Positions 1 through 64,000 of a DNA stretch of 64,000 bases are shown piece after piece. The stretch spans positions 2,768,726 to 2,832,725 of the forward strand of contig NZ_LN890655.1 of the NCBI RefSeq assembly GCF_900066015.1, written 5' to 3'. The DNA comes from Candidatus Promineifilum breve. GTDB lineage: Bacteria; Chloroflexota; Anaerolineae; Promineifilales; Promineifilaceae. Below the pieces are notes generated by a model, which was given only the letters and a program-made list of their open reading frames with translations, had not been told where the DNA came from and ran no database searches. The position numbers and the translations under genes were made by a program. Positions within the stretch are counted from its first letter, which is position 1. Each line of letters opens with the position of its first letter.

Positions 1-255
1 ATCATGGTTGTGTCGATGATCCTGACCTTCTTCGGCACCTACAGCGACTATCTGATGCCGCGCATTATGATCACCACGGCCAGCAAGTTCACCCTGATGC
101 TGGGCTTGCAGACGTTCATCGGCGCGAACTACGCCCAGGAGTGGGGTTCGTTCGCCGCCGGGGCCGTCATGGGCGCGATTCCTATGGTTGCCGTCTACCT
201 GCTGTTGCAGGACTACATCGTCGGCGGCCTGACGGCCGGCGCGGTGAAGGGGTAG
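1..255 (+). CDS. Carbohydrate ABC transporter permease, MalG-like (C-terminal end only)
   Basis: The gene enters from the left edge and only its last 84 codons are present, so its start is not visible. The peptide is hydrophobic, with two membrane segments, and ends in 'LLLQDYIVGGLTAGAVKG'. That ending is typical of the MalG-type inner-membrane subunit of binding-protein-dependent sugar importers. The Tyr/Ile-Val-Gly-Gly-Leu-Thr tail is a family hallmark. It is followed by a hairpin and then by a GH57 lipoprotein and a GH13 enzyme, which fits import of maltodextrin-like oligosaccharides. The exact substrate is inference. Confidence 0.85.
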   Translation: MMVVSMILTFFGTYSDYLMPRIMITTASKFTLMLGLQTFIGANYAQEWGSFAAGAVMGAIPMVAVYLLLQDYIVGGLTAGAVKG

Positions 256-267
256 AGATTTGCTACT

Positions 268-301
268 AGAAACCGAGTTTCTTCTGAGAAACTCGGTTTC
301 T
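268..301 (+). terminator. Perfect hairpin after the ABC permease
   Basis: A perfect 15-bp inverted repeat (268-282 and 287-301, arm AGAAACCGAGTTTCT) encloses a 4-base loop 13 bases after the permease stop codon. There is no long T tract, so it may be a transcript-end stabiliser rather than an intrinsic terminator. Confidence 0.55.
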
Positions 302-313
302 AAGATTAGAATT

Positions 314-377
314 GAAACCACAGATTACACCGATTACACCGATTTCAATCTGTGTAATCTGTGTAATCTGTGGTTTC
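314..377. repeat. Long palindrome with tandem GATTACAC arms
   Basis: Two 31-base arms (314-344 and 347-377) are separated by only 2 bases. Each arm is itself built from degenerate direct repeats of GATTACACC/GATTACACA. The same family recurs at 39887-39966, and one isolated arm fragment lies at 40671-40689. Confidence 0.85.
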
Positions 378-380
378 TTT

Positions 381-480
381 TGTAGGGCGGGATGGCATCC
401 CGCCTTCCGGGTTGTAAGGCAGGATAGTATCCCGCCTGTCAGGGGGGAGAGCAGAGGGCGGGATACCATCCCGCCCTACA
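381..480. repeat. REPIN-like doublet of GGCGGGAT palindromes
   Basis: Palindromes at 386-404 (GGCGGGAT-GGC-ATCCCGCC) and 456-476 (GGGCGGGAT-ACC-ATCCCGCCC) sit inside an outer inverted repeat formed by TGTAGGGCGGGAT (381-393) and ATCCCGCCCTACA (468-480). A third partial unit lies between them. Two REP units in inverted orientation is the layout of REPIN elements, which are mobilised by RAYT-type transposases in other bacteria. No RAYT gene is in this window. A single related unit lies at 39011-39031. Confidence 0.75.
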
Positions 481-497
481 ATAGGGAGAAAAACGGT

Positions 498-3400
498 ATG
501 CGCCGTAAAATTATCTATTTGATCGTATTGACCGCGCTGTTGGGCCTGATCGCCGCCTGCCGCGAAGCCCCGGCCCCAACGCCAACCCCGCCCCCGGCCA
601 CCGCAGCCGGCGCGGCCGCCGAGCCGGCGCCCACCACCGCCCCACCGCCCACGGCCACCACGCCGCCCCAGCCCACGGCCGAACCGACGGCCGTGTCCCT
701 GGCTGAGCAGTGCGTCGAGCCGATCTATGTGGCCCTCATCTGGCACCAGCACCAGCCGGTCTACTACCAGGACGCGGAGACGGGTGTCTTTGCCAAGCCC
801 TGGGTGCGGCTGCACGCGGCCAAGGATTACGTGGACATGGCCGCCATCCTGCAGGAGTATCCGGAGGTGAAGGCGACGTTTAACCTGACGCCCAGCCTCA
901 TCCGCCAACTCGACGCGCTGAGCGCCGGGGCGACCGATCTCTATTGGCAACACACGATCATCTCGGCCGAGGAGCTGACCGACGAACAGAAGCAATTTAT
1001 CCTCGACCGTTTCTTCGATACCAACCGCCGCGTCATCGCCCGCTTCCCGCGCTACCAGGAACTATTGACGTTGCGCGACGGCAGCGCCGATCCGTTGGGC
1101 GACTTCACCACCGACGATTTTCGCGATCTTCAGGTGCTCTTTAATCTGGCCTGGACCGACCCGGCCTGGCTGGCCGAGGCCCCCTTAGCCGCGCTGGTCG
1201 AGCAGGGCGAAGGCTTCGCCGAGGCGGACAAGCAGGTCGTGCTCGACGAGCATCTGCGACTCATCAACGAGGTCATCCCCATCCACCGCGCCATGCAGGA
1301 CGACGGCCAGATCGAAGTGACCATGACGCCCTTCGCCCACCCCATCCTGCCGCTGCTGGTCGATACCGATCTGGCGCTGCGGGCCACGCCCGACCTGACC
1401 CTGCCCGCCGTGCCGTTCCGCTGGGGCCAGGACGCCGTGGCCCAGGTAGAGCGCGGCGTGGCCCTCTACAGCGAGCTATTCGGCCAGGCCCCGCGCGGCA
1501 TGTGGCCGAGCGAAGGCTCCGTGGCCCAGGAGATGGTCGGCATGGTCGGCGCCAACGGCCTGCAATGGATGGCGAGCAGCGAGGGCGTGCTGGCCCATAC
1601 GCTGGGCATGGATAGCTTCACCCGCGACGGCAACGAAGTCGTGGTGGAGGCCGGCGCGCTCTACCGGCCCTATACCGTGCAGGGCCGCAACAGTGGCCCG
1701 GTGGCGATGATCTTCCGCGACAACATCATCTCCGACAAACTCGCCTTTGCCTACTCCGGGCTGTCGGGCGCGGCGGCGGCCGACGATTTTATCAATCGCG
1801 TCTACAACGTCTGTGGCCGGCTTCAGGGTCAGGACGCCGCAGCCGAGTCCCCCGGCCCCCATCTGGTCACCATCATCGTTGACGGCGAAAACCCGTGGGA
1901 GAACTACGACAACGACGGCCGCGATTTCCTCCACGCCCTCTACCAGCGGCTGAGCGATGATCCCCACATCGTCACCGTGACGCCCAGCGAATTCCTGGAG
2001 CTGGCCCCCGACCGGCCGCGCCTGCGCAATCTGTGGGCCGGGTCGTGGCACAATAGCGACTTCGCCACCTGGATCGGCGAAGAGGAGGAGAACCGCGCCT
2101 GGGAGTTGCTGGCCGAGGCGCGCACCTATTTGCAAACCTACATCTCCGGCGGCAACCGCGAGGCCGTCACCCCCGAGCAGCTGGAGGCGGCTCTCGTCCA
2201 GATGTACATCGCCGAGGGGTCGGACTGGTTCTGGTGGTACGGCGCCGACCGCGATTCCGGCGACGACGGCGCGTTCGACCAGCAGTTCCGCAACACGCTG
2301 AAGAGCGTCTATACCGCTCTGGGTGTGGAGCCGCCGCTGGAGTTGGATATCCCGATCATCCCCGAGGCCATCGTGGCCGCCGACCGGGCCGCCACCGGCC
2401 TCATCTCGCCCATCGTCGATGGCGTCGTGACGGAGGGCGAATGGGACGCGGCCGGGCGATTCACGGCCAGCGGCGGCGTGCTGACCGCGGCCACGCCCGT
2501 CTTCAGCCACGTGGAATACGGCTTCGACGCCAAAAACCTCTATCTGCAGCTCGGCCTCAATCCCGACTTCACCCTGCCCGGCGGCCAGAGCCGCATCGAG
2601 CTCTATCTAGGCGCGCCGGCCGGTGGCCCGGCCAACGCCTTCACCCAGACGGGCGAGCTATTGGGCTTCGCCGGCAACCGGCTGCTGGAGCTGAAGTTCA
2701 GCGGCGGCATCCTGGGTGGGGCCACAGCCTACCGGGCCACGGCCGACGGCTGGGAAGTGGCCGCCACCGGCTCGGCGACCGAGGGCCGGGCGGCGCTGGA
2801 CTTCCCCGAAGAGGTGTCGGCCGGGGTGGCCGTGGGCGAGGGCGGCACGATCGAGGTCGCCATCCCCCTGGCCGTGCTGGGCAACGCCGACGTGGGGGCC
2901 AGCCTGATCATGCGCGCCCTCTTTATCGATAACGTCGAGGGGGATTGGACGATTATGGAGCGGTTGCCGGCCGCCGGGCCGGCCCAGGTGAGCGTGCCCG
3001 ATCTGGGTACGACGGTGGCCTTCCTGGACGTGACCGACCCCTCGGGCGACGACACCGGCCCCGGAACCTACACCTACCCGACCGATGTCGTCTTCCAGCC
3101 GGGCAACTTCGACATCGTGAACTTCCAGGTGGGCGAGGACGAGACCAACGTCGTCTTCCGCTTCACGATGCTCGGCCCGGTCGATAACCTGTGGGACGGC
3201 ACCAACGGCCTGTCGCTGCAAACGTTCGACATCTACATTGACAGCGACGGCAGCGCGGCGGGCGGGGCGGCCTTCCTGCCCGGTCGCAATCTGGCCGCGG
3301 CCGACGGGTTCGCCTGGGACTATGCCATCACCGTCGAGGGTTGGGAATCGAAGGTCTTCACCCCCGGCGACGCCGGGCCGGTGGAGATCGCCGGGCCGGC

Positions 3401-3755
3401 CGACTTCCAGGTGGTCACCGACCCCGGCCAGCAGAAAGTGACCATCCGCGTGCCCAAGACGATCCTGGGCGAGACCCCGGCCGAGTGGCGCTACGCGGCG
3501 ATGGTGATGAGCCAGGAGGGCTTCCCCAGCGCCGGGGTGCTGCGCATCCGCGACGTGGCCCCCAGCGCCGAGCAGTGGCGCATCGGCGGCGCGCCGGCCG
3601 GAGCGACCAACGCCACGCGGGTGATCGACCTGGTGTGGGCCGAGGCGGGGCGGCAGGAAGCGTGGCTCAGCGATTTCACGCCCTCTACGGCGACCCAGGG
3701 CGACCTGGGGCCGGGGGATTTTGCCACGGTAGAGTTTATGACGCCGGGGCCGTAG
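498..3755 (+). CDS. Secreted GH57 glycoside hydrolase lipoprotein with glucodextranase-type C-terminal module
   Basis: The start at 498 gives a lipoprotein signal peptide with lipobox 'LIAAC' near residue 20, followed by a Pro/Thr/Ala-rich stalk. An in-frame upstream extension is only translated repeat sequence, so 498 is preferred. The product is 1085 aa. Residues about 70-570 form a GH57 domain: 'ALIWHQHQPVYY' is the first conserved block, Glu339 in 'MWPSEGSV' fits the nucleophile, and 'DGENPWENY' (about 462) fits the acid/base block. Residues about 640-830 resemble a DOMON-like sugar-binding fold. Residues about 850-1080 resemble the glucodextranase C-terminal module, with a 'GPGTYTYPTD' block. 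The likely role is surface alpha-glucan cleavage feeding the upstream ABC importer. The exact linkage specificity is unknown. Confidence 0.88.
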   Translation: MRRKIIYLIVLTALLGLIAACREAPAPTPTPPPATAAGAAAEPAPTTAPPPTATTPPQPTAEPTAVSLAEQCVEPIYVALIWHQHQPVYYQDAETGVFAKPWVRLHAAKDYVDMAAILQEYPEVKATFNLTPSLIRQLDALSAGATDLYWQHTIISAEELTDEQKQFILDRFFDTNRRVIARFPRYQELLTLRDGSADPLGDFTTDDFRDLQVLFNLAWTDPAWLAEAPLAALVEQGEGFAEADKQVVLDEHLRLINEVIPIHRAMQDDGQIEVTMTPFAHPILPLLVDTDLALRATPDLTLPAVPFRWGQDAVAQVERGVALYSELFGQAPRGMWPSEGSVAQEMVGMVGANGLQWMASSEGVLAHTLGMDSFTRDGNEVVVEAGALYRPYTVQGRNSGPVAMIFRDNIISDKLAFAYSGLSGAAAADDFINRVYNVCGRLQGQDAAAESPGPHLVTIIVDGENPWENYDNDGRDFLHALYQRLSDDPHIVTVTPSEFLELAPDRPRLRNLWAGSWHNSDFATWIGEEEENRAWELLAEARTYLQTYISGGNREAVTPEQLEAALVQMYIAEGSDWFWWYGADRDSGDDGAFDQQFRNTLKSVYTALGVEPPLELDIPIIPEAIVAADRAATGLISPIVDGVVTEGEWDAAGRFTASGGVLTAATPVFSHVEYGFDAKNLYLQLGLNPDFTLPGGQSRIELYLGAPAGGPANAFTQTGELLGFAGNRLLELKFSGGILGGATAYRATADGWEVAATGSATEGRAALDFPEEVSAGVAVGEGGTIEVAIPLAVLGNADVGASLIMRALFIDNVEGDWTIMERLPAAGPAQVSVPDLGTTVAFLDVTDPSGDDTGPGTYTYPTDVVFQPGNFDIVNFQVGEDETNVVFRFTMLGPVDNLWDGTNGLSLQTFDIYIDSDGSAAGGAAFLPGRNLAAADGFAWDYAITVEGWESKVFTPGDAGPVEIAGPADFQVVTDPGQQKVTIRVPKTILGETPAEWRYAAMVMSQEGFPSAGVLRIRDVAPSAEQWRIGGAPAGATNATRVIDLVWAEAGRQEAWLSDFTPSTATQGDLGPGDFATVEFMTPGP

Positions 3756-3767
3756 CTTTTTCGCTGG

Positions 3768-3793
3768 CAGGAGACAGCACAAGTTGTCTCCTG
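3768..3793. repeat. Hairpin after the GH57 gene
   Basis: Inverted repeat CAGGAGACA (3768-3776) and TGTCTCCTG (3785-3793) begins 12 bases after the GH57 stop codon. It lacks a T tract and probably marks the 3' end of the GH57 transcript. Confidence 0.45.
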
Positions 3794-3813
3794 ACACCCT
3801 TGCATCTCCGTTA

Positions 3814-3822
3814 TGCTATAAT
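3814..3822 (+). promoter_or_regulatory. Extended -10 promoter for the small gene at 3851
   Basis: TGCTATAAT (TG at 3814, TATAAT at 3817-3822) is a perfect extended -10 element 28 bases ahead of the next start codon. No clear -35 is visible at 17 bases, as expected for extended -10 promoters. Confidence 0.55.
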
Positions 3823-3850
3823 AGCTGTGGTTTCCTGTGGAGGTGAGATA

Positions 3851-4183
3851 ATGCAAGTACTTGATGTACCGAAAGTCGATAGAAGAGCACGGCTGGCCCA
3901 ATTGATCCGTCTCTATGAGCAGGGACAGGTCAGTGACCTAATGGATCGCACGCTATACAAGTTATTCTCAGTAGAGGCAGCCGAGGAGCATAAAGCCATC
4001 AATCTATTGCGCTCAGACTTGGACGCCTTAGAGGCGCGTTTCGGTATGGAATCGCCCGATTTTTTTCAGCGCTTTGAGAATGGTGAAATGGGCGATGACA
4101 TGGATCATATCGAGTGGGCATCGCTCTATCAGATGTACATACGTTCATGTAAACGGCTTGAGCTTCTAACGGTAGAAGAGTGA
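3851..4183 (+). CDS. Small acidic helical protein of unknown function
   Basis: The gene encodes 110 aa from an ATG preceded by GGAGGTGAGATA, a strong ribosome binding site. The protein is acidic and predicted mostly helical, with no signal peptide, membrane segment or recognisable motif. It begins MQVLDVPKVDRRARL. It has its own extended -10 promoter and its codon use is less GC-biased than its neighbours, which hints at acquisition. The reading frame continues open beyond the TGA for 34 codons (see the next entry). The family is not recognised; a small regulatory or antitoxin-like protein is possible but not supported by any motif. Confidence 0.7.
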   Translation: MQVLDVPKVDRRARLAQLIRLYEQGQVSDLMDRTLYKLFSVEAAEEHKAINLLRSDLDALEARFGMESPDFFQRFENGEMGDDMDHIEWASLYQMYIRSCKRLELLTVEE

Positions 4184-4288
4184 CGACACTACCACCTGCA
4201 CGATAGCGAGGAAAAGAACGTCTTGCCTGGCGAGCCAATGAACCTGTTCAAAGTCCTCGACGAAATCAGCGCTCGATTGGGCGCCTAG
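4184..4288 (+). other. In-frame open stretch after the TGA of the 3851 gene (possible remnant)
   Basis: Reading in the same frame past the TGA at 4181-4183 gives 34 sense codons ending at TAG (4286-4288). The peptide has coding-like composition, including 'MNLFKVLDEISARLGA' from an ATG at 4238. It may be the remains of a longer gene cut by an opal mutation, a read-through tail, or a decayed neighbour. The rest of 4289-4321 holds nothing recognisable. Confidence 0.35.
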
Positions 4289-4321
4289 TTCAGCCATCCC
4301 ACCCGCCAAGCGAGTCCACCA

Positions 4322-6037
4322 ATGACCCCAGAAACCATCTTCGGCCGCATGGCCACCGTCGAAGTCCGTAGCCAGTTGGCCCAATTGCGCTTGCAGGGCA
4401 TCCAGCACCGCCGCCGTCTGTCGCCCGGCTCGCCCCGGGCCGGGGAGCAGCCAACCGTCAGCGTCATCGTCGGCCCGGAGTTGCCGGTCGATGAGGTCGT
4501 TTGCCTGGTGACCGAGCCGGAGGCGGCCGTCGTGCCCCTGCGGCGGGTCAAGACAGAATGGGATCTCGCCCTGTGGGCTTATTACGAGGTGTGGGAGGCG
4601 GCGCTGCCGGCCCACCCGGCCGGCACACTGGTGCGCTACCAGATTCGCGCCCACGACGAGGACAGCGGCGAGACCTATTGGGCCGACGAGGCGACCGAGT
4701 ACTCCTACGTCGTTGGCGATTCCGGCCCGCCGGCCTGGGCGCTGCCGGCCATCATCTATCAGATTTTCCCCGACCGCTTCTCGCCCGGCGCGGGCCGCGC
4801 CTGGAACCCGGCCGCGCGCCTGTCCGACATCTACGGCGGCACGTTGCGCGGCGTCATCGACCATCTCGACTACATCGCCGGGCTGGGCTTCACGGCCATC
4901 TGGCTCAACCCGTTCTTCCCCGACGACACCCACCACGGCTACCACGCCAGCGACTACTTCACCGTCAACCCACGCCTGGGCACGATGGACGACATGCGCG
5001 AGCTGGTGGACAAATGCCGCGAGCGGGGCATCCGCCTGCTGCTCGACTTCGTCGCCAACCATTGGGGCAGCAAGCACGCCACCTTCCAGGCGGCGCTGGC
5101 CGACCGTCACAGCCCCTATTACGATTGGTATTACTGGAAAAACTGGCCGGGCGAATACACGGCCTACTTCGACGTGCTCGACCTGCCCAAGCTCAACGTC
5201 AATCACCCCGCCGTGCGCGATCACCTGTTGCGTAGCATCGGCTTCTGGCTGGGCGATGTGGGCTTCGACGGGCTGCGGCTCGACCACGCCGACGGGCCAT
5301 CCTACGATTTCTGGACCGACGCCCGCGCCGTGGCCCGCAGCGTGCGCCCCGATGCCTGGATGTTCGGCGAACTCATCCGGCCGCCCGACCAGCAGCTCAG
5401 CTACGCCGGCCTGTTCGACGGCACGCTCGACTTCCTGCTGTGCCAGGCCATGCGCCGCACCTTTGCCGCCGGCGACATGACCCTGGCCGGCTTCGACGCC
5501 TTCCTGAACCGCCACGAGGCTTACTTCCCGTCGCAGGCCGCCTTCAGCCGCCCCAGCTTCCTGGACAACCACGATATGAACCGCTTCCTCTGGCAGGCCG
5601 GCGGCGACAAGCAAAAGCTGAAGCTGGCCGCGCTGACCCAGTTCACGCTGGCCGGCGCGCCCATCGTCTACAACGGCACGGAGGTCGGCGTGACCCAGGA
5701 GCGGGCTATCCACGCGCCCGATAGCCAGGGCATGGAGGAGTGCCGCCAGCCGATGCTGTGGGGCGAGGCCCAGGACAGCGATCTATCGTCCTACTTCTGG
5801 TATCTGAGCCATCTGCGGCGCGATCATTCGGCCCTGTGGCGCGGCAGCCGCCAGACGCTCCACTTGGATTCGGCCGCCCAGACCTACGCCTACGTCCGCG
5901 ACGACGGCCACGAGGCGGCCATCGTCGGCCTCAACCTGAGCGGCGAGGAGCGCGCCTTCACCGTGCCCTACGTGCCGCGCGCGGCGTCGGCCACCTTCAC
6001 CCTGCCGCCCCAGAGCGGCGACGTGGCCTTCATCTAA
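4322..6037 (+). CDS. Alpha-amylase family GH13 enzyme (cyclomaltodextrinase / neopullulanase type)
   Basis: The 571-aa product has no signal peptide and should act in the cytoplasm on imported maltodextrins. Residues about 1-130 form the N-terminal beta-sandwich typical of GH13_20 enzymes, and about 140-500 the TIM barrel. The catalytic triad is visible: Asp321 in 'GLRLDHADG', Glu350 in 'MFGELIRPP' and Asp418 in 'FLDNHDMNRF'. The block 'LLLDFVANHWG' is conserved region I. A small C-terminal beta domain ends the protein. There is no clear ribosome binding site; ATG 4349 is an alternative start. Together with the permease fragment and the GH57 lipoprotein it makes an alpha-glucan utilisation group. 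Confidence 0.9.
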   Translation: MTPETIFGRMATVEVRSQLAQLRLQGIQHRRRLSPGSPRAGEQPTVSVIVGPELPVDEVVCLVTEPEAAVVPLRRVKTEWDLALWAYYEVWEAALPAHPAGTLVRYQIRAHDEDSGETYWADEATEYSYVVGDSGPPAWALPAIIYQIFPDRFSPGAGRAWNPAARLSDIYGGTLRGVIDHLDYIAGLGFTAIWLNPFFPDDTHHGYHASDYFTVNPRLGTMDDMRELVDKCRERGIRLLLDFVANHWGSKHATFQAALADRHSPYYDWYYWKNWPGEYTAYFDVLDLPKLNVNHPAVRDHLLRSIGFWLGDVGFDGLRLDHADGPSYDFWTDARAVARSVRPDAWMFGELIRPPDQQLSYAGLFDGTLDFLLCQAMRRTFAAGDMTLAGFDAFLNRHEAYFPSQAAFSRPSFLDNHDMNRFLWQAGGDKQKLKLAALTQFTLAGAPIVYNGTEVGVTQERAIHAPDSQGMEECRQPMLWGEAQDSDLSSYFWYLSHLRRDHSALWRGSRQTLHLDSAAQTYAYVRDDGHEAAIVGLNLSGEERAFTVPYVPRAASATFTLPPQSGDVAFI

Positions 6038-6055
6038 CGAGGGCGGCGGCGCTGT

Positions 6056-8563
6056 ATGAGCAACGGCCGTCAGGCGTCAATGAGCGGGGCGCGCGCCCGG
6101 CGCTGGGCGATGGTCGCCGTGCTGCTGCTGGGCTTCTTCCTGCGCGTCCATCGCATCGGCGAGCAGCGCGTCTGGTGGGATGAGGGCTGGTCGGTCTGGG
6201 CGGCGCGCTTTTCGCCGCTGGACATCCTGCGCCAGACGGGCAACGACGTCCACCCACCGCTCTATTTCCAATTACTCCACCTTTGGCGGGCGCTGAGTGG
6301 CGACGAGGCCGCGGTGCTGCGGCTGCTGTCGGCCTTTCTCGGTCTGCTGGCCGTGGCCCTGACCTACGCCCTCGGCCGGCGCATGGCCCGCGGCAACCTG
6401 TCGCCCGGCTGGGCCACGCTGGCCGGCTTGCTGGCGGCGCTCCTGCTGACCGTCTCGCGCTTCGCCATCGCCTGGTCGCAGGAGATTCGCATGTACGCCC
6501 TGGCGACGCTGCTGGCCCTGCTGGCCGTTTGGGCGGCGCGGCGGGTCTGGCAGGGCGGCCGGCGGCGCGACGCGGCGCTCTACGTGGCGGCTACAACGGC
6601 CGGCCTTTACACGCTCTATCTCTTCGCGCCGGTGTGGCTGGCGATTAACGTTGCCTGGCTGTGGACGTGGCGCGCGGCGGACCGGCGGCGCGCGGCGGCC
6701 GAGCGGCGGCGTGAACTTTGGCGCTGGGCCGGGCTGCAACTGCTCATCGTTGCCCTGTTCCTGCCCTGGGCGCTCTACGCGGCGGGCGGGTTTCTCAACA
6801 CGGCCTCGGCCACGCCCATCCGCCCCCTCGACTTTCTCCACATCTACTGGACGGTGCTAACCGTCGGCATCCCCGTTGACGTGTCCCAGTTCAACCGCCT
6901 GACGCTGCCGGCCCTGGGCATTTTCCTGCTGGCCGTCGGCGCGCTGGTCTTCCACGCGCTGGCCGCCTCTCGCCGTCCATCAACACTCGACGCCGCCAAT
7001 TCTTCACCCGCCACCCGCCACCCGCCACCCGCCACCTCTTCCCGCGGTCAGCGGTCGGTCGTCCGTGGTCATCTCCGCGATCTGACCTTGCTGTTATCCA
7101 TCCTTCTCCTGCCCGCCCTCATCGTCTACTTCGTCTCGCTGCCCCGGCAGAACTTCTACAACCCGCCCTTCAACCCGCGCTATCTGGTGATTTTCACGCC
7201 GTTTTATAGCATCTTGTTGGCGTGGGGGGTGGCGGCGCTGGGGAGCAGGGGAGCGGGGGTGCAGGGGAGCAGGGGGGAGAGTGGTCAGTGGTCAGTGGTC
7301 AGTGGTCTCCTGGCCCTGAGCCTGTCCGCCTTCATGCTGGCCGTGGCGCTGGTTGGGCTGCGGCCGTACTATCCGGGGCGGGTGTTGGTGGATGATTACC
7401 CCTCGCTGGTCAGTACGATAGGGGCCTACCGCCGGCCGGGCGATGCCGTGGTGCTCTATAGCGACACCGATTGGCCCATCTTCGCCTATCATCACCCCGA
7501 CGAGTGGCGCGGCGTGCCCGGCGCGTGGACAGTGACGCCGGAACTGGCCGGCGACTTCCTGACGCCCATCTGGGAAGAGCACGAGGCGATCTGGCTGGTG
7601 ACGACGCCCTACAGCGCCGGCGGCGACCCGCAGCGTTACCTGCCGGCCTGGCTGGCCGAGCGGGCCACGGCCGTGCGCGAATTCAGCTACAAGGACATGG
7701 CCCTGACGCTCTACACCCGGACGGCCGAACGCGCCGCGCTGGCCGACCACCTGCCCAGCGACACCCCCGGTAACCTCGATGTGCCCCTGCCGGGCGGCGG
7801 CACGCTCGTCGGCTACAGCCAGGCGGCCCATGACTTCAAGAGCGGCGACATCATCCACCTGTTCCTCTACCGGCAGGGCGGGGATAAGGGGCAGACGGAG
7901 GTCGGGCTGATCGACGCCGCATCGAGCAACGTGTGGGCGATTACCCCGGTCGAATGGCCGGCTACGGATGGCCTGGCCCGCCAACAGGTGGACATCCTCG
8001 TGCCGCCCGAAGCGCCGTCGGGCGATTACCGCCTCTACGTCCACGACGCCGGCGGGGCGACGGTTCCTTTCGGCCGCCTGACTGTTCGGCAGAAACAGGC
8101 CGAATTCTTGACCCTCGGCGACGTGACCATCGCCAATCCGGTCGAAGCCCAGTTCGGCGCCGGCATCCGCCTGGTGGGGTATGACCTGGCCGCGACGACA
8201 GTTCGGCCGGGCGAAATGGTCGGCCTGACGCTCTATTGGTCTTCCGACGGCGACGTGGGGCAACGGTACAAGGTCTTCACCCATCTCCTGGGCGACGTGT
8301 TCAACGCCACGACCGGCAACTTCCTGTGGGGTCAGGTCGATAGCGAGCCGGCGGCCAATACCCGGCCGACGACGACATGGCGCGCGGGCGAGATTATCGC
8401 CGATGAGTACGCCATCCCCTTGGCCGCCGACGCGCCGCCGGGCACGTACCGCATCGAGATCGGCCTCTACGACGCCGTGAGCGGTGAGCGGCTGCCCCTG
8501 CTTGGCCCGGATGGCGCGCCCGCGGCCGATCACCTGATCCTGACCGTCGTCGAAGTCGAGTAG
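6056..8563 (+). CDS. Multi-spanning membrane glycosyltransferase (ArnT/PMT, GT39-like) with extracytoplasmic C-terminal domains
   Basis: The 835-aa product starts 18 bases after the GH13 gene. Residues about 15-480 carry many membrane helices. The N-terminal pattern 'WWDEGWSVW' followed by 'HPPLYF' is the conserved loop of the ArnT/PMT superfamily, whose members move sugars from polyprenyl-phosphate donors on the outer face of the membrane. Residues about 490-835 form soluble beta-rich domains. The second of these resembles the C-terminal domain of the paralogous gene at 25402-27453. Two stretches (residues about 316-340 and 395-417) are translated genome repeats, rich in 'PATRHPP' and 'GSRG', and lie between membrane helices. 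The acceptor is unknown. ATG 6080 is an alternative start. Confidence 0.8.
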   Translation: MSNGRQASMSGARARRWAMVAVLLLGFFLRVHRIGEQRVWWDEGWSVWAARFSPLDILRQTGNDVHPPLYFQLLHLWRALSGDEAAVLRLLSAFLGLLAVALTYALGRRMARGNLSPGWATLAGLLAALLLTVSRFAIAWSQEIRMYALATLLALLAVWAARRVWQGGRRRDAALYVAATTAGLYTLYLFAPVWLAINVAWLWTWRAADRRRAAAERRRELWRWAGLQLLIVALFLPWALYAAGGFLNTASATPIRPLDFLHIYWTVLTVGIPVDVSQFNRLTLPALGIFLLAVGALVFHALAASRRPSTLDAANSSPATRHPPPATSSRGQRSVVRGHLRDLTLLLSILLLPALIVYFVSLPRQNFYNPPFNPRYLVIFTPFYSILLAWGVAALGSRGAGVQGSRGESGQWSVVSGLLALSLSAFMLAVALVGLRPYYPGRVLVDDYPSLVSTIGAYRRPGDAVVLYSDTDWPIFAYHHPDEWRGVPGAWTVTPELAGDFLTPIWEEHEAIWLVTTPYSAGGDPQRYLPAWLAERATAVREFSYKDMALTLYTRTAERAALADHLPSDTPGNLDVPLPGGGTLVGYSQAAHDFKSGDIIHLFLYRQGGDKGQTEVGLIDAASSNVWAITPVEWPATDGLARQQVDILVPPEAPSGDYRLYVHDAGGATVPFGRLTVRQKQAEFLTLGDVTIANPVEAQFGAGIRLVGYDLAATTVRPGEMVGLTLYWSSDGDVGQRYKVFTHLLGDVFNATTGNFLWGQVDSEPAANTRPTTTWRAGEIIADEYAIPLAADAPPGTYRIEIGLYDAVSGERLPLLGPDGAPAADHLILTVVEVE
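7004..7070. repeat. In-frame CCACCCGC tandem repeat inside a glycosyltransferase gene
   Basis: Tandem copies of an octamer like CCACCCGC, then CGGTCAGCGGTCGGTCG, lie in frame within the 6056-8563 gene. The same octamer family forms intergenic palindromes at 11994-12078, 41979-42079 and 43130-43205. Confidence 0.8.
7240..7306. repeat. In-frame GGGGAGCAGGGG / GTGGTCAGTGGTC repeat
   Basis: Copies of GGGGAGCAGGGG and then three copies of GTGGTCA are read in frame in the glycosyltransferase. The first family recurs at 26540-26590 (also inside a gene) and at 56439-56543 (intergenic). Confidence 0.8.
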
Positions 8564-8605
8564 ACCGGCTCCAGGGTCAGGCGGTGGAAAAAGGACACGC
8601 TTAAT

Positions 8606-8714
8606 CTGGCGGAGGGAACGCGGAGAACGCCGAGGAGCGCGGAGGGCGCGGAGAACCCCACTTGTACTCCTCCGTGCTCGCCGCGTCGGCTCTCCGCGCC
8701 CTCCGCGTCATCTG
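8606..8714. repeat. Long palindrome with CGCGGAG tandem arms
   Basis: The 239-base gap 8564-8802 holds no gene. Most of it is a palindrome of about 109 bases. The left arm repeats GCGGAG(G/A)(A/G) units and the right arm repeats CTCCGCG units. It is closely related to the element at 25281-25381, including the inner and outer ends. Confidence 0.8.
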
Positions 8715-8802
8715 GTCGACGGTGTGGCCGGGGCCTTGCCCATATAAGCAACCGCTGAAGGCCCATGCCCAGCCGGGCGCGATCGGCTATCCTTGGCCGG
8801 AT

Positions 8803-10086
8803 ATGACCAAATCGATCTATACGGCGGCATTGGCGTTGGTTCTCCTAACCCTTGCCGCCTGCAACAGTCCGTCCGCTGCCACGCCGCCCGCAACGGCAAG
8901 CGCCATTCCCCCGCCCCCGCAGAGTGGGATGACGGCGGCGGCCTCAGCCACTTTGCCGGCTGTCGGCGACCTATCCACCGCCTATCCTTCATCCGGAGAC
9001 TCAGCCGTCTTCATCCCGCTCATGCCCGGCGGCCAGGCGGCCACGGCCGAACCGCCCACTTTGACCGCCGAGCCGCCACCTGTGGCCGCCGAACCGACCG
9101 AAGAACCGCCCCCGCCACCGACCGCCGCGCCCATCGCCACGCCCTACGTCAGCTACATCCCCGACTACGCCCCGCGCCCGGAGCTGGGGCCGAGCAAGCT
9201 GGGCATCCACGTGGCCCGGCCCAACAGCCCGGCCATTATGGAGTTCGTCCGCGCCGCGCAACCGGCGGTGGTGAAGGGCGTCGATGACCTGGGCTTTCTG
9301 GCCGAGGTGAAAGCCGCTTCGCCGCAAACGGTGATCATCGGCCGCCTGTCGGTCGATCCCCAGGATTACGGCGGCGAACCGGAAGCGGCGGCGGCGGCCC
9401 TGGTGGCCCGCCAGTTGCCGCAACTGCTACAGCATCCCTACGTGGACTACTGGGAGGGCTGGAACGAGCCGGACCCCAACCTCGACCGCATGGATTGGTA
9501 TGCCCGCTTCGAGGCCGAGCGGGTGAGGCAACTGGCCCAGCACGGGCTGCGGGCGGCCGTGGGCGGCTTCTCCACCGGCGTGCCGGAGTTAAATGAATTC
9601 CCGTTGTTCCTGCCGGCCATCGAAGCGGCCAAAGCGCACAACGGCATCCTGACGCTGCACGAATATGCCGCGCCCGACCTGACCTTCCTCTATGGCGACC
9701 CGCTGCCCGGCTATCCGACCTATCCCGACCGCGGGCCGCTGCTGTTCCGCTATCGCTGGTTCTATCGCGACATCCTGGAGCCGCGCGGCCTGGTCATCCC
9801 GCTGGTCATCTCCGAGGCGGGCATCGACGGCATCCTGGGCAACCGGCCGGGGCCGGATGGGCTGGGCTGGCAGGACTTCCAGGAGTTCTGGGTGGCCCAG
9901 GGCTGGGGGCCGGACGGGCAGACGGCGTTCCTGAACCAGTTGCAATGGGTCGATAACGAGGCCCGCCAGGATGAATACGTCATCGGTTACACGCTGTTCA
10001 CGGCCGGCGGCGGCCGGGCGTGGGATACGTACGAACTGGATCGGTTCCTGCCGCAATTGGCGACCTACGTGACCAGCCAGCGTTAG
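8803..10086 (+). CDS. Secreted TIM-barrel glycoside-hydrolase-like lipoprotein
   Basis: The start at 8803 gives a lipoprotein signal with lipobox 'LAAC' and then a Pro/Ala/Thr-rich stalk to about residue 120; total length is 427 aa. The catalytic half looks like a clan GH-A barrel. 'GWNEPDP' (Glu222) fits the acid/base and 'ISEAG' (Glu338) the nucleophile at strand 7, the spacing expected for that clan. No exact GH family is recognised; GH39/GH5-like is the closest resemblance. It is probably anchored outside the cell, where it would act on polysaccharide or peptidoglycan-linked sugar. The upstream gap is mostly a palindromic repeat and no promoter is obvious. Confidence 0.72.
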   Translation: MTKSIYTAALALVLLTLAACNSPSAATPPATASAIPPPPQSGMTAAASATLPAVGDLSTAYPSSGDSAVFIPLMPGGQAATAEPPTLTAEPPPVAAEPTEEPPPPPTAAPIATPYVSYIPDYAPRPELGPSKLGIHVARPNSPAIMEFVRAAQPAVVKGVDDLGFLAEVKAASPQTVIIGRLSVDPQDYGGEPEAAAAALVARQLPQLLQHPYVDYWEGWNEPDPNLDRMDWYARFEAERVRQLAQHGLRAAVGGFSTGVPELNEFPLFLPAIEAAKAHNGILTLHEYAAPDLTFLYGDPLPGYPTYPDRGPLLFRYRWFYRDILEPRGLVIPLVISEAGIDGILGNRPGPDGLGWQDFQEFWVAQGWGPDGQTAFLNQLQWVDNEARQDEYVIGYTLFTAGGGRAWDTYELDRFLPQLATYVTSQR

Positions 10087-10162
10087 GCCGGCCGCCTACC
10101 TGTCAGGTTTGGAACCCTTGTGGTAAAGTAAGCCTCTCAAACCCATACCAAGGAGTTGCCTT

Positions 10163-11992
10163 ATGTCTCTCACCCACTTACCCGCGCGCGCCGACGTTGA
10201 TCCGCGCCATACCTGGAATGCTGAGAGCGTCTTCGCCACGGTCGAAGAGTGGGCGGCCGAGCTGGCCGCGCTCGCGCCTGAAGTGGAGGGTCTCAGCCGC
10301 TTTCAGGGCCACCTGGCCGACGGCCCGGCGGTGCTGGCCGAGGCCATGCAATCGCTGGAAACGTTGAGCCAGCGGGTCGAAAAGGCGCTCATCCACGCCC
10401 TGCTGACCGAGTCGGTCGACCGCGGCAATCAGGCCTCAACCGCCCGCGCCGGGCAGGCCGGTAGCCTGTATGGTCAGATGCAGGGGGCCGTGGCCTTTCT
10501 GGAGCCGGAACTGCTGGCCATTGGCCGCGAGCGACTGGCCGAATGGACGGCGACCGAGCCGCGCCTGGCCCATCTGGCCCATTACTTCGACAACCTCTTT
10601 CGCCGTCAGGCCCACGTCCGCTCGCCGGAAGTCGAGGAAGTGCTGGGCCTGGCCGCCGATGCCTTTGGCGGCTCGCAGAGCACGTTCTCCAAGCTGACCG
10701 ACACCGACTTCAAGTTTCGGCCGGTGACGGCCGTCGGCCCCGACGGCGACGAATTGGCCGTCGGTCAGGGCACGGTGGATGACCTGCTCCATTCGGCCGA
10801 CCGCGCCGTGCGCCGCGCGGCCTGGGAGAGCTATCACGACCAATACCTGGCCTACCGCAACACGCTGGCCGCCAATCTGGCGACGTCGATCAAGCAAAAC
10901 GTGCTCGTCTCGCGGGTGCGGCGCTATGAGTCGACGCTGGACATGGCCCTCTTCACCGACAACATCCCGCCTGCCGTCTACCACAATCTGCTCGACACCT
11001 TCAAGCGCCACCGCTCGGTCTGGCACCGCTACTTCGACGTGCGCCGCCGCGCCCTGGGCGTCGAGACGCTGCACACCTACGACATCTGGGCCCCGCTGAC
11101 GGCCGAGCAGCCGCGCATCCCCTACGAGCAGGGCGTCGAGTGGGTGGCCGCCGCGCTGAGTCCGCTGGGGGAGGAGTACGCCGGCCGTTTGCGCCGTGGA
11201 TGTGTCGATGAACGCTGGATCGATGTTTATCCCAACGAGGGCAAGTCGGCCGGTGCATTCTCCTGGGGCTGCCAGGGCACGTATCCGTTCATCGTGATGA
11301 GCTACAGCGATGATGCCATCAGCCTGGGCACGCTGGCCCATGAACTGGGCCACTCGATGCACTCGCTGCTGACCTGGGAAAACCAGCCCAAGGTCTACGC
11401 CGACTACACCATGTTTGCCGCCGAGGTGGCCTCGAATTTCAACCAGGCCATGCTGCGCGCCTACCTGTTGCCGCGCGACCTTGGCCCACGCGACGAGGCC
11501 CGGCAGCTAAAGATCGCCGTGCTGGAAGAGGCGATGGCGAACTTCCACCGCTACTTCCTGGAGATGCCCACGCTGGCCCTGTTCGAGTTGGAGATGCACC
11601 GGCGCGAGGAGCGGGGCGAGGGGCTGACGGCCGACGACATGATCGCCTATCTGGCCGACCTGTTCGCCGAGACGTATGGCGACGCGGCGGCCGTCGACCG
11701 CGAGCGCGACGGCATTCGCTGGGCCACCTTCGGCCACCTCTATGCCGATTATTACGTCTTTCAGTACGCCACCGGCATCTCCGGGGCCAATGCGCTGGCG
11801 CGGCGGGTGCTGAGCGGCGGGCCGGACGCGGCCGAGGATTACCTGGGCTTTCTGCGGGCGGGCAGCTCGCGCTACCCGCTGGAGGCACTACGGGCGGCCG
11901 GCGTCGACCTGACCCAACCGGCCCCGGTCGAAGCCGCCTTCGAGACGCTGGGCGATCTGATCGATCAACTTGATACGTTGCTTAATGAGTAA
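10163..11992 (+). CDS. pepF: Oligoendopeptidase F, M3 family zinc peptidase
   Basis: The 609-aa product starts at an ATG preceded by AAGGAG with good spacing. The zinc site 'HELGHSMHSL' is at His393, Glu394 and His397, followed by the downstream Glu region 'MFAAEVASNF' that supplies the third ligand in M3 peptidases. The N-terminal helical part (about 1-200) and full length match PepF of Gram-positive and Chloroflexota genomes. It is a cytoplasmic enzyme that cuts peptides of roughly 7-17 residues. The gap 10087-10162 contains a single ACCTGTCAGGT unit related to the palindrome at 35687-35727. The stop codon is directly followed by a repeat block. Confidence 0.93.
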   Translation: MSLTHLPARADVDPRHTWNAESVFATVEEWAAELAALAPEVEGLSRFQGHLADGPAVLAEAMQSLETLSQRVEKALIHALLTESVDRGNQASTARAGQAGSLYGQMQGAVAFLEPELLAIGRERLAEWTATEPRLAHLAHYFDNLFRRQAHVRSPEVEEVLGLAADAFGGSQSTFSKLTDTDFKFRPVTAVGPDGDELAVGQGTVDDLLHSADRAVRRAAWESYHDQYLAYRNTLAANLATSIKQNVLVSRVRRYESTLDMALFTDNIPPAVYHNLLDTFKRHRSVWHRYFDVRRRALGVETLHTYDIWAPLTAEQPRIPYEQGVEWVAAALSPLGEEYAGRLRRGCVDERWIDVYPNEGKSAGAFSWGCQGTYPFIVMSYSDDAISLGTLAHELGHSMHSLLTWENQPKVYADYTMFAAEVASNFNQAMLRAYLLPRDLGPRDEARQLKIAVLEEAMANFHRYFLEMPTLALFELEMHRREERGEGLTADDMIAYLADLFAETYGDAAAVDRERDGIRWATFGHLYADYYVFQYATGISGANALARRVLSGGPDAAEDYLGFLRAGSSRYPLEALRAAGVDLTQPAPVEAAFETLGDLIDQLDTLLNE

Positions 11993-11993
11993 A

Positions 11994-12078
11994 GGGTGGC
12001 GAGTGGCGGGTAGCGAGTAGCGAGTGGCGGGTAGCGAGTCGCTCTGCACCCGCCACCCGCTACCCGCCACCCGCCACC
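11994..12078. repeat. GGCGGGTGGCGAGT repeat palindrome
   Basis: Copies of the octamers GTGGCGGG / GTAGCGAG run from the pepF stop codon and are answered by inverted copies (CCACCCGC / TACCCGCC). They form a hairpin between the convergent pepF and fur-type genes. The 94-base gap holds nothing else. Confidence 0.85.
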
Positions 12079-12086
12079 CTTAGCTT

Positions 12087-12500
12087 TCAGCTACACTCCA
12101 CGCACACCCCATATAGTTCTAGTAGATGCCCCTCCACGCGGAAGCCATAGCGCCCGGCGATGCGCGCCGGCAGATCGCCCAGGGCGCACTCGTCGAACTC
12201 GATGACCCGGCCGCAGCCGGAACAGACCAGATGATGGTGGTGGCCGTCGTGCATCAGCACGTAGTGGGCCGCGCCCGTGCCCTGATAGACCGGCCGCAGC
12301 AGCCCCAGCCCGCAGAGTAGCTCCAGCGTGCGATAGACGGTCATGCGGCCGATGCCCGCCGACCGCCCGCGCACCAGGTCGGTCAACTCGTCGGCCGTCA
12401 GATGGCCGCCGCTGTCGAGCAGGGTGTCCAGAATGGCGCGGCGGGCGGCCGTCAAACGATAGCCGCGCGCCGCCAGGGATTGGTGCAGGCTGTGGCTCAT
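12087..12500 (-). CDS. Fur-family metalloregulator (Zur-like), last gene of the metal-uptake operon
   Basis: The 137-aa protein has an N-terminal winged helix (about 1-80) with 'RMTVYRTLELL' as recognition helix. Its C-terminal dimer domain carries the His-rich 'DGHHHHLVC', the structural zinc pair 'CSGCG' and a second pair 'CVECS'. All family ligands are present. Its ATG overlaps the permease stop as ATGA, so it is co-translated with the transporter. With a Fur-like 7-1-7 operator at the operon promoter (15277-15291) this predicts autoregulated metal uptake. Zinc (Zur) is favoured because the binding protein is His-rich; iron or manganese cannot be excluded. Confidence 0.9.
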   Translation of the reverse strand: MSHSLHQSLAARGYRLTAARRAILDTLLDSGGHLTADELTDLVRGRSAGIGRMTVYRTLELLCGLGLLRPVYQGTGAAHYVLMHDGHHHHLVCSGCGRVIEFDECALGDLPARIAGRYGFRVEGHLLELYGVCVECS

Positions 12501-13351
12501 GGGGCCTCCATGACGGCCGCGTCGGCGCTTCTGGCCCGACGGCCGCGCGCCCCGGCCAGCAGCAACGCCAACAGGAACAGCAGCGTGGCGACCAGCACCA
12601 CGGCCGGCCCGGCGGCGATGTTGAGATGATAGGACAGGTAGACGCCGGCCACGGCCGAGAAAGCGCCGATGGTGGCCGCGATCGCCATCATGGCCGGCAG
12701 TCGGTGGGTCAGGAAGGAGGCCGCCGCCGCCGGAGTCACCAGCACGGCCAACATGAGGGCCACGCCGACGACTTGCAGGGCGACGACGATGGTTACGGCC
12801 AGCAGCAGCAACAACAGGTAATTGAGGAAGCGAACCGGCAGCCGCAGCGTCTCGGCCAACAGCGGATCGAAGGATAGGACGAGGAACTCCTTGTAGAACA
12901 AATAGATGGTCAGCAGGACGGCCGCGCCCAACATGGCCATGAGCAACAAATCACCGGGCGACACGCCCAGCAGATTGCCGAACAGGAAGTGGGCCAGGTC
13001 GATGCTGTAATCGCCGCGCGCCGACAGCAGGGCCACGCCCAGGGCGAAGAACCCGGCAAAGATGACGCCGATGGCCGTGTCCTCCTTTAGGGCGGTGCGT
13101 TCGGTCAGCGCGCCGATGCCCAGCGCGGTCAGCACGCCCATGACCAGCGCGCCGACGGCCAGCGGCCAGCCGAGCAGGAAGGCCACGACCACGCCGGGCA
13201 GGATGGTGTGGGCCATGGCGTCGCCCAGAAAGGCCATGCCGCGCAGGACGATGTAGACGCCCAGGATGGAGCAGACGACGCCGACGAGCAGCGCCGCCAG
13301 CATGGCGCGGACGATGAATTCATATTGCAGCGGTTCGAGCAGCCAGTTCAT
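12497..13351 (-). CDS. Metal (zinc/manganese) ABC transporter permease, ZnuB family
   Basis: The 284-aa integral membrane protein has about eight helices and belongs to the ABC-3 (ZnuB/MntB/TroC) family; 'YIVLRGMAFLGDAMAHTILPG' region and the 'GDYSIDLAHFLFGNLLGVS' region are typical. The start at 13351 is chosen over one seven codons upstream because it forms an ATGA overlap with the ATPase stop codon. It should form the membrane channel that passes metal from the binding lipoprotein into the cytoplasm, powered by the ATPase at 13348-14199. Confidence 0.93.
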   Translation of the reverse strand: MNWLLEPLQYEFIVRAMLAALLVGVVCSILGVYIVLRGMAFLGDAMAHTILPGVVVAFLLGWPLAVGALVMGVLTALGIGALTERTALKEDTAIGVIFAGFFALGVALLSARGDYSIDLAHFLFGNLLGVSPGDLLLMAMLGAAVLLTIYLFYKEFLVLSFDPLLAETLRLPVRFLNYLLLLLLAVTIVVALQVVGVALMLAVLVTPAAAASFLTHRLPAMMAIAATIGAFSAVAGVYLSYHLNIAAGPAVVLVATLLFLLALLLAGARGRRARSADAAVMEAP

Positions 13352-14199
13352 GCGCCTTCCCCCTCGCAACACGTATCGGCCAGCACGATCGACCCGTCTT
13401 CGCCGACGCGATGCAGGTGGCCGCCATAGGCGCGCAGCAGGTTATCGGCCCGCAGCGCGGCGGCCGGGGCCTCGAAGGCCACCACGCGGCGGTTCAGCAG
13501 CATGATGCGGTCGAAGCGCTCGGCGGCCAGATCGAGGTCGTGGGTCGCCAGCAGCACGGTCACGCCGTCGCGCCGCAGATCGTCGAGGATGCCCAGGATG
13601 GCCTCCTGGGTGGGAATGTCCAGCCCGTTCAGCGGTTCGTCCAGCAGCACCAGCTCCGCCTCCTGGGCCAGGGCGCGGGCCAGGAAGACGCGCTGCTGCT
13701 GGCCGCCGGATAGCTCGCCGATGCGCGTATGGGCCAGGGCGGCCGCGCCCACCCGGCCCAGCGCGGCGCGGGCCACGGCCCAGTCGGCTTTGCCCGGCCG
13801 GCGCAATAAACCTATCTGCCCCACGCGGCCCATCACCACGACGTCCTCGACTGTGACCGGGAAGTTCCAATCCACCTGATTGCGCTGCGGCACGTAGGCG
13901 ATGCAGATGTGGCCGGTTGGGCCGTGGCCGAAGATGTCCACCCGGCCGCGGTCGGGCCGCAGTGTCCCGGCGATGACCTTGAACAGCGTACTCTTGCCCG
14001 CGCCGTTTGGCCCCACCACGGCCACGCGCTCGCCGCGCTCCACGCGCAAGCTGATGGCCTCCAGCGCGTGGCGCGGGCCGCTGCCGGGCGCTGTGCCGTT
14101 GTAGTTCACCCACACGTCGGCCAGTTCCAGCGTCGGCGCGTCCGGTTCGTGGGCAATGCCGTGGGGCGCGGGTTGGGGGGGATGATCGTTCGTTTTCAT
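13348..14199 (-). CDS. Metal ABC transporter ATP-binding protein, ZnuC/MntB type
   Basis: The 283-aa ATPase carries Walker A 'GPNGAGKST', the signature 'LSGGQQQR', Walker B 'LVLLDEPLNGLD' and H-loop 'LLATHDLDL'. The motif 'YVPQRNQVDWNFPVTV' is characteristic of zinc/manganese importers. About 25 extra residues precede the domain. It overlaps both neighbours by ATGA and so is the second gene of a four-gene operon. It energises import of a divalent metal. Confidence 0.94.
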   Translation of the reverse strand: MKTNDHPPQPAPHGIAHEPDAPTLELADVWVNYNGTAPGSGPRHALEAISLRVERGERVAVVGPNGAGKSTLFKVIAGTLRPDRGRVDIFGHGPTGHICIAYVPQRNQVDWNFPVTVEDVVVMGRVGQIGLLRRPGKADWAVARAALGRVGAAALAHTRIGELSGGQQQRVFLARALAQEAELVLLDEPLNGLDIPTQEAILGILDDLRRDGVTVLLATHDLDLAAERFDRIMLLNRRVVAFEAPAAALRADNLLRAYGGHLHRVGEDGSIVLADTCCEGEGA

Positions 14200-15224
14200 C
14201 TTAATCCTTCGACCAGCGCCGCCGCGTTGGCGCGCATCAGGCCGGGGTAGTTGTCGGCGGCGCTGCCGGCCGCGCCCAGGGCGTCGGTATAGAGGGCGAT
14301 CAGTCGCACTTCGTCGCAGCCGGTCAATTCATTTTGCAACACGCGGGCCAGGTCATCGGCGGCGTTGGCCTCGACGACCACGGCGCACACGCCCGTGGCC
14401 CGCATGGTGTCGATGAGCGCGGCCAGCCCGGCCGCCGTCGGTTCGGCCAGCGAACTGACCGAGGGGATGACCGCGCCCACGCTGGTGAAGTCGTAGGCGG
14501 CGGTGAAGTAGCCCAGGTTGTCGTGGTTGGTGACGAAGACGCGCCGTTCGGCGGGGATGGCGGCCAACGTTTGGCGCAGTTCGGCCGCCAGCTCGGCCAG
14601 CGTTGCCCGGTAGGCGGCGGCGTTGGCGTCGTAGATGGCGGCGTTGGCCGGGTCGGCCGCCCGCAGCGCCAGCCGCACATTCTCGGCCCATTGCCCCACG
14701 TGGCCCACGTCTTGCCAGACGTGGGGGTCGGCCGGGCCGTGGTCGTGGTCGTGGCCGTGGTCGCTCTCGATCCGGCGCGGGGTGATCCCGGCCGACACCG
14801 GCACGAACGGCGCGCCGGCGATGGCCGCCAGATCGGCCAGCAGCCCCTCTTCCAGATTCCAGCCGTTGACGAAGATGAGGTCGGCGTCGGCCACGGCGGC
14901 CAGGTCGGCCGCGCCGGGCTGGTAGCTGTGCGGGTCTTGCCCCGGCCCCATGAGCACGGTCAGATCGATGGCCGCGCCGCCCACCCGGCCCACGACATCG
15001 CCCACAAGGCCGGTCGTCGCCACGACGCGCAGGGGGGCGTCGCCGGTGTGGGGCGCGAGGACCGGCAGGGTCAGGCGCTCGGTTGCCGGCGCGCCTTCAA
15101 CTTCGCCGCCGGACGAGGCGTCCTGGCGGCAGGCCATCAGCGCCCCGGCCAGCAACAGGGGCAGGAAGACGACGGCCAGGAGGTGGCGTCCGGCAGGTGG
15201 CATTGGCCGCTGATAGATCATCAT
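14196..15224 (-). CDS. Metal ABC transporter substrate-binding lipoprotein, ZnuA/TroA family
   Basis: The preferred start (15224, or the next codon 15221) gives a signal peptide ending in lipobox 'LMAC', so the protein is anchored on the outer face of the membrane; 342 aa. Likely metal ligands are visible in order: His of 'DPHSYQPG', His of 'DPHVWQDV' and His of 'VTNHDNLGY', plus a C-terminal acidic residue. A His-rich loop 'HGHDHDHG' just before the second ligand is typical of zinc-specific ZnuA proteins. No Shine-Dalgarno sequence is visible, which fits a short 5' leader. It is first gene of the operon and overlaps the ATPase by ATGA. Confidence 0.92.
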   Translation of the reverse strand: MMIYQRPMPPAGRHLLAVVFLPLLLAGALMACRQDASSGGEVEGAPATERLTLPVLAPHTGDAPLRVVATTGLVGDVVGRVGGAAIDLTVLMGPGQDPHSYQPGAADLAAVADADLIFVNGWNLEEGLLADLAAIAGAPFVPVSAGITPRRIESDHGHDHDHGPADPHVWQDVGHVGQWAENVRLALRAADPANAAIYDANAAAYRATLAELAAELRQTLAAIPAERRVFVTNHDNLGYFTAAYDFTSVGAVIPSVSSLAEPTAAGLAALIDTMRATGVCAVVVEANAADDLARVLQNELTGCDEVRLIALYTDALGAAGSAADNYPGLMRANAAALVEGLR

Positions 15225-15276
15225 GTTGAGGCGATAGAGGGCGGAATTCGATTTTGACCGATTGTTGTCAAATAAA

Positions 15277-15291
15277 TGATACTTTGTATCA
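15277..15291 (-). promoter_or_regulatory. Fur/Zur-like 7-1-7 operator
   Basis: TGATACTTTGTATCA is a near-perfect 7-1-7 inverted repeat of the Fur-family type, embedded in an AT-rich patch in a GC-rich genome. It directly abuts the -10 box (15292-15297) and covers the expected transcription start of the metal-uptake operon. Binding by the operon-encoded Fur-family protein is inference. Confidence 0.75.
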
Positions 15292-15320
15292 ATTATAGAG
15301 TGACGATTGGCGACCGTCAA
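15292..15320 (-). promoter_or_regulatory. Sigma-70-type promoter of the metal-uptake operon
   Basis: Read on the minus strand: -35 TTGACG (15315-15320), a 17-base spacer, -10 TATAAT (15292-15297). This is close to consensus, and the start codon lies about 70 bases downstream. The operator next to it would block RNA polymerase when occupied. Confidence 0.82.
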
Positions 15321-15351
15321 GCGCTCACCTCGGTCTGGCCGGCCAACCCCA

Positions 15352-15379
15352 TTGCCACCGGCGACCAAGTACGTATAAT
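15352..15379 (+). promoter_or_regulatory. Promoter of the GAF histidine kinase
   Basis: TTGCCA (15352-15357), 16-base spacer, TATAAT (15374-15379), 28 bases before the kinase start codon. It is divergent from the metal-operon promoter, with about 55 bases between the two -10 boxes. Confidence 0.65.
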
Positions 15380-15406
15380 GATAAGTAGATGGGTGTGGGA
15401 GGAAAC

Positions 15407-18040
15407 ATGGGCGAAACGATCAATTGGGCGAATCGGGAGCGGCAATTGACCATCGCCGACGCCTGGCGGGCGGCCGTCGCCGATGCCGCCCTGCCCCTGC
15501 CGGCCGACGAACTTCGGCAGCGCTTCGACCAGTTGGTGGCCGGCGCACTGGAGGCTCTGGAGCCCTGGGTCACAGCCGAGGCCGCGCTCGACGGCGGCCG
15601 GGCCATCGGCGGCGAACTGGCGGCCCTGGCGAACGGGCAGGCGGCGTTGCTGGAAACCTCGCTGGCCGTCCTGAGCGCGCAGTTGGCCGGCGCGGCCGCC
15701 CCGGCGCTCCTGGGTATGCTGCTGGCCGGGATCGCCGGCGGCTACAGCGGCGCGGTCGAAAGGCAGACGGCCGACCGGCAGGCGGCGCTGGAGCAAACGG
15801 CCGGCCTTAAGCTGCGCCAGGCCCAGGGGGAGCTGGAAGCGGTCGCCTACGAATTGGCCGAGCAGATCACCGAACGCATCCACGCCGAACGGACGCAGCG
15901 CGATTATCTGGAGCGCTTGCAACGCCTGCACCAGATCGATTTGGCCGTCCTGTCGGCCGAATCGCCGGCCGACATCGCCGAGGTATCCGTCGCCTACGTC
16001 CAGCACCTCATCCCGGCCCTGTCCGTCACCATTACCCTGTTCGACAGCACCCATAAGAAGTGGGTCGTCCTCGGCAGCACCCACCCGGTCTACCCGCTCG
16101 GACGCGACCTGACCGTCTCGCTGGTCAACGCGCTGGAATTGCTGAAAAAGGGGGAGGTCATCTATCTGGCCGACCTGAGAACCGTGCCCCTCCCCGCGGC
16201 CCAAATCGTCGAGCTGCTCGATCTGGGCGGCCGGTCGGTGTTGGCCGTGCCGCTGCGCGTTGGCGAGGAGTTGCTTGGCGTGTTAGTCATCGTGCTCGAC
16301 GCGGTGCGCGCCTTCGCCGAGCATGAGACGGCCATCGCCCGCGAGATCGCCGATTCGGTGGCCGTCGCCATCCAGAACCGCCGACTGCTGACGGCCGAGC
16401 AGGAGGCGCGCGAGCGCGAAGCCACATTCCGCGAGGTGGCCGCCGCCCTGACCCTGGGCCTGGGGCTGGATGAACTGCTCCACCACATCCTGGGCCAACT
16501 CGATCAGGTCATCGACAATGACGGCTCAGCCATCATCCTGCTGGAAGAGAAAGAGCCGATCGTCGTCGCCCAGCGCGGCTTGCCGGGCCGGGCGGAAAAG
16601 ATATTGGAATTGGCCCGCGACCGGCAGCCATCGATCCGGGCGGTGCTGGAAACCGGGCAACCACTGATTATCAACGACACCCATAGCTCGGCCTACTGGC
16701 AGGTGGTCGCGGGCTATGAGTACATCCGCGCCTGGCTGGGCGTTCCGTTGTCGGTCAAGGGGGATTGCATCGGTATTTTGGCGCTGGACCGCGACACGCC
16801 CGACGCCTTCACCCAGCAGGATTTGGAGTTGGCGGTCACCTTCGCCAATCAGGCGGCCATCGCCATCGACAACGTGCGCCTGTTCACCCGCTTGCAGGAG
16901 TATGCCGGGCAATTGGAAGCCCACGTCAGCGAGCGCACGCGCGAACTGGCAACACTGTATGGCATCACCGCCACCGCCGTGGGCAATCCCGACCTGGATA
17001 GCCTCCTGCAACGCTCGCTGGAACTGGCAGTCGAGGCGCTAGGCTGCCCCACGGCGGCCATCCATCTGATCGCCGGCGAGGAGAGCGGGCTACAACCGGC
17101 GGCCGTGCTGGAATCGGGCGCAACCCACCTCGTGGAATTGCTGCGCGGGCCGGCCGTGGGCCATCTGCTTTTGGATGTTCTGCGAACCGGCGCGACGACC
17201 ATGATCACCGGCGTGGCGCTGCCTGACGCCTGGCACGTGGGCCAACAAGCCCTGGTTTTTGCGGCCTTGCCCTTGCGTTCGCGCGGCCGGGCGTTGGGGG
17301 TATTCAGCCTGCTGTGGGATGATCCCCAACGCTTCGAAACTGTGGAACAGACCCTGTTGGTCACCATTGCCGATCAGATCGGCGCGGCGGTCGAGAATAT
17401 ACAACTGCGCCAGATCACCCGCCAGGCGGCCATCATCGAGGAGCGCGAACGGCTGGCGCGCGACATCCACGACCAGGTGACGCAATCGATCTATAGCGCC
17501 GGGCTATTTGCCGAGGCGGCCCGCGACGCAGCCGATTCCGACAACCTGGACAAGGTGCGCCAACATACCCATTCCATCCAGCGCATGACCGATCAGGCCC
17601 TGCGTGAATTGCGGTCGCTTCTATTTGAGTTGCGCACTGAGTCGCTGGCCCGCGAGGGGCTGGTCAACGCCCTGCGCGAGCGCCTGAAGACGGTCGAGCA
17701 CCGGGCGGGCATCAATGGCGAGATCAGCGCGACAGACGTAGAGAATATCCCGGTCGCCATCGAAGAGACGTTTTACCGGATCGCCATGGAGGCGTTGAAC
17801 AACGCCCTGCGCCACGCGCGGGCCGATCGGGTGGACATCGCCCTGGCGGCGGCCGGCGGCGAACTGACGATGACCATCAGCGACAACGGCGTGGGCTTCG
17901 ACCGGCAGACCGCCGGCGATCGGGGCGGCATGGGGCTGGAGGGAATGCGGAAACGAATCGGCAAAGTCAACGGCGAACTGACGTTGACTTCCGATGAGGC
18001 CGGCACGCGGGTGATGGCCCGCGCCCGCCTGGAGCAGTGA
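15407..18040 (+). CDS. Soluble triple-GAF sensor histidine kinase (NarX/DegS-type HisKA_3)
   Basis: The start at 15407 is chosen because GGGAGGAAAC precedes it; an ATG at 15389 has no such site. The 877-aa protein has an N-terminal helical region (about 1-180) without a clear membrane helix, then three GAF-like domains (about 185-330, 335-505 and 515-670). Next comes a HisKA_3 dimerisation helix with 'ARDIHDQVTQ' (phosphoacceptor His688) and a HATPase domain with 'EALNNALRHA' and 'DNGVGFD'. It probably senses a small cytoplasmic ligand or redox state and phosphorylates the adjacent NarL-type regulator. Coiled-coil segments link the GAF domains. Confidence 0.92.
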   Translation: MGETINWANRERQLTIADAWRAAVADAALPLPADELRQRFDQLVAGALEALEPWVTAEAALDGGRAIGGELAALANGQAALLETSLAVLSAQLAGAAAPALLGMLLAGIAGGYSGAVERQTADRQAALEQTAGLKLRQAQGELEAVAYELAEQITERIHAERTQRDYLERLQRLHQIDLAVLSAESPADIAEVSVAYVQHLIPALSVTITLFDSTHKKWVVLGSTHPVYPLGRDLTVSLVNALELLKKGEVIYLADLRTVPLPAAQIVELLDLGGRSVLAVPLRVGEELLGVLVIVLDAVRAFAEHETAIAREIADSVAVAIQNRRLLTAEQEAREREATFREVAAALTLGLGLDELLHHILGQLDQVIDNDGSAIILLEEKEPIVVAQRGLPGRAEKILELARDRQPSIRAVLETGQPLIINDTHSSAYWQVVAGYEYIRAWLGVPLSVKGDCIGILALDRDTPDAFTQQDLELAVTFANQAAIAIDNVRLFTRLQEYAGQLEAHVSERTRELATLYGITATAVGNPDLDSLLQRSLELAVEALGCPTAAIHLIAGEESGLQPAAVLESGATHLVELLRGPAVGHLLLDVLRTGATTMITGVALPDAWHVGQQALVFAALPLRSRGRALGVFSLLWDDPQRFETVEQTLLVTIADQIGAAVENIQLRQITRQAAIIEERERLARDIHDQVTQSIYSAGLFAEAARDAADSDNLDKVRQHTHSIQRMTDQALRELRSLLFELRTESLAREGLVNALRERLKTVEHRAGINGEISATDVENIPVAIEETFYRIAMEALNNALRHARADRVDIALAAAGGELTMTISDNGVGFDRQTAGDRGGMGLEGMRKRIGKVNGELTLTSDEAGTRVMARARLEQ

Positions 18041-18090
18041 ATGAAGGGTTAGTCTATGGCCGGGAACGGCGGCCGAGGGGGGATTGTGGC

Positions 18091-18750
18091 ATGAACGGAG
18101 CTATTGGCGTGTTGATCGTAGACGATCACGACATCGTGCGTGAGGGATTGTGCGCCATGCTGGAGAGTAAACCGGGCATCCAGGTCATCGGCGAGGCGGC
18201 CGATGGGGAGGAGGCCGTGGAGCGGGCCTTGGCGCTGCGGCCGGACGTGATCCTGATGGATTTGCAGATGCCGCGCAAGAACGGCATCAGCGCCATCCAC
18301 GACATCATCGCCCGTCAACCCCAGGCCCACATCCTGGTGCTGTCCAACTTCAGCGACGACGCGCAGATCGTGGAATCGATGCGCGCCGGGGCCATCGGTT
18401 ATCTGCTGAAGACGGCCAAGATCGATGAGCTGGTGGACGCCATTCGCCGCGTCCATGCCGGGGAGACGCCGCTCAATCCGCTCGTTGCCCGGCGCATCAT
18501 CGCCACGCTGGCCCCGGCCAAGAACGAGCCGCGCCTGATCGACGTGCTCACCAAGCGGGAAATGGCAATCTTGCCGCTCGTGACACGCGGCCTGACCAAC
18601 CGGGAGATTGGCGAACAGTTGAGCATCTCCACCCGCACCGTCGGCACCCACATCGGCAACATGATCCGCAAGGCGGAGGTGGAAAACCGGGTGCAGTTGT
18701 CGATGCTGGCCGTGCGCCAGGGCCTGACCTCGGTCTATTTGGACGATTAG
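18091..18750 (+). CDS. NarL/FixJ-family response regulator, partner of the triple-GAF kinase
   Basis: The 219-aa product starts at an ATG preceded by a GAGGGGGGA site; a GTG at 18037 would overlap the kinase but adds an unrelated leader. The receiver domain (about 5-120) carries 'VDDHD' and phosphoacceptor Asp57 in 'LMDLQMP'. The C-terminal LuxR-type helix-turn-helix (about 150-210) has 'LTNREIGEQLSISTRTVGTH'. It lies 50 bases after the kinase and forms a two-component pair. Its targets are not evident. Confidence 0.94.
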   Translation: MNGAIGVLIVDDHDIVREGLCAMLESKPGIQVIGEAADGEEAVERALALRPDVILMDLQMPRKNGISAIHDIIARQPQAHILVLSNFSDDAQIVESMRAGAIGYLLKTAKIDELVDAIRRVHAGETPLNPLVARRIIATLAPAKNEPRLIDVLTKREMAILPLVTRGLTNREIGEQLSISTRTVGTHIGNMIRKAEVENRVQLSMLAVRQGLTSVYLDD

Positions 18751-18782
18751 TCCGCGACCGGAGCAGGCCCATAACGCTACCG

Positions 18783-18867
18783 TGGCGTCTACGCCTCCGT
18801 GGCGTCTACGCCTCTGCGGCGTCTACGCCTCTGCGGCGTCTACGCCTCTGCGGCGTCTACGCCTCGG
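18783..18867. repeat. Five tandem 17-bp repeats between convergent genes
   Basis: Five head-to-tail copies of (T/C)GGCGTCTACGCCTC(T/C)G run from 18783 to 18867. Each holds the dyad GGCGT-CT-ACGCC. The last copy supplies the TAG stop codon of the DegV-family gene (18857-18859). They fill the gap between the response regulator and degV-like gene and may act as a two-way terminator or stability element. Confidence 0.88.
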
Positions 18868-19711
18868 TATAGTAGCCCATGCCGACGATGCCGGGGCCGA
18901 CATTGGCACCAAGGGCCGGCGTCATTTCGTTGATGATCAGCTCCTGGGGCGAGGCTTCGGAGCGCACGCGGTCGGCGACGTAGCGCGCGTCATCGGGGGC
19001 GGCGGCGTGGATGACCCCGGCGTGGACATCCTTCTTGCCCTTCATCTCTCCCAGCACCACGTCGAGCATGTGCTCGATGGCCTTGGTCTTGGTGCGAATG
19101 GAGGCCAGCGGCTCGATCTTGCCGTCTTCCAGATGGAGCACGGGCTTGATCGACAGGACCGAGCCGACCAGCCGCTTGGCCCCGCCGATACGGCCGCCCT
19201 TGTGCAGATACTCTAGCGTATCGACGACGAACATGACGCGCATCCGCGGCGTCAGCTCGCGAACGTAGGCGGCCACGTCGTGATAGTCGTGCCCCGCCGC
19301 GGCGCGTCGGGCGGCGGCCAGAGCCAGCAGACCCAGCCCCAGCGAGGCCGAGCGCGAATCGACGATCTCAATCGGGTAATTGCCCATCGCCTCCGCCCCC
19401 AGGTGGGCCGATTGGATGGTGCCGCTCAGCTCCCTGGACACGAAAACGGCGACGATGCTATCGGCGCTTTCGGCCACGCGCTGGAAATGCTCGGTAAACT
19501 GGCCCGGCGAGGGCTGCGAGGTCTTGGGCAGCTCCTTCGACAGGGGCAGACGGCGGTAGAATTCTTCAGAAGAGATATCGACCTGATCCAGCAAGCTTTG
19601 GCCTTCCCAGTTTATGATCTGGGGGATGACGTAGATATTGTTGGCCTGGCTAATCTCAACCGGCAAATTAGCGACACTGTCGGTCACGATGGCGACTTTG
19701 GCTTTGGACAT
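18857..19711 (-). CDS. DegV-family fatty-acid-binding protein
   Basis: The 284-aa product starts at 19711, preceded by AAGGAGAAAAGGACGCC; a longer start seven codons upstream lacks a better site. 'AIVTDSVANLP' at the N terminus and 'TSQPSPGQF' are DegV family signatures. The C-terminal 'GANVGPGIVGMGYY' is the lipid-binding domain ending. DegV/FakB proteins bind fatty acids and hand them to a FakA kinase; no FakA is in this window. It has its own promoter at 19770-19798. The stop codon lies inside a tandem repeat. Confidence 0.9.
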   Translation of the reverse strand: MSKAKVAIVTDSVANLPVEISQANNIYVIPQIINWEGQSLLDQVDISSEEFYRRLPLSKELPKTSQPSPGQFTEHFQRVAESADSIVAVFVSRELSGTIQSAHLGAEAMGNYPIEIVDSRSASLGLGLLALAAARRAAAGHDYHDVAAYVRELTPRMRVMFVVDTLEYLHKGGRIGGAKRLVGSVLSIKPVLHLEDGKIEPLASIRTKTKAIEHMLDVVLGEMKGKKDVHAGVIHAAAPDDARYVADRVRSEASPQELIINEMTPALGANVGPGIVGMGYYTEA

Positions 19712-19769
19712 GGCGTCCTTTTCTCCTTGCACTTAATGATGATGGCTGCGCGTGGGCGCGTACGAAAAG

Positions 19770-19798
19770 ATTGTATGAGAGGGGGGCGGAATCGTCAA
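19770..19798 (-). promoter_or_regulatory. Promoter of the DegV-family gene
   Basis: On the minus strand: TTGACG (19793-19798), 17-base spacer, TACAAT (19770-19775). The start codon is about 60 bases downstream. Confidence 0.75.
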
Positions 19799-19924
19799 CC
19801 ACAGCGGGACTGGCCCTGCCGACGGAAAAATAAACAAAATACGTAGTAAAAATCGGTCTAATGCCCATGCGTCGTAGCCGAAAAGCTGTTAGTCTCGGCT
19901 GGGTAGATAGCGGGAGGCGCGGTA

Positions 19925-19946
19925 TAGACGGGGTGATTCCAGTCGA
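19925..19946. other. Motif shared with the ncRNA locus at 35.85 kb
   Basis: TAGACGGGGTGATTCCAGTCG occurs here and, with one base deleted, at about 35853-35872 inside the ncRNA gene. A small hairpin (AGCCGA/TCGGCT arms, about 19876-19899) lies just upstream. The 293-base gap 19712-20004 has no gene; it holds the degV promoter, this motif and a terminator. Confidence 0.5.
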
Positions 19947-19951
19947 AAATA

Positions 19952-19990
19952 ACCTGGCGGACGAATTAAGTCCGCCAGGTATTTGTTTTT
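19952..19990. terminator. Intrinsic terminator at the end of the MacB-like operon
   Basis: ACCTGGCGGAC (19952-19962) and GTCCGCCAGGT (19970-19980) form an 11-bp stem. A T-rich tail follows on the plus strand (ATTTGTTTTT) and a weaker one on the minus strand (TTATTTT). It lies 15 bases after the stop of the permease gene. Confidence 0.75.
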
Positions 19991-20004
19991 GGCGCAGCCG
20001 GCTT

Positions 20005-21315
20005 CTATTCGTATTTGAGGGCCGCCATGGGGGCCAGCGTGGCCGCGCTCAGCGCCGGGTAGAGGCCGGAGAACAGCCCCATCAACGTGGCGAAGAGGAG
20101 CGCCGACAGGGGCAACCACAGGGGCGTGATGACCGCCGACGTGGGCGGCAGCCCACCCGTCTCCACCGCCTGCCCGGCCATGTAGCTGATGACCAGCACG
20201 TTGAGCACCTGGCCCAGCGCCCAACTGATGATCACGCCACCCAACCCGCCCAGAAAGCCGATGCCCGCCGCCTCGCCCAGGAAGATAGCCAGCACGTGGC
20301 GGTTGTTGGCCCCCACCGCTTTCATCAGGCCGATCTCGCGCGTGCGCTCCAGAATCGCCATAGTCATGGTGTTGGCGATGCCGATGGCCGCCACCAGCAG
20401 GGCGATGGCCCCCATGCTGCCGAAGGCCACTTGCAGCACCAGATAGAAGCTGCTGATGCCCTCAACGAACGATTGCGGCGACCAGGCCTGGAAGCCCAGG
20501 GCGGTGATCTGGTCGGCCACGTCGAGCACCTGATCGACGTCGGCCACCTTCACGATGATCGTATTGTAGCCGGTCTTGTCGCGGTCGATGCGCTGGCCGG
20601 TGGCCCAGGCGTTGTACCCTTCCAGGTCGCTCATGGGCATGAAGATCGACCAGTCCGGCTCGTCCTGGATTTCCTCCAGCACGCCGACGACGCGGGCGCG
20701 GGTCTTCTTGCGAATCTCCGTGCCCTCGCTGTCCCACTTGATCAATTCGATGGATAGCGTCTGGCCGTAGAGGTCGGGCGGCGCGGGCGCTTCCTGGCCG
20801 GCACGGGCGCGCGGGTCATAGAAGTTATTGGCGACCTGTGAGCCGACGATGATCGTGCCGCGCGGCAGCAGCAGCTCGCCCTGCGCCGCCGTCACGCCCA
20901 GTTGGCCGAGATCGTCCGTGCCCACGCCGATGATCGAGCTGCCGCCCTCCAGCCGGCCGGCCTTGATCGTCGCCCCGCCCATGAAGTAATCCTGGGGGAT
21001 GACGGCCGTGACGCCGGGGATGGCGGTGATGGCGTCGATGGCCGCCTGGTTCAGCGGCGCGGTCTGCTCCATGACGACGCCCGGCCCGGAGGCCACGACC
21101 GGCCCCTCGGAAAAGCCGGGGTAGACCATGACCCGCGTCAGGTCACCGATGCCGCCCAGTTGCGACTCGGCGTTCTGTTGCAGCCCGACGCCCAGCGACA
21201 CCAGCAAGACGACGGCCGCCGTGCCGATGATGACGCCGATGGTCGTCAGGGCCACCCGCCCCTTGCGCCGCGCCAGATTCGACCCGATGAGTCCTAATAG
21301 ATCGAGTAGCTTCAT
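20005..21315 (-). CDS. MacB/FtsX-type ABC transporter permease
   Basis: The 436-aa protein has an N-terminal membrane helix (about 20-45), a large extracytoplasmic MacB-like domain (about 50-290) and three C-terminal helices of the FtsX fold (about 300-430). 'MTMAILERTREIGLMKAVGA' is the conserved cytoplasmic coupling segment. The start has AGGA at good spacing. It should pair with the LolD/MacB-like ATPase at 23582-24337. The family works by mechanotransmission in lipoprotein release, efflux or envelope regulation; the substrate is unknown. It is last gene of the operon, separated from the previous gene by three large palindromic repeats. Confidence 0.9.
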   Translation of the reverse strand: MKLLDLLGLIGSNLARRKGRVALTTIGVIIGTAAVVLLVSLGVGLQQNAESQLGGIGDLTRVMVYPGFSEGPVVASGPGVVMEQTAPLNQAAIDAITAIPGVTAVIPQDYFMGGATIKAGRLEGGSSIIGVGTDDLGQLGVTAAQGELLLPRGTIIVGSQVANNFYDPRARAGQEAPAPPDLYGQTLSIELIKWDSEGTEIRKKTRARVVGVLEEIQDEPDWSIFMPMSDLEGYNAWATGQRIDRDKTGYNTIIVKVADVDQVLDVADQITALGFQAWSPQSFVEGISSFYLVLQVAFGSMGAIALLVAAIGIANTMTMAILERTREIGLMKAVGANNRHVLAIFLGEAAGIGFLGGLGGVIISWALGQVLNVLVISYMAGQAVETGGLPPTSAVITPLWLPLSALLFATLMGLFSGLYPALSAATLAPMAALKYE

Positions 21316-21326
21316 TTCGTTTCCTA

Positions 21327-21670
21327 AGAATGGCTACGGATGATGACGGATGATACGGATATTCACGGGAAAGCGCTTCGATACTAATCCCGGCTTTAAA
21401 TCCGTTATTTCAGTATGAATCCGTAGCCAATTCTTACGAACGAAGAATGGCTACGGATGATGACGGATGATACGGAAATTCACGGGAAAGCGTTTCTATA
21501 CTAATCCTGGCTTTAAATCCGTTTTTTCCGTGCGAATCCGTAGCTAATTCTTACGAACGAAGAATGGCTACGGATGATGACGGATGATACGGATATTTAC
21601 CGCTTACCGGCTTTTTATTTATCATCGTCTAAATCCGTTTATCCCGTGCGAATCCGTAGCCAATTCTTCC
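21327..21670. repeat. Three tandem ~116-bp palindromic repeats
   Basis: Three head-to-tail copies begin with AAGAATGGCTACGGATGATG at about 21327, 21439 and 21558. Each copy is itself an imperfect palindrome of about 35-base arms (ending ATCCGTAGCCAATTCTT). The copies are about 90% alike except the middle of the third. They fill the 357-base gap inside an operon, between the CARDB protein and the permease, so they must be transcribed. Confidence 0.9.
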
Positions 21671-21672
21671 TC

Positions 21673-23544
21673 TTACGGCTCGACCGGGACGAACTCCTCT
21701 TCGGGAACAAACTCCTCAACGGGCTGCTCGTCGCTGGGCGTGTCGCTGCCCAGACCGAAGAGGCCGCGCAGGAAACGCAGGAAGCGGTCGAGCAACGATT
21801 CGTCGCCGCCGCTATCGCCTTCGCCGTCGACGGGCACTTCGCCCTCGATGCCCTCGCCGGGAACGGCTCCGGGATCGACCGGCTCAAATGGTAACTCCTC
21901 CTGCACGTCGATGGTCAGCGTCTGGGTCAGCACGGCCGGCCGGCTGAAGTCATCGGTATAGCTGACGCTGAGCAGCAGGTCGAGCGGCCCGGCCTCGAAG
22001 GGGGTGATCAGCGCATCGAGCGGGAAGAAGCCGCCCGACTCCAGCGCGCCGACGAAAATGGCGTTGTTGCTCAGTTCGCTGTTTTCGGCCGTCACCGTGA
22101 AATTGCCAAAGACCACCGACGTCCGCCCGGTGTTGACCAGTTGTAGCGGTAGGCTGCCCTGTTGCCCGGCGAAGAGCGGCGGCGGCTCGGTATAGAAGCC
22201 CATCTCCACCTGTGGCGTCTGGAAGACCAGCAGGGTGATGACCTGATCGTCCACGTAGTTGGCCCCCCGGTCGTCGGTGTAGACGAACGACACCTTCACC
22301 GGATAGGCGCCGGGCTTGGTGGTGGTGTTGACGATGAGTTGCTGGCTCACGTCGCGCGTGTCGCCGACGGCCAGATTGCCGATGGTGCTGACGTTGGACG
22401 AGCCAATGGGCGCGAACTCGGTAAACGTGCCGCCCGCGCCGGCCAGCCCGCCCGGCTCCGGCGTGCCGTCCACGGTGGAACTGCCGCCGCTGCCGCCGCC
22501 GAGAATGAGGGTGACGTTGCGGGCGTTGGCCTCGCCCTGGTTCTCCACGGTCAACGTCAGGGCGAAGCGGCTGCCCGGTTGCAGTTGTTCCGGCTCGGTG
22601 GAGTTGGTTGTCACCAGTAGTTGCGGCCGTTGGCGCGGGCCGGCGGTGGGCGTCAGCGTTGGGGTGGGCGTGGCCGTGGCCGCCACGCCGCCGCCGCCGC
22701 TGGGCACGACCGGGAAGCTCAGTTGGAACGTCGATTCGTAGCTCTGGCCGTTGACGTCGGTGTAGGTGGCGACGACTTGCAGCACGGCCGTGTCCTTGCC
22801 GCTTATTTCGTCGGTGGCGAAGAGCGGCTGCCAGAAGCGCACCGTCTGGCCGGGGCCAAGCGACCCCAGGGCGCGCACGCCGCCGGTGGCGCGGGGCACA
22901 AAATCGCCACCGGGGAAGGTCGCCACCACGTTGGTCGCCACGGCGTCGCCGGCGTTGGCGATGGTCATCTCGAAATCGAGATTCGAGCCGGGGGTGATGC
23001 GCGGCGCGCTGGCCCCATAGGAGTTGACCACCAGCAGCGGCCGGACGAAGGGCGTGGGCGCGGCCGTGCCCGTCGCCTCGGGGGTGGCGGTCGGCCCGGC
23101 GGGGAAGATGACGTTGACCGCGTCGGCCAGCTCGGCCGTGATCCCGTCGGGGTTGACCACGCGCACGCTGTAGCGGCCGGGCGACAGGCCGGGCGGCACC
23201 GTGGCTCGCAACACGCTGCGGCTGACGAAAAACGTCTCCAGCCCGCCGAAATTGTTGAGCACGACGACCGAGCCGTCGACAAAGCCGCTGCCGGTGACGA
23301 TCAGTTCGACCTGGATGTCATTGACCAGCGTGCCCGGCTGCACAGCATTGATCGCCAGCGGCCCGGGCGGGTTGGGGTCGGTGGTGGCCGTGGCGGTCAC
23401 GGTGGGCGAGGCGGTGGGCGTCGGCGTTTCGCCCTGCGCCGCCGTCGTCGGGGCCAGGGCGATCAGCAGGGCCACGAGCAAGACGGGCCATAGCCCGTAA
23501 ACAACGGCTCTTCGGTAATCATTGAAACGATGCTTCATATCCAT
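21673..23544 (-). CDS. Secreted IPT/TIG and CARDB-repeat protein of the MacB-like operon
   Basis: The 623-aa product has a signal peptide (about 1-35, ending 'TTAAQ'). A Thr/Pro-rich spacer leads to an IPT/TIG-like domain (about 65-145) and then two or three CARDB-like beta-sandwich domains (about 170-560), joined by Thr/Pro linkers. 'NAGDAVATNVVATFPGG' and 'NQGEANARNVTLILGGG' are typical CARDB cores. The tail is strongly acidic and Pro/Glu-rich after a short 'LLDRFLRFLRGLFGLG' amphipathic or membrane helix that may anchor it. It takes the place a MacA-like periplasmic partner would have in the operon; that role is inference. ATG 23538 is an alternative start. Confidence 0.75.
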   Translation of the reverse strand: MDMKHRFNDYRRAVVYGLWPVLLVALLIALAPTTAAQGETPTPTASPTVTATATTDPNPPGPLAINAVQPGTLVNDIQVELIVTGSGFVDGSVVVLNNFGGLETFFVSRSVLRATVPPGLSPGRYSVRVVNPDGITAELADAVNVIFPAGPTATPEATGTAAPTPFVRPLLVVNSYGASAPRITPGSNLDFEMTIANAGDAVATNVVATFPGGDFVPRATGGVRALGSLGPGQTVRFWQPLFATDEISGKDTAVLQVVATYTDVNGQSYESTFQLSFPVVPSGGGGVAATATPTPTLTPTAGPRQRPQLLVTTNSTEPEQLQPGSRFALTLTVENQGEANARNVTLILGGGSGGSSTVDGTPEPGGLAGAGGTFTEFAPIGSSNVSTIGNLAVGDTRDVSQQLIVNTTTKPGAYPVKVSFVYTDDRGANYVDDQVITLLVFQTPQVEMGFYTEPPPLFAGQQGSLPLQLVNTGRTSVVFGNFTVTAENSELSNNAIFVGALESGGFFPLDALITPFEAGPLDLLLSVSYTDDFSRPAVLTQTLTIDVQEELPFEPVDPGAVPGEGIEGEVPVDGEGDSGGDESLLDRFLRFLRGLFGLGSDTPSDEQPVEEFVPEEEFVPVEP

Positions 23545-23581
23545 TCTCTAAAGTAATGCCTATACAGCGAACGGCGGCCGT

Positions 23582-24337
23582 CTATCCCACGCCCGCCACG
23601 GCCCGATACTCTTCGGCGCTGACGATGCGGCCGTCGAGCAGCAGCACCTGGTGGGTGGCATAGGCGGCCATGCGCGGGTCGTGGGTGACGACAAGCACGG
23701 TGCGGCCGTCGCGGTGCAGTTCGGCCAATAGATCCATGATGCTCTGGCCGCTGGCCGTGTCCAGATTGCCGGTCGGCTCGTCGGCCAGCACCAGCCGCGG
23801 CTCATTGACCAGAGAGCGGGCGATGGCGACGCGCTGCTGCTGCCCGCCGGATAGTTCGGTCGGCTTGTGCTGCCGCCGGTCGGCCAGCCCGACGCGCTCC
23901 AGCAGGGCGAAGGCTCGCTTCTGCCGCTCGCGGCGCGAATAGCCGGCGAAACGCATCGGGAAAGCCACGTTTTCCCAGGCGCTGAGGCTGGGAATCAGGT
24001 TGAACGATTGGAAGATAAAGCCGACGAAGCGGCGACGGTAGGCGGCCAGGGCGTTCTCGTCCAGTTGATCGAGCGCGTTGTCCTCGACGACAATGTGGCC
24101 GGCTGTCGGCCGATCCAGCCCGCCCAGCAGGTAGAGCAGCGTACTCTTGCCGGAACCCGACGGCCCCATGATGGCCTGGAAGGTGCCCTCTTCGATGGTC
24201 AGATCGACGCCACGCAGGGCGTGGACGGTCGTCTCGCCCATCTGGAACGACTTGCTGAGGCCGGCGGCGGTGATGAATGGCTCGGCCGGGCGGGGCGCGT
24301 TGTTGCCGTTTGGGCCGTTACTGTTGGTCAAGTTCAT
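23582..24337 (-). CDS. ABC transporter ATP-binding protein, LolD/MacB type
   Basis: The 251-aa ATPase has Walker A 'GPSGSGKST', signature 'LSGGQQQR', Walker B 'LVLADEPTGNLD' and H-loop 'VVTHDPRM'. The sequence 'FQSFNLIPSLSAWENV' at the Q-loop is typical of LolD/MacB/FtsE-like ATPases that work with FtsX-fold permeases. The start at 24337 lies just before the domain; the open frame continues upstream without coding sense. It is 20 bases downstream of the Yip1-like gene and 37 bases upstream of the CARDB gene. Confidence 0.93.
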   Translation of the reverse strand: MNLTNSNGPNGNNAPRPAEPFITAAGLSKSFQMGETTVHALRGVDLTIEEGTFQAIMGPSGSGKSTLLYLLGGLDRPTAGHIVVEDNALDQLDENALAAYRRRFVGFIFQSFNLIPSLSAWENVAFPMRFAGYSRRERQKRAFALLERVGLADRRQHKPTELSGGQQQRVAIARSLVNEPRLVLADEPTGNLDTASGQSIMDLLAELHRDGRTVLVVTHDPRMAAYATHQVLLLDGRIVSAEEYRAVAGVG

Positions 24338-24357
24338 GGCTGATCGGGCGTGGCGGC

Positions 24358-25146
24358 TTACAGGAAAGGCTGGATGACGGTCAGGCCGCCGAACTGGGCC
24401 AGGATGGCCGCCGGCAAGGCCCGCGCGGCGAGGGTGATGAGGATGGTCAACAGGATCGCCAGCCAGCATTTGGCCGCCGGCAACTGGCTGCTGAGGCGGA
24501 CGCCGATGAACAGCAGGACGATCTGCCACAGCAGGTAGATGTCCACGTGGGACAGCATACCGCTGAGCAGGACATTGGCGAAGCCCTCGCCGGCGGGCGC
24601 GAAGCCGGCCAGCCCCGGCGCGGCGATCAGTTGGTCGGTCGCCAGCATGGCGACGAGCTGCACCAGCGAGCGAATGAGCGCCGGCAACGCGGCCCAGGCG
24701 GCCACGTTGAGCGCGGCCCGGCTGGTTCCCCGGCCGCCGAGCAGGGTCAGCACCAGATGCAACAGCCAGCCGATGACAAACCACAGCACGAAGACGCCCA
24801 ACGCCGCGCCCAAGGCGGGCAGGACGTAGTTGAACGTGGGGTTATTGGTGGCCGTGGCCGCCTGCATGAACTGGGCCTGCTGTTCGGGGGCGTAGAATTC
24901 AAAGTCGGGCGGCAAGGCCAATTCGCCGGAAGCGGCCGCGGCAGCCTTGATCGACCCGGCCACGACCGCCTGGGCCACGGCGGCCAGGATGAGCAGAAAC
25001 AGCGGCGTGCGCCAGATGGCCCGGGTGCTCTCGACGATGCGGGCCATGGCCGCCCGCGGTCGGATGAGCACGGGCAGCACCAGATCGAAGCGCCAGCCGC
25101 GGTTGGCATCGCGCCGGTTCAGAACGAGTTCATCTTCTACAGTCAT
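24358..25146 (-). CDS. Yip1-domain membrane protein, first gene of the MacB-like operon
   Basis: The 262-aa product starts at 25146 (MTVEDELVL...); a longer frame upstream lacks coding character. After a cytoplasmic N-terminus with 'LVLPVLIRPRAAMARI', typical of bacterial Yip1-domain proteins, there are five membrane helices. The function of this family in bacteria is unknown. It is often encoded beside ABC exporters of the MacB type, as here. No convincing promoter is seen upstream. Confidence 0.75.
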   Translation of the reverse strand: MTVEDELVLNRRDANRGWRFDLVLPVLIRPRAAMARIVESTRAIWRTPLFLLILAAVAQAVVAGSIKAAAAASGELALPPDFEFYAPEQQAQFMQAATATNNPTFNYVLPALGAALGVFVLWFVIGWLLHLVLTLLGGRGTSRAALNVAAWAALPALIRSLVQLVAMLATDQLIAAPGLAGFAPAGEGFANVLLSGMLSHVDIYLLWQIVLLFIGVRLSSQLPAAKCWLAILLTILITLAARALPAAILAQFGGLTVIQPFL

Positions 25147-25280
25147 AACTCGACTCGGTTCCCATCGCCAGGCAGGAGAGTGTCGGTGCGTTGCGGCGAA
25201 TAGCTCCCCCACTATAGCCGATGCGCGGGCGGCGCGCCATACCCTTCATCCACGGTCAAGCTATGGCCCGTCAACGAAGA

Positions 25281-25381
25281 GGAGGGAACGCGGAGGGCGC
25301 GGAGAGCGGACGCGGAGAGCGCGGAGGAATTTATTCTTCCTTTTCTCCGCGTCCACTCTCCGCGCTCTCCGCGTCATCCGG
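25281..25381. repeat. Long palindrome with CGCGGAG tandem arms
   Basis: The left arm (GGAGGGAACGCGGAGGGCGC and on) and right arm (CTCCGCG units ending CTCCGCGTCATCCGG) form a palindrome of about 100 bases. It is closely related to 8606-8714. It sits between the 3' end of a glycosyltransferase gene and the start of the MacB-like operon; the remaining bases of 25147-25401 hold nothing recognisable. Confidence 0.82.
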
Positions 25382-25401
25382 CTTTGGAAGCGCCAGACCA
25401 T

Positions 25402-27453
25402 CTAGGGAGTAGCCAAGACGTGGTCGCCCAGGTAGAAGGTATCGCCGCCGCCGGTCAATTGGGCGCGCACCACATCGGGCCAGGCGTAGAGGGCCACGGC
25501 CGCGCGATACTCGCCGTCGGGCAGGTCGGCCGGGATGGGCAGGGGGTGGAAGGTGACGAAACGGTCGCCCGCCCGCCACTGCACGCTGTCGAAGCCGGGG
25601 CCGTCGTGCTGACTCACCACGTTGCCCGCCGCGTCGAGCAGGTAGACGCCGAAATGCTGCACCGTCGCCGGCGGCCCGGCGGCCTGCCACGTCAGCAGCA
25701 GCCGCATCTCCTCGCCGGGCCTTAGTTCGTCAGGCGAATAGGCCAGCAGGTCGAGACCGGTGTCCCACGAGGCGAGGACGGGCGCGGCGGCGGTGTCCGG
25801 CGCGGCCCAGTCGTAGAATTGCCACACCTGATCGTTCACGGCCACCTGCGCGTTGGAGATAGGCTCGGCCTGGTCGGCGATGATGTAGGAGGCCAGGCTG
25901 CCCGGCCGGGTGACGAGATAGACCGCGCAGGGGGACGGCCGCGGCAACGCCAGATCGCCATCGGCCAGGATAACCCGCGCCGGATCGACGAACTCCTGTA
26001 GCAGGGCCAGGTCGGAGTTTTCCACCTGATGGCCGCGGCCGAGACCGACGAGGCGGCAGGCCGGCCGCTCGGCCAGCAGGCGGCGCGAGGTGTCGATGAG
26101 CGTTCGCGCGTGGCGCACCTGGATATCCGGCCCGCTGCCGGCCGCCCGCGCGTCCTGATAGCGCAGCGAGAAGAAGACCTGATAGGCGAACAGGGCGAGA
26201 AGGAGGGCGGGGGCAAGTTGGCGGATGACCGCGGACCACCGACCGCGAACCGCCCGCTCGTCTGCGAGCGCCCGCTCGTCTGCGAGCGCCGACCGCCGTT
26301 CGAGCAACCGCAACGCCGTGTCCAGGCCGATGCCCAGGATCATAAAGTGGGCCGGCCATTGGCCGACCAGATAGTAGTTCTGCAAATAGACTGCCGCGCG
26401 TAAATAGAACAGCAGCGGCATCAGGAACCAGAGCAGGATGATCGAGAGGGCGATGAATTGCGAGTGGCGGGTGGCGGCAGACCCTCTCCCCAGCCCTCTC
26501 CCGGAGGGAGAGGGGGCCAGATTCCTCTCCCCCTGGGAGAGGTTAGGAGAGGGTTCCGGGGGCGGGTTCGCCCCTGCCCCCCTGCTCCCCCAAAGCCGCC
26601 CCACCACCAGCGCCAACGCCGCCACGAACAACCCCGCCGCCAGCGCGTCGAAGGCCACCACGCGCGGTACGGCGCGGTAGAGGCCCTGGGCGCGGATGAG
26701 ATCGAGGCTGAGCAGGACGGCCGCGCCGCTGAAGCGCGCTGCCTGCCCGGCCACATCGCCGATGGCCCGGAAGTCGGCCCAGCCGGTGCCGATCTGGTAG
26801 AGGAGATAGGGCAGATAGAGCAGGGCGAAGACGGCCGCGCCAACCAACACGTGGGCCGGGCGCACCCGCCGCCGGAAGAGGAGCAGGGCCAGCCCCATCG
26901 TCACCAGTTGGACGGCCGAACCCGGATGCACCTGGGTCATGGCCGCTGCCCCGGCAGAGGCGACGACCAGATAGACGGCCCGCGGCCGGTGGGCCAGATA
27001 GAGCAGCAGCCCGCCCAACGCCAACGCGGCGAAGGGTGGCACCATCGTCTGGTTCCAGATGAGCTGGCTCCAGAAGACGGCCCACGGGGCGACGGCGAAG
27101 GCCAGCATGGCCCATAGCCCGGCGCGGCGGCCGAAGAGGCGCGCCGTGACCAGGCCGGTGACGGCCACGGCCAGCAGCCCGCCGAACATGGTCAGCAGCG
27201 AGACGCTGAGGATGTCGGGCCACAGCCACAGGGCGAACCCGTAGAGGTACTCGATCAGCGGCGGGTTGACGAAGCCGACCGACGACTTGTTGGCCGCCAG
27301 CGGTAGCGCCCCGCCGTTGACCCAGCGCATGGCCGTGTTGAGGGTAAACGCCTGATCGCCCCACAGGCCGGTGGTGGTTAGCCCGCGCAGGCGCAGGAAG
27401 AAGGCGAGAAGCAGGATGCCCGCCGCGAGGAGGCTGCCGGTTGGTTTACGCAT
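25402..27453 (-). CDS. Multi-spanning membrane glycosyltransferase (ArnT/PMT-like), paralogue of 6056-8563
   Basis: The 683-aa product has about ten to twelve membrane helices up to about residue 420. The N-terminal loop 'GLWGDQAFTLNTAMRW' with 'NPPLIEYLYG' corresponds to the donor-site loop of the ArnT/PMT superfamily. The C-terminal soluble part (about 440-683) is beta-rich and resembles the last domain of the paralogue ('RPGEEMRLLLTW' against 'RPGEMVGLTLYW'). Two genome repeats are read in frame: residues about 289-327 ('NLSQGERNLAPSPSG') and about 388-403 ('ALADERALADER'). It starts 13 bases after the P-type ATPase gene. The acceptor is unknown. Confidence 0.8.
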   Translation of the reverse strand: MRKPTGSLLAAGILLLAFFLRLRGLTTTGLWGDQAFTLNTAMRWVNGGALPLAANKSSVGFVNPPLIEYLYGFALWLWPDILSVSLLTMFGGLLAVAVTGLVTARLFGRRAGLWAMLAFAVAPWAVFWSQLIWNQTMVPPFAALALGGLLLYLAHRPRAVYLVVASAGAAAMTQVHPGSAVQLVTMGLALLLFRRRVRPAHVLVGAAVFALLYLPYLLYQIGTGWADFRAIGDVAGQAARFSGAAVLLSLDLIRAQGLYRAVPRVVAFDALAAGLFVAALALVVGRLWGSRGAGANPPPEPSPNLSQGERNLAPSPSGRGLGRGSAATRHSQFIALSIILLWFLMPLLFYLRAAVYLQNYYLVGQWPAHFMILGIGLDTALRLLERRSALADERALADERAVRGRWSAVIRQLAPALLLALFAYQVFFSLRYQDARAAGSGPDIQVRHARTLIDTSRRLLAERPACRLVGLGRGHQVENSDLALLQEFVDPARVILADGDLALPRPSPCAVYLVTRPGSLASYIIADQAEPISNAQVAVNDQVWQFYDWAAPDTAAAPVLASWDTGLDLLAYSPDELRPGEEMRLLLTWQAAGPPATVQHFGVYLLDAAGNVVSQHDGPGFDSVQWRAGDRFVTFHPLPIPADLPDGEYRAAVALYAWPDVVRAQLTGGGDTFYLGDHVLATP
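26245..26293. repeat. In-frame CGCTCGTCTGCGAG repeat
   Basis: Two tandem copies of CGCCCGCTCGTCTGCGAG are read in frame in the glycosyltransferase (residues ALADER twice), in a predicted loop between membrane helices. Confidence 0.7.
26473..26590. repeat. In-frame CCTCTCCCCAGCCCTCTCCC palindrome
   Basis: CCTCTCCCCAGCCCTCTCCC and its inverse, followed by a GGGGCAGGGG-type unit, are read in frame as an extended Pro/Gly/Ser loop. The same family forms the MoaD-MoaE linker at 42555-42671. Confidence 0.85.
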
Positions 27454-27466
27454 GGGATGATTCGAC

Positions 27467-29776
27467 TCATCCCAATTCTACTGCCGGACGCGGCCACCGC
27501 AACAAGCGCATGCCGTTGGCCGTCACCAGCAGCGACGTGCCCATGTCGGCCAGCACGGCCAGCCACATGCTGCCGCCGCCCAGCAGCACCAGCACGAAGA
27601 AAACGAGCTTGATGGCGATGCTGAGAGCGACGTTGAAGCGCACGGTGCTCATGGCGCTGCGGGCCAGACGGACGGCAAACGGCAACTGGCGCAGGTCGTC
27701 GCCCAGCAGCACGACGTCGGCCGTCTCCAGCGCCTGGGCCGCCCGGCCCATCGCCACGCCGACCGAAGCCGAGGCCAGCGCCGGGGTGTCGTTGATGCCG
27801 TCGCCGACCATTGCCACCGCGCCATGGGCGGCGCGCAATTCTGCCACGGCCGTCACCTTATCGGCCGGCAACAGCCCGGCGCGCACGTCGGTCAGGCCAA
27901 CCTCGGCGGCGATGCGCTCGGCCGTGGCCGCGTGGTCGCCGGTCAGCATGACCAGCGGCGCAATGCCCATGCCCGCCAGTTCGGCCAGGGCGGCGCGGCT
28001 GCCGTCGCGGGTGGCGTCGGCCAGGGCGATGTAGCCCAGGTAGGTATCGCCGTCGCGCACCAGCATCGTCGTCAGCCCGGCGGCGTCGGCGGCGGCGATG
28101 TCGGCGTGGAACGGGTCGTGGCCGGCGTCGTCCTCGAAATAGGCGTGGCTGCCCACGGTGATCGTCCGCCCATCGACCCGGCCGGTGATGCCCCGGCCGG
28201 TCAGTGCGGTCACATTGCCGGCCGGATAGCGGTCGGCCACGCCGCGGGCCGTGGCCTCGGCCACCACCGCCCCGGCCAAGGGGTGCTCGCTGCGCCGTTC
28301 GACGGCGGCGGCGAGGGCGAGGAGGTTATCGCAGGGAGTGCAAATGACGAATGACGAATGACGAATGACGAATTCAGACTCGTCATTCGTCATTTTCTCG
28401 ACGCAATCGGCGGCATGGACGGCCACGACCGCCGGTTTGCCGCGGGTGATGGTGCCGGTCTTGTCGAAGGCGATGGCGCGGACGCGACTGAGTTCTTCGA
28501 GCACCGCGCCGCCCTTGACCAGCACGCCGTGGCGCGCGCCGTTGCTGATGGCGCTGATGAGCGTGACCGGCGTACTGATGACCAGCGCGCAGGGGCAGGC
28601 GACCACCAGCAGGGCCAGGGCGCGATAGAGCCAGCCCTGCACGTCGGGGGCCGGATTCCAGAACGGCGCGTCGAAAAACAGCGGTGGCACGACGGCCACC
28701 AGCAGGGCCACGGCGATGACCGCCGGGGTGTAGACGCGGGCAAAGCGGTCGACGAAGCGTTGGGCCGGGGCGCGGCGATCCTGGGCCTCGCTCACCAGAG
28801 CGATCATGCGGCTGATGGTGTTGTCGGCCGCCAGATGGGTGATCTCGATCTCCAGCGCGCCGGGGCCGTTGACGCTGCCGGCGTAGACTTCGTCGCCGGG
28901 GACTTTATCGACCGGGCGGCTTTCGCCGGTGATGGGGGATTGATCGACGGCCGATTCGCCGGCCAGCACGCGGCCGTCCATCGGCAGGCGCTCGCCGGGC
29001 ACGACGGCGATGCGGTCGCCGACGCGCAAGGTGGCCACGGGCACGCGGCTCTCCACGCCGTCGCCCAGCAGCGTGGCCTCGGCCGGGGCCAGGGCCGACA
29101 GACTGCCGATGGCGTCGCGGGCGCGGGCGGCGGTGTAGCCTTCCAGCGCCTCGCCCAGGGCGAAGAGCACCATGACCAGCCCGGCCTCGGTGTAGGCCCC
29201 GATGATGACCGCGCCGACGGCGGCGATGGTCATCAGTAAATTGATGGTGATCTCGCGGTTGACGCGCAGAGTGCGGACGGCGCTGCGGGCGATGGGGTAG
29301 CCGGCCATGACCATCGCCAGCACGGCCATCGCCGCGAACAGGGGCGACGCGATGCCCAGGCCGGGCAATAGCTCATCGAACAGCACGCCGGGGATAATGA
29401 GCAGCGCGGCCAGCAGAGCCAGGCGTGTGTCCCAGCGCGCCCAGAGGTAGGGCAAGAGACCGCCGACGGCTGACCGCTGACCGCCGCCAGAGGGAGTGTG
29501 GTCGTGGCCGTGCGCGTCTCTTTCAACGGTCGTCGGTCGGCCGTCGGCCGTCGTTCCCGCGGTCAGCGGTCGGCCGTCGGCGGTCGTAACGTCATAGCCC
29601 AGTTCGCGCACCCGAGCGACGACGCGCTCCGGGGCCACTTCGCCCTCGACGCGCAGCGCGCCGGTGGTGAAGTTAATCGTCGCCGCGCGCACGTCGGGCA
29701 GCTTGGCGACGCCGCGCTCGATGCTCAGGGCGCAGTTGGCGCAATCCATGCCGGTTATTTGATAGCGTTGTTCCAT
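27467..29776 (-). CDS. Heavy-metal-translocating P1B-type ATPase (Zn/Cd/Pb type)
   Basis: The 769-aa pump has an N-terminal HMA domain with 'GMDCANC' (residues 9-15), then a His-rich linker 'HGHDH', eight membrane helices with the ion-site motif 'VACPCALVIS', phosphorylation site 'DKTGTIT' and hinge 'GDGINDTPAL'. The last helix 'SMWLAVLADMGTSLLV' is typical of Zn/Cd/Pb (ZntA/CadA) pumps rather than Cu pumps. Two genome repeats are read in frame: residues about 62-104, between HMA and the first helix, and about 460-477, just after the phosphorylation site. It likely exports zinc and counterbalances the uptake operon at 12-15 kb. Confidence 0.93.
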   Translation of the reverse strand: MEQRYQITGMDCANCALSIERGVAKLPDVRAATINFTTGALRVEGEVAPERVVARVRELGYDVTTADGRPLTAGTTADGRPTTVERDAHGHDHTPSGGGQRSAVGGLLPYLWARWDTRLALLAALLIIPGVLFDELLPGLGIASPLFAAMAVLAMVMAGYPIARSAVRTLRVNREITINLLMTIAAVGAVIIGAYTEAGLVMVLFALGEALEGYTAARARDAIGSLSALAPAEATLLGDGVESRVPVATLRVGDRIAVVPGERLPMDGRVLAGESAVDQSPITGESRPVDKVPGDEVYAGSVNGPGALEIEITHLAADNTISRMIALVSEAQDRRAPAQRFVDRFARVYTPAVIAVALLVAVVPPLFFDAPFWNPAPDVQGWLYRALALLVVACPCALVISTPVTLISAISNGARHGVLVKGGAVLEELSRVRAIAFDKTGTITRGKPAVVAVHAADCVEKMTNDESEFVIRHSSFVICTPCDNLLALAAAVERRSEHPLAGAVVAEATARGVADRYPAGNVTALTGRGITGRVDGRTITVGSHAYFEDDAGHDPFHADIAAADAAGLTTMLVRDGDTYLGYIALADATRDGSRAALAELAGMGIAPLVMLTGDHAATAERIAAEVGLTDVRAGLLPADKVTAVAELRAAHGAVAMVGDGINDTPALASASVGVAMGRAAQALETADVVLLGDDLRQLPFAVRLARSAMSTVRFNVALSIAIKLVFFVLVLLGGGSMWLAVLADMGTSLLVTANGMRLLRWPRPAVELG
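28340..28396. repeat. In-frame ATGACGAA palindrome inside the P-type ATPase
   Basis: Four tandem ATGACGAA copies answered by inverted TTCGTCAT copies form a hairpin inside the gene. On the coding strand they encode residues such as 'NDESEFVIRHSSFVI'. The same octamer family forms the palindrome at 29786-29850, directly upstream of this gene. Confidence 0.85.
29465..29595. repeat. In-frame CGGTCGTCGG repeat block
   Basis: Repeats of CGGTCGGCCGTCGG-type and inverse GCTGACCGCTGACC units are read in frame as 'TADGRP' repeats and 'GGGQRSAVGG' around the His-rich 'HGHDH' segment of the P-type ATPase linker. Confidence 0.75.
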
Positions 29777-29785
29777 AGGGTTAAT

Positions 29786-29850
29786 TACGAATGACGAATG
29801 ACGAATGACGAATGCGGATTACATACGATCTTCATTCGTAATTACCATCA
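29786..29850. repeat. ATGACGAA palindrome upstream of the P-type ATPase
   Basis: AATTACGAATGACGAATGAC with two more copies and the inverse TCATTCGTAATT form a palindrome covering the expected promoter/leader of the ATPase gene. The gap 29777-29913 holds nothing else recognisable. Confidence 0.82.
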
Positions 29851-29913
29851 TACACCTTCAAGTAAGGTTCAAAGTCAAGTGGCTAAATCTGCCAAATCGA
29901 AGGGGAGGCTTGT

Positions 29914-30765
29914 CTATTCGAGAACGATTGGCCTGAGCCTCAATCCGCGCCATCTCCGTTCTTGTAAGAGTTCCGCAAATCGGCGGGACACCAGTATTTT
30001 CCTGTAAGCCAAGGCTCCGCTTCCAAACCATTCATGCGTCAACACCATATCTAACTGATCGCTGAACGAGGTGCGGTTAAAGCGATTTACGCGCTTCATC
30101 GGAACCCATTTGCGTCGTTGACACTGTGTGCAGACTTCGGATGGGAAATCCTCTGTATTTAGTAAAGCAGGTCCCATGACGTGACCGAAGAGGATTTGTA
30201 TGACGTCCTCAAATGACTTCTTTGAACCAGCCTCGATTGCGGGTAAAAAATCTATGCTTTTAATACCCTGTGTAGTTAACTCATCCTTTACCCTGGATCG
30301 TACAAACAATGCGTCATAGACCCAACCGGGTTGGCAAAAATGGATGGTTTTTCCACGCTCGTGACTTTTGGCGAATCGAAAAGGATTAATCTGCACGAAG
30401 CCAGCACCACATTTGCGGCAGTAATCAGGATGAGTCAGATCGTAGGTGACCTCCTGCCAACTATTCTCCGGTTTTGGGTAGCCAATCCAGGAGACAATTT
30501 CCGCCTCAAGCCAGGTCGCATCGGCATAATCATCGTCATCGAACTCGGTGTAATAGGTACCCAGCAATTGATACTTTTGTTTAAGTCCCAGTATATCGGG
30601 CAACCTTGAGTCATCTATAGGAATCTTTATCCTAATAAAAGATGTGATAACACCAGAGCCAAGAGTCTTCTCCTTATATTCGTAATCATATAAACCTAAA
30701 GCGATCAATTCAGCCTCTAATGCCGATGGAGGGTTAAGAGTATGAGCGCTGTAGTAATCACGCAT
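29914..30765 (-). CDS. Double-CXXC protein of unknown function, compositionally foreign
   Basis: The 283-aa product has two zinc-ribbon-like pairs, 'CRKCG' (about residue 118) and 'CTQCQRRK' (about 212), and a C-terminal 'FAELLQERRWRGLRLRPI'. This layout resembles the double-CXXCG paralogue family of myxobacteria, some of which are immunity proteins of surface toxins; the match is by eye only. The gene is clearly more AT-rich than its neighbours and uses AT-ending codons, which suggests horizontal acquisition. There is no signal peptide or membrane segment. It follows the MerR gene by 11 bases on the same strand. No toxin partner is visible. Confidence 0.7.
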   Translation of the reverse strand: MRDYYSAHTLNPPSALEAELIALGLYDYEYKEKTLGSGVITSFIRIKIPIDDSRLPDILGLKQKYQLLGTYYTEFDDDDYADATWLEAEIVSWIGYPKPENSWQEVTYDLTHPDYCRKCGAGFVQINPFRFAKSHERGKTIHFCQPGWVYDALFVRSRVKDELTTQGIKSIDFLPAIEAGSKKSFEDVIQILFGHVMGPALLNTEDFPSEVCTQCQRRKWVPMKRVNRFNRTSFSDQLDMVLTHEWFGSGALAYRKILVSRRFAELLQERRWRGLRLRPIVLE

Positions 30766-30776
30766 GGGATGTTTTA

Positions 30777-31526
30777 TTAAGGAGTTTCGTGTTCAAGTGC
30801 GAGGAACAGACGGGCCAAAATGAACGCATTATCGCCGCGGGCCACGAGAAGGTAGCCCTCTTCGTCGTCGGTCAGTTCGGGGATGAGGTTGGGGTGGGCG
30901 GCGCAATCCCGTTCCAGGCGGGTCAGTTCGGCCAGCGCCGCGGCCGTGGCCGGGTCGCGGCCGACGACCAGGATGTGGTAGGCGTCATCCTCGCGCCAGA
31001 CGTGGATGTGGCGGCCGCGCAGCTGGGCCAGCACATCCTGGGCCGCCGGGCCGGAGAGCAGGCAGCCGTTGTAGGTCGTCAGCCAGTCGAGGACGGTGTG
31101 GCTGGGCAGTTCGGCCGTCGGGTTGGCGCAGATGCGGTCGACCAGGCGGCCGAAGGCGCTCTGGGCCGCCCCCGCCTCGGCCCCGGTCAACTCCTGGAGA
31201 AACAGCTCAAGTTCGTGCTGCTGGACGCGCAACTCGGTGACCTGCCGCTCCAGGGCCAGATAGCGCCCCTCGGCCAGGGCCAGCGTCTCGGCATTGTCCA
31301 GATCGCCGCCGCGCCAGGCGGCCAGCAGGGCGCGAATCTCGGCCAGGGAGAAGCCCAGGCGCTGGGCGCGGCGGAGGAGGCGGACAGTATCGACGTCGGC
31401 CGGGGCGTAGAGGCGATAGCCGGCCTCGGTGCGGCCGGCCGGCTCCAACAGCCCCTCGGCCTCGTAATAGCGCAGGGCCGAGGGGCGCAGGCCGACGCGG
31501 CGGGCGAGTTGGCCGATGGTTAGCAT
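30777..31526 (-). CDS. MerR-family transcriptional regulator with extra C-terminal domain
   Basis: The 249-aa protein starts with a canonical MerR winged helix ('MLTIGQLARRVGLRPSALRYY', 'GYRLYAPADVDTVRLLRRAQ') and a coiled-coil dimerisation helix (about 80-125). The C-terminal half (about 130-249) is an additional alpha/beta domain without the Cys ligands of metal-sensing MerR proteins. It may bind an organic effector. It is encoded downstream of glyQS on the same strand with a 32-base gap. Its target is unknown; the close double-CXXC gene or the P-type ATPase are possible. Confidence 0.88.
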   Translation of the reverse strand: MLTIGQLARRVGLRPSALRYYEAEGLLEPAGRTEAGYRLYAPADVDTVRLLRRAQRLGFSLAEIRALLAAWRGGDLDNAETLALAEGRYLALERQVTELRVQQHELELFLQELTGAEAGAAQSAFGRLVDRICANPTAELPSHTVLDWLTTYNGCLLSGPAAQDVLAQLRGRHIHVWREDDAYHILVVGRDPATAAALAELTRLERDCAAHPNLIPELTDDEEGYLLVARGDNAFILARLFLALEHETP

Positions 31527-31558
31527 GAGTGGTTGCGACCTAGAAGCTCAGTATCTAA

Positions 31559-34500
31559 CTAAAACCTTTCCAATTGCGACAAATCCGCCACCCCCACCGA
31601 CAGCCCGGCCACGCGCTGTAACAGCGCCAGCCGATTCTCGCGCACGGTGGCGTCCTCGTCCATGATCAGCACGGCGTCGAACAGGGCGGTGATGGGCGGC
31701 GTCAGGCGGCGCAGCGCGGCGATGAAGGTCTCCACCGTGCCGTCCTTCTCAGCCTCGGCGGCCAATAAACCGTCCAGCAAGCCCCGTTCCTCGGCCACGC
31801 CCAGGGCGTCGGGCCGCAGCGTGTAGCTGTCCTTCAGCGGCCGGGTGATGCGCACGCAGCGGGCGAAGGCGTTGAGCGTCGTCGCCCAATCGGCGGCCTG
31901 GGTGGCCGCGCCGAGGGCGGCGGCGGCCCGGCCGGCGGCATAGGGATCGTGGGCCTGCTCGGCCAGCACGGCCTTGACCACACTGCTGGGGTGGCCGGCG
32001 TCGCGCAGCACCACTTCCAGCCGGCCAGCGATGAAGGCCATCACCTCGGCGCGGGCCGGCGCGCTCCACGGCAGCGGCAGCAGCGCCCCGGCCGCGTCCA
32101 GCCCGGCCCGCAGGTCGAACTGTTGCCCGTTGGCGGTCAGATTCTCGATGAGGTGCAGCGCCGCCCGGCGCAGAGCGAACGGATCATTCGATCCCTTTGG
32201 CCCCAGCCCGGCGGCGAACAGCCCGGCCAGACTATCCAGCCGGTCGGCCACGGCCAGGGCCAGCCCCGGCCGCGTGGCGCTGACGGCCTCGTACTGCTCG
32301 GCGATGGCCGCGGCCACCTCGGCCGGTTCGCCGCCGCGCAGGGCGTAATGGCCGCCCATCTTGCCTTGCAGCGAGGTCATCTCCACGACCATCGTCGTCG
32401 CCAGATCGGCCTTAGCCAGCGCCGCGGCCCGGCCGGCCGTGGCCCGCTCGGCGTCGCTCAGCCCCAGCATTCCGGCTACGACCGGAACCAGTTGTTCCAA
32501 CCGGCGGGTCTTATCGAGCAGCGAGCCGAGTTCGGTCTGGAAGGTCAGCTTGCCCAGATCGGGCACGAACGCATCCAGGCTGCGCTGCACGTCCTTATCG
32601 TAGAAGAAGGCCGCGTCGGCGAACCGGGCGCGGATGACGTGCTCGTTGCCGTCGCGCACCACGTCGAGATGCTCCTCGTCGCCGTTGCGCACGGCGATGA
32701 AATGGGGCAGCAGCTTGTCCCCCTTGTAGACCGGGAAGTAGCGCTGGTGCTTGCGCATGACGGCCACCAGCACCATCGGCGGCAGGGCCAGGAAGCGCTC
32801 CTCGAACGAACCCAGCAGCGGCGTCGGCCGCTCCACCAGGTTGGTCACCTCGTCCAGCAGGGCGGGGTCGTCGGGGATGTGGCCGCCGACCGAGCGGGCC
32901 AGTTCGGCCGCGCCGGCGGCGATAGCCTTGCGCCGGGCCGATTCATCGAGCACGATGGTGGCGTTGTCGATGGCGACGTGGTAATCGGCGGCGTGGCGCA
33001 CCTCGATGGCGGGCGAGCCGAAGGGGCGCAGACCATAGGTGACGCGCCCGCTGTGGACGCCGGCATAGTTGAAGGGCACCACGGCCGGGCCGTGCAGGGC
33101 CAGCAGCCAGCGCAACGGGCGGCTATAGCTGACGTTGCTACTGTTCCAGCGCATCGATTTCTCGAACTTAAGCCCGGCGATGAGTTCGGGCAGGCGTTCG
33201 GCCAGCACCTCCAGCGACGGCCGCCCGGTCTCGCGCACCACGGCCGAGACGTAACGCTTGCCGCCCTCTTCCACCACGCTCAGGTCATCGACCGACAGGC
33301 CGCGGCTGCGGGCGAAACCGGCCGCGGCCGGGGTGGGCTGGCCGTCCTTATCGAAGGCGCGGTCGGCCGGCGGCCCCTTGACCACGCTCTCGCTATCGGC
33401 CCCGCGCTCGGCCAGGCCGTCGACGCGCACGGCCAGCCGGCGCGGCGTACCGTCGATCTCCAGGCGCTCGTACTCCAGCCGGGCGGCGTCGAGCAGGGCG
33501 GGCACGGCGGTGCGCAGCTGGGCCAGCGCCGCCTTCAGATCGCCGTGGGGTAACTCCTCGCTGCCGATCTCCAGCACGAATGGGTCGCCGTCTTCGGGGG
33601 TGGCGGGTGGCGCGTGGCGGGTGGCGTGGGCGTCGTGGACGGCGGGGGCAGGATCTTCCTCATTGGTCTTTTGCGCCCACGCCGCATTCCCGGTAAAGGG
33701 ATACTCCAGCCGTTGCCGCTGCTCGACGTAGGTGGCCGAGACCTTGTTGGCGACGCGGCGCATGCGGCCGAAGTAGTTGGCCCGCTCGGTGACGCCGACC
33801 GCGCCGCGCGTATCGAGCACGTTGAACAGTTGCGAACATTTCAGGTTGTAGTCGTGGGCCGGGGCCACCAGTCCGGCATCGAGGCAGCGATTGGCCTCGC
33901 GCTCGTAGGTGTCGTAGATCATCTTCAGCGCGTCCACGTCGGCCACGTTGAAGTAGTAGTGGCAATGCTCGATCTCGGCTTGCAGCAGGGCATCGCCATA
34001 GCGCACGCCCGCGCCGTACTCCATCTCCCACACGCTGTTCACCCCTTGCAAGGCCAGGGCGATGCGGTCGAGGCCGTAGGTGATCTCCACCGATACCGGG
34101 TCGAGGTCCAGGCCGCCGGCCTGCTGGAAGTAGGTGTATTGGGTGATCTCCTGGCCGTCGAGCCACACCTCCCAGCCCAACCCCCACGCGCCGAGGGCCG
34201 GCGATTGCCAGTTGTCCTCGACGAAGCGGATGTCGTGCTCGCGCTGGCTGATGCCGATGGCTTCCAGACTCTTCAGGTATAGCTCGATGGGATTGCCGGG
34301 GTCGGGCTTCAGGATGACCTGCAACTGGTAATGTTGCTGCATACGGTTGGGATTGTCGCCGAAGCGGCCGTCGTCGGCGCGGATGCTCGGCTCAACGTAG
34401 GCCACTTTCCACGGCTCCGGGCCGAGGACGCGCAGGATGGTGGCCGGGTTCATCGTGCCCGCGCCGACCTGCACGTTATACGGCTGCCAGACGAGGCAGC

Positions 34501-34567
34501 CCTGCTCCTGCCAATACTCCAGCAGGCGGAGGATCATTTGTTGGAAGCTTAGTTTTTCGATAGACAC
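31559..34567 (-). CDS. glyQS: Glycyl-tRNA synthetase, fused alpha-beta chain
   Basis: The 1002-aa product joins the alpha subunit (residues about 1-305, '[19 protein letters not shown]', '[12 protein letters not shown]') and the beta subunit (about 330-1002, '[10 protein letters not shown]') that are separate proteins in most bacteria using this enzyme type. The beta part includes the C-terminal DALR-type anticodon-binding region. The junction, residues about 310-330, contains 'ATRHAPPAT', which is translated genome repeat (33597-33632). The start is GTG with no clear ribosome binding site. It charges tRNA-Gly in the cytoplasm. A long palindrome separates it from recO. Confidence 0.96.
33597..33632. 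repeat. In-frame GGCGGGTGGCGCGTGGCGGG repeat at the GlyQ-GlyS junction
   Basis: Copies of the GTGGCGGG octamer family, otherwise intergenic at 11994-12078 and 41979-42079, lie exactly in the linker between the two halves of GlyQS. Confidence 0.8.
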
Positions 34568-34623
34568 GTTAATCAGTATCCAGTAGGTCGGGATTCTATA
34601 AGTCAGTCGGGGATTATACCACG

Positions 34624-34734
34624 GGAAGAATAGAACGCGGATGACGCGGATCAGGCGGATTTTCGCGGATCAGATAAATCCATTCCGATCCGCGTCGATC
34701 CGTAAAATCCGTGTCATCCGCGTTCTATTCTTCC
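34624..34734. repeat. Long palindrome with GCGGATGAC tandem arms overlapping the recO stop
   Basis: Arms of about 48 bases (34624-34671 and 34686-34734) are each built from GCGGAT(C/G)A units and begin with GGAAGAATAGAACGCGGATG. The right arm contains the last three sense codons and the TAG of recO (34725-34727). It fills most of the recO-glyQS gap (34568-34724). Confidence 0.88.
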
Positions 34735-35519
34735 TCCACCGGGACAAACAGGGTGGCCTCGCGCCGCAGGCGGTGGATGAAGTCGACGCTCTTCAGGTCG
34801 CGCTCCAGGATGTGGGTCAGATAGGCGTACATGACGCGCTCGATCTCGTGCAGCACCGCCGGACGCAGGCGCAACTGGCTGACGGTGTCCCACGGCCGCG
34901 TCTGCAAATAGCGCATCACCTTCACGGCCACGGCCGAGATGGGCCGGGCGCGCGGGTCAGTGGCCTGGCAGTTGGGGCAGAGCAGGCCGCCCAGATCGGC
35001 GCTGAAGGCCTGGGCCTGCTCCTGGATCGGCTCGCCACAATGGAGGCAGTTGAACAGACGCGGCTGGAAGCCGGTCATAGACAGCAGGCGCAGCTCGAAG
35101 TAGCGGGCGGGCAACAGCAGTTCGTCGGCCGGCAGCGTGGCGAACCAGCCCAGCGCGGCCGATAGCAGCTCGTAGATGTCGGGGTGGGGATCGTCATCGA
35201 CGGTGAAGCGGTCGAGCAGTTCCACGGCGTAGGAGGCATAGGTGGCCCGCAGCAAGTCATCGCGCAGCGCGGCGTAGGCCTCCACCATCTCGGCCTGGGT
35301 CACGATGTCGAGGTCGCGCCCCTCGGCCACCAGGAAGCGGCTACGCATGAACAGTTCCACGTGGCCCGTCTTGCGGCTTTGCGGCTTGCGCGCCCCCTTG
35401 CCGATGGCCCGCACCTTGCCGCGCTCGGCGCTGAACAGCGTCAGCAGCCGGTCGGCTTCGCCGAAATCACTGCGGCGGATGACGATGGCCTCGGTGCGGT
35501 AGGTGCGGTCGCGTGGCAT
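34725..35519 (-). CDS. recO: DNA repair protein RecO
   Basis: The 264-aa product has an N-terminal OB fold (about 1-80; 'EAIVIRRSDFGEADRLLTLF', 'GKVRAIGKGARKPQSR'), a helical middle and a zinc site 'CLHCG...CPNC' (about 155-180). RecO loads RecA onto SSB-coated DNA with RecR in the RecF pathway and anneals complementary strands. The C terminus 'VEEE' and stop codon lie inside a palindrome arm. The neighbours glyQS and rnc are common company for recO in other bacteria. Confidence 0.95.
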   Translation of the reverse strand: MPRDRTYRTEAIVIRRSDFGEADRLLTLFSAERGKVRAIGKGARKPQSRKTGHVELFMRSRFLVAEGRDLDIVTQAEMVEAYAALRDDLLRATYASYAVELLDRFTVDDDPHPDIYELLSAALGWFATLPADELLLPARYFELRLLSMTGFQPRLFNCLHCGEPIQEQAQAFSADLGGLLCPNCQATDPRARPISAVAVKVMRYLQTRPWDTVSQLRLRPAVLHEIERVMYAYLTHILERDLKSVDFIHRLRREATLFVPVEEE

Positions 35520-35566
35520 AAGCTCAATTTTATCCCAAATGGCCCAGAAAGTCGCTTAAGCCGCGT

Positions 35567-35595
35567 TTGTCCGCCGGCCAGGAGAAGCGTATAAT
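35567..35595 (+). promoter_or_regulatory. Promoter of tRNA-Lys
   Basis: TTGTCC (35567-35572), 17-base spacer, TATAAT (35590-35595); the mature tRNA starts 10 bases later. Confidence 0.75.
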
Positions 35596-35605
35596 CAACC
35601 TTCGC

Positions 35606-35677
35606 GGGCCATTAGCTCAGCGGTAGAGCAGATGACTTTTAATCATTTGGTCGTAGGTTCGAATCCTACATGGCCCA
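35606..35677 (+). tRNA. tRNA-Lys (anticodon UUU)
   Basis: The cloverleaf is clear. Acceptor stem GGGCCAT pairs with ATGGCCC; the D-arm holds TAGCTCAGCGGTAGAGC; the anticodon stem GATGA/TCATT has loop CTTTTAA (anticodon TTT); the T-arm is GTAGGTTCGAATCCTAC. The 72 nt include the discriminator A, and CCA is not encoded. Confidence 0.97.
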
Positions 35678-35686
35678 TTTCTGAAA

Positions 35687-35727
35687 AGACCTGACAGGTG
35701 GGGCGGCCCGCCCCACCTGTCAGGTCT
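35687..35727. repeat. Perfect 20-bp palindrome after tRNA-Lys
   Basis: Arms AGACCTGACAGGTGGGGCGG (35687-35706) and its exact inverse (35708-35727) are separated by one base. Related units with AGACCTGACGG ends lie at 43687-43732 and a half unit near 10100. It could end the tRNA transcript or be a REP-like mobile unit. Confidence 0.88.
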
Positions 35728-35731
35728 CATA

Positions 35732-35769
35732 GTTTAAAAACAAAACAGCCGCCTCTTGCGAGGCGGCTG
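35732..35769 (-). terminator. Intrinsic terminator of the ncRNA
   Basis: Stem CAGCCGCCTC (35746-35755) / GAGGCGGCTG (35760-35769) with loop TTGC. On the minus strand it is followed by TTTTGTTTTTAAA; on the plus strand no T tract follows, so it serves the minus-strand transcript. Confidence 0.9.
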
Positions 35770-35927
35770 CTGTGGATCCGATGCCAGGAGGGGAGCATCC
35801 AGACCCGACGGTCGAATCCCGGTCGAGGAGAGGGTGGGAAACAACCTAGGTCTAGACGGGGTGTTCCAGTCGCGTTTCTCTCGTGCCAGTTTGGGGGGAG
35901 GAGTTCCTCTTAAACCCGCTAGACTTA
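35733..35927 (-). ncRNA. Structured ncRNA of unknown class (about 190 nt)
   Basis: A minus-strand transcription unit has both ends defined: promoter TTGCAA-17-TATACT (35934-35962) and a strong intrinsic terminator (35732-35769). No credible protein is encoded in between. Visible pairings include a 10-bp stem between GUCUAGCGGG at the 5' end and CCCGUCUAGAC in the middle (one bulged U), a hairpin CGACCGG...CCGUCG with loop GAUUCGA, and a hairpin GAUGC...GCAUC whose loop UCCCCUCCUG carries an anti-Shine-Dalgarno-like CCUCC. Two other C-rich CUCCUC tracts are present. The length resembles 6S RNA, but I cannot confirm its bubble structure. SRP RNA, tmRNA and RNase P signatures are absent. Confidence 0.75.
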
Positions 35928-35933
35928 GATAAT

Positions 35934-35962
35934 AGTATAATGGATGTATTGGCAATTTGCAA
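35934..35962 (-). promoter_or_regulatory. Promoter of the ncRNA
   Basis: On the minus strand: TTGCAA (35957-35962), exactly 17 bases, TATACT (35934-35939). Predicted start is near 35927. The rest of 35963-36113 holds no gene. Confidence 0.78.
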
Positions 35963-36113
35963 GAGGGATTTTGTGAATCTTTCCTAAATCCAATAGGAAA
36001 TAGGTATGATTGCCATAACAAATAAGTTGGCAATGCTATCCCTACAGGCTGGCGACAGTGTGGCAAAGCGCGCCGCGGGCCTGAAAATAGCCAAGAATTG
36101 AGCGAAATTACTT

Positions 36114-36953
36114 ATGTTCCAAACCATTAAAGGATTATTTAAATTGAGCCGGCCGCTCTCGACGCTGACCGGGGTGCTGGCCGTCGGGCTGGGCGGCTAC
36201 GTGGCCGGCACCGGGGCGTGGGACAAGATCGGCCTGGCCGCGCTGGCGACGCTGTTCGTCTCGGCCGCGGCCAATGCCTGGAACGATTACCGCGACATCG
36301 ACATCGACCGCATCAACCAGCCGCAACGGCCGTTGCCGTCGGGCATGGTCAGCCCCCGCGCGGCGTTGGTCTTCTCGATTGTCCTGGCCGCGCTGTCCCT
36401 GGGGCTGGCGGCGCTCATCAGTCCGGCGGCGCTGGCGATTGCCGTCGCGTCCAATATTCTGCTCTACGTCTACTCCGTGTGGCTGAAGAGCACGGTATTG
36501 CTGGGCAACGCGACGGTGGCCCTCATCTCGGCCATGAGTCCCATCTTCGGCGGGGTGGCGGCGGGCAATCCGCGGCCGTCGTTGTGGCTGGGGGCCATCA
36601 TCTTCGTCGGCATCCTCGGCCGCGAGGTGCTGAAGACGCTGGCCGACTACGACGGCGACCACGCCCACCAGGTGCGCACCATCGCCACGGCCATCGGCCC
36701 ACGCGCCGCCCGCACGGTGTTCTTCTTTCTGCTGGGGGCCACGGCCATCGTCATGCTGGCCCCCTATTTGGCCGGGCAGTATGAGCCGATCTACGCCTGG
36801 ATCGTCGCCCTGGGCGTGTTCCCGGTGGCCGTCTACGTCATCATCCGCGTCACCCGCGAGCGCAGCGGCCCGCAATTGGAGCGGCTGAGCCAGTTGCTCA
36901 AGTACGATTTCCTGATCTGGTTCGCCGCCGTGCTTCTGGGCGCGAGTGTATAA
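36114..36953 (+). CDS. UbiA-family prenyltransferase
   Basis: The 279-aa membrane protein has eight to nine helices. The first aspartate-rich motif 'NDYRDIDIDRINQPQRP' starts at Asn57 and the second is 'DYDGDHAHQVRT' (about 180). These bind the prenyl diphosphate through magnesium. The pattern, with 'LPSGMVSPRAAL', is closest to the geranylgeranylglycerol-phosphate or (bacterio)chlorophyll/homogentisate branches; the acceptor cannot be read from sequence. It has no strong ribosome binding site. It is followed by a palindrome and the THUMP methyltransferase. Confidence 0.9.
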   Translation: MFQTIKGLFKLSRPLSTLTGVLAVGLGGYVAGTGAWDKIGLAALATLFVSAAANAWNDYRDIDIDRINQPQRPLPSGMVSPRAALVFSIVLAALSLGLAALISPAALAIAVASNILLYVYSVWLKSTVLLGNATVALISAMSPIFGGVAAGNPRPSLWLGAIIFVGILGREVLKTLADYDGDHAHQVRTIATAIGPRAARTVFFFLLGATAIVMLAPYLAGQYEPIYAWIVALGVFPVAVYVIIRVTRERSGPQLERLSQLLKYDFLIWFAAVLLGASV

Positions 36954-36972
36954 AAAAGAGAATCCTCAGATT

Positions 36973-37052
36973 AGTGGACAGTGGGTAGTGGACAGTGGGC
37001 AGTACCCACTGCCCACTACCCACTACCCACTGTCTACTGTCCACTACCCACT
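36973..37052. repeat. AGTGGACAGTGGGTAGTGG repeat palindrome
   Basis: The left arm (36973-37003) is AGTGGACAGTGGGTAGTGG plus another unit; the right arm (37004-37052) is CCCACTGCCCACTACCCACT and more. The arms are made of alternating octamers AGTGGACA, GTGGGTAG and GTGGGCAG. The same family occurs at 43013-43065. Confidence 0.85.
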
Positions 37053-37078
37053 ATTCCTAATCCGCGGATAATACGCCC

Positions 37079-38164
37079 ATGACTTATTACGCCCAGACCA
37101 TGCCCGGTGTCGAGGAGATCGCCTGGCTGGAGATTCGCCGGCGGCTGAAGGATGCCCACTTTCAGCGCTATCTCTTTGCCAAGGAACAGAACGGCATCGT
37201 CGTCTTCGATTACCCCGGCGCGGCGGCCGACCTGCTGCGGCTGCGCACCACCGAGGACGTGTTCATGCAGATCGCCTACCACGACGACCTGACCCGGTTG
37301 CGGCGCGACCTGAAGGGCATCCACGAGCTGATCGCCTCGTCGGAGAGCTTCGGCCGGGCCGTCAACGACTATCTGCGCGTCCGCCGCTTCAGCGCCCCGC
37401 CGACCTATCGCGTCATCAGCCGCCAGTACGGCAAGTTTGAGTATTCGCGCAAGCACCTGACCGAGACGGTGTGGCGCAGCCTGAAGCAGCGCTACCCGCG
37501 CTGGACGCCCGTGGCCGACGACGCCCAGATCGAGGTATGGGCCAACCTGCTCGGCTCCTCACTGCTCATCGGTATGCGCCTCAGCGACCGCACCATGCGC
37601 CACCGCTTCGAGCGCAAGATCGAATTGCCGGCGGCGCTGCGGCCGTCGGTGGCCGCGGCCATGGTCTTCCTGACCGAGCCGGCGGCCGACGACGTGTTCC
37701 TCGATCCGATGGCCGGCAGCGGCACCATCCTCTACGAGCGGATGCAGGCCGGGCCATTTGCCCGCCTGCTGGGCGGCGACATCGAGCCGGAGCGGGTGGA
37801 CGCGGCGCGCAAGAACGTGCGTGGCTCGCGCAAGAAGCCGGGGGCCAACGCCATGCAGCCCGACATCCGCCAGTGGGACGCGCGCCAATTGCCGCTGGAC
37901 GCCGGCTCGGTCGATAAGGTGGCGACCAACCTGCCCTTCGGCAAGCAATTGCGCGGCGCGGAGACGCCGGCCCGCCTCTATCCGCCGGTGCTGGCCGAAC
38001 TCCAGCGCGTGGTTCGGCCCGGCGGGCGAATCGTGCTGCTCAGTAGCGAGTATGATCTGATCAAGGAAGAGGTGCGCAAGCTGCCGCGTCTGACGATCAC
38101 CACCGGCTATTCGGTGGCGGTGTTGGGGGTGTGGGGGCGGATCTATATTATTGACGTAGCCTGA
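37079..38164 (+). CDS. THUMP-domain RNA N2-guanine methyltransferase (Trm14/RlmL-like)
   Basis: The 361-aa product has an N-terminal ferredoxin-like/THUMP region (about 1-165) and a Rossmann methyltransferase domain (about 170-361). The SAM-binding motif is 'LDPMAGSGTILYE' (about 204). The catalytic motif IV reads 'TNLPFGKQL', where most N2-guanine methyltransferases have N-P-P-F/Y; the same variant is common in archaeal and bacterial Trm14/TrmN proteins. It probably modifies tRNA position 6 or rRNA. The substrate is inference. Confidence 0.88.
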   Translation: MTYYAQTMPGVEEIAWLEIRRRLKDAHFQRYLFAKEQNGIVVFDYPGAAADLLRLRTTEDVFMQIAYHDDLTRLRRDLKGIHELIASSESFGRAVNDYLRVRRFSAPPTYRVISRQYGKFEYSRKHLTETVWRSLKQRYPRWTPVADDAQIEVWANLLGSSLLIGMRLSDRTMRHRFERKIELPAALRPSVAAAMVFLTEPAADDVFLDPMAGSGTILYERMQAGPFARLLGGDIEPERVDAARKNVRGSRKKPGANAMQPDIRQWDARQLPLDAGSVDKVATNLPFGKQLRGAETPARLYPPVLAELQRVVRPGGRIVLLSSEYDLIKEEVRKLPRLTITTGYSVAVLGVWGRIYIIDVA

Positions 38165-38431
38165 TCAGGGGTTGATTTCTTGCATACGCTGTTCAAGAAG
38201 TAAATTAACCAAACTTTCCGTGCTCAATCCCCGGCTATGGGCCAGTTTAGTAACGCGCTGGAGCAACCCCGGATCGAGCGCGACGAGATAACGGCGACGG
38301 GCATTCGGATCGAGGTCGAAATCGGCCGCTTCCGTCTGATCCCAATAATCAGCCAGGCTGTGCTCGTCCCAGAATTCGGCGATCTGATCGTAACTAGTCA
38401 TCGCTGGAATCGTTTTTTTATCGTCGGTCAT
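38165..38431 (-). CDS. CopG/BrnA-like antitoxin without visible toxin
   Basis: The 88-aa protein has an N-terminal 'FWDEHSLADYWDQTE' segment and a C-terminal ribbon-helix-helix-like part 'YLVALDPGLLQRVTKLA' and 'LSTESLVNLLLEQRMQ'. This is the layout of the CopG-type antitoxin family. In complete systems a BrnT-like toxin gene lies just upstream on the same strand. Here only 53 bases separate it from the divergent gene at 38485, so the toxin is missing. It ends directly against the stop of the methyltransferase gene, tail to tail. Confidence 0.8.
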   Translation of the reverse strand: MTDDKKTIPAMTSYDQIAEFWDEHSLADYWDQTEAADFDLDPNARRRYLVALDPGLLQRVTKLAHSRGLSTESLVNLLLEQRMQEINP

Positions 38432-38484
38432 AGGTTCGTCGCTCTTGCGCGTTCATATCGCGGGCTTTTGTGATTGTATAGCAA

Positions 38485-38985
38485 ATGGCATTAACTTCCC
38501 CCAACCCTGTTCAACGTACCGTGCGCCGCATAATAGCCACCCGGCCGGTCACCTGGCTGCTGGCGCGCACCATCCACCGCATTGACGCGGCCGTCTTCCG
38601 CGCCACGGGCGGCCGGACGACGGCCGGCGCTCTGCTCACGGGCTTGCCGCTCATCACGCTGACCACCACCGGGGCCAAAAGCGGCCGGCCGCGGACGGTG
38701 ACGCTGGTCGGCATCCCCGACGGCGGGCGGCTGATCGTCATCGCCTCGAATTGGGGGCAGGCCGGCCACCCGGCGTGGTATTACAACATGAAGGCCAATC
38801 CAGAGGTAACGGTGGCCGGTGGTAGAGACGGCCCGGCGGGCCGTCTCTACGTGGCGCGGGAATTGGTGGGGGCGGAACGGGCGGCGGCCTGGGCGCGGGC
38901 GGTGGCGCTCTATCCGGGGTATCAGGGGTATGCGGCGCGGGCGGGGCGAGAGATTCCGGTCATGGCCCTGGAAGTGGCGGGATAA
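38485..38985 (+). CDS. Deazaflavin (F420)-dependent nitroreductase-family oxidoreductase
   Basis: The 166-aa product belongs to the split-beta-barrel DDN family: 'LITLTTTGAKSGRPRTVTLVGIP', 'VIASNWGQAGHPAWYYNMKANPEVTV' are the core blocks around the cofactor. Members use reduced F420 or related flavins. A perfect 29-bp palindrome (38822-38850) is read in frame as 'GRDGPAGRLYVAR', at the strand after the conserved Asn-Pro-Glu block. The protein is therefore longer there than usual. No F420 biosynthesis gene is in this window. Confidence 0.88.
   Translation: MALTSPNPVQRTVRRIIATRPVTWLLARTIHRIDAAVFRATGGRTTAGALLTGLPLITLTTTGAKSGRPRTVTLVGIPDGGRLIVIASNWGQAGHPAWYYNMKANPEVTVAGGRDGPAGRLYVARELVGAERAAAWARAVALYPGYQGYAARAGREIPVMALEVAG
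38822..38850. repeat. Perfect REP-like palindrome inside a coding sequence
   Basis: GTAGAGACGGCCC-GGC-GGGCCGTCTCTAC-type palindrome with GTAGAGAC/GTCTCTAC ends. Palindromes with these ends are common REP-like elements in cyanobacteria and Chloroflexota (established knowledge). Here it is in frame within the F420-type oxidoreductase gene. Confidence 0.85.
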
Positions 38986-39010
38986 GCCGGGGCGTGGCGC
39001 GCGGTGCAAG

Positions 39011-39031
39011 GGGCGGGTTGCCAACCCGCCC
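39011..39031. repeat. REP-like GGGCGGGTT palindrome supplying a stop codon
   Basis: GGGCGGGTT-GCC-AACCCGCCC, related to the units at 386-404 and 456-476. Its CTACAA end on the plus strand gives the TAG stop of the RmlD-like gene on the minus strand (39031-39033). Confidence 0.82.
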
Positions 39032-39864
39032 TACAAGGCCAACACTTCATCCACGCCCAATAGCGGCGTTCGCAATAGACGCGCCGCGCGGCCCACGTCC
39101 ATCTCACAATCCAACGGCCATTGACCGCTCTCGTCCGGGCCGAAGGCGAGCGTGTCCCGCTCCGCCACGCCCCACCAGTCGAGCAGCCGCCGCCCGAAGT
39201 CGGCCCGCGTCATCACCTGCCGCCCGGCCACGTTCAGCACGCCGCGATACGCCAAATCGAGCAGTTCCAGGCAGGCCCGGCTGAGCGTCTCCACCCACAC
39301 CGGATTGCGCCGCTGGTTGGTGAACAGCGTCACCGGCCGCCCGGCCCGCAGCGCCGCGGCCATCCACGCCGTGCCGTTGTCCATCTCCGCCAGACCGTAG
39401 ATGAGCGAGGTGCGCACGATGACGGCGTTGGGGTGGGCGGCGGCCAGGGCCTCGGCCGCCGCCTTGGCCCGGCCATAGGCGTTGAGCGGCGCGGGCGCGG
39501 CCGTCTCGTCGTAGGGCGCGGCCGTGCCGTCGAAGATCGAATCGGTGGAGAGGTGGATCAGCCGCGCCCCCACCTCGGCCGCGGCGGCGACGACGTGGCC
39601 CGTGCCCGTCACGATGACGGCGGCCATGTCCGGCGTGCGGTTGGAGCCGGCGGTGTGGATGATGGCGTCGGGCGCGAACTCGGCCACGAAACGGCGCACG
39701 GCCGGGCCGTCGCGCAGATCGAGCCGCGCGCCTTGCGGCCAGGCCAGCGGGTCGGCCGAGAAGGTGGTATAGCGCCACTCGCCGGGAAACTCGGCCGCCG
39801 CCCGCCGCGCCAGATGCCGCCCCAGATAGCCGCTGCCGCCGGTGATGAGGAGTCGCGAAGTCAT
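39031..39864 (-). CDS. NAD(P)-dependent sugar-nucleotide epimerase/reductase, RmlD-like
   Basis: The 277-aa product begins with the dinucleotide motif 'LLITGGSGYLGRHLA'. It has the extended SDR catalytic block 'STDSIFDGTAAPYDET' with 'NAYGRAKAAAE' (Tyr-x-x-x-Lys). The 'LSTDSIFDG' and 'YGLAE' patterns favour dTDP-4-dehydrorhamnose reductase-like enzymes over true epimerases. The start 39864 is preferred over 39879 because it sits at the beginning of the fold; neither has a strong ribosome binding site. It ends in a REP-like palindrome and starts beside the GATTACAC palindrome. Confidence 0.85.
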   Translation of the reverse strand: MTSRLLITGGSGYLGRHLARRAAAEFPGEWRYTTFSADPLAWPQGARLDLRDGPAVRRFVAEFAPDAIIHTAGSNRTPDMAAVIVTGTGHVVAAAAEVGARLIHLSTDSIFDGTAAPYDETAAPAPLNAYGRAKAAAEALAAAHPNAVIVRTSLIYGLAEMDNGTAWMAAALRAGRPVTLFTNQRRNPVWVETLSRACLELLDLAYRGVLNVAGRQVMTRADFGRRLLDWWGVAERDTLAFGPDESGQWPLDCEMDVGRAARLLRTPLLGVDEVLAL

Positions 39865-39886
39865 GGGAGAGTAACGCAAAGAATAA

Positions 39887-39966
39887 GAAATCCACAGATT
39901 ACATAGATTACGCAGATTGAAGAATCTTCTTAAAAATCTGCGTAATCTGTGTAATCTGTGGATTTC
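39887..39966. repeat. GATTACGC/GATTACAT palindrome abutting the rnc stop
   Basis: Arms GAAATCCACAGATTACATAG... (39887-39917) and its inverse (39935-39966) enclose a second small dyad GAAGAATCTTCT. It ends exactly at the stop codon of rnc (39967-39969). The same family is at 314-377. Confidence 0.88.
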
Positions 39967-40671
39967 CTACTCTTCCTCCGGCATTGTGGCCGCCCGCAGC
40001 AGGCCCTCGGCCGCGGCGGCCTGGGCGGCGGTTTGTTTGCTGCGCCCGCGCCCCTCGCCCCACATCTCGCCGCCGACCATGACCCGCACGGTGAACGTCC
40101 GGGCGTGGTCCGGCCCCTCGCTGCCGGCCACACGGTAATAGGGCGTCACGTTGAAGCGCGCCTGGGCCCACACCTGAAACTCGCTCTTGGCGTCTTTGTG
40201 CAGTTGCCCGGCGCGGATGTCCTCCAGCATGGGGCGGATGATGCCCTCGATGATCGGCCGCGTTTCCTCCAGCCCGCGATCCAGATAGATCGCGCCCATG
40301 ACCGCCTCGAACGAGGCGCACAGCAGCGGCGTGCGGTCGCGGCCGCCGCTCTCTTCCTCGCCCAGCCCCATGCGCAGGTAGCGGCCCAGGTCAACGTCGC
40401 GGGCGAATTTTGCCAGCGTCTCGGCCCGCACCAGCGCCGCCCGCAGCGCCGTCAGTTCGCCCTCGTCCATCTCCGGGAAACGGTGATAGAGATAGCCGGC
40501 GACGACGAAATCGATCACCGCGTCGCCCAGGAACTCCAGCCGCTCGTTGTCTTCCAGGATGGCGCCGGGATTTTCGTTGAGATAGGAGCGATGGGTCAGC
40601 GCCCGCGACAGCAGCGAGAAGTCGTCGAAGGCCACGCCCAGCCGTTCGCTCAATTCCATTAAGTCGTCCAT
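39967..40671 (-). CDS. rnc: Ribonuclease III
   Basis: The 234-aa product has the RNase III signature 'NERLEFLGDAVIDFV' (about 38-52), the second catalytic region 'FEAVMGAIYLDRG' (about 118) and a C-terminal dsRNA-binding domain (about 155-230). It cleaves double-stranded RNA in rRNA and mRNA processing. Its ATG follows the repeat arm CACAGATTACAC directly, with no Shine-Dalgarno site, so translation may be coupled to fabF, whose stop is 18 bases upstream. In a genome full of long transcribed hairpins this enzyme is a natural processing partner (inference). Confidence 0.96.
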   Translation of the reverse strand: MDDLMELSERLGVAFDDFSLLSRALTHRSYLNENPGAILEDNERLEFLGDAVIDFVVAGYLYHRFPEMDEGELTALRAALVRAETLAKFARDVDLGRYLRMGLGEEESGGRDRTPLLCASFEAVMGAIYLDRGLEETRPIIEGIIRPMLEDIRAGQLHKDAKSEFQVWAQARFNVTPYYRVAGSEGPDHARTFTVRVMVGGEMWGEGRGRSKQTAAQAAAAEGLLRAATMPEEE

Positions 40672-40689
40672 GTGTAATCTGTGGATTTC
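40671..40689. repeat. Single repeat arm forming the whole fabF-rnc spacer
   Basis: TGTGTAATCTGTGGATTTC is identical to 39948-39966. Both copies are followed by (C/T)TACTCTTC, which includes the stop codon of rnc or fabF. One arm of the palindrome, plus adjoining stop codon, has been duplicated. Confidence 0.85.
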
Positions 40690-41940
40690 TTACTCTTCGT
40701 ATTCCCTTACAACGACCACCGCATTGTGGCCGCCGAAGCCGAAAGCGTTGTTGAGGCAGACGCGCACGCGGCCGGGGCGGGCGGTGTTGGGCACGTAGTC
40801 CAGATCGCAGGCCGGGTCGGGCGTGTAGTAGTTGATCGTCGGCGGCATGATCTGGTCGCGAATTGCCAGGGTGCAGAAGACGGACTCAATCGCCCCGGTC
40901 GCGCCCATGATGTGGCCGGTCATCGACTTGGTGGAACTGACCGCCGTGCGGTAGGCGTGCTCGCCCAGGGCGGCCTTGATGGCCGTGGTCTCGGCCGCGT
41001 CGTTGAGCGGCGTGGCCGTGCCGTGGGCGCTGACGTAGTCGATGTCTTCCGGTCGCAGCCGGGCGTCGGCCAGCGCCTTGCGGATGGCGCGGGCCGCGCC
41101 GGAGCCGTCGTCGGGCGGGGCGGTGATGTGGTGGGCATCGGTCGTCTGGCCGTAGCCGACGATCTCGGCCAGGATGGTGGCGCCGCGGGCCTGGGCGTGC
41201 TCCAGGCTCTCCAGCACCAGCATCCCTGCCCCCTCGCCGATGACCAGGCCGTCGCGGTCGGCGTCGAACGGCTGGGGCGTATCCCGTATCCTGGTCGAGG
41301 TCGCCCCGGCGCGCTCGAAGCCGCCGATGGCGACCGAGGTCAGGATCGACTCCGCGCCGCCGGTCAGGATGGCGTCCAGTTCGCCATAGCGGATGGCCCG
41401 GAAGGCGTGGCCTACGGCGTCGTTGCCGGCGGCGCAGGCGGTGGTGATGGTCGTCGTCGGCCCCAGGATGCCGTAGTCGATAGCCAGCATCCCGGCCGCG
41501 CCGTTGGGCATAATCATGGTGATGCCGAACGGGTTGAGCCGCCGCAGCCCGCCCTCGTGGAGGATGGCTTCCTGCTCGATGATCGTGCGCATCCCGCCGA
41601 TGCCCGTGCCCAGGGTGATGCCGATCTGCTCGCGGTTGTCGTCGGTGATGGTCAGGCCCGCCTGGCGCATGGCCTCGTGGGCCGCCGTCGCCGCCAATTG
41701 CTGGTAGCGGTCGCGCCGCCGGGCGTCCTTGCGATCCATGTAGTCGGCGGGATCGAAATCCTTCACTTCGCATAATCCGCCAATGGTGTGGTTGGGGTTA
41801 TCGACCAGGGTGATGGGGCCGAAGCCCGATTGCCCACGCAAGACGGCCGCCCACGTGTCGGGCACGTTGTGGCCCAGCGGGGTAATCAATCCCACGCCGG
41901 TGATCACCACCCTCCGGCGCGGTTCGTTGCCATTGTTCAT
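40690..41940 (-). CDS. fabF: 3-oxoacyl-[acyl-carrier-protein] synthase II
   Basis: The 416-aa condensing enzyme has the full triad: Cys in 'TTACAAGNDAVG' (about 165), His in 'VSAHGTATPLNDAAE' (about 305) and His in 'MTGHIMGATGA' (about 342). The start 41940 has GGAG seven bases ahead; a GTG/ATG five codons upstream is less likely. FabF extends acyl chains with malonyl-ACP in fatty-acid synthesis. No acpP gene lies next to it. It is upstream of rnc on the same strand. Confidence 0.95.
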   Translation of the reverse strand: MNNGNEPRRRVVITGVGLITPLGHNVPDTWAAVLRGQSGFGPITLVDNPNHTIGGLCEVKDFDPADYMDRKDARRRDRYQQLAATAAHEAMRQAGLTITDDNREQIGITLGTGIGGMRTIIEQEAILHEGGLRRLNPFGITMIMPNGAAGMLAIDYGILGPTTTITTACAAGNDAVGHAFRAIRYGELDAILTGGAESILTSVAIGGFERAGATSTRIRDTPQPFDADRDGLVIGEGAGMLVLESLEHAQARGATILAEIVGYGQTTDAHHITAPPDDGSGAARAIRKALADARLRPEDIDYVSAHGTATPLNDAAETTAIKAALGEHAYRTAVSSTKSMTGHIMGATGAIESVFCTLAIRDQIMPPTINYYTPDPACDLDYVPNTARPGRVRVCLNNAFGFGGHNAVVVVREYEE

Positions 41941-41978
41941 ACATTCACTCCACAAAACGGATTGGATATGAAGAGTTT

Positions 41979-42079
41979 AACGCCAGGGCGTAGCGAGTGG
42001 CGGGTGGCAAGTGGCGGGTGGCGCGTCGGCATACTCGCCACACGCCACCCGCTACTCGCCACCCGCTTCTCCCAGCGTT
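41979..42079. repeat. GGCGGGTGGCAAGTGGCGGG palindrome between moaDE and fabF
   Basis: The outer ends AACGCC...GGCG(A)TT type and inner octamers GTGGCGGG / GTAGCGAG versus CCACCCGC / TACTCGCC make a palindrome of about 100 bases. It overlaps the TAA stop codon of the MoaD-MoaE gene (42078-42080) and fills the gap 41941-42077. Confidence 0.85.
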
Positions 42080-42944
42080 AACGCTTCTCATTGTCATTCT
42101 CTGTCGGCCGGTATTGCCCCTCGACCCAGACGCTGCGGTCGGCGCCGACTTCCTTTTTCCACACCGGCACGATCTCCTTGAGCCGGTCGATGCCGTAGCG
42201 CGCCGCCTCGAATACGCCCACGTCACGGTGCGCCCCGGCGCAGGCCACAAAAGTCGTTGTCTGGCCCACGCCCAGGCGGCCGAGGCGCTGCACCAGGGCC
42301 ACGCCGCGCACCTCCGGCCAGCGCGCCCACATTTCGCGGGCGATCTGGGCCATTTTCTCCTCGGCCATGCTTTCGTAGGCTTCATAATCGAGGTGGAGCG
42401 TCGCCGGGGGCAGGCCGTCGCGCTGGGTGCGGCCGCGCACGAAGCCGGTGAAGCTGACGATTGCGCCGATTTCCGGGCCGCTGAGGTGGGCGTGGATGGC
42501 TTCTATGTCGAGGGGGGCGGTGGTTATGGCGAAGTAGGTGGGGTGGGGAGAAAAACCCTCTCCCCAGCCCTCTCCCGGGGGGAGAGGGAGTTGGCCCTCT
42601 CCCCAGCCCTCTCCCGGGGGGAGAGGGGGTTGGCCCTCTGCCCAGCCCTCTCCCGGGGGGAGAGGGGGTTGGCTCTCGTCCGGGGGGAAGGGGGTTTGGC
42701 CGCCGCTGACGGGGGGGAAGATGGCTACCTCGTCGCCCAGGGTTACCGGGGTTTCCGACCCGGCAAAGGCGCGATTGACGGCCACCAGCGCCGAGCGCAG
42801 AGCCGGAGCCAGCGCCGGGTAGTCGGCCCCCACCGCTTCCAGCAGCAACCCGACCGTCGTCGGGTCGGCCGGCAGCCTCACGCGGATGCGGTCGCTCCCG
42901 GCGCGATCCTTCAACGTGGCGAATAGACGGATTTCAATCTCCAT
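42078..42944 (-). CDS. Molybdopterin synthase, MoaD-MoaE fusion with repeat-derived linker
   Basis: The 288-aa product joins a MoaD-like small subunit (residues 1-82, ending 'IFPPVSGG', the Gly-Gly that is normally the free thiocarboxylated C terminus) to a MoaE-like large subunit (about 138-288). MoaE has 'IVSFTGFVRG', 'HRDVGVFEAARYGID' and the catalytic 'VPVWKKE'. The linker (83-137) contains three 13-residue repeats 'QPPLPPGEGWGEG' encoded by a genome repeat. Fused MoaD-MoaE (MoaX) is known in mycobacteria, where cleavage after Gly-Gly is needed; the same would be expected here. ATG 42944 is preferred to a GTG at 42968. It is downstream of moaC on the same strand. Confidence 0.9.
   Translation of the reverse strand: MEIEIRLFATLKDRAGSDRIRVRLPADPTTVGLLLEAVGADYPALAPALRSALVAVNRAFAGSETPVTLGDEVAIFPPVSGGQTPFPPDESQPPLPPGEGWAEGQPPLPPGEGWGEGQLPLPPGEGWGEGFSPHPTYFAITTAPLDIEAIHAHLSGPEIGAIVSFTGFVRGRTQRDGLPPATLHLDYEAYESMAEEKMAQIAREMWARWPEVRGVALVQRLGRLGVGQTTTFVACAGAHRDVGVFEAARYGIDRLKEIVPVWKKEVGADRSVWVEGQYRPTENDNEKR
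42555..42671. repeat. Three tandem 39-bp repeats read as the MoaD-MoaE linker
   Basis: Three near-identical 39-base units, each with CCCTCTCCCCAGCCCTCTCC and its inverse GGGGGGAGAGGG, are read in frame as 13-residue repeats. The same element is in the glycosyltransferase gene at 26473-26550. The unit length, divisible by three, preserves the reading frame. Confidence 0.9.
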
Positions 42945-43012
42945 AAGCCGGTCAGTGCCATCCGGCACCCCTATCTTAAATAAAACCCCCGCGCGGTCAG
43001 TTCGATGCGGTT

Positions 43013-43205
43013 AGTGGACAGTGGGCAGTGGATAGTGGGCAGTGGACAGTGGGTAGTGGGCAGTAGATCGCTATCCCAATCGCTATCGCATTCGCAATCG
43101 TTCTAAACGCCCCACGCAATTCAGCAGTTTTCACGCGCCACTCGCCACTCGCCACCCGCCACCCGCCACGCGCTACTCGCCACCCGCCACCCGCCACTCC
43201 CCACT
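43013..43205. repeat. Composite repeat block between moaC and moaDE
   Basis: Three families adjoin: AGTGGACAGTGGGTAG octamers (43013-43065), ATCGCTATCCCAATCGC-type units (43068-43100), and CCACTCGCCACCCGCC octamers (43135-43205). The last block encodes the final residues and TAG of moaC (43173-43175). The gap 42945-43172 contains no gene. Confidence 0.85.
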
Positions 43206-43661
43206 CCTCCCCCCCGCCTTGCTAATCAGCCGCACATCGGTCAGGCGCATGTCGCGGTCGACGGCCTTCGCCATGTCGTAGATCGTCAGTCCGGCGACGG
43301 TCACCGCCGTCAGGGCTTCCATCTCCACGCCCGTCTTGCCCGACACGCGCACCGTGGCCTCGATGTCGATGGCGCTGGCGTCCGGGTTGGGGGCGCAGGT
43401 GACGACGACCTGATTGAGCAGCAGCGGATGGCAGAGGGGGATGAGTTCGCTGGTGCGCTTGGCGGCCATGATGCCGGCCACCTGGGCCACGGCCAGCACG
43501 TCGCCCTTCTTCAGGCCGCCTTCCATGATAAGGTCGAGCGTGTCGGGGCGCATGGTGACCCGGCCGCGGGCCACGGCCACGCGCTCGGTCACGGCTTTGT
43601 CGCCTACGTCAACCATCGTGGCGCGGCCGGTCTCGTCCAGGTGGGTCAGGCGCTTGGTCAT
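43173..43661 (-). CDS. moaC: Cyclic pyranopterin monophosphate synthase MoaC
   Basis: The 162-aa product is of normal length and has '[18 protein letters not shown]', the active-site block 'IPLCHPLLL' and '[21 protein letters not shown]'. It makes cyclic pyranopterin monophosphate in molybdenum cofactor synthesis. The last seven residues ('EWRVAGGE' end) and the stop are encoded by the GTGGCGGGTGGCGAGTAG repeat, which joins the native MoaC ending at the conserved Ser-Gly. A TATAAT (43671-43676) precedes the start by 10 bases without a good -35. Confidence 0.94.
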
Positions 43662-43686
43662 AGTTGTGGTATTATACCCCAATTCC

Positions 43687-43732
43687 AGACCTGACGGGTT
43701 GGCCGACTCCCATCCGCCAATCTGTCGGGTCT
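43687..43732. repeat. AGACCTGACGG palindrome between moaC and the PIG-L gene
   Basis: Ends AGACCTGACGGGTTGG and CCAATCTGTCGGGTCT are inverted; the centre is imperfect. Same family as 35687-35727. It lies between two divergent genes. Confidence 0.7.
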
Positions 43733-43743
43733 AAATACGCGCT

Positions 43744-44586
43744 ATGAAAGATTACTACACTCATCTCTACCTCTCCCCCCATTTCGATGACGCCGCCCTG
43801 TCGTGCGGCGGGCAGATCTTCCGCCACACGGCCGGCGACGATTCGGTGCTGGTGGTCACCGTCGCCACGGCCGAGCCGCCCCCCGGGCCGCATTCGGAGA
43901 CGGTGGCCTCGCTCCACCGCCGCTGGGCCGACAGCCTGGGCGGCGAGACCCCGGCATCGATCGTGGCCGAGCGCCAGGCCGAGGACGTGGCCGCCTTCGC
44001 CGTCCTGGGGGCCGACGTGCTCCATCTGCCGTTTCTCGATTGCATCTATCGCTGCGACGAGGACGGCGCGCCGCTCTATCCGGGGCCAACCGATATGTTC
44101 GGCGCGACGAACCCGACTGACGCCGCCGACGAGGCGTTGATCGCCGCCCTGGCCGGGCTGCCGCGCGCCGGGCGGGTCTATCTGCCGCTGGGCGTGGGCG
44201 GCCACGTCGATCACGCCCTGACCCGGCGGGCGGGCGAGCGGGCCTTCGCCGAGGTGACCTATTACGAGGATTATCCCTATACCATGAAACCCGGCGCGCT
44301 GGACGTGGTGCTACCCCCGGCCGGGCGCGGCAACTGGCAGGCCGAAACGGTGTGGCTGACCGAGACGGCGCTGGCGGCCAAGACCGAGTCCGTCTCGGCC
44401 TACCGCTCGCAACTCAGTTCGTTCTTCGCCGGGCCGGACGATCTGGCCGCCAAACTGCGCGAGGAAGGCCGGCGCGTGCTGGCCGACGCCCAGGCCGCGG
44501 GCGAGGCAGCGCCGGCCTGGGCCATCGGCGGCGAGCGGCTCTGGCGGCGGCGGGCATCTTTCACGCTTCATTCATTTGAACAATAG
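43744..44586 (+). CDS. PIG-L (LmbE-like) family deacetylase
   Basis: The 280-aa product has the family zinc motif 'SPHFDDAALSCGG' (about 11-23; the usual P-H-x-D-D) and the third ligand in 'GVGGHVDHALTR' (about 155). Members deacetylate N-acetylglucosaminyl conjugates such as those in GPI, mycothiol, bacillithiol or teicoplanin-like pathways. No partner gene pins down the substrate here. It is transcribed away from moaC and ends just before the promoter of the signalling cluster. Confidence 0.9.
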   Translation: MKDYYTHLYLSPHFDDAALSCGGQIFRHTAGDDSVLVVTVATAEPPPGPHSETVASLHRRWADSLGGETPASIVAERQAEDVAAFAVLGADVLHLPFLDCIYRCDEDGAPLYPGPTDMFGATNPTDAADEALIAALAGLPRAGRVYLPLGVGGHVDHALTRRAGERAFAEVTYYEDYPYTMKPGALDVVLPPAGRGNWQAETVWLTETALAAKTESVSAYRSQLSSFFAGPDDLAAKLREEGRRVLADAQAAGEAAPAWAIGGERLWRRRASFTLHSFEQ

Positions 44587-44605
44587 CCCCTCGCGGCCCT
44601 ATAAT
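44576..44605 (+). promoter_or_regulatory. Promoter of the kinase/phosphatase signalling cluster
   Basis: TTGAAC (44576-44581), 18-base spacer, TATAAT (44600-44605). The -35 overlaps the end of the PIG-L gene. The leader to the kinase start is about 130 bases and holds an imperfect dyad but no recognised riboswitch. Confidence 0.65.
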
Positions 44606-44743
44606 TGCCGTAGGCGCATTGGTGAGAGCGCGCTCCCCATTTTGACAGCGTTCCGGCGGCGGCCGGGGCATGATGGGCGAACCGGCGGCTGAATCCGACT
44701 CGATTCAGCCGCGCCGCTCGCTCGTTCGATTACAGGCACGATT

Positions 44744-46711
44744 ATGGAATTCGGCACGCGAGAGATGCCCTCCAAACCACAAAGCGGCGAAAGCAAGCCG
44801 CTGAACACCCGCGACGGCCAGGGATTGCAATCGGGCGCCGTCTTGCAGGGGCGCTATATGGTGCTGGGCGGGCTGGGCGCGGGCGGCTTCAGCTCCGTCT
44901 ATCGCGCGCGCGATTTGCGCTTTCCGTCGGTCACGCGGCTGTGCGCCGTGAAAGAGATGCTCATCGGCACGGTTGACCCGGAGATGCGCGAGTTGACGAT
45001 CAAATCGTTCGAGCGCGAGGCCAGCATGTTGGCGATGCTCAACCACCCGGCCATCCCCGACATCTTCGACTACTTCACCGACGGCAACCGCAGCTATCTG
45101 GTGCTGGAGTTCGTACCCGGCCAGAACCTGCAACAATGGCTGGACGAGACGGACGAGTACCTCGACGAGCCCAAGGCGCTCGACTGGGCGCTCCAGGTCT
45201 GCGACGCGCTGGCCTATCTGCACAGCCAGAAGCCGCAGCCCATCGTCTTCCGCGACCTGAAGCCGTCGAACATCATGATCGACCCCTACAACCACATTCG
45301 CCTCATCGACTTCGGCATCGCCAAGCTGTTCGAGGCCAATCAGGACAAGGGCACGATGATCGGCACGGCCGGCTACACCCCGCCGGAGCAGTATCGCGGC
45401 GAGGCCACCCCGGCGGCCGACGTCTACGGCCTGGGGGCCACGCTCCACCACCTGCTGACCCGCCAGGACCCGCGCCAGGAGACGCCCTTTACCTTCCACG
45501 AGCGGCCCATCCGCGCCGCCAATCCGGGCATCACCCGCGCCTTCGAGGCCATCATCATGCGCTGCCTGGCCTATGATCCCAAGGATCGCTTCCCCGACGC
45601 CATGGCCCTGCGCGAGGCGTTGCTCGTCCTGTCGGAGAGCGGTGGCGATGAGACCGATCTGGATCGGCTGGGGCCGATGGATAGCGGCCGGGGCTTCGCC
45701 ACAACGGACGGGGTGGGCGCGCCGACAATCGCGCTGAAGGCCGGCATCAGTCAGGTCAAGCCGCTGTGGGTCTTCCGCTGCGAGGACGAGATTCGCACCC
45801 GCCCGGCCATCGCCAAGGGCATCGTCTTCGCCGGAGCCTACGACAACAATCTCTATGCGGTGACGGCCGACAAGGGGGAATTCCTGTGGAAATACCCCAC
45901 CGGCGGCGGCATCGGCGGCTCGCCCACCGTCCACGAGGACGCGGTGATGGTCGGCTCGGCCGATCATTCGATCTACTCGCTGCAACTGCGCAAGGGGCGG
46001 CTCAACTGGCAGTTCAAGGCCGAGGGGCCGATCTACTCCACGCCGACGGTGCGCTTCGACCACGTTTTCTTTGGGGCCGATGACGGTTTCTTCTACGTGG
46101 TCAACGTGATGCGCGGCCAACTCTATTGGAAGACCAACATCTATAGCCCGGTGCGCTCCACCCCCTACGTCTCCGACGAACTGGTGCATTTCGGCACCGA
46201 GGGCGGCCAGATTCTGGGGCTGGAGCTGGGCACGGGCAAGCCCAAATGGCAGACCAAAGCCCAGCGCGCCGTCACGTCGTCGCCGCGCGTGGCCGACGAC
46301 ATCCTCTACGTCGGCTCCAGCGACGGCGCGGTCTACGCCATGGACGCCAGTTCCGGCTGGCCCATCTGGCGCTTCGCCACCAAGGGGCCGGTCGTCTCCA
46401 CGCCGACACTGTTCGAGGAGTCGCTGTTCATCGGTTCGGCCGACGGCCACCTCTACGCCATCGACATCACCCGCGGCCGGCAGTTGTGGGCCTTTCCGAC
46501 CAACGGCCAGGTCATCGCCGCGCCGGCCATCTGGGGCAACACGGTCTACTTCGGCTCCACCGACGGCAGCATCTACGGCGTCAGCGCGCGGCGCGGTGAG
46601 TTGCAATGGCGGTTCGACGCCGGCAGCCCGATTATCGGCTCGCCCACCATCCTGAATGGCGTTATCTACGTCGGCGCGACCGATCACTGCCTCTACGCCC
46701 TGCCCATCTGA
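44744..46711 (+). CDS. Ser/Thr protein kinase with C-terminal PQQ-type beta-propeller
   Basis: The 655-aa protein has a Hanks-type kinase domain (about 38-300): Gly loop 'LGGLGAGGFSSVYRA', Lys in 'CAVKEM', catalytic 'FRDLKPSNIMID' (Asp171; His of HRD replaced by Phe, as in many cyanobacterial-type kinases), 'LIDFGIAK' (Asp189) and 'AGYTPPEQYRG'. Residues about 340-655 carry six to seven PQQ/WD-like blades ('LYAVTADKGEFLWKYP', 'VYAMDASSGWPIW'). No membrane segment separates the two, so the propeller is cytoplasmic and probably senses a ligand or binds partners. ATG 44765 is an alternative start. The PP2C gene follows after 7 bases. Confidence 0.93.
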   Translation: MEFGTREMPSKPQSGESKPLNTRDGQGLQSGAVLQGRYMVLGGLGAGGFSSVYRARDLRFPSVTRLCAVKEMLIGTVDPEMRELTIKSFEREASMLAMLNHPAIPDIFDYFTDGNRSYLVLEFVPGQNLQQWLDETDEYLDEPKALDWALQVCDALAYLHSQKPQPIVFRDLKPSNIMIDPYNHIRLIDFGIAKLFEANQDKGTMIGTAGYTPPEQYRGEATPAADVYGLGATLHHLLTRQDPRQETPFTFHERPIRAANPGITRAFEAIIMRCLAYDPKDRFPDAMALREALLVLSESGGDETDLDRLGPMDSGRGFATTDGVGAPTIALKAGISQVKPLWVFRCEDEIRTRPAIAKGIVFAGAYDNNLYAVTADKGEFLWKYPTGGGIGGSPTVHEDAVMVGSADHSIYSLQLRKGRLNWQFKAEGPIYSTPTVRFDHVFFGADDGFFYVVNVMRGQLYWKTNIYSPVRSTPYVSDELVHFGTEGGQILGLELGTGKPKWQTKAQRAVTSSPRVADDILYVGSSDGAVYAMDASSGWPIWRFATKGPVVSTPTLFEESLFIGSADGHLYAIDITRGRQLWAFPTNGQVIAAPAIWGNTVYFGSTDGSIYGVSARRGELQWRFDAGSPIIGSPTILNGVIYVGATDHCLYALPI

Positions 46712-46718
46712 GATCGCT

Positions 46719-47549
46719 ATGAACCCAACCACACTGCCCCAGATCGAGAGCGGCTACCGGTGCGAGAACGGCGCCGTGCGCGAGCGCAACGAGGATGCCT
46801 GTCTGCTCTTCAAGGCCGAATTGGGCGGGCACTTTGCCCTGCGGCCGTTGGGCCTCTATGCCGTGGCCGACGGCATGGGCGGCGAGCGCGAGGGCCACGT
46901 CGCCAGCAACGCCGCCATCCGCGCCTTCGCCGAGTATGTGCTGACCAATCTCTATTTCCCGCTCTTGCGCCGCCGCGCGCCGCGCGAAGCCGACCTGCTG
47001 GACGCGCTGGAGCGGGGCGTCTTTGCCGCCCACGATGCCGTGACCAGCGAGAGCCTGAACGGTCGCGCCCACGCCGGGCCGGACGGAGCCGATGGGGTGA
47101 GCGGCAACGGCGGCACGACCCTGACCGCGGGCCTCATCTTCGGCCGCCGCCTCTACGTGGCCCACGTGGGGGATTCGCGCGCCTACCTATGGGCCGGCGA
47201 CGAATTGCGCCCGCTGACCGAAGACCACTCGCTGGTGCGCCGGCTGCAAGAGACGGGCCGCCTGTCGGCCGACGAGGCCCACAACTTCCAATATCGCAAC
47301 GTTCTGCTCCAGGCGTTGGGGCAAAACGGCGCGCTGACGGCCGATACCTTCGCCCTCGATTTGCCCGCGGCCGGCAAGCTGCTGCTGTGCAGCGACGGCC
47401 TGTCGGGCTTCGTCGCCGTGGAAGAGATCGCCGCCGTGCTGAGCGGCGACGGAACCGCCCAGCAATTGGCCGACCGCCTGTATGAAGCCGCCATGGACGC
47501 GGGGGGGCATGATAACATCTCCGCTCTGGTCGTCACCTTTGTTTTCTAG
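46719..47549 (+). CDS. PP2C-family protein phosphatase
   Basis: The 276-aa product has the metal-binding motifs of PPM phosphatases: 'VRERNEDAC', 'VADGMGGEREGHVAS', 'GGTTLTAGLIF', 'HVGDSRAYLW', 'CSDGLSGFV' and 'GGHDNISALVV'. It has no membrane segment. It starts 7 bases after the kinase and should reverse its phosphorylation. The pair resembles PknB/PstP-type modules but is soluble. Confidence 0.94.
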   Translation: MNPTTLPQIESGYRCENGAVRERNEDACLLFKAELGGHFALRPLGLYAVADGMGGEREGHVASNAAIRAFAEYVLTNLYFPLLRRRAPREADLLDALERGVFAAHDAVTSESLNGRAHAGPDGADGVSGNGGTTLTAGLIFGRRLYVAHVGDSRAYLWAGDELRPLTEDHSLVRRLQETGRLSADEAHNFQYRNVLLQALGQNGALTADTFALDLPAAGKLLLCSDGLSGFVAVEEIAAVLSGDGTAQQLADRLYEAAMDAGGHDNISALVVTFVF

Positions 47550-47585
47550 CCTGCCGCGTTGCCTGCCTTCGCGCCCCAATCGTCT

Positions 47586-49064
47586 ATGAACCAGGAGCCG
47601 GCCGACCTCTACACCCTGCTGGGCGTTGGCCGCGACGCCACGCCCTCGGCCATCGCCGCCGCCTTTGCCGCCTGGAACGCGCGCGCCGCGGCGGGGGAAG
47701 CCATCGACGAGGATGCGTGGCAGCGCCTGCGCTATGCCTATGACGTGCTCAGCAGCCCGGCGCGGCGCGAGGTCTACGATTCCCTGGTCAGCGAAGCCGT
47801 TGGCGCGTCGCTAACCCTCGATCTGACGCTCAGCGCCACCCGCCTGCCGCTGGCCGACACGCCGCAACTGCTCTACGCCCTGCTGACCATCCGGCCGCGG
47901 CGCGAGGCCCAGGAAGGCCGCCGGCCGCTCAATGTTGGCCTGGTGATCGACCGCTCCACGTCAATGCGCGGCGAGCGGCTGGCGCGGGTGACGGAAGCCG
48001 TCGAATTGCTGCTCGACAAGTTGGGCCGGGACGACACCCTGTCGCTGGTCAGTTTCAGCGACCGGGCCGAGGTGGTGTTGCCGGCGGCCATCGTCGGCGC
48101 GGCGGCGCGGAGCGCCAACCCGGAGACGGCCGCCGCCTGGCGCGACCCACGTCGCCGCCTGCGATCGATCACCGCGTCGGGCGGCACGGAGATTTACCAG
48201 GGCTTGCGCGCCGGGTTGGAGCAGGTGACGCGGGCGGCCGGCGAACGCCACACCAGCCACCTCATCCTGCTGACCGACGGCCACACCTACGGCGACGCGG
48301 CCGATTGCCTGCGGCTGGCGGCCGACGCGGCGGGGCGCGGCATCGGCATCACCGCCTTTGGCCTCGGCGCCGATTGGAACGACGCGTTCCTCGACGCCCT
48401 TGTGGCCCCCTCCGGCGGGCAGTCGCACTACATCGAGCAGCCCGACGACGTATTGCCCCATCTGGAGGGGCGGCTGGAGGGGCTGGGGGCGATCTATGCC
48501 CGCAACCTCAGCCTGCGCCACAGTTGGCCGGGGCAGCTCCGCCCGCGCGCCGGCTTCAAGCTGGCCCCGTTTCCCCAGCCGCTGGCCCTGGATGCCGACC
48601 CCATTCCCCTGGGCGATCTGGAGGGGCGGTCGACGGTCGCCGTGTTGCTGGAGTTTCTGATCGAGCCGCAGCCCATCGCCGCGCGCCTCCGCCTACCGCT
48701 CGAAGTGCGCTATACGGCCGCCGGGGGAGCCGAGGAAACCGCCACGCGCCAGGCGCAGCTGGTGGCCCAGCGCGACGCCGGGGACGATTCGCCGCCGGCC
48801 ACGGCCCTGCTGGATGCCGCGCGGCTGTTGGCCCTCTACCGGATGCAGGAGAAAGCGTGGGAAGAGGTGCAATCGGGGATGCTGGACACGGCCGCCGCCC
48901 GGATGCGCCGCCTGACGACGCGCTACATGGAGACGGGCGACCTGCGGCTGGCCCAACAGGCGCAACTGGAAGCGCAGCGCATGGCCCAGGCGGGGGCAAT
49001 GACGCCGGAGGGGCGCAAGCTGCTGAAATACGGGACGCGCTCCCTGATGAGGCCGGCCGAATGA
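47586..49064 (+). CDS. Degenerate J-domain plus von Willebrand factor A protein
   Basis: The 492-aa product has an N-terminal J-like region (about 5-65; 'DLYTLLGVGRDATPSAIAAA' and 'YDVLSSPARREVYD') in which the His-Pro-Asp tripeptide needed to stimulate DnaK is absent. Residues about 115-300 form a VWA domain with MIDAS 'VIDRSTSMRGE' (D-x-S-x-S). The rest is a beta-rich and helical tail. It has no signal peptide. In this cluster it probably acts as a cytoplasmic metal-dependent adaptor for phospho-signalling; that is inference. It overlaps the FHA gene by ATGA. Confidence 0.85.
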   Translation: MNQEPADLYTLLGVGRDATPSAIAAAFAAWNARAAAGEAIDEDAWQRLRYAYDVLSSPARREVYDSLVSEAVGASLTLDLTLSATRLPLADTPQLLYALLTIRPRREAQEGRRPLNVGLVIDRSTSMRGERLARVTEAVELLLDKLGRDDTLSLVSFSDRAEVVLPAAIVGAAARSANPETAAAWRDPRRRLRSITASGGTEIYQGLRAGLEQVTRAAGERHTSHLILLTDGHTYGDAADCLRLAADAAGRGIGITAFGLGADWNDAFLDALVAPSGGQSHYIEQPDDVLPHLEGRLEGLGAIYARNLSLRHSWPGQLRPRAGFKLAPFPQPLALDADPIPLGDLEGRSTVAVLLEFLIEPQPIAARLRLPLEVRYTAAGGAEETATRQAQLVAQRDAGDDSPPATALLDAARLLALYRMQEKAWEEVQSGMLDTAAARMRRLTTRYMETGDLRLAQQAQLEAQRMAQAGAMTPEGRKLLKYGTRSLMRPAE

Positions 49065-49618
49065 TGACCGGATGCGCGGCCTGCGGCGCGGAGAATTACC
49101 CCGGCGCGCTCTTTTGCGAGGCGTGCGGCGCGGCCGTCCATCCCGCGGCCGAGGCCTATCTGGCGGCCCGGCGACCCGACCGCCCGGCGGCGCTGGTCGG
49201 CGCGATCAGCCGGCGCGCCCCGGCCGCCGAGAGCGCCCCGTCGCCGCCGCCGCCGGTCGCCCCACCACCCGCTGTGGCGACCGCCACGCCACCGCGCGCG
49301 CTTGTCGTGCGCCTGCCGCACCACGACGCCGAGATGACCCTGCGCGGGGCGCTCATTCGCGTCGGGCGGGCCGATCCCGAAGCCGGGTTCGCGCCCGAGC
49401 TGGATCTGACGGCCTATGGCGGGCAGGATCGCGGTGTCTCGCGCCGCCACGCCACGATCCAATGGGTCGAGGGTAACTACGTCATCACCGACCAGAACAG
49501 CAGCAACGGCACCTGGCTCAACGGCGTGCGCCTGGTGACGGGCTACGCCTACCAACTGCCGCCGGCGGCCAATGTGCGCTTCGGGGGATTACTGGTACAA
49601 CTGGCAATCGCGGATTAA
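49061..49618 (+). CDS. Zinc-ribbon FHA-domain protein
   Basis: The 185-aa product starts with a zinc ribbon 'CAACG...CEACG' (residues about 5-27), then a Pro/Ala-rich linker and an FHA domain (about 90-180). The FHA phosphothreonine-binding residues are visible: 'IRVGRADP', 'GVSRRHATIQW' and 'DQNSSNGTWLNG'. It should read phosphorylation by the cluster kinase. Its ATG overlaps the VWA stop as ATGA, which implies coupled translation of VWA and FHA proteins. Confidence 0.9.
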   Translation: MMTGCAACGAENYPGALFCEACGAAVHPAAEAYLAARRPDRPAALVGAISRRAPAAESAPSPPPPVAPPPAVATATPPRALVVRLPHHDAEMTLRGALIRVGRADPEAGFAPELDLTAYGGQDRGVSRRHATIQWVEGNYVITDQNSSNGTWLNGVRLVTGYAYQLPPAANVRFGGLLVQLAIAD

Positions 49619-49634
49619 ACTTGGAGCTGCCATT

Positions 49635-49877
49635 ATGCGACTATCAGCCGTCATCCACCTGTTAGATGAAGACCCCATCGTCGGCGAGCTGGACGGCGCG
49701 CCCGACCCGGCGGCGCAGTTCGTGACCGTCTATAACCCGCGCCGCCGCGACGGCCGCACCGTGGCCTTCCTCGACAGCAACGTCGAGCGCGTCCTCTTCG
49801 CCTGGCACCGCATCAGCCACATCCAGCTATTGCCCGACGTGGACATCGAGAAAGTCTTCAGCTTCGTTCGCGAATAG
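49635..49877 (+). CDS. Small protein of unknown function in the signalling cluster
   Basis: The 80-aa product starts at an ATG preceded by TTGGAG at suitable spacing, 16 bases after the FHA stop codon. It is compact and beta-rich ('[16 protein letters not shown]', '[20 protein letters not shown]'), with no signal, membrane segment or Cys. The '[13 protein letters not shown]' core resembles small beta-barrel proteins that sit beside phospho-signalling genes, but I do not recognise the family. Confidence 0.75.
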
Positions 49878-49912
49878 AGCGGGCGGCCGGCCCGCCAGGC
49901 ACAAGGCAAGCA

Positions 49913-50665
49913 ATGGTCGAACAAATTCCCAACAATCTGGAAAGCGCCGCCCCCCAACTCATCCTCATCGTCGATGACGAATTGCGAATGCGGCGCTTCA
50001 TCCGCATGAATATGGAACTGGAGAACTATCAGGTCATCGAGGCCGAGAACGGCATCCAGGCCCTCGATCAAATTCGCCAGTTCAACCCCGACCTGGTGGT
50101 CATGGACGTGATGATGCCCGAAATGGACGGCTTCGAGACGCTCAAGCTGCTGCGCGAGATCTCCACCGTGCCGGTCATCCTGCTCACCGTGCGCGATGAC
50201 GAGGAAGACATCACCCGCGGCCTGGCGCTGGGGGCCGACGATTACATCACCAAGCCGTTCAGCCCGCGGGTGCTGACCGGCCGGGTGGGGGCCGTCTTGC
50301 GCCGCGCCCATTGGCCCGCGCCGCCGCCGCGCACCGTCTTGCGCATAGACGACAGGCTATCCATCGACTTCAACCGCCATCAGGTCATCGTCAACGGCGA
50401 GCGGATCGATCTGCGGCCGACCGAGTACCGCCTGCTCAATCACCTCATCCAGAACGCGGGCTGGGTTGTGCCCCACGATACGCTGCTGGCGAAAGTGTGG
50501 GGCTACGAATACCGCGACGAGACCCACTATTTGCGCCTCTACATCAACTATTTGCGCAAGAAGATCGAGGAAGACCCGGCCAACCCGCGCTACATCCTGA
50601 CCGAGCGCGGCGTCGGCTATCGTTTCGTCGATTTCAAGAAGGAAGCGGCCGGCGGCGTGGCCTAG
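49913..50665 (+). CDS. OmpR/PhoB-family response regulator
   Basis: The 250-aa product has a receiver domain (about 18-135; '[13 protein letters not shown]', phosphoacceptor Asp65 in '[12 protein letters not shown]', 'KPFSPRVL') and a C-terminal winged helix (about 150-240; '[16 protein letters not shown]', '[13 protein letters not shown]', 'ERGVGYRF'). It has no histidine kinase nearby, so it is an orphan in this window and may receive signals from elsewhere or be linked to the Ser/Thr cluster. Confidence 0.94.
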
Positions 50666-50693
50666 CCGCCACCCGCGGCAACGAGGTAACGGT

Positions 50694-52514
50694 ATGAAAT
50701 CATCCCCATCGACGGCCACTGTCCTGATTTTGCTCGTGCTGCTCCTGGTGGTGGCCGCCGGGTTCGTCTTTCTGTTCCAGGCCGAATTGCGCTTCCGCGA
50801 TCATCTCCGGACGCTGAGCGCCGAGAATGAGAGCTTGCAGGCCACGCAGGCCGAGGCCGAACTGGAACTATCGGCGGCCGTCGCCACGCGCGACGCCGTC
50901 GCCGCCGATCTGGCCGCGGCCGAGAGCGACAGCCTGACGCTGGAGGGCCAACTGGTGGAGAGCCAGCAGGCGCTGGACGCGCTGAACGCCGAGGTCGAGA
51001 CGCTGCGCGGGCAACTGGCCGACGTCGCCGACCAACAGCAGAACGAACCGCCGGTGGCCCGTATCGTCTCGCCGCTGGAGGCCGAAGCGCTGCCCGCCGG
51101 CCAACCGGTGCAGATCGTCCTCGTGGCCGGCGACGCTGCCGGTCTGTCGGCCCTGATGCTCGATGTCAACGGCCGCCGCTTCTCCACCTACACCCTTGAC
51201 GGCGAAAAGCTCTACGCCCGCACCCTCAACTGGAACGCGCCGGCCGAGGAGGGGGAGGTTGTGCTGACCGTGACGGCCACTAACCTCAACGACGTGACCA
51301 GCGCGCCGCAATCGACCACTGTCACCCTGGTCGATACCGAGGCGCGCAACGCCACCATCCGCGCCGAGGTCGAGGCCAACGTCATCGCCATGCGCGGCCT
51401 GGAGCCGACGACACCCATCACGCCGACAGTCCTGACCCGCGACGCCCTGCGCCAACGGCTGGAGAACGACTTCGCGGCCGAAATCACGCCCGAAGAGAGC
51501 CAGGCCGACGTGCTGGAACTGAGCGCCTTCGACTTTCTGGCGGCCGACTTCGACCTCTACGCGGCGCAGTTGGCGCTGCAAAGCGAGTCTATCGGCGGCT
51601 TCTATGACCCCGAGACGGCCGAGTTCGTCGTCGTCAGCGACGGCGCGCTGCTCGACCCCGCCGCGCAGTGGACGCACGCCCACGAGTTCGTCCACGCCCT
51701 ACAGGATCAACATTACGACCTGGAGGCCCTGACCGATGAGGCGCTCGATTCCGAGGCGCGGGCCGCCGTGCGCGCCCTGGCCGAGGGCGAGGCCGAGTTG
51801 GTGCAATCTCTCTATCTCTTCGACAACGACTTCTTCACCGAGGAGGAGATTGAAGCGATCCGCAACAACACCGGGGGCGAGGAGCAGGCGGATTTACTGA
51901 ACACTGTTCCGCCGGTGCTCATCAACGACATGATTTTCCCCTATACGGCCGGCGTCGATTTTGTCGTGGAGTTGTACCGGGAGGGCGGGTTTGCGGCCAT
52001 CGACGCCGCCTGGGCCAACCCGCCGCGCTCCACCGAGCACATTCTACACCCCGACCGCTATCTGGCCGGCGACGCGCCGCAGATCGTGGCCCTGGCCCCG
52101 CTGACCGCCACGCTGGGCGCGGGCTGGGAACTGGTCGATGAGGACATCATGGGCGAGTTCTATCTGCGCCAATATCTGGCTCAACAACTACCAGCCAGCG
52201 CCGTCGGCCGCGCCGCCGCCGGCTGGGGCGGCGACCGCTATGCCGTCTATCACAATGCTGCCGCGGGCGCGCTGGTCATGGCTCTGCGGCTGGTGTGGGA
52301 TACGCCGGCCGATGCGCAGGAGTTCGCCGCGGCCTATGCCGATTACCCGGCGGCGCTGCTGGGCGTGGTCGCCACGCCGCAGCCCGACGGCGGCAATTGC
52401 TGGGTGGCCGACGAGGTGATCTGCCTGGCCCAGGTCGAGAGCGAATCGTTCATCGTCCGCGCCCCGGACGAGGCGACGGCGGCGGCGGTGATGGCCGCTA
52501 TTCGCGGCAACTAG
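50694..52514 (+). CDS. Membrane-anchored coiled-coil protein with HExxH metallopeptidase-like domain
   Basis: The 606-aa product has an N-terminal membrane helix (about 8-27), a coiled coil (about 35-115), an Ig-like beta domain (about 120-215, 'ARIVSPLEAEALPAGQPV') and a C-terminal domain (about 225-606) with 'HAHEFVHALQDQHYD' (His330, Glu331, His334). An 'EGEAE' segment at 364-368 may hold the third zinc ligand, as in gluzincin-type peptidases. The helix would place the enzyme outside the membrane. It starts 29 bases after the response regulator. Family assignment beyond the zinc motif is not possible by eye. Confidence 0.8.
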   Translation: MKSSPSTATVLILLVLLLVVAAGFVFLFQAELRFRDHLRTLSAENESLQATQAEAELELSAAVATRDAVAADLAAAESDSLTLEGQLVESQQALDALNAEVETLRGQLADVADQQQNEPPVARIVSPLEAEALPAGQPVQIVLVAGDAAGLSALMLDVNGRRFSTYTLDGEKLYARTLNWNAPAEEGEVVLTVTATNLNDVTSAPQSTTVTLVDTEARNATIRAEVEANVIAMRGLEPTTPITPTVLTRDALRQRLENDFAAEITPEESQADVLELSAFDFLAADFDLYAAQLALQSESIGGFYDPETAEFVVVSDGALLDPAAQWTHAHEFVHALQDQHYDLEALTDEALDSEARAAVRALAEGEAELVQSLYLFDNDFFTEEEIEAIRNNTGGEEQADLLNTVPPVLINDMIFPYTAGVDFVVELYREGGFAAIDAAWANPPRSTEHILHPDRYLAGDAPQIVALAPLTATLGAGWELVDEDIMGEFYLRQYLAQQLPASAVGRAAAGWGGDRYAVYHNAAAGALVMALRLVWDTPADAQEFAAAYADYPAALLGVVATPQPDGGNCWVADEVICLAQVESESFIVRAPDEATAAAVMAAIRGN

Positions 52515-52572
52515 ACGAACCGCCTTGTAGGGTGGGATCGTTGCGGCTCAACAAAATACCAAGTGTCACGTA

Positions 52573-52639
52573 GGGGTCAGGCAACCGGGAGAGACGTTGA
52601 TGAGAAGCGGGCATACTTCTCTCCCGGTTGCCTGACCCC
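52573..52639. repeat. Perfect 21-bp inverted repeat
   Basis: GGGGTCAGGCAACCGGGAGA(G) at 52573-52593 is exactly inverted at 52619-52639, with a 25-base spacer. It lies in the 340-base gap (52515-52854) between convergent genes, which holds no gene. Confidence 0.85.
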
Positions 52640-52651
52640 TCTTCGATTGTG

Positions 52652-52766
52652 ACCAGAGAGGGGAGCGGCGGTGGCGAGACAAGGCTCAACCACTGACTAA
52701 AGAGGGCGAGGCGGCGGCGAGACAAGGCTCATTGTCTCCACCACGCCCATCGCCGCCGCCTCGCCC
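52652..52766. repeat. GGCGAGGCGGCGGCGA palindrome with nested dyad
   Basis: GGGCGAGGCGGCGGCGA (52704-52720) is inverted at 52750-52766 and encloses GACAAGGCTCATTGTC. A degenerate direct copy of the left half, GGCGGTGGCGAGACAAGGC, precedes it (about 52668-52690). Confidence 0.8.
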
Positions 52767-52790
52767 CTACAGCGTGCTGCAAAATAAATA

Positions 52791-52829
52791 AAAAGGCCCG
52801 CCCCGGCTAACCGGGGCGGGCCTTTTTTT
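52791..52829. terminator. Strong two-way intrinsic terminator
   Basis: AAAAGGCCCGCCCCGG (52791-52806), loop CTAA, exact inverse (52811-52826), flanked by A-rich and T-rich tracts. It ends the signalling cluster on the plus strand and the cytochrome operon on the minus strand. Confidence 0.93.
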
Positions 52830-52854
52830 GTTTAACGATTGTCGGCCGCGCCGC

Positions 52855-53706
52855 TTACTCCTGCAACAGGAAGGCCAGGATGTCGGCCATATCCTGCGGG
52901 TTCTCGCTCATGCGCGCGCCGAAGTTGGCCGGCATGGCGCTGGGCGGCCCGGCACAGGGGCCGGTGGGGCAGTCGGGGGCGATGTGGTCGCTGGGATACA
53001 GGATCGAGTGGTAGACGTATTGCAGCGCGTCCATACCCTCGACGCGCGTCGCGCCGTCGGTCTCGATGTTGGTCAGCGCCGGGCCGATGGCCGCCGGGGT
53101 CACGCCGTCGAGCGAGCCGTGGCAGGCCGAGCAGCCGTAGGTGACGGCGTAGAGTTCCTGGCCGCGGGCGGGGTCGCCGGGCGGGGTCACGTCGGCGCCG
53201 GCCAGGAAGTCGGCGGCCAGTTCGGGCCACTCATAGGTGACGACCGGCGCGGCGCAGAGGGTCTCGCTCTCGTAGTTGAGCACGAAGTTTGCCACGTTCT
53301 GCACCTGGTCGGGCCGCAGCGGGCCGCCGAACTGCTCGTGCCAGGTCGGCATGGCCCCGCGACCGGCGGCGATGGTCGTCAGGATGTAGTTGGCCTTCGT
53401 GCCGTTCCAGTTCATGTCGGTCATGCGCTGCGATACGTCGCCGCACAGCAGGCCGTTGTAGTTCAGCGGCAAGCCCTGGCAGGCGATCTGGTTGCCGACG
53501 GCGTCGAAACAATTCTGGGCGGTGGCGTCCAGGCCGTGACAGGTGGTGCAGTTGTTGGCGAAGATCTCAGCGCCGGCCTCGATGGAGCGGCCCAACTCGG
53601 CGTTGGTGAAGCGCCCCAGGCGCGCCGGCTCCCGCAGGGCGGCGTAGCCAAAGACCATCATCGCGATCATGAAGGCGACGGTTCCAATGACAATTTTAAT
53701 CTGCAT
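52855..53706 (-). CDS. Membrane-anchored dihaem cytochrome c of the bc-type complex
   Basis: The 283-aa product has an N-terminal membrane helix (about 5-25) and two haem c sites: 'CTTCHG' (about 53) and 'CSACHG' (about 190). 'GAMPTWHEQFGG' and the late 'SAMPANFG' supply candidate Met ligands. Extra Cys residues lie in a loop after the first site. It is last gene of the Rieske-b-c operon and should pass electrons from the complex to a terminal oxidase or soluble acceptor. The ATG has AGGA ten bases upstream. Confidence 0.9.
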   Translation of the reverse strand: MQIKIVIGTVAFMIAMMVFGYAALREPARLGRFTNAELGRSIEAGAEIFANNCTTCHGLDATAQNCFDAVGNQIACQGLPLNYNGLLCGDVSQRMTDMNWNGTKANYILTTIAAGRGAMPTWHEQFGGPLRPDQVQNVANFVLNYESETLCAAPVVTYEWPELAADFLAGADVTPPGDPARGQELYAVTYGCSACHGSLDGVTPAAIGPALTNIETDGATRVEGMDALQYVYHSILYPSDHIAPDCPTGPCAGPPSAMPANFGARMSENPQDMADILAFLLQE

Positions 53707-53744
53707 CGGTCATCATTCCTTGTCGGTGGCGGCATTCACGGTGA

Positions 53745-55430
53745 CTAATTCGTCACGCACGATTTGTTCAGGAATTGACATTCTTCTTCGTAGTTCGAGA
53801 AGGCGTGGCGCGGCCGAGCCCATTCGGTGTTGGTGGTTTCGCCGGTGTCGGGATTGGTCACCTCGTAGTGCAGGATCAGCTCTTTCAGGTTTGGCTGCAC
53901 CTCGGCGATCACCAACCGGGCCACCGGGTCGGGCATGGCGTCGGTGGTGAAGAAGTTGCTGAAGCGGCGGGTGCCGTTCTCCAGCGTCTCAACGCGACAT
54001 TCCGGCCACTGCTCGTTGCCGGTCAGGGTGCAGCTTTGCTGGTACATGGCCTCCTGGAACGCCTCCAGGCCACGGGTCAGGAAGGGGTTGCCCTCGACAA
54101 CCTGCCCCGGCGCATACGTGCCCGGCGTCAGGTGCTCGAAGGGGATGCCCTTCAGACCGCCGGGGCCTTCCTCGGGCAATAGCTGGATGCTGACCTCGCG
54201 GTCGGGCGAGGATTGCACGCGAAACTCCGGCGATCCCATCCAGTTAGAGACGAGCATAAAGGCCATGAACAACATGGCGACCGACAGACCCACGCGGCGG
54301 TCGGCATAGCGGCGGCTCTTGCCCACTTCGATGTAGGGCATGACCATGAAGGCCACCATCAGCAGCGGGATGAAGCCTACGACCAGCGTCTTGTCGGCCA
54401 GCTTCAGCCAGCCCTGCGACCACGACAGATACCACGGGGCGACGACGTGGAGCGGCGTCACCACCGGGTCGGCGTGGGTCTCCAGCGGCGCGTCCCACAG
54501 CCACAGCGCGCCGGCCACCAGGAACAGGGTCGCCAGGGCCGACCACATGAGCTCGCTGGTCAGGATGTCGGGGATGAAGTAGGTACGTTCGTCCTTGGGC
54601 ACGCGCTTGGCCGTGTCCTCGCCCACCTGCTCGCGGCCGGGGGGCAGCGAGATGCCGTAGAGCACGACCTTGTAGTAGTGGACGAAGAAGAAGATGCCCG
54701 CCAGCAGCGGCAGCAGCAGGACGTGGAGCAAATACCAGCGCAGCAGACCGTCGGCCCCCAGCGCCGGGCCGCCCTGCAGGATGAGCAGGATGTTGTCGTT
54801 GACGAAGGCCGGGGCCGGAGCCGCCGCGCCACCACTGATGAACACCGTCAGCGCCCAATAGGCCAACTGGTCCCACGGCAACAGGTAGCCGCTGAAGCTC
54901 AGGAAGATGGTGAAGAGCAACAGCAAAATGCCGGTGACCCAGGTGAACTGTCTGGGCTTCTTATAGCTGCCGGTGATGAACGTTCTGAGCATGTGCATGG
55001 CGACCACCAGCACCATCACCTCGGCTCCCAGCCGGTGCATATTGCGGAACAGCTGGCCCAACGGCACGTTGCCCAGGATGTTCCACATATTGCCGTAGGC
55101 GGACAGCGGGCTGGGAGTATAGAAGACCATCAGCACCAGGCCGGTGATCGTCTCCCAGATCAACATGAAGGTCGCCAGCCAGCCCAGCCGGAAGGTGGGG
55201 TAGATGTGGGTGACGCCGGTGTGGTAGAAGCTGGGCCGGATGTGGAGCCAGAAGCCATCGGCGTGGGGCCGCAGGCGCGGGTTGGGCCGGCGCGGTTCGT
55301 CGCCGCGCAACGCCGACCGAATATCGGTGATATTCATGCCGGCGGTGAGGCGCTCGACGACCTCGTCAGCCTTGGTGACGACGGCCTGTTTGACTCCCAT
55401 CTCGCGGACTTGTTCGACGAATGTAGCCAT
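53745..55430 (-). CDS. Cytochrome b of a bc/b6f-like complex with C-terminal extension
   Basis: The start 55430 has AGGAG; the codon before it is GTG. The 561-aa protein has eight membrane helices, so b6 and subunit IV parts are fused. Haem ligands are 'HRLGAEVMVLVVAMH' (13 residues between His) and 'HVLLLPLLAGIFFFVH' (14 between), the second spacing being b6-like. At the Qo site 'APWYLSW' stands where most enzymes have PEWY, so the usual Glu is not present. The last about 160 residues form an extra soluble domain with five or six Cys. It lies between the Rieske and cytochrome c genes. Confidence 0.93.
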   Translation of the reverse strand: MATFVEQVREMGVKQAVVTKADEVVERLTAGMNITDIRSALRGDEPRRPNPRLRPHADGFWLHIRPSFYHTGVTHIYPTFRLGWLATFMLIWETITGLVLMVFYTPSPLSAYGNMWNILGNVPLGQLFRNMHRLGAEVMVLVVAMHMLRTFITGSYKKPRQFTWVTGILLLLFTIFLSFSGYLLPWDQLAYWALTVFISGGAAAPAPAFVNDNILLILQGGPALGADGLLRWYLLHVLLLPLLAGIFFFVHYYKVVLYGISLPPGREQVGEDTAKRVPKDERTYFIPDILTSELMWSALATLFLVAGALWLWDAPLETHADPVVTPLHVVAPWYLSWSQGWLKLADKTLVVGFIPLLMVAFMVMPYIEVGKSRRYADRRVGLSVAMLFMAFMLVSNWMGSPEFRVQSSPDREVSIQLLPEEGPGGLKGIPFEHLTPGTYAPGQVVEGNPFLTRGLEAFQEAMYQQSCTLTGNEQWPECRVETLENGTRRFSNFFTTDAMPDPVARLVIAEVQPNLKELILHYEVTNPDTGETTNTEWARPRHAFSNYEEECQFLNKSCVTN

Positions 55431-55469
55431 CACTACTCCTACAGATAATTAGGAATTAGGAATTAAGAA

Positions 55470-56126
55470 TTAGGGGCAATTGCCCTGGAATTCGCACAGC
55501 AGCGGGTGCGACGGGCCGTTTTTGCGGCTGCCGGTGTCCACGCGCACGAAGGCCGTGCCGCTGGGCAACACGAGCGGTTCGTAGAAATCTTCGCTCAGAG
55601 TGGCCTCGGCCAGGACGGTCGTCTCGTCGTCGGCGATGGCCTGGAGCAGGAAGCGGTCGAGGGTGCGCGGGGCGGGCGATTCCACCCGGCGGCCGTCGAG
55701 CCGGTATTTCGAGCCGTGGCACGGGCACTCAAAGCGGTTGTTGGTGGGCGTCCAGGAGTAGATGCAGCCCAGATGGGTGCATACCTTATAGATGGCGGCC
55801 ACGCCCAGGATGGGGTTTGGTTCGTCCTCGGCCTGATACATCAAATCGTTGGGCTGAGTGCTGTCCAAGTTGACCAGCCAGAACCGACCCTCGGCGAAGT
55901 TGATCGGCGACGCGTTAATTGGTGGTACGTCATCGACACTGACGGTGAAGGTGCCGCCGAACTCGCCCTCGCGAAAGCGGGGGATCAGGAACCACACCAG
56001 CAACCCCGCGCCCTGCAACGAAACCAGCGCGATCGATGCTCCCCAGACGTAATAGAGGAACTCCCGCCGGCTAATGCCACTGGAGAGGCCCGATCCGGTA
56101 TCTGCTGTTGCCGCTTGACTTGCCAT
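55470..56126 (-). CDS. Rieske [2Fe-2S] protein of the bc/b6f-like complex
   Basis: The 218-aa product starts at 56126, preceded by AGGAGA; a longer frame upstream is unlikely. A twin-arginine motif 'SRREFLYY' leads into the membrane anchor (about 25-48). The cluster ligands are 'CTHLGC' (about 115) and 'CPCHGS' (about 133). A C-terminal Cys pair (CEFQGNC) is unusual and may form a disulfide. It takes electrons from quinol at cytochrome b. It is first gene of the three-gene operon. Confidence 0.94.
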   Translation of the reverse strand: MASQAATADTGSGLSSGISRREFLYYVWGASIALVSLQGAGLLVWFLIPRFREGEFGGTFTVSVDDVPPINASPINFAEGRFWLVNLDSTQPNDLMYQAEDEPNPILGVAAIYKVCTHLGCIYSWTPTNNRFECPCHGSKYRLDGRRVESPAPRTLDRFLLQAIADDETTVLAEATLSEDFYEPLVLPSGTAFVRVDTGSRKNGPSHPLLCEFQGNCP

Positions 56127-56172
56127 TTGGCTATTCTCCTGCCTCTTGTTGCGTTTTTGCGCTCCACAAACG

Positions 56173-56214
56173 ATGTAACCGGGCGTCGCCAATGCGACGC
56201 GCCGTTACATTGTA
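56173..56214 (-). promoter_or_regulatory. Dyad and -10-like box in the Rieske leader
   Basis: ATGTAAC-CGG-GCGTCGC-CAAT-GCGACGC-GCC-GTTACAT (56173-56210) is a 38-base dyad. On the minus strand it overlaps TACAAT (56209-56214). It could be an operator or a hairpin at the 5' end of the cytochrome operon mRNA. Confidence 0.55.
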
Positions 56215-56233
56215 CTATTTGTCACGAGAGCGA

Positions 56234-56261
56234 ATTATAACAAAACCAATGCCGCCAACAA
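56234..56261 (-). promoter_or_regulatory. Promoter of the Rieske/b/c operon
   Basis: On the minus strand: TTGTTG (56256-56261), 16-base spacer, TATAAT (56234-56239), about 110 bases ahead of the Rieske start. The TACAAT downstream has no good -35. Confidence 0.6.
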
Positions 56262-56314
56262 TAATAGTTGATCCCAGTCCTGACAGTTCTTCGGTGGTCA
56301 GGTCTAGCGTCATA

Positions 56315-56388
<74 letters not shown>

Positions 56389-56438
56389 TCTCGGCTATGG
56401 GCACTCTACATTATAGCGAGATGAGTGGGAGACGCCAA

Positions 56439-56543
56439 TAGGAGCAGGGGGGCGGGGGGCAGGGGAGCAGGGGTGCAGGGGTGCAGGGGTGCAGGGGTGA
56501 AATCTCCCCTGCCCCCCTGCTCCCCCGCCCCCCTGCTCTTCTT
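56439..56543. repeat. GCAGGGGTGCAGGGGAGCAGGGG palindrome
   Basis: Left arm of AGCAGGGG/TGCAGGGG octamers and right arm of CCCCTGCC/CCCCTGCT octamers form a palindrome ending two bases before the dcd stop codon. Gap 56389-56544 holds nothing else. Related units are in frame at 7240-7276 and 26560-26590. Confidence 0.85.
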
Positions 56544-56544
56544 C

Positions 56545-57099
56545 TCAAATCTGAGGCAACACAATACTCTGCTGATACTGATACTTCCCCTTGCGGTCGG
56601 CGTAGGAGATTTCGCAGACCTCGTCGGCCTGGAAGAACAGCACCTGGGCGATGCCCTCGTTGGCGTAGATGCGCGCCGGCAGCGGGGTGGTGTTGGAGAT
56701 TTCCAGCGTGACGTACCCCTCCCACTCCGGCTCGAAGGGGGTGACGTTGACGATGAGGCCACAGCGAGCGTAGGTGCTCTTGCCCAGGCAGATGGTAATG
56801 ATGTCGCGGGGGATGCGGAAATACTCAATCGTCTGGGCCAACACGAAGGAGTTGGGCGGGATGACGCACACGTCGCCGTGAAAATCGACGAACGACTTGG
56901 GGTTAAAGTGCTTGGGATCGACGACGGCCGAATGGACGTTGGTAAAGATTTTGAATTCGGTGCTGACACGAATGTCATAGCCATAGGACGACAGGCCATA
57001 GGAAATGACGCCGTCGCGTACCTGCCCATCGACAAACGGCTCGATCATCCTCTTCTCTTGCGCCATCCGGCGGATCCAGTGGTCGGGTTTTACAGACAT
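56545..57099 (-). CDS. dcd: dCTP deaminase
   Basis: The 184-aa product starts at 57099, with ATGAGGAGCG providing the ribosome binding site upstream. Family blocks are '[16 protein letters not shown]', '[10 protein letters not shown]' and '[20 protein letters not shown]', with the catalytic Glu in the last. It converts dCTP to dUTP (or dUMP in bifunctional forms) for thymidylate synthesis. The ordinary trimeric family length is kept. Between it and the next gene lie two hairpins. Confidence 0.95.
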
Positions 57100-57158
57100 C
57101 TCGCTTACGCTCCTCATATTTGGCTGATAATGAGCGAATTGTGGCCGATTCGGTGTGG

Positions 57159-57206
57159 GTGTCAAGGTGGCGCGATGGTCTGGAGACCTTCGCGCCACCT
57201 TGACAC
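57159..57206. repeat. Perfect 17-bp inverted repeat upstream of dcd
   Basis: GTGTCAAGGTGGCGCGA (57159-57175) is exactly inverted at 57190-57206, with a 14-base spacer that itself holds GGTCT-GG-AGACC. It sits 60 bases upstream of the dcd start. Confidence 0.85.
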
Positions 57207-57217
57207 ACCGCAAACAG

Positions 57218-57250
57218 AAAAGCGGCCATCCGTTGCTGGATGGCCGCTTT
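57218..57250 (-). terminator. Intrinsic terminator of the META lipoprotein gene
   Basis: AAAGCGGCCATCC (57219-57231) and GGATGGCCGCTTT (57238-57250) form a 13-bp stem; on the minus strand it is followed by TTCTGTTTG. It lies 27 bases after the stop of the META gene. Confidence 0.8.
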
Positions 57251-57276
57251 GGTTAGTCAGGAAGTAAAGGAATGGC

Positions 57277-58158
57277 TTACTCGGCCATGAAGGACACGAT
57301 CAGCGCGCCCTCAGCCGTGCGCAATTCCAGCACATTGCCGCTGATGGTATAGGTGGCCGCCTGCGACAGCATCGTGACGAAAGCCGTCTCTTGCTCCATC
57401 ACCCCGGCCGGCTCCGGGCACATCTTGCGGGTCGTGGCCGCGGGCAGGATGGTGATGTTGCCGCCGTCCAGCGTGTAGCTGGTCATGTAGTTGTTGCAGC
57501 CGGCCGAGCCGTTCAGCTTGCCGTCTTCGGTGAACACAGCCGTAATCGTCGTGTCGGCAATCAGGCCGCTGACCGCTTCACGGTTGTTGTTGACCATGGT
57601 GGCCGTCCAGTTCGTGCCCACCAACGCGGTCGGTGCCACGGCCCGGAAGGTCAGCACCGTCGCGCCCTCGGCGTTGGCGATCTGTAACGTTTCGCCATCG
57701 TTGGTGAAGGTCGCCGCCGCTTGCAGCGCGGCCAGGAAGGCGGCCTCTTGCTCCATCACGCCCTCGTCGGTACAGGCCATCATCGTCGATCCGGCCTGGC
57801 TGATGGTCAGATTAGCGCCATCGACCGTGTAGCCGGCGAAGTAGTTGTTGCAGCTACCGTTGCCGGCCACGCGGCCGTCGGCGCCGAACTCGGCCGTCGC
57901 CTCGCGGTCGGCCAGGGCCTCGACCGTTTCGCCGGCGGCATTCAGATAGGATACCAGTACCCAGCGCACACCTTGTAATCCGTTCTCGCTCATTTCGTCC
58001 GTTTTCTCCAAATCAGTTGCGCCTTCCACGGTTTCGGCCGCCGGCTGCTCGGTCGGCGCGGCAATGCTCTCCGGCTCGCCGCCGGTCGGGGTACAGGCGG
58101 CCAGGGCGACCGCCAGGGCCACCAAGGCGGCCATCAGACTAAAATACGTTTTCTTCAT
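57277..58158 (-). CDS. Double META-domain lipoprotein (HslJ-like)
   Basis: The start 58158 is five bases after GAGG; an ATG immediately before it is also possible. The 293-aa product has a lipoprotein signal with lipobox 'LAAC' and a short stalk. Two META (HslJ-like) domains follow (about 60-175 and 180-293), each with the Cys-Asn-Asn-Tyr block ('GNGSCNNYF', 'GSAGCNNYM') and a second Cys segment ('MMACTDEGVMEQE', 'RKMCPEPAGVMEQE'). Conserved Cys pairs may form disulfides. The HslJ family is linked to stress or antibiotic tolerance in enterobacteria; its role here is unknown. Confidence 0.88.
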   Translation of the reverse strand: MKKTYFSLMAALVALAVALAACTPTGGEPESIAAPTEQPAAETVEGATDLEKTDEMSENGLQGVRWVLVSYLNAAGETVEALADREATAEFGADGRVAGNGSCNNYFAGYTVDGANLTISQAGSTMMACTDEGVMEQEAAFLAALQAAATFTNDGETLQIANAEGATVLTFRAVAPTALVGTNWTATMVNNNREAVSGLIADTTITAVFTEDGKLNGSAGCNNYMTSYTLDGGNITILPAATTRKMCPEPAGVMEQETAFVTMLSQAATYTISGNVLELRTAEGALIVSFMAE

Positions 58159-58269
58159 CATTTCCTCTCTCGTTTAATATGGTTATGGCTCAGGCTCCCT
58201 TCGTCCCAAGCCCGCGCCTTGACGGGCGCTCATCATATAGACGCCGCGCAACGAGAAAAGTTCCCGACA

Positions 58270-58308
58270 CTTAAGTAAAAAGTACCGGGCGCTCTGGTGA
58301 GCGCCCGG
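58270..58308 (-). terminator. Intrinsic terminator of the DNRLRE protein gene
   Basis: CCGGGCGCTC (58285-58294), loop TGGT, GAGCGCCCGG (58299-58308); on the minus strand it is followed by TACTTTTTACTT. It lies about 20 bases after the stop codon at 58328. Confidence 0.85.
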
Positions 58309-58327
58309 CAGTTAGTGAAGCGGTCTT

Positions 58328-60025
58328 CTAATAGCTGGGGATGGCCGGCATGTAATCTCGTATGGTGATGAAGGGGGCCACCATGTCGAGGGCGATCCCG
58401 CTGCCGGGGCCGCCGAAGAACGGGCTGACCCGGCCGGTGCTATCGCGGGCCTGCACCTGGAAAGCGTAGGTGCCGTCGCCCAGAATGGCCGAGAATTGCG
58501 CGCTGGTGACGGCGACGTTGGTCAGCCACGTCTGCCACGGGCCGTTGTTGAAGCGGAACTGGACGGTATAGGCGACGATCGACGCCCCCGGCGCGGCCGA
58601 ACCCACCCACGACACGAGGAAGTTATTCGCCGTGGCGATGGGCGGATTGAACGCCGCAATGTTGGCCGAGGGATCGCCGAGCGAGACCGTCGTCTCAGCC
58701 TGGGGGCCATTGGGGAACGCCTGGATGTTGCCCACCCGGTCGACGGCGCGCGCCCGGAAGCCATAGACCTGGCCGGGCAAGGCACTGAGCACGGTGCCCG
58801 ACGTGGCCTGCGTGGTGAAGGTGAACGGCTGCCACGGCCCGCCGTCCAGTTGGAACTCCACGTCATAGTGGGCGATGCCACTGCCGTCGTTGGGGCCGCT
58901 GCCGGTATCGGTGCCGATCCACGACACGTTGAAGGTGTCGGTGAAGGTGAATTGCGGCAAGGGGTTCATCGTCGCATTGGGCGGCACGGTATCGACCGTT
59001 GTCGCCGCGTCGGGCGTGGGATGGAACGCCTCGACGTTGTTGGCGACGTCCACGGCGCGCACACGGAACTCGTAGAACATGCCGTTTGTGCCGGTGAAGG
59101 TGGCCGAGGTGGCCGTGGTGGCCGTCTGCCAGTTTTCCCACGCGCCGCCGTTGACGCGGGATTGCACGTCAAAATGGCGAATGCCGCTGGCCCCCGGGGT
59201 GGGGCCGTCGGTGCCGTTCCAGCGTACGGTGAATGTGCCCGCCGACCATTGCGGCAACTGTTCGATATTGGACGTGGGCGGGGTGGTGTCGGTGACGACG
59301 TCATAGGTGACGATCAACCGCGCATGCAAGCCGTTGTTGGCGTTGAGGGCGGTGAAGATGCGTTCGCGCTGTTGTGGCTGCTCGTTGCCCTGGATCATGA
59401 TCCCATGGTTCGGACGCTGGCCCGATACCCACTGGGCCACGGAACCGGTCAGGCTGGCTTCGATCCAGCCGATCGACGCCGGCACGTCACCAACGCCGAT
59501 CTCCGACCCCCAACTGGGATTGAAATTGTTCCAGGTCAGGATCGATGCGTCCCATTGCGAACTCAGAAAACGGGCCAGCATGGACGTGGGCGCGTCGCCA
59601 TTGGGCGAAAAGCCATTGATGAAGGCGCGCAGATTGGCCGATTGGATGGTGGCGTTGCTGGGGATCTGATTTAGGTCGAATCTCAGGAAAGTGCGCATGG
59701 CCCCCAGACCCAGCGTCTGATTGAAGCCGACACGTATATTCGGATCGTTATTCCAATTGCTATTGGGAAAGCCCGATGAGGTGAAGGTGTCGTGTTGGAC
59801 CGGAATATCCAGGGTGATCGTTGTCACGTCGCCGCGCCGCGTCTCCGACAAGACGATTGGCTTTAGGGTGGCGTACACTTCTGCGTCGGTGGGGTAGGGG
59901 CCGTCTGTCTCTTCCTGGGCCGGGGCTGTGGCCGCGGTCACGGCCAGCAATAGGGCGATAACCAGGGTGATAAACAGTCGCCGGGCATGGCGTCCCGGCC
60001 GCGGAGTGGATTTCAAGGTCGACAT
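58328..60025 (-). CDS. Secreted DNRLRE-domain protein with Ig/FN3-like repeats
   Basis: The 565-aa product starts at 60025 with AAGGAG seven bases ahead. A signal peptide (about 1-38) leads to a DNRLRE domain (about 75-245; 'FLRFDLNQIPSNATIQSANL', 'WVSGQRPNHGIMIQG'). Three Fn3/Ig-like repeats of about 100 residues follow, each starting 'FTVRWNGTD', 'FNVSWIGTD' and 'FLVSWVGS' and carrying 'YDVEFQLDGGPWQ'-like cores. The protein is likely exported and cell-wall or matrix associated. No anchor is visible at the C terminus. It has its own promoter. Confidence 0.87.
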   Translation of the reverse strand: MSTLKSTPRPGRHARRLFITLVIALLLAVTAATAPAQEETDGPYPTDAEVYATLKPIVLSETRRGDVTTITLDIPVQHDTFTSSGFPNSNWNNDPNIRVGFNQTLGLGAMRTFLRFDLNQIPSNATIQSANLRAFINGFSPNGDAPTSMLARFLSSQWDASILTWNNFNPSWGSEIGVGDVPASIGWIEASLTGSVAQWVSGQRPNHGIMIQGNEQPQQRERIFTALNANNGLHARLIVTYDVVTDTTPPTSNIEQLPQWSAGTFTVRWNGTDGPTPGASGIRHFDVQSRVNGGAWENWQTATTATSATFTGTNGMFYEFRVRAVDVANNVEAFHPTPDAATTVDTVPPNATMNPLPQFTFTDTFNVSWIGTDTGSGPNDGSGIAHYDVEFQLDGGPWQPFTFTTQATSGTVLSALPGQVYGFRARAVDRVGNIQAFPNGPQAETTVSLGDPSANIAAFNPPIATANNFLVSWVGSAAPGASIVAYTVQFRFNNGPWQTWLTNVAVTSAQFSAILGDGTYAFQVQARDSTGRVSPFFGGPGSGIALDMVAPFITIRDYMPAIPSY

Positions 60026-60097
60026 ATTGGGGTGCTCCTTACAGTGATCGTCTCAGTCTGCCAACAATTCGGTAAACAATAGGCTCTCCAATTTGAC

Positions 60098-60126
60098 ATT
60101 ATAAACCGCAACCGGCGGCTATTCAA
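60098..60126 (-). promoter_or_regulatory. Promoter of the DNRLRE protein gene
   Basis: On the minus strand: TTGAAT (60121-60126), 17-base spacer, TATAAT (60098-60103), about 73 bases before the start codon. Confidence 0.75.
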
Positions 60127-60302
60127 TAGAACATACGTAACTTGGCATATAGACTCCAGTCAATAATGGAAGGCAATCGGCTTCTTTTTTGCCGGTTCGG
60201 GTCAAAAAGCTTGAGTATAATTACCTGTCTATCCCTTTTCTATTTCCAAAAAAAGGATATTATTAAGAAAAGGGAAACGTCTGTCTAGTGGGAGGTGCGC
60301 GC

Positions 60303-62132
60303 ATGAACTTTTGGACCGGATTGATTCTGGGAGTCATCATCGGCTGGCTGGTGGAGTGGATTATCGACTGGCTTTTCTGGCGACGGGACGCCGGCGAGGC
60401 CCGCGAGGCAGAGCTACAACTAAAGGAGCGCCTGGCCGTGGCCGAAGGTCGCGCCGCGCCGGATGTTGACGTGGATGCCTGGCTGGCCGAAGCCGAGCAG
60501 GAGTATCAGGCCCGCCTGCTTGCCGCCGAAGAAGAGTGGCAGGCGCGGCTGAATCTCAACGAGCAACAGTGGCAAGCGCAGTACGCACGGGTGGAGGCGG
60601 ACAACGCCGACTTGCAGACGCGCCTGTCCGGCGGCGCGGTAGCCGCGGGTACGGTGGCCGCCGGCATCATGCTGAATGATGAACCAGGCGCGGCAGACGT
60701 GCGCCTGGCTGATGAGACGCTCCTCGCCGAACTGGCCGAGGAGGACGCCGATTTAGAGCTATCGGCGACGGACGAACCGTGGCCGGCCGGCGCGCCGGAG
60801 TACGAGGCCGGCGGCGAGCGGCTGCTCGACGAGATGGACAGCGACGTGGCCGAACGGTTCCACCTGGCGGGCATCGATTCGGTTGACGAACTGGCCGCCG
60901 CCGATGCCACCGCGCTCGCCGTCACCACGGGCTTGGAGCAGGAGGCCGCCGAAGAATGGATTGAGCGGGCCGCGGAATCCCTCTCACCGGCTGCCGTGGC
61001 CCCCACGCACCGCGACGACCTGACCCGCGTCCACGGCATCGGCCCCAAATACGCCGGGCTACTGGCCGCCGCGGGTATCACGTCATTTGACGATCTGGCC
61101 GCGGCCACGCCCGACCGCTTGCGCGACGTCGTCAAGCCCGGCCCCATGCAGCAGATCAACTTCGCCAGTTGGTCGGCCCAGGCGGCGGCGTTGGCCGGCG
61201 CGCGCGGGCTACGGGTTGGCGACGACCTGACCGAACTGGAAGGCATCGGCCCCGTCTATGCCGCCAAATTGCGCGAGAAGGGCATCGTCGCCTTCGCCGA
61301 CCTGGCCGCGGCCGACGAGGCCACGCTGGCCGGCATCATCGACGCCCCCGCCTGGCGGCGCATCAACTATGGCGACTGGATCGCCCAGGCCCGGCTGGCC
61401 GCTGCCGGCGACGAAGCCGGTTTGCGCGAGCTACAGGATCGCCTGTACCGGCGCGGCGGCGATAACCTGGGCCTGATTCGCGGCCTGGGTGGCCGGTCGG
61501 TGGCGGCGCTGGATGCGGCGGGTATCGCCACCTTTGCCGACCTGGCCGCGACCACGCCCCAGCAAGTCGAGAGCGCCTTGCGCCAGGCCGGCGTGCGCGG
61601 CAGCTACGATTACGAGGCCTGGATCGGCGAGGCCGGGGTGCGCGCTGCCGGCAAGCGCGTATCGACCGGCCGCCAACGCCCGACCTACAGCGTACCCTGC
61701 CCGCAGGACCTGTCGGCCGTGTCCGGCATCGGCCCGGTGTTCGAGGAGCGTCTCTACGCCGCCGGCATCGGCAGCTATTGGGCGCTGGCCGAACTGCCGG
61801 CCGACCAACTGGTGACCCTCCTCGACGCCCGCCCGGGGCAAGTCGATCCGGCGGCCATCAAGGCCGCGGCCATGCGCCGTGCTGTGGAGACCGACTCGCT
61901 CGGCCGCACCTGGAACGGCACGCCGCCCGATGATTTCGACGGTCTGCCCGAAATCGGCGAGGTCTATGAGCGGCGGCTCTACGAGGCGGGCATCTGCACC
62001 TATGAGACGTTGGCCGCCACCGCGCCGGAGCGTTTGGCCGAGATTTGCCAGGCCCCGGCGATGCGCGCCCCCAATTATGGAGCCTGGGTCGCCCTGGCCG
62101 CCGAGTTGGCCGCGGCCCGCGGGAGCAACTAA
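60303..62132 (+). CDS. Membrane-anchored protein with multiple helix-hairpin-helix units (DUF4332-like)
   Basis: The 609-aa product starts at 60303 behind GGGAGG. An N-terminal membrane helix (about 3-24, 'LILGVIIGWLVEWIIDWLFW') is followed by a coiled coil (about 30-110) and an acidic stretch. From about residue 180 onward come six HhH-type units of about 75 residues, with cores such as 'VHGIGPKYAGLLAAAG', 'LEGIGPVYAAKLREKG', 'VSGIGPVFEERLYAAG' and 'LPEIGEVYERRLYEAG'. HhH units usually contact DNA backbone or other HhH proteins. A DNA-to-membrane tether is conceivable but unproven. The region 60127-60302 holds an AT-rich stretch with a TATAAT near 60214. Confidence 0.82.
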   Translation: MNFWTGLILGVIIGWLVEWIIDWLFWRRDAGEAREAELQLKERLAVAEGRAAPDVDVDAWLAEAEQEYQARLLAAEEEWQARLNLNEQQWQAQYARVEADNADLQTRLSGGAVAAGTVAAGIMLNDEPGAADVRLADETLLAELAEEDADLELSATDEPWPAGAPEYEAGGERLLDEMDSDVAERFHLAGIDSVDELAAADATALAVTTGLEQEAAEEWIERAAESLSPAAVAPTHRDDLTRVHGIGPKYAGLLAAAGITSFDDLAAATPDRLRDVVKPGPMQQINFASWSAQAAALAGARGLRVGDDLTELEGIGPVYAAKLREKGIVAFADLAAADEATLAGIIDAPAWRRINYGDWIAQARLAAAGDEAGLRELQDRLYRRGGDNLGLIRGLGGRSVAALDAAGIATFADLAATTPQQVESALRQAGVRGSYDYEAWIGEAGVRAAGKRVSTGRQRPTYSVPCPQDLSAVSGIGPVFEERLYAAGIGSYWALAELPADQLVTLLDARPGQVDPAAIKAAAMRRAVETDSLGRTWNGTPPDDFDGLPEIGEVYERRLYEAGICTYETLAATAPERLAEICQAPAMRAPNYGAWVALAAELAAARGSN

Positions 62133-62135
62133 GCC

Positions 62136-63878
62136 ATGTTTCGCTATCGCACCGACGAAGAGATCAGGCGCTATGATCTAATGAAGCTGGGCGTGCTGCT
62201 CATGCTGCTGGCGCTGCTGGCCCTCACCTGGATCGCCACCCGCGACATGGATGTGGCCGGGACGGTGGTCGATGAGTCGGCCACCGCCGCCGCCGAACTG
62301 GCCTCCGTGCCCGCGCCCACGCTCGGCGTACCCTCCATCAATGCTCCGGCTGGGGCCTTGCCGCCCGGCGGCGTAACGCTCAGCGGCACGGCCGGCCCGG
62401 GGGCGCAGGTCGTCATTCTGATCGATGGCCTTCCGGCCGGCGCGGCCAGCGCCGGGGTCGATGGCGCGTGGTCGACCACGGTCGATCTGCCGGCCGGCGA
62501 CTACACGGTTCAGGCCCAGACGGTCGATAACGTCGGCGCGGTGGTGGGCGAGTCGGCGCCGATCCTCATCCACGTGGGCGAAACGGAAGAGATCGCCGTT
62601 GAACCGGGCGAGTTGGCGATGCCGGGCTTCGACCCATTGACCGGGCGCTATATGTTCTCCGGCACGGCCGCGCCGGGCCAAACGGTCACGATCAGCAGCA
62701 ACGGCACGGTTGTGGGCACGGGTCTGGCCGACGAAACAGGCGCGTGGGCCATCGCCGTGCAGTCCGACGCGATCGGTGGCGAGGTGACGATGCAAAGCAC
62801 CAATGCCGCCGGCGACGTCGTCGGGCAGAGCCTGCCGCTCAAGCTCAACGGCCGGCCGCCCAGCCTGAACGTGACCGGCGATGTGCAAGTTGACCCAAGC
62901 GGCGGCGCGCTGCTGTGGCCCGCCCGGCCGGAAGGGGTAGCCCTGAGCGGCCGGGGCGAGCCGGGAACCGCGGTTGAGATCGTCGTTGACGGCGCGCCCG
63001 CGACCACGGCCGTGGTCGACCCCAGCGGCCAGTGGACGGCGACGCTGACCCTGCCCGAAGGCGTCCACGTTCTCCAACTGAACACCCTCGACCCCGGCGG
63101 GGCGCTTCTCCTGGCCGCGCTGCCGGTCACGGTGGCGGTGGGTGAGGCGGCTCTGGCGGAAGGGACACCGGGAGCGACCGAGGCCGCGCCGGCTGATGGC
63201 GGCCAGACGGTGGCCGAGCTACTGGCCGGTCGCCCCGAGTTCGCCGCTTTTTGGGCCGCCGCGCAGGCCACGGGGCTAAGCGAGACGCTGGCCGAGGCGA
63301 CCGAATTCACCGTCTTTGCCCCGACCGACGACGCGTTCAATGAGTTGCCGCCGCAGGTGATCGACGGCTTGACGGCCAACCCGGACGTGCTGGCGCAGCT
63401 CTTGCAATACCACGTGGCGCGCGGCCAATACGCGGCCGCCGACCTGCTCGTCGTGCAGCCGGCGACCTTGGACGGTCGTCTGTTGACCATCGCGGCGGAG
63501 AATGACACCCTGACGGTTAATGATGCTCTGGTGAGCGCGCCGGACATTGCCGCCACGAACGGCGTCATTCACGCCATCGACCGCATCCTCGTGCCGCCGC
63601 TGGCGGTGGGCGTGCGCCCGCCGGTCATCGACGAATCCGGCGTGCCGACCTTCACCGGCCCATTGCTGACCATCGTCGGCACGGCCGAACCTAATCACAC
63701 GATACTGATAGAATTGAACGGCGAGTCATTCGGTCAGCCGGCCGTCGTGGGGCCGGATACGACCTGGCTGGTGGCGGGCGACGTAACGACGGGCGAATAC
63801 CGGATTATCGCCTACATGCTGAGCGCGTCCGGCGCATTGGAAGCCATCTCGCGGCCGGTGATATTACCGGTCAGATAA
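62136..63878 (+). CDS. Membrane-anchored Ig-repeat and fasciclin-domain protein
   Basis: The 580-aa product starts 3 bases after the HhH gene. A cytoplasmic N-terminus and one membrane helix (about 17-35) lead to Ig-like domains (about 65-145, 155-235 and 250-340; 'GVTLSGTAGPGAQVVILIDG', 'FSGTAAPGQTVTI', 'VALSGRGEPGTAVEIVVDG'). A fasciclin (FAS1) domain (about 350-490) has box H1 'FTVFAPTDDAFNELP' and H2 'NGVIHAIDRILVP'. A last Ig-like repeat ends the protein. FAS1 domains mediate adhesion. The tight spacing suggests co-expression with the HhH protein. Confidence 0.87.
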   Translation: MFRYRTDEEIRRYDLMKLGVLLMLLALLALTWIATRDMDVAGTVVDESATAAAELASVPAPTLGVPSINAPAGALPPGGVTLSGTAGPGAQVVILIDGLPAGAASAGVDGAWSTTVDLPAGDYTVQAQTVDNVGAVVGESAPILIHVGETEEIAVEPGELAMPGFDPLTGRYMFSGTAAPGQTVTISSNGTVVGTGLADETGAWAIAVQSDAIGGEVTMQSTNAAGDVVGQSLPLKLNGRPPSLNVTGDVQVDPSGGALLWPARPEGVALSGRGEPGTAVEIVVDGAPATTAVVDPSGQWTATLTLPEGVHVLQLNTLDPGGALLLAALPVTVAVGEAALAEGTPGATEAAPADGGQTVAELLAGRPEFAAFWAAAQATGLSETLAEATEFTVFAPTDDAFNELPPQVIDGLTANPDVLAQLLQYHVARGQYAAADLLVVQPATLDGRLLTIAAENDTLTVNDALVSAPDIAATNGVIHAIDRILVPPLAVGVRPPVIDESGVPTFTGPLLTIVGTAEPNHTILIELNGESFGQPAVVGPDTTWLVAGDVTTGEYRIIAYMLSASGALEAISRPVILPVR

Positions 63879-63975
63879 TAGATAGGGTATAGTCCATCAG
63901 GAGTCAGCAAGAATGGCCGGCCTGGTGTAGTCATACCGCGACGCCGCGCCGTATCGAGAAGGGAGAAAAGCGACG

Positions 63976-64000
63976 ATGAGCAATGATTTCATGGATTTAT
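63976..64000 (+). CDS. Start of a gene cut by the right edge
   Basis: An ATG at 63976 is preceded by GGGAGAAAAGCGACG, a fair ribosome binding site, and opens a frame beginning Met-Ser-Asn-Asp-Phe-Met-Asp-Leu. Only eight codons are in the window, so the product cannot be named. The 97-base gap before it shows no terminator or clear promoter apart from a TATAGT near 63894. Confidence 0.5.

What the first reader, a model, noticed from the sequence alone, without database searches (positions are those of the whole stretch)
42555..42671. Genome repeat used as the linker of a MoaD-MoaE fusion
Three 39-bp units of an otherwise repetitive palindromic element are read in frame as three 13-residue Pro/Gly/Glu repeats exactly between the MoaD and MoaE domains. 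A repeat insertion at the MoaD end could have created the fusion and then expanded as a frame-preserving linker. The same element lies in a glycosyltransferase loop (26473-26550).
Basis: partly seen in the sequence, partly recalled or inferred. Interest (0 to 1): 0.85.

Follow-up and report, generated by a model that had tools for sequence, protein, structure and literature searches.

The report
DNA repeat inserted in MoaD-MoaE linker
A short, widespread bacterial DNA repeat sits in frame in the linker of an already fused cofactor-making protein; it did not create the fusion, but it is one of about sixteen such insertions in genes of this genome, a rarely described habit for this repeat.

Summary
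Three 39-bp units (42556-42671) are read in frame as QPPLPPGEGW(A/G)EG repeats, directly after the MoaD Gly-Gly and before MoaE.

All six genus-mates with the locus, and 44 of 47 family genomes in all, have the same fusion. The relatives' linkers are short and unrelated, and five of those six genus-mates lack the repeat genome-wide. The fusion is old and the repeat landed in its variable linker later.

The repeat is the known G/C-rich intrastrand-triplex motif (TM/PIT; CCCTCTCCC-loop-GGGAGAGGG-CTG-GGGAGAGGG), found across many phyla. In E. coli it is reported to be always intergenic. Here 16 of 37 clusters lie in frame inside 13 genes, in all six frames. Genus-mates checked for three of these genes carry other sequence in the same variable loop.

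The fusion most likely works like MoaX and Deinococcus MoaD-MoaE: a JAMM protease cuts after Gly-Gly, leaving the repeat peptide as a MoaE N-terminal tail. In support, one JAMM type is found in 42 of 44 fused family genomes and in 0 of 3 with split genes. Cleavage itself is untested.

The parts
42078..42968 (-). moaDE fusion ORF, 296 aa from GTG; likely start is ATG at 42944 (MEIEIRLFATLKDRAG)
   Evidence: dN/dS about 0.1-0.2 against genus-mates in both domains
42699..42932 (-). MoaD (ThiS, beta-grasp) domain ending FPPVSGG; the last Gly-Gly is the expected cleavage and thiocarboxylation site
   Evidence: PF02597 residues 13-90; GG conserved in all relatives with the locus
42672..42697 (-). 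decayed half-unit (QTPFPPDES) between the Gly-Gly and the array
   Evidence: sequence; inference from similarity to CAACCCCCTCTCCCCCCGGGAGAG
42555..42671 (-). three 39-bp triplex-motif units, read as 3 x 13 residues
42174..42527 (-). MoaE catalytic domain
   Evidence: PF02391 residues 148-265; alignment to solved MoaE chains including 9jbd MoaX
26482..26543 (-). single degenerate copy of the same element, in frame in a glycosyltransferase-like membrane protein (ORF 25402-27453)

Best explanation
The MoaD-MoaE fusion is an old trait of this family. Independently, a widespread G/C-rich intrastrand-triplex (TM/PIT) repeat entered the naturally variable linker of one species' gene and expanded in tandem. 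It was tolerated because the 39-bp unit keeps the frame, carries no stop in the frame used and encodes a flexible Pro/Gly/Glu peptide. The linker lies on the MoaE side of the Gly-Gly where a JAMM protease is expected to cut, so the repeat peptide should become a passive N-terminal tail of MoaE. Shown: age of the fusion, repeat identity, the many other in-frame insertions, purifying selection on both domains, and co-occurrence of one JAMM type with the fusion. Inferred: the insertion route, slippage as the expansion mechanism, cleavage, and neutrality of the tail.
For: Genus-mates G001-G006 are all fused with linkers such as SGQL, NEQS, QGDAPAGEAGAF. G002 carries the repeat elsewhere but not here. 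44 of 47 family genomes are fused. There are 52 repeat hits in the own genome; 16 of 37 clusters lie in frame in 13 genes and six frames. AlaRS, TPP-enzyme and hydantoinase genes of genus-mates have unrelated sequence in the same loop. The unit matches the published TM motif (PMC4666352). dN about 0.07-0.16 against dS about 0.5-1.35. The L086-type JAMM is in 42 of 44 fused and 0 of 3 split genomes, Fisher p = 6e-4 uncorrected for kinship; split genomes keep only the other, CysO-linked type, while fused G031 and G073 lack that type. Cleavage after Gly-Gly is shown for MoaX (PMC4326299) and by DRJAMM (PMC8832034).
Against: No reads, transcript or protein data. The JAMM correlation rests on three split genomes in one small clade, and two fused but incomplete genomes (G009, G012; 76-78% complete) lack that JAMM. 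G014 and G011 have the JAMM without a detected MoaE. The dN/dS values average over a divergence that may largely predate the insertion.
Confidence: 0.85

Rival explanations
1. The repeat insertion removed the moaD stop codon and created the fusion, then expanded.
For: The repeat sits exactly at the domain boundary, and split relatives end MoaD right at Gly-Gly.
Against: All genus-mates with the locus are fused without the repeat, and 5 of these 6 lack it genome-wide.
Confidence: 0.02
2. The repeat peptide is a selected linker: its length or Pro/Gly/Glu sequence tunes processing or MoaE partnering, and copy-number change adjusts it.
For: The array is long, intact and tandem in a conserved gene; the TM motif is associated with genetic instability in E. 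coli (PMC4666352).
Against: The element is read in all six frames elsewhere, so the peptide is not what is maintained; relatives need only about 1-18 residues.
Confidence: 0.1
3. The array, or its frame, is an assembly artefact.
For: G/C-rich repeats are hard to assemble (general knowledge); no reads were available, so nothing in the tool results argues for this directly.
Against: Frame intact across three non-identical units, high-contiguity genome, many independent in-frame copies in the same genome.
Confidence: 0.04

Closest known systems
G/C-rich intrastrand triplex motif TM_ECO / PIT (Holder et al. 2015, PMC4666352); CCCTCTCCCXX(X)GGGAGAGGG repeats of Enterobacter sp. 638 (PMC2869309)
   Same: Same Y9-loop-R9-3nt-R9 sequence, including the CTG second loop; many copies per genome; many phyla
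   Different: E. coli copies are reported as always intergenic; here nearly half of the clusters examined are inside genes and some are tandem arrays
Rickettsia and Wolbachia palindromic elements (RPE, WPE)
   Same: Palindromic repeats inserted in frame in unrelated genes without evident loss of function
   Different: RPEs are about 150 bp with a conserved peptide (PMC10969869); here the unit is 33-39 bp, a different sequence and read in all six frames
Fused molybdopterin synthase MoaX (M. tuberculosis) and DR2607 (D. radiodurans)
   Same: MoaD-GG-MoaE in one chain, with a JAMM gene in the genome (as in D. radiodurans)
   Different: About 50-residue repeat-derived linker; cleavage not tested here

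Membership tests
TM/PIT intrastrand triplex motif | Pyrimidine arm, loop of 1-6 nt, purine arm, short loop, second purine arm (CCCTCTCCC-n-GGGAGAGGG-nnn-GGGNGAGGG) | tested here: met
   CCCTCTCCC-CCC-GGGAGAGGG-CTG-GGGAGAGGG against Table 1 of PMC4666352; one of the three units has one change in the last arm (GGGCAGAGGG)
TM/PIT intrastrand triplex motif | Many copies dispersed in the genome | tested here: met
   52 hits in the own genome
TM/PIT intrastrand triplex motif | Triplex formation by the single strand | not testable with these tools
   Only hairpin energy was computed (z -1.9); needs CD/NMR
TM/PIT intrastrand triplex motif | Intergenic location (as described in E. coli; not part of the sequence definition) | tested here: not met
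   16 of 37 clusters lie in frame in genes
Rickettsia palindromic element | Palindromic repeat in frame in unrelated genes | tested here: met
   13 genes
Rickettsia palindromic element | About 150 bp with a conserved encoded peptide | tested here: not met
   33-39 bp unit, six frames used; works like an RPE, is not one
MoaX-type fused MPT synthase | MoaD and MoaE in one ORF with Gly-Gly at the junction | tested here: met
MoaX-type fused MPT synthase | Cleavage after Gly-Gly | not testable with these tools
   Candidate JAMM genes with the HSH-x7-SxxD motif are present

The most novel reading that the evidence does not exclude
In this lineage TM/PIT triplex repeats behave as protein-invading elements: they enter variable loops of conserved, even essential, enzymes and then change copy number in frame-preserving steps, supplying new linkers at a measurable rate. 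A dedicated JAMM protease makes the MoaDE linker a tolerant landing site.
Probability: 0.35. Interest if true: 0.6.

Novelty: new variant of a known kind. Interest (0 to 1): 0.4.

Why it matters
It shows a repeat regarded as intergenic repeatedly inserted in frame in genes, including alanyl-tRNA synthetase, and gives a clean with/without comparison among genus-mates. It also yields a testable assignment: which of two JAMM proteases matures fused molybdopterin synthase in this lineage.

Tried and rejected
Internal start for MoaE: no ATG, GTG or TTG codon in frame between the Gly-Gly and the conserved MoaE start, so a separate MoaE would need an unusual start. Selected peptide: rejected as the main cause because six frames are used. 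Six-frame openness as something special: 41% of shuffled 39-mers are also stop-free in six frames, and one of the three units has a stop in one frame of the opposite strand. Frame-multiple periods in coding arrays (39, 42 bp) against non-coding ones (also 40, 46, 47, 95, 97, 140 bp) fit selection for frame, but the numbers are too small to claim. A coding test of repeats in other genomes found few clear cases: a Planctomycetota restriction enzyme (L116) and a gammaproteobacterial RecD-like helicase (L107). AlphaFold was not run: for folding, the tool does not list relatives fetched by the genome search, so the fusion would have been folded from a single sequence.

Full report
Observation. The 39-bp array is real and in frame. 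It begins 9 residues after the MoaD Gly-Gly; those 9 residues (QTPFPPDES) look like a decayed half-unit. The conserved MoaE start PHPTYFAI follows two residues (FS) after the array. PF02597 and PF02391 score well above their cutoffs. There is one MoaE in the genome, so this gene encodes its only large subunit of molybdopterin synthase. The HR and KEIVPVWKKE segments of MoaE are conserved in the alignments to solved relatives. moaC lies directly upstream on the same strand.

Age of the fusion. Of 52 family genomes searched, 47 have a readable MoaD-MoaE junction. 44 are fused (including the window, and G002, whose contig ends just inside MoaE) and 3 are split: G013, G023 and G064. Relatives' linkers between FPPVSGG and the conserved (P)xPTYFA start are about 1-18 residues and unrelated to the repeat; the window has about 50. 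Order- and class-level relatives include both fused and split genes. On a MoaE tree the split genes fall in several places and at least five changes are forced by well-supported branches. In G013 and G023 the reading frame stops exactly after Gly-Gly (GGCTGATAG, GGCTGATGA). So fusion and fission appear to switch by stop-codon changes (inference), with no repeat needed.

What the repeat is. Read on the coding strand the unit is CCCTCTCCC-CCC-GGGAGAGGG-CTG-GGGAGAGGG, the G/C-rich class II intrastrand triplex motif of Holder et al. 2015 (PMC4666352), called PIT in earlier work cited there. It is also the CCCTCTCCCXX(X)GGGAGAGGG repeat of Enterobacter sp. 638 (PMC2869309). In this family it is patchy: 19 of 52 genomes match at the threshold, and in the genus only the window genome, G002 and G007 do.

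Repeat in genes. Using a codon model trained on the window, 16 of 37 distinct repeat clusters lie in an ORF that scores as coding on both sides, in 13 genes. Pfam names many of them: hydantoinase, methylmalonyl-CoA mutase, ROK kinase, alanyl-tRNA synthetase, amidase, a TPP enzyme, NB-ARC-like ATPases, PMT-like glycosyltransferases. All six frames are used. In alanyl-tRNA synthetase six genus-mates have a short unrelated loop at the same place, in the TPP enzyme four have an unrelated linker there, and in the hydantoinase one has a short loop and one a different longer one. The element therefore lands, or survives, in loops that vary anyway. The cluster count depends on the search threshold and on the codon model, and the genome was not scanned base by base.

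How it probably works. MoaD must end in a free Gly-Gly to be activated. MoaX of M. tuberculosis is cut between Gly82 and Ser83 and needs this for activity (PMC4326299); in D. radiodurans a JAMM protease does the cutting (PMC8832034). The genome here has two small JAMM genes with the expected motif. One (L087) lies beside a cysteine synthase and a CysO-like ThiS gene, so it probably serves that pathway (inference). The other (L086 type) is present in 42 of 44 fused genomes and absent from all 3 split ones; the two fused genomes without it are 76-78% complete. The split genomes keep the L087 type, and two fused genomes tested (G031, G073) lack the L087 type. This points to the L086 type as the processing enzyme, but the split genomes are close kin and the p-value (6e-4) ignores kinship. 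After cleavage the repeat peptide would be an N-terminal tail on MoaE. Both domains are under purifying selection relative to genus-mates.

Novelty and limits. Both ingredients are known kinds; in-frame palindromic repeats are known from Rickettsia and Wolbachia (PMC10969869, PMC4224334). Their combination, the TM repeat inside many genes, was not found in the papers searched, which is a limited open-access library. No reads, expression or protein data were available.

Noticed in passing
window 28343-28373 (and 29783-29814): An AATGACG heptamer repeat lies in frame inside a heavy-metal P-type ATPase ORF (27467-29776, -), giving EKMTNDESEFVIRHSSFVICTP; the same heptamer lies just upstream of its start codon. 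A second repeat family has entered a gene.
   Followed up: partly
window 7005-7036 and 7240-7307: Heptamer/octamer repeats (CACCCGC, GGGGAGCA, AGTGGTC) read in frame in ORF 6037-8560 (+) as [14 protein letters not shown] and GSRGAGVQGSRGESGQWSVVSG.
   Followed up: no
window 33598-33638: GGGTGGC repeat in frame in ORF 31561-34669 (-), read as [18 protein letters not shown].
   Followed up: no
window 43132-43206: The C-terminus of moaC (43173-43682, -) is read into a CACTCGC heptamer array and ends [10 protein letters not shown].
   Followed up: no
window 21326-21597: 117-bp tandem repeat, 2.3 copies, 93% matches, overlapping the 5' end of an ORF.
   Followed up: no
L067 (G000 C1:2730100-2731900): A ROK-family kinase carries the TM repeat and, near its N-terminus, another repeat-like insertion ADFTDDADYSFFKSAKSAKSADS.
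   Followed up: no
L086 and L087; family genomes G013, G023, G064: One of two JAMM protease types is missing from all three family genomes with split moaD/moaE genes, which suggests it matures the fusion.
   Followed up: yes
L116 2475-2507 (Planctomycetota), L107 521-553 (Gammaproteobacteria): The same triplex repeat appears in frame inside a type I restriction enzyme ATPase domain and a RecD-like helicase in other phyla.
   Followed up: partly
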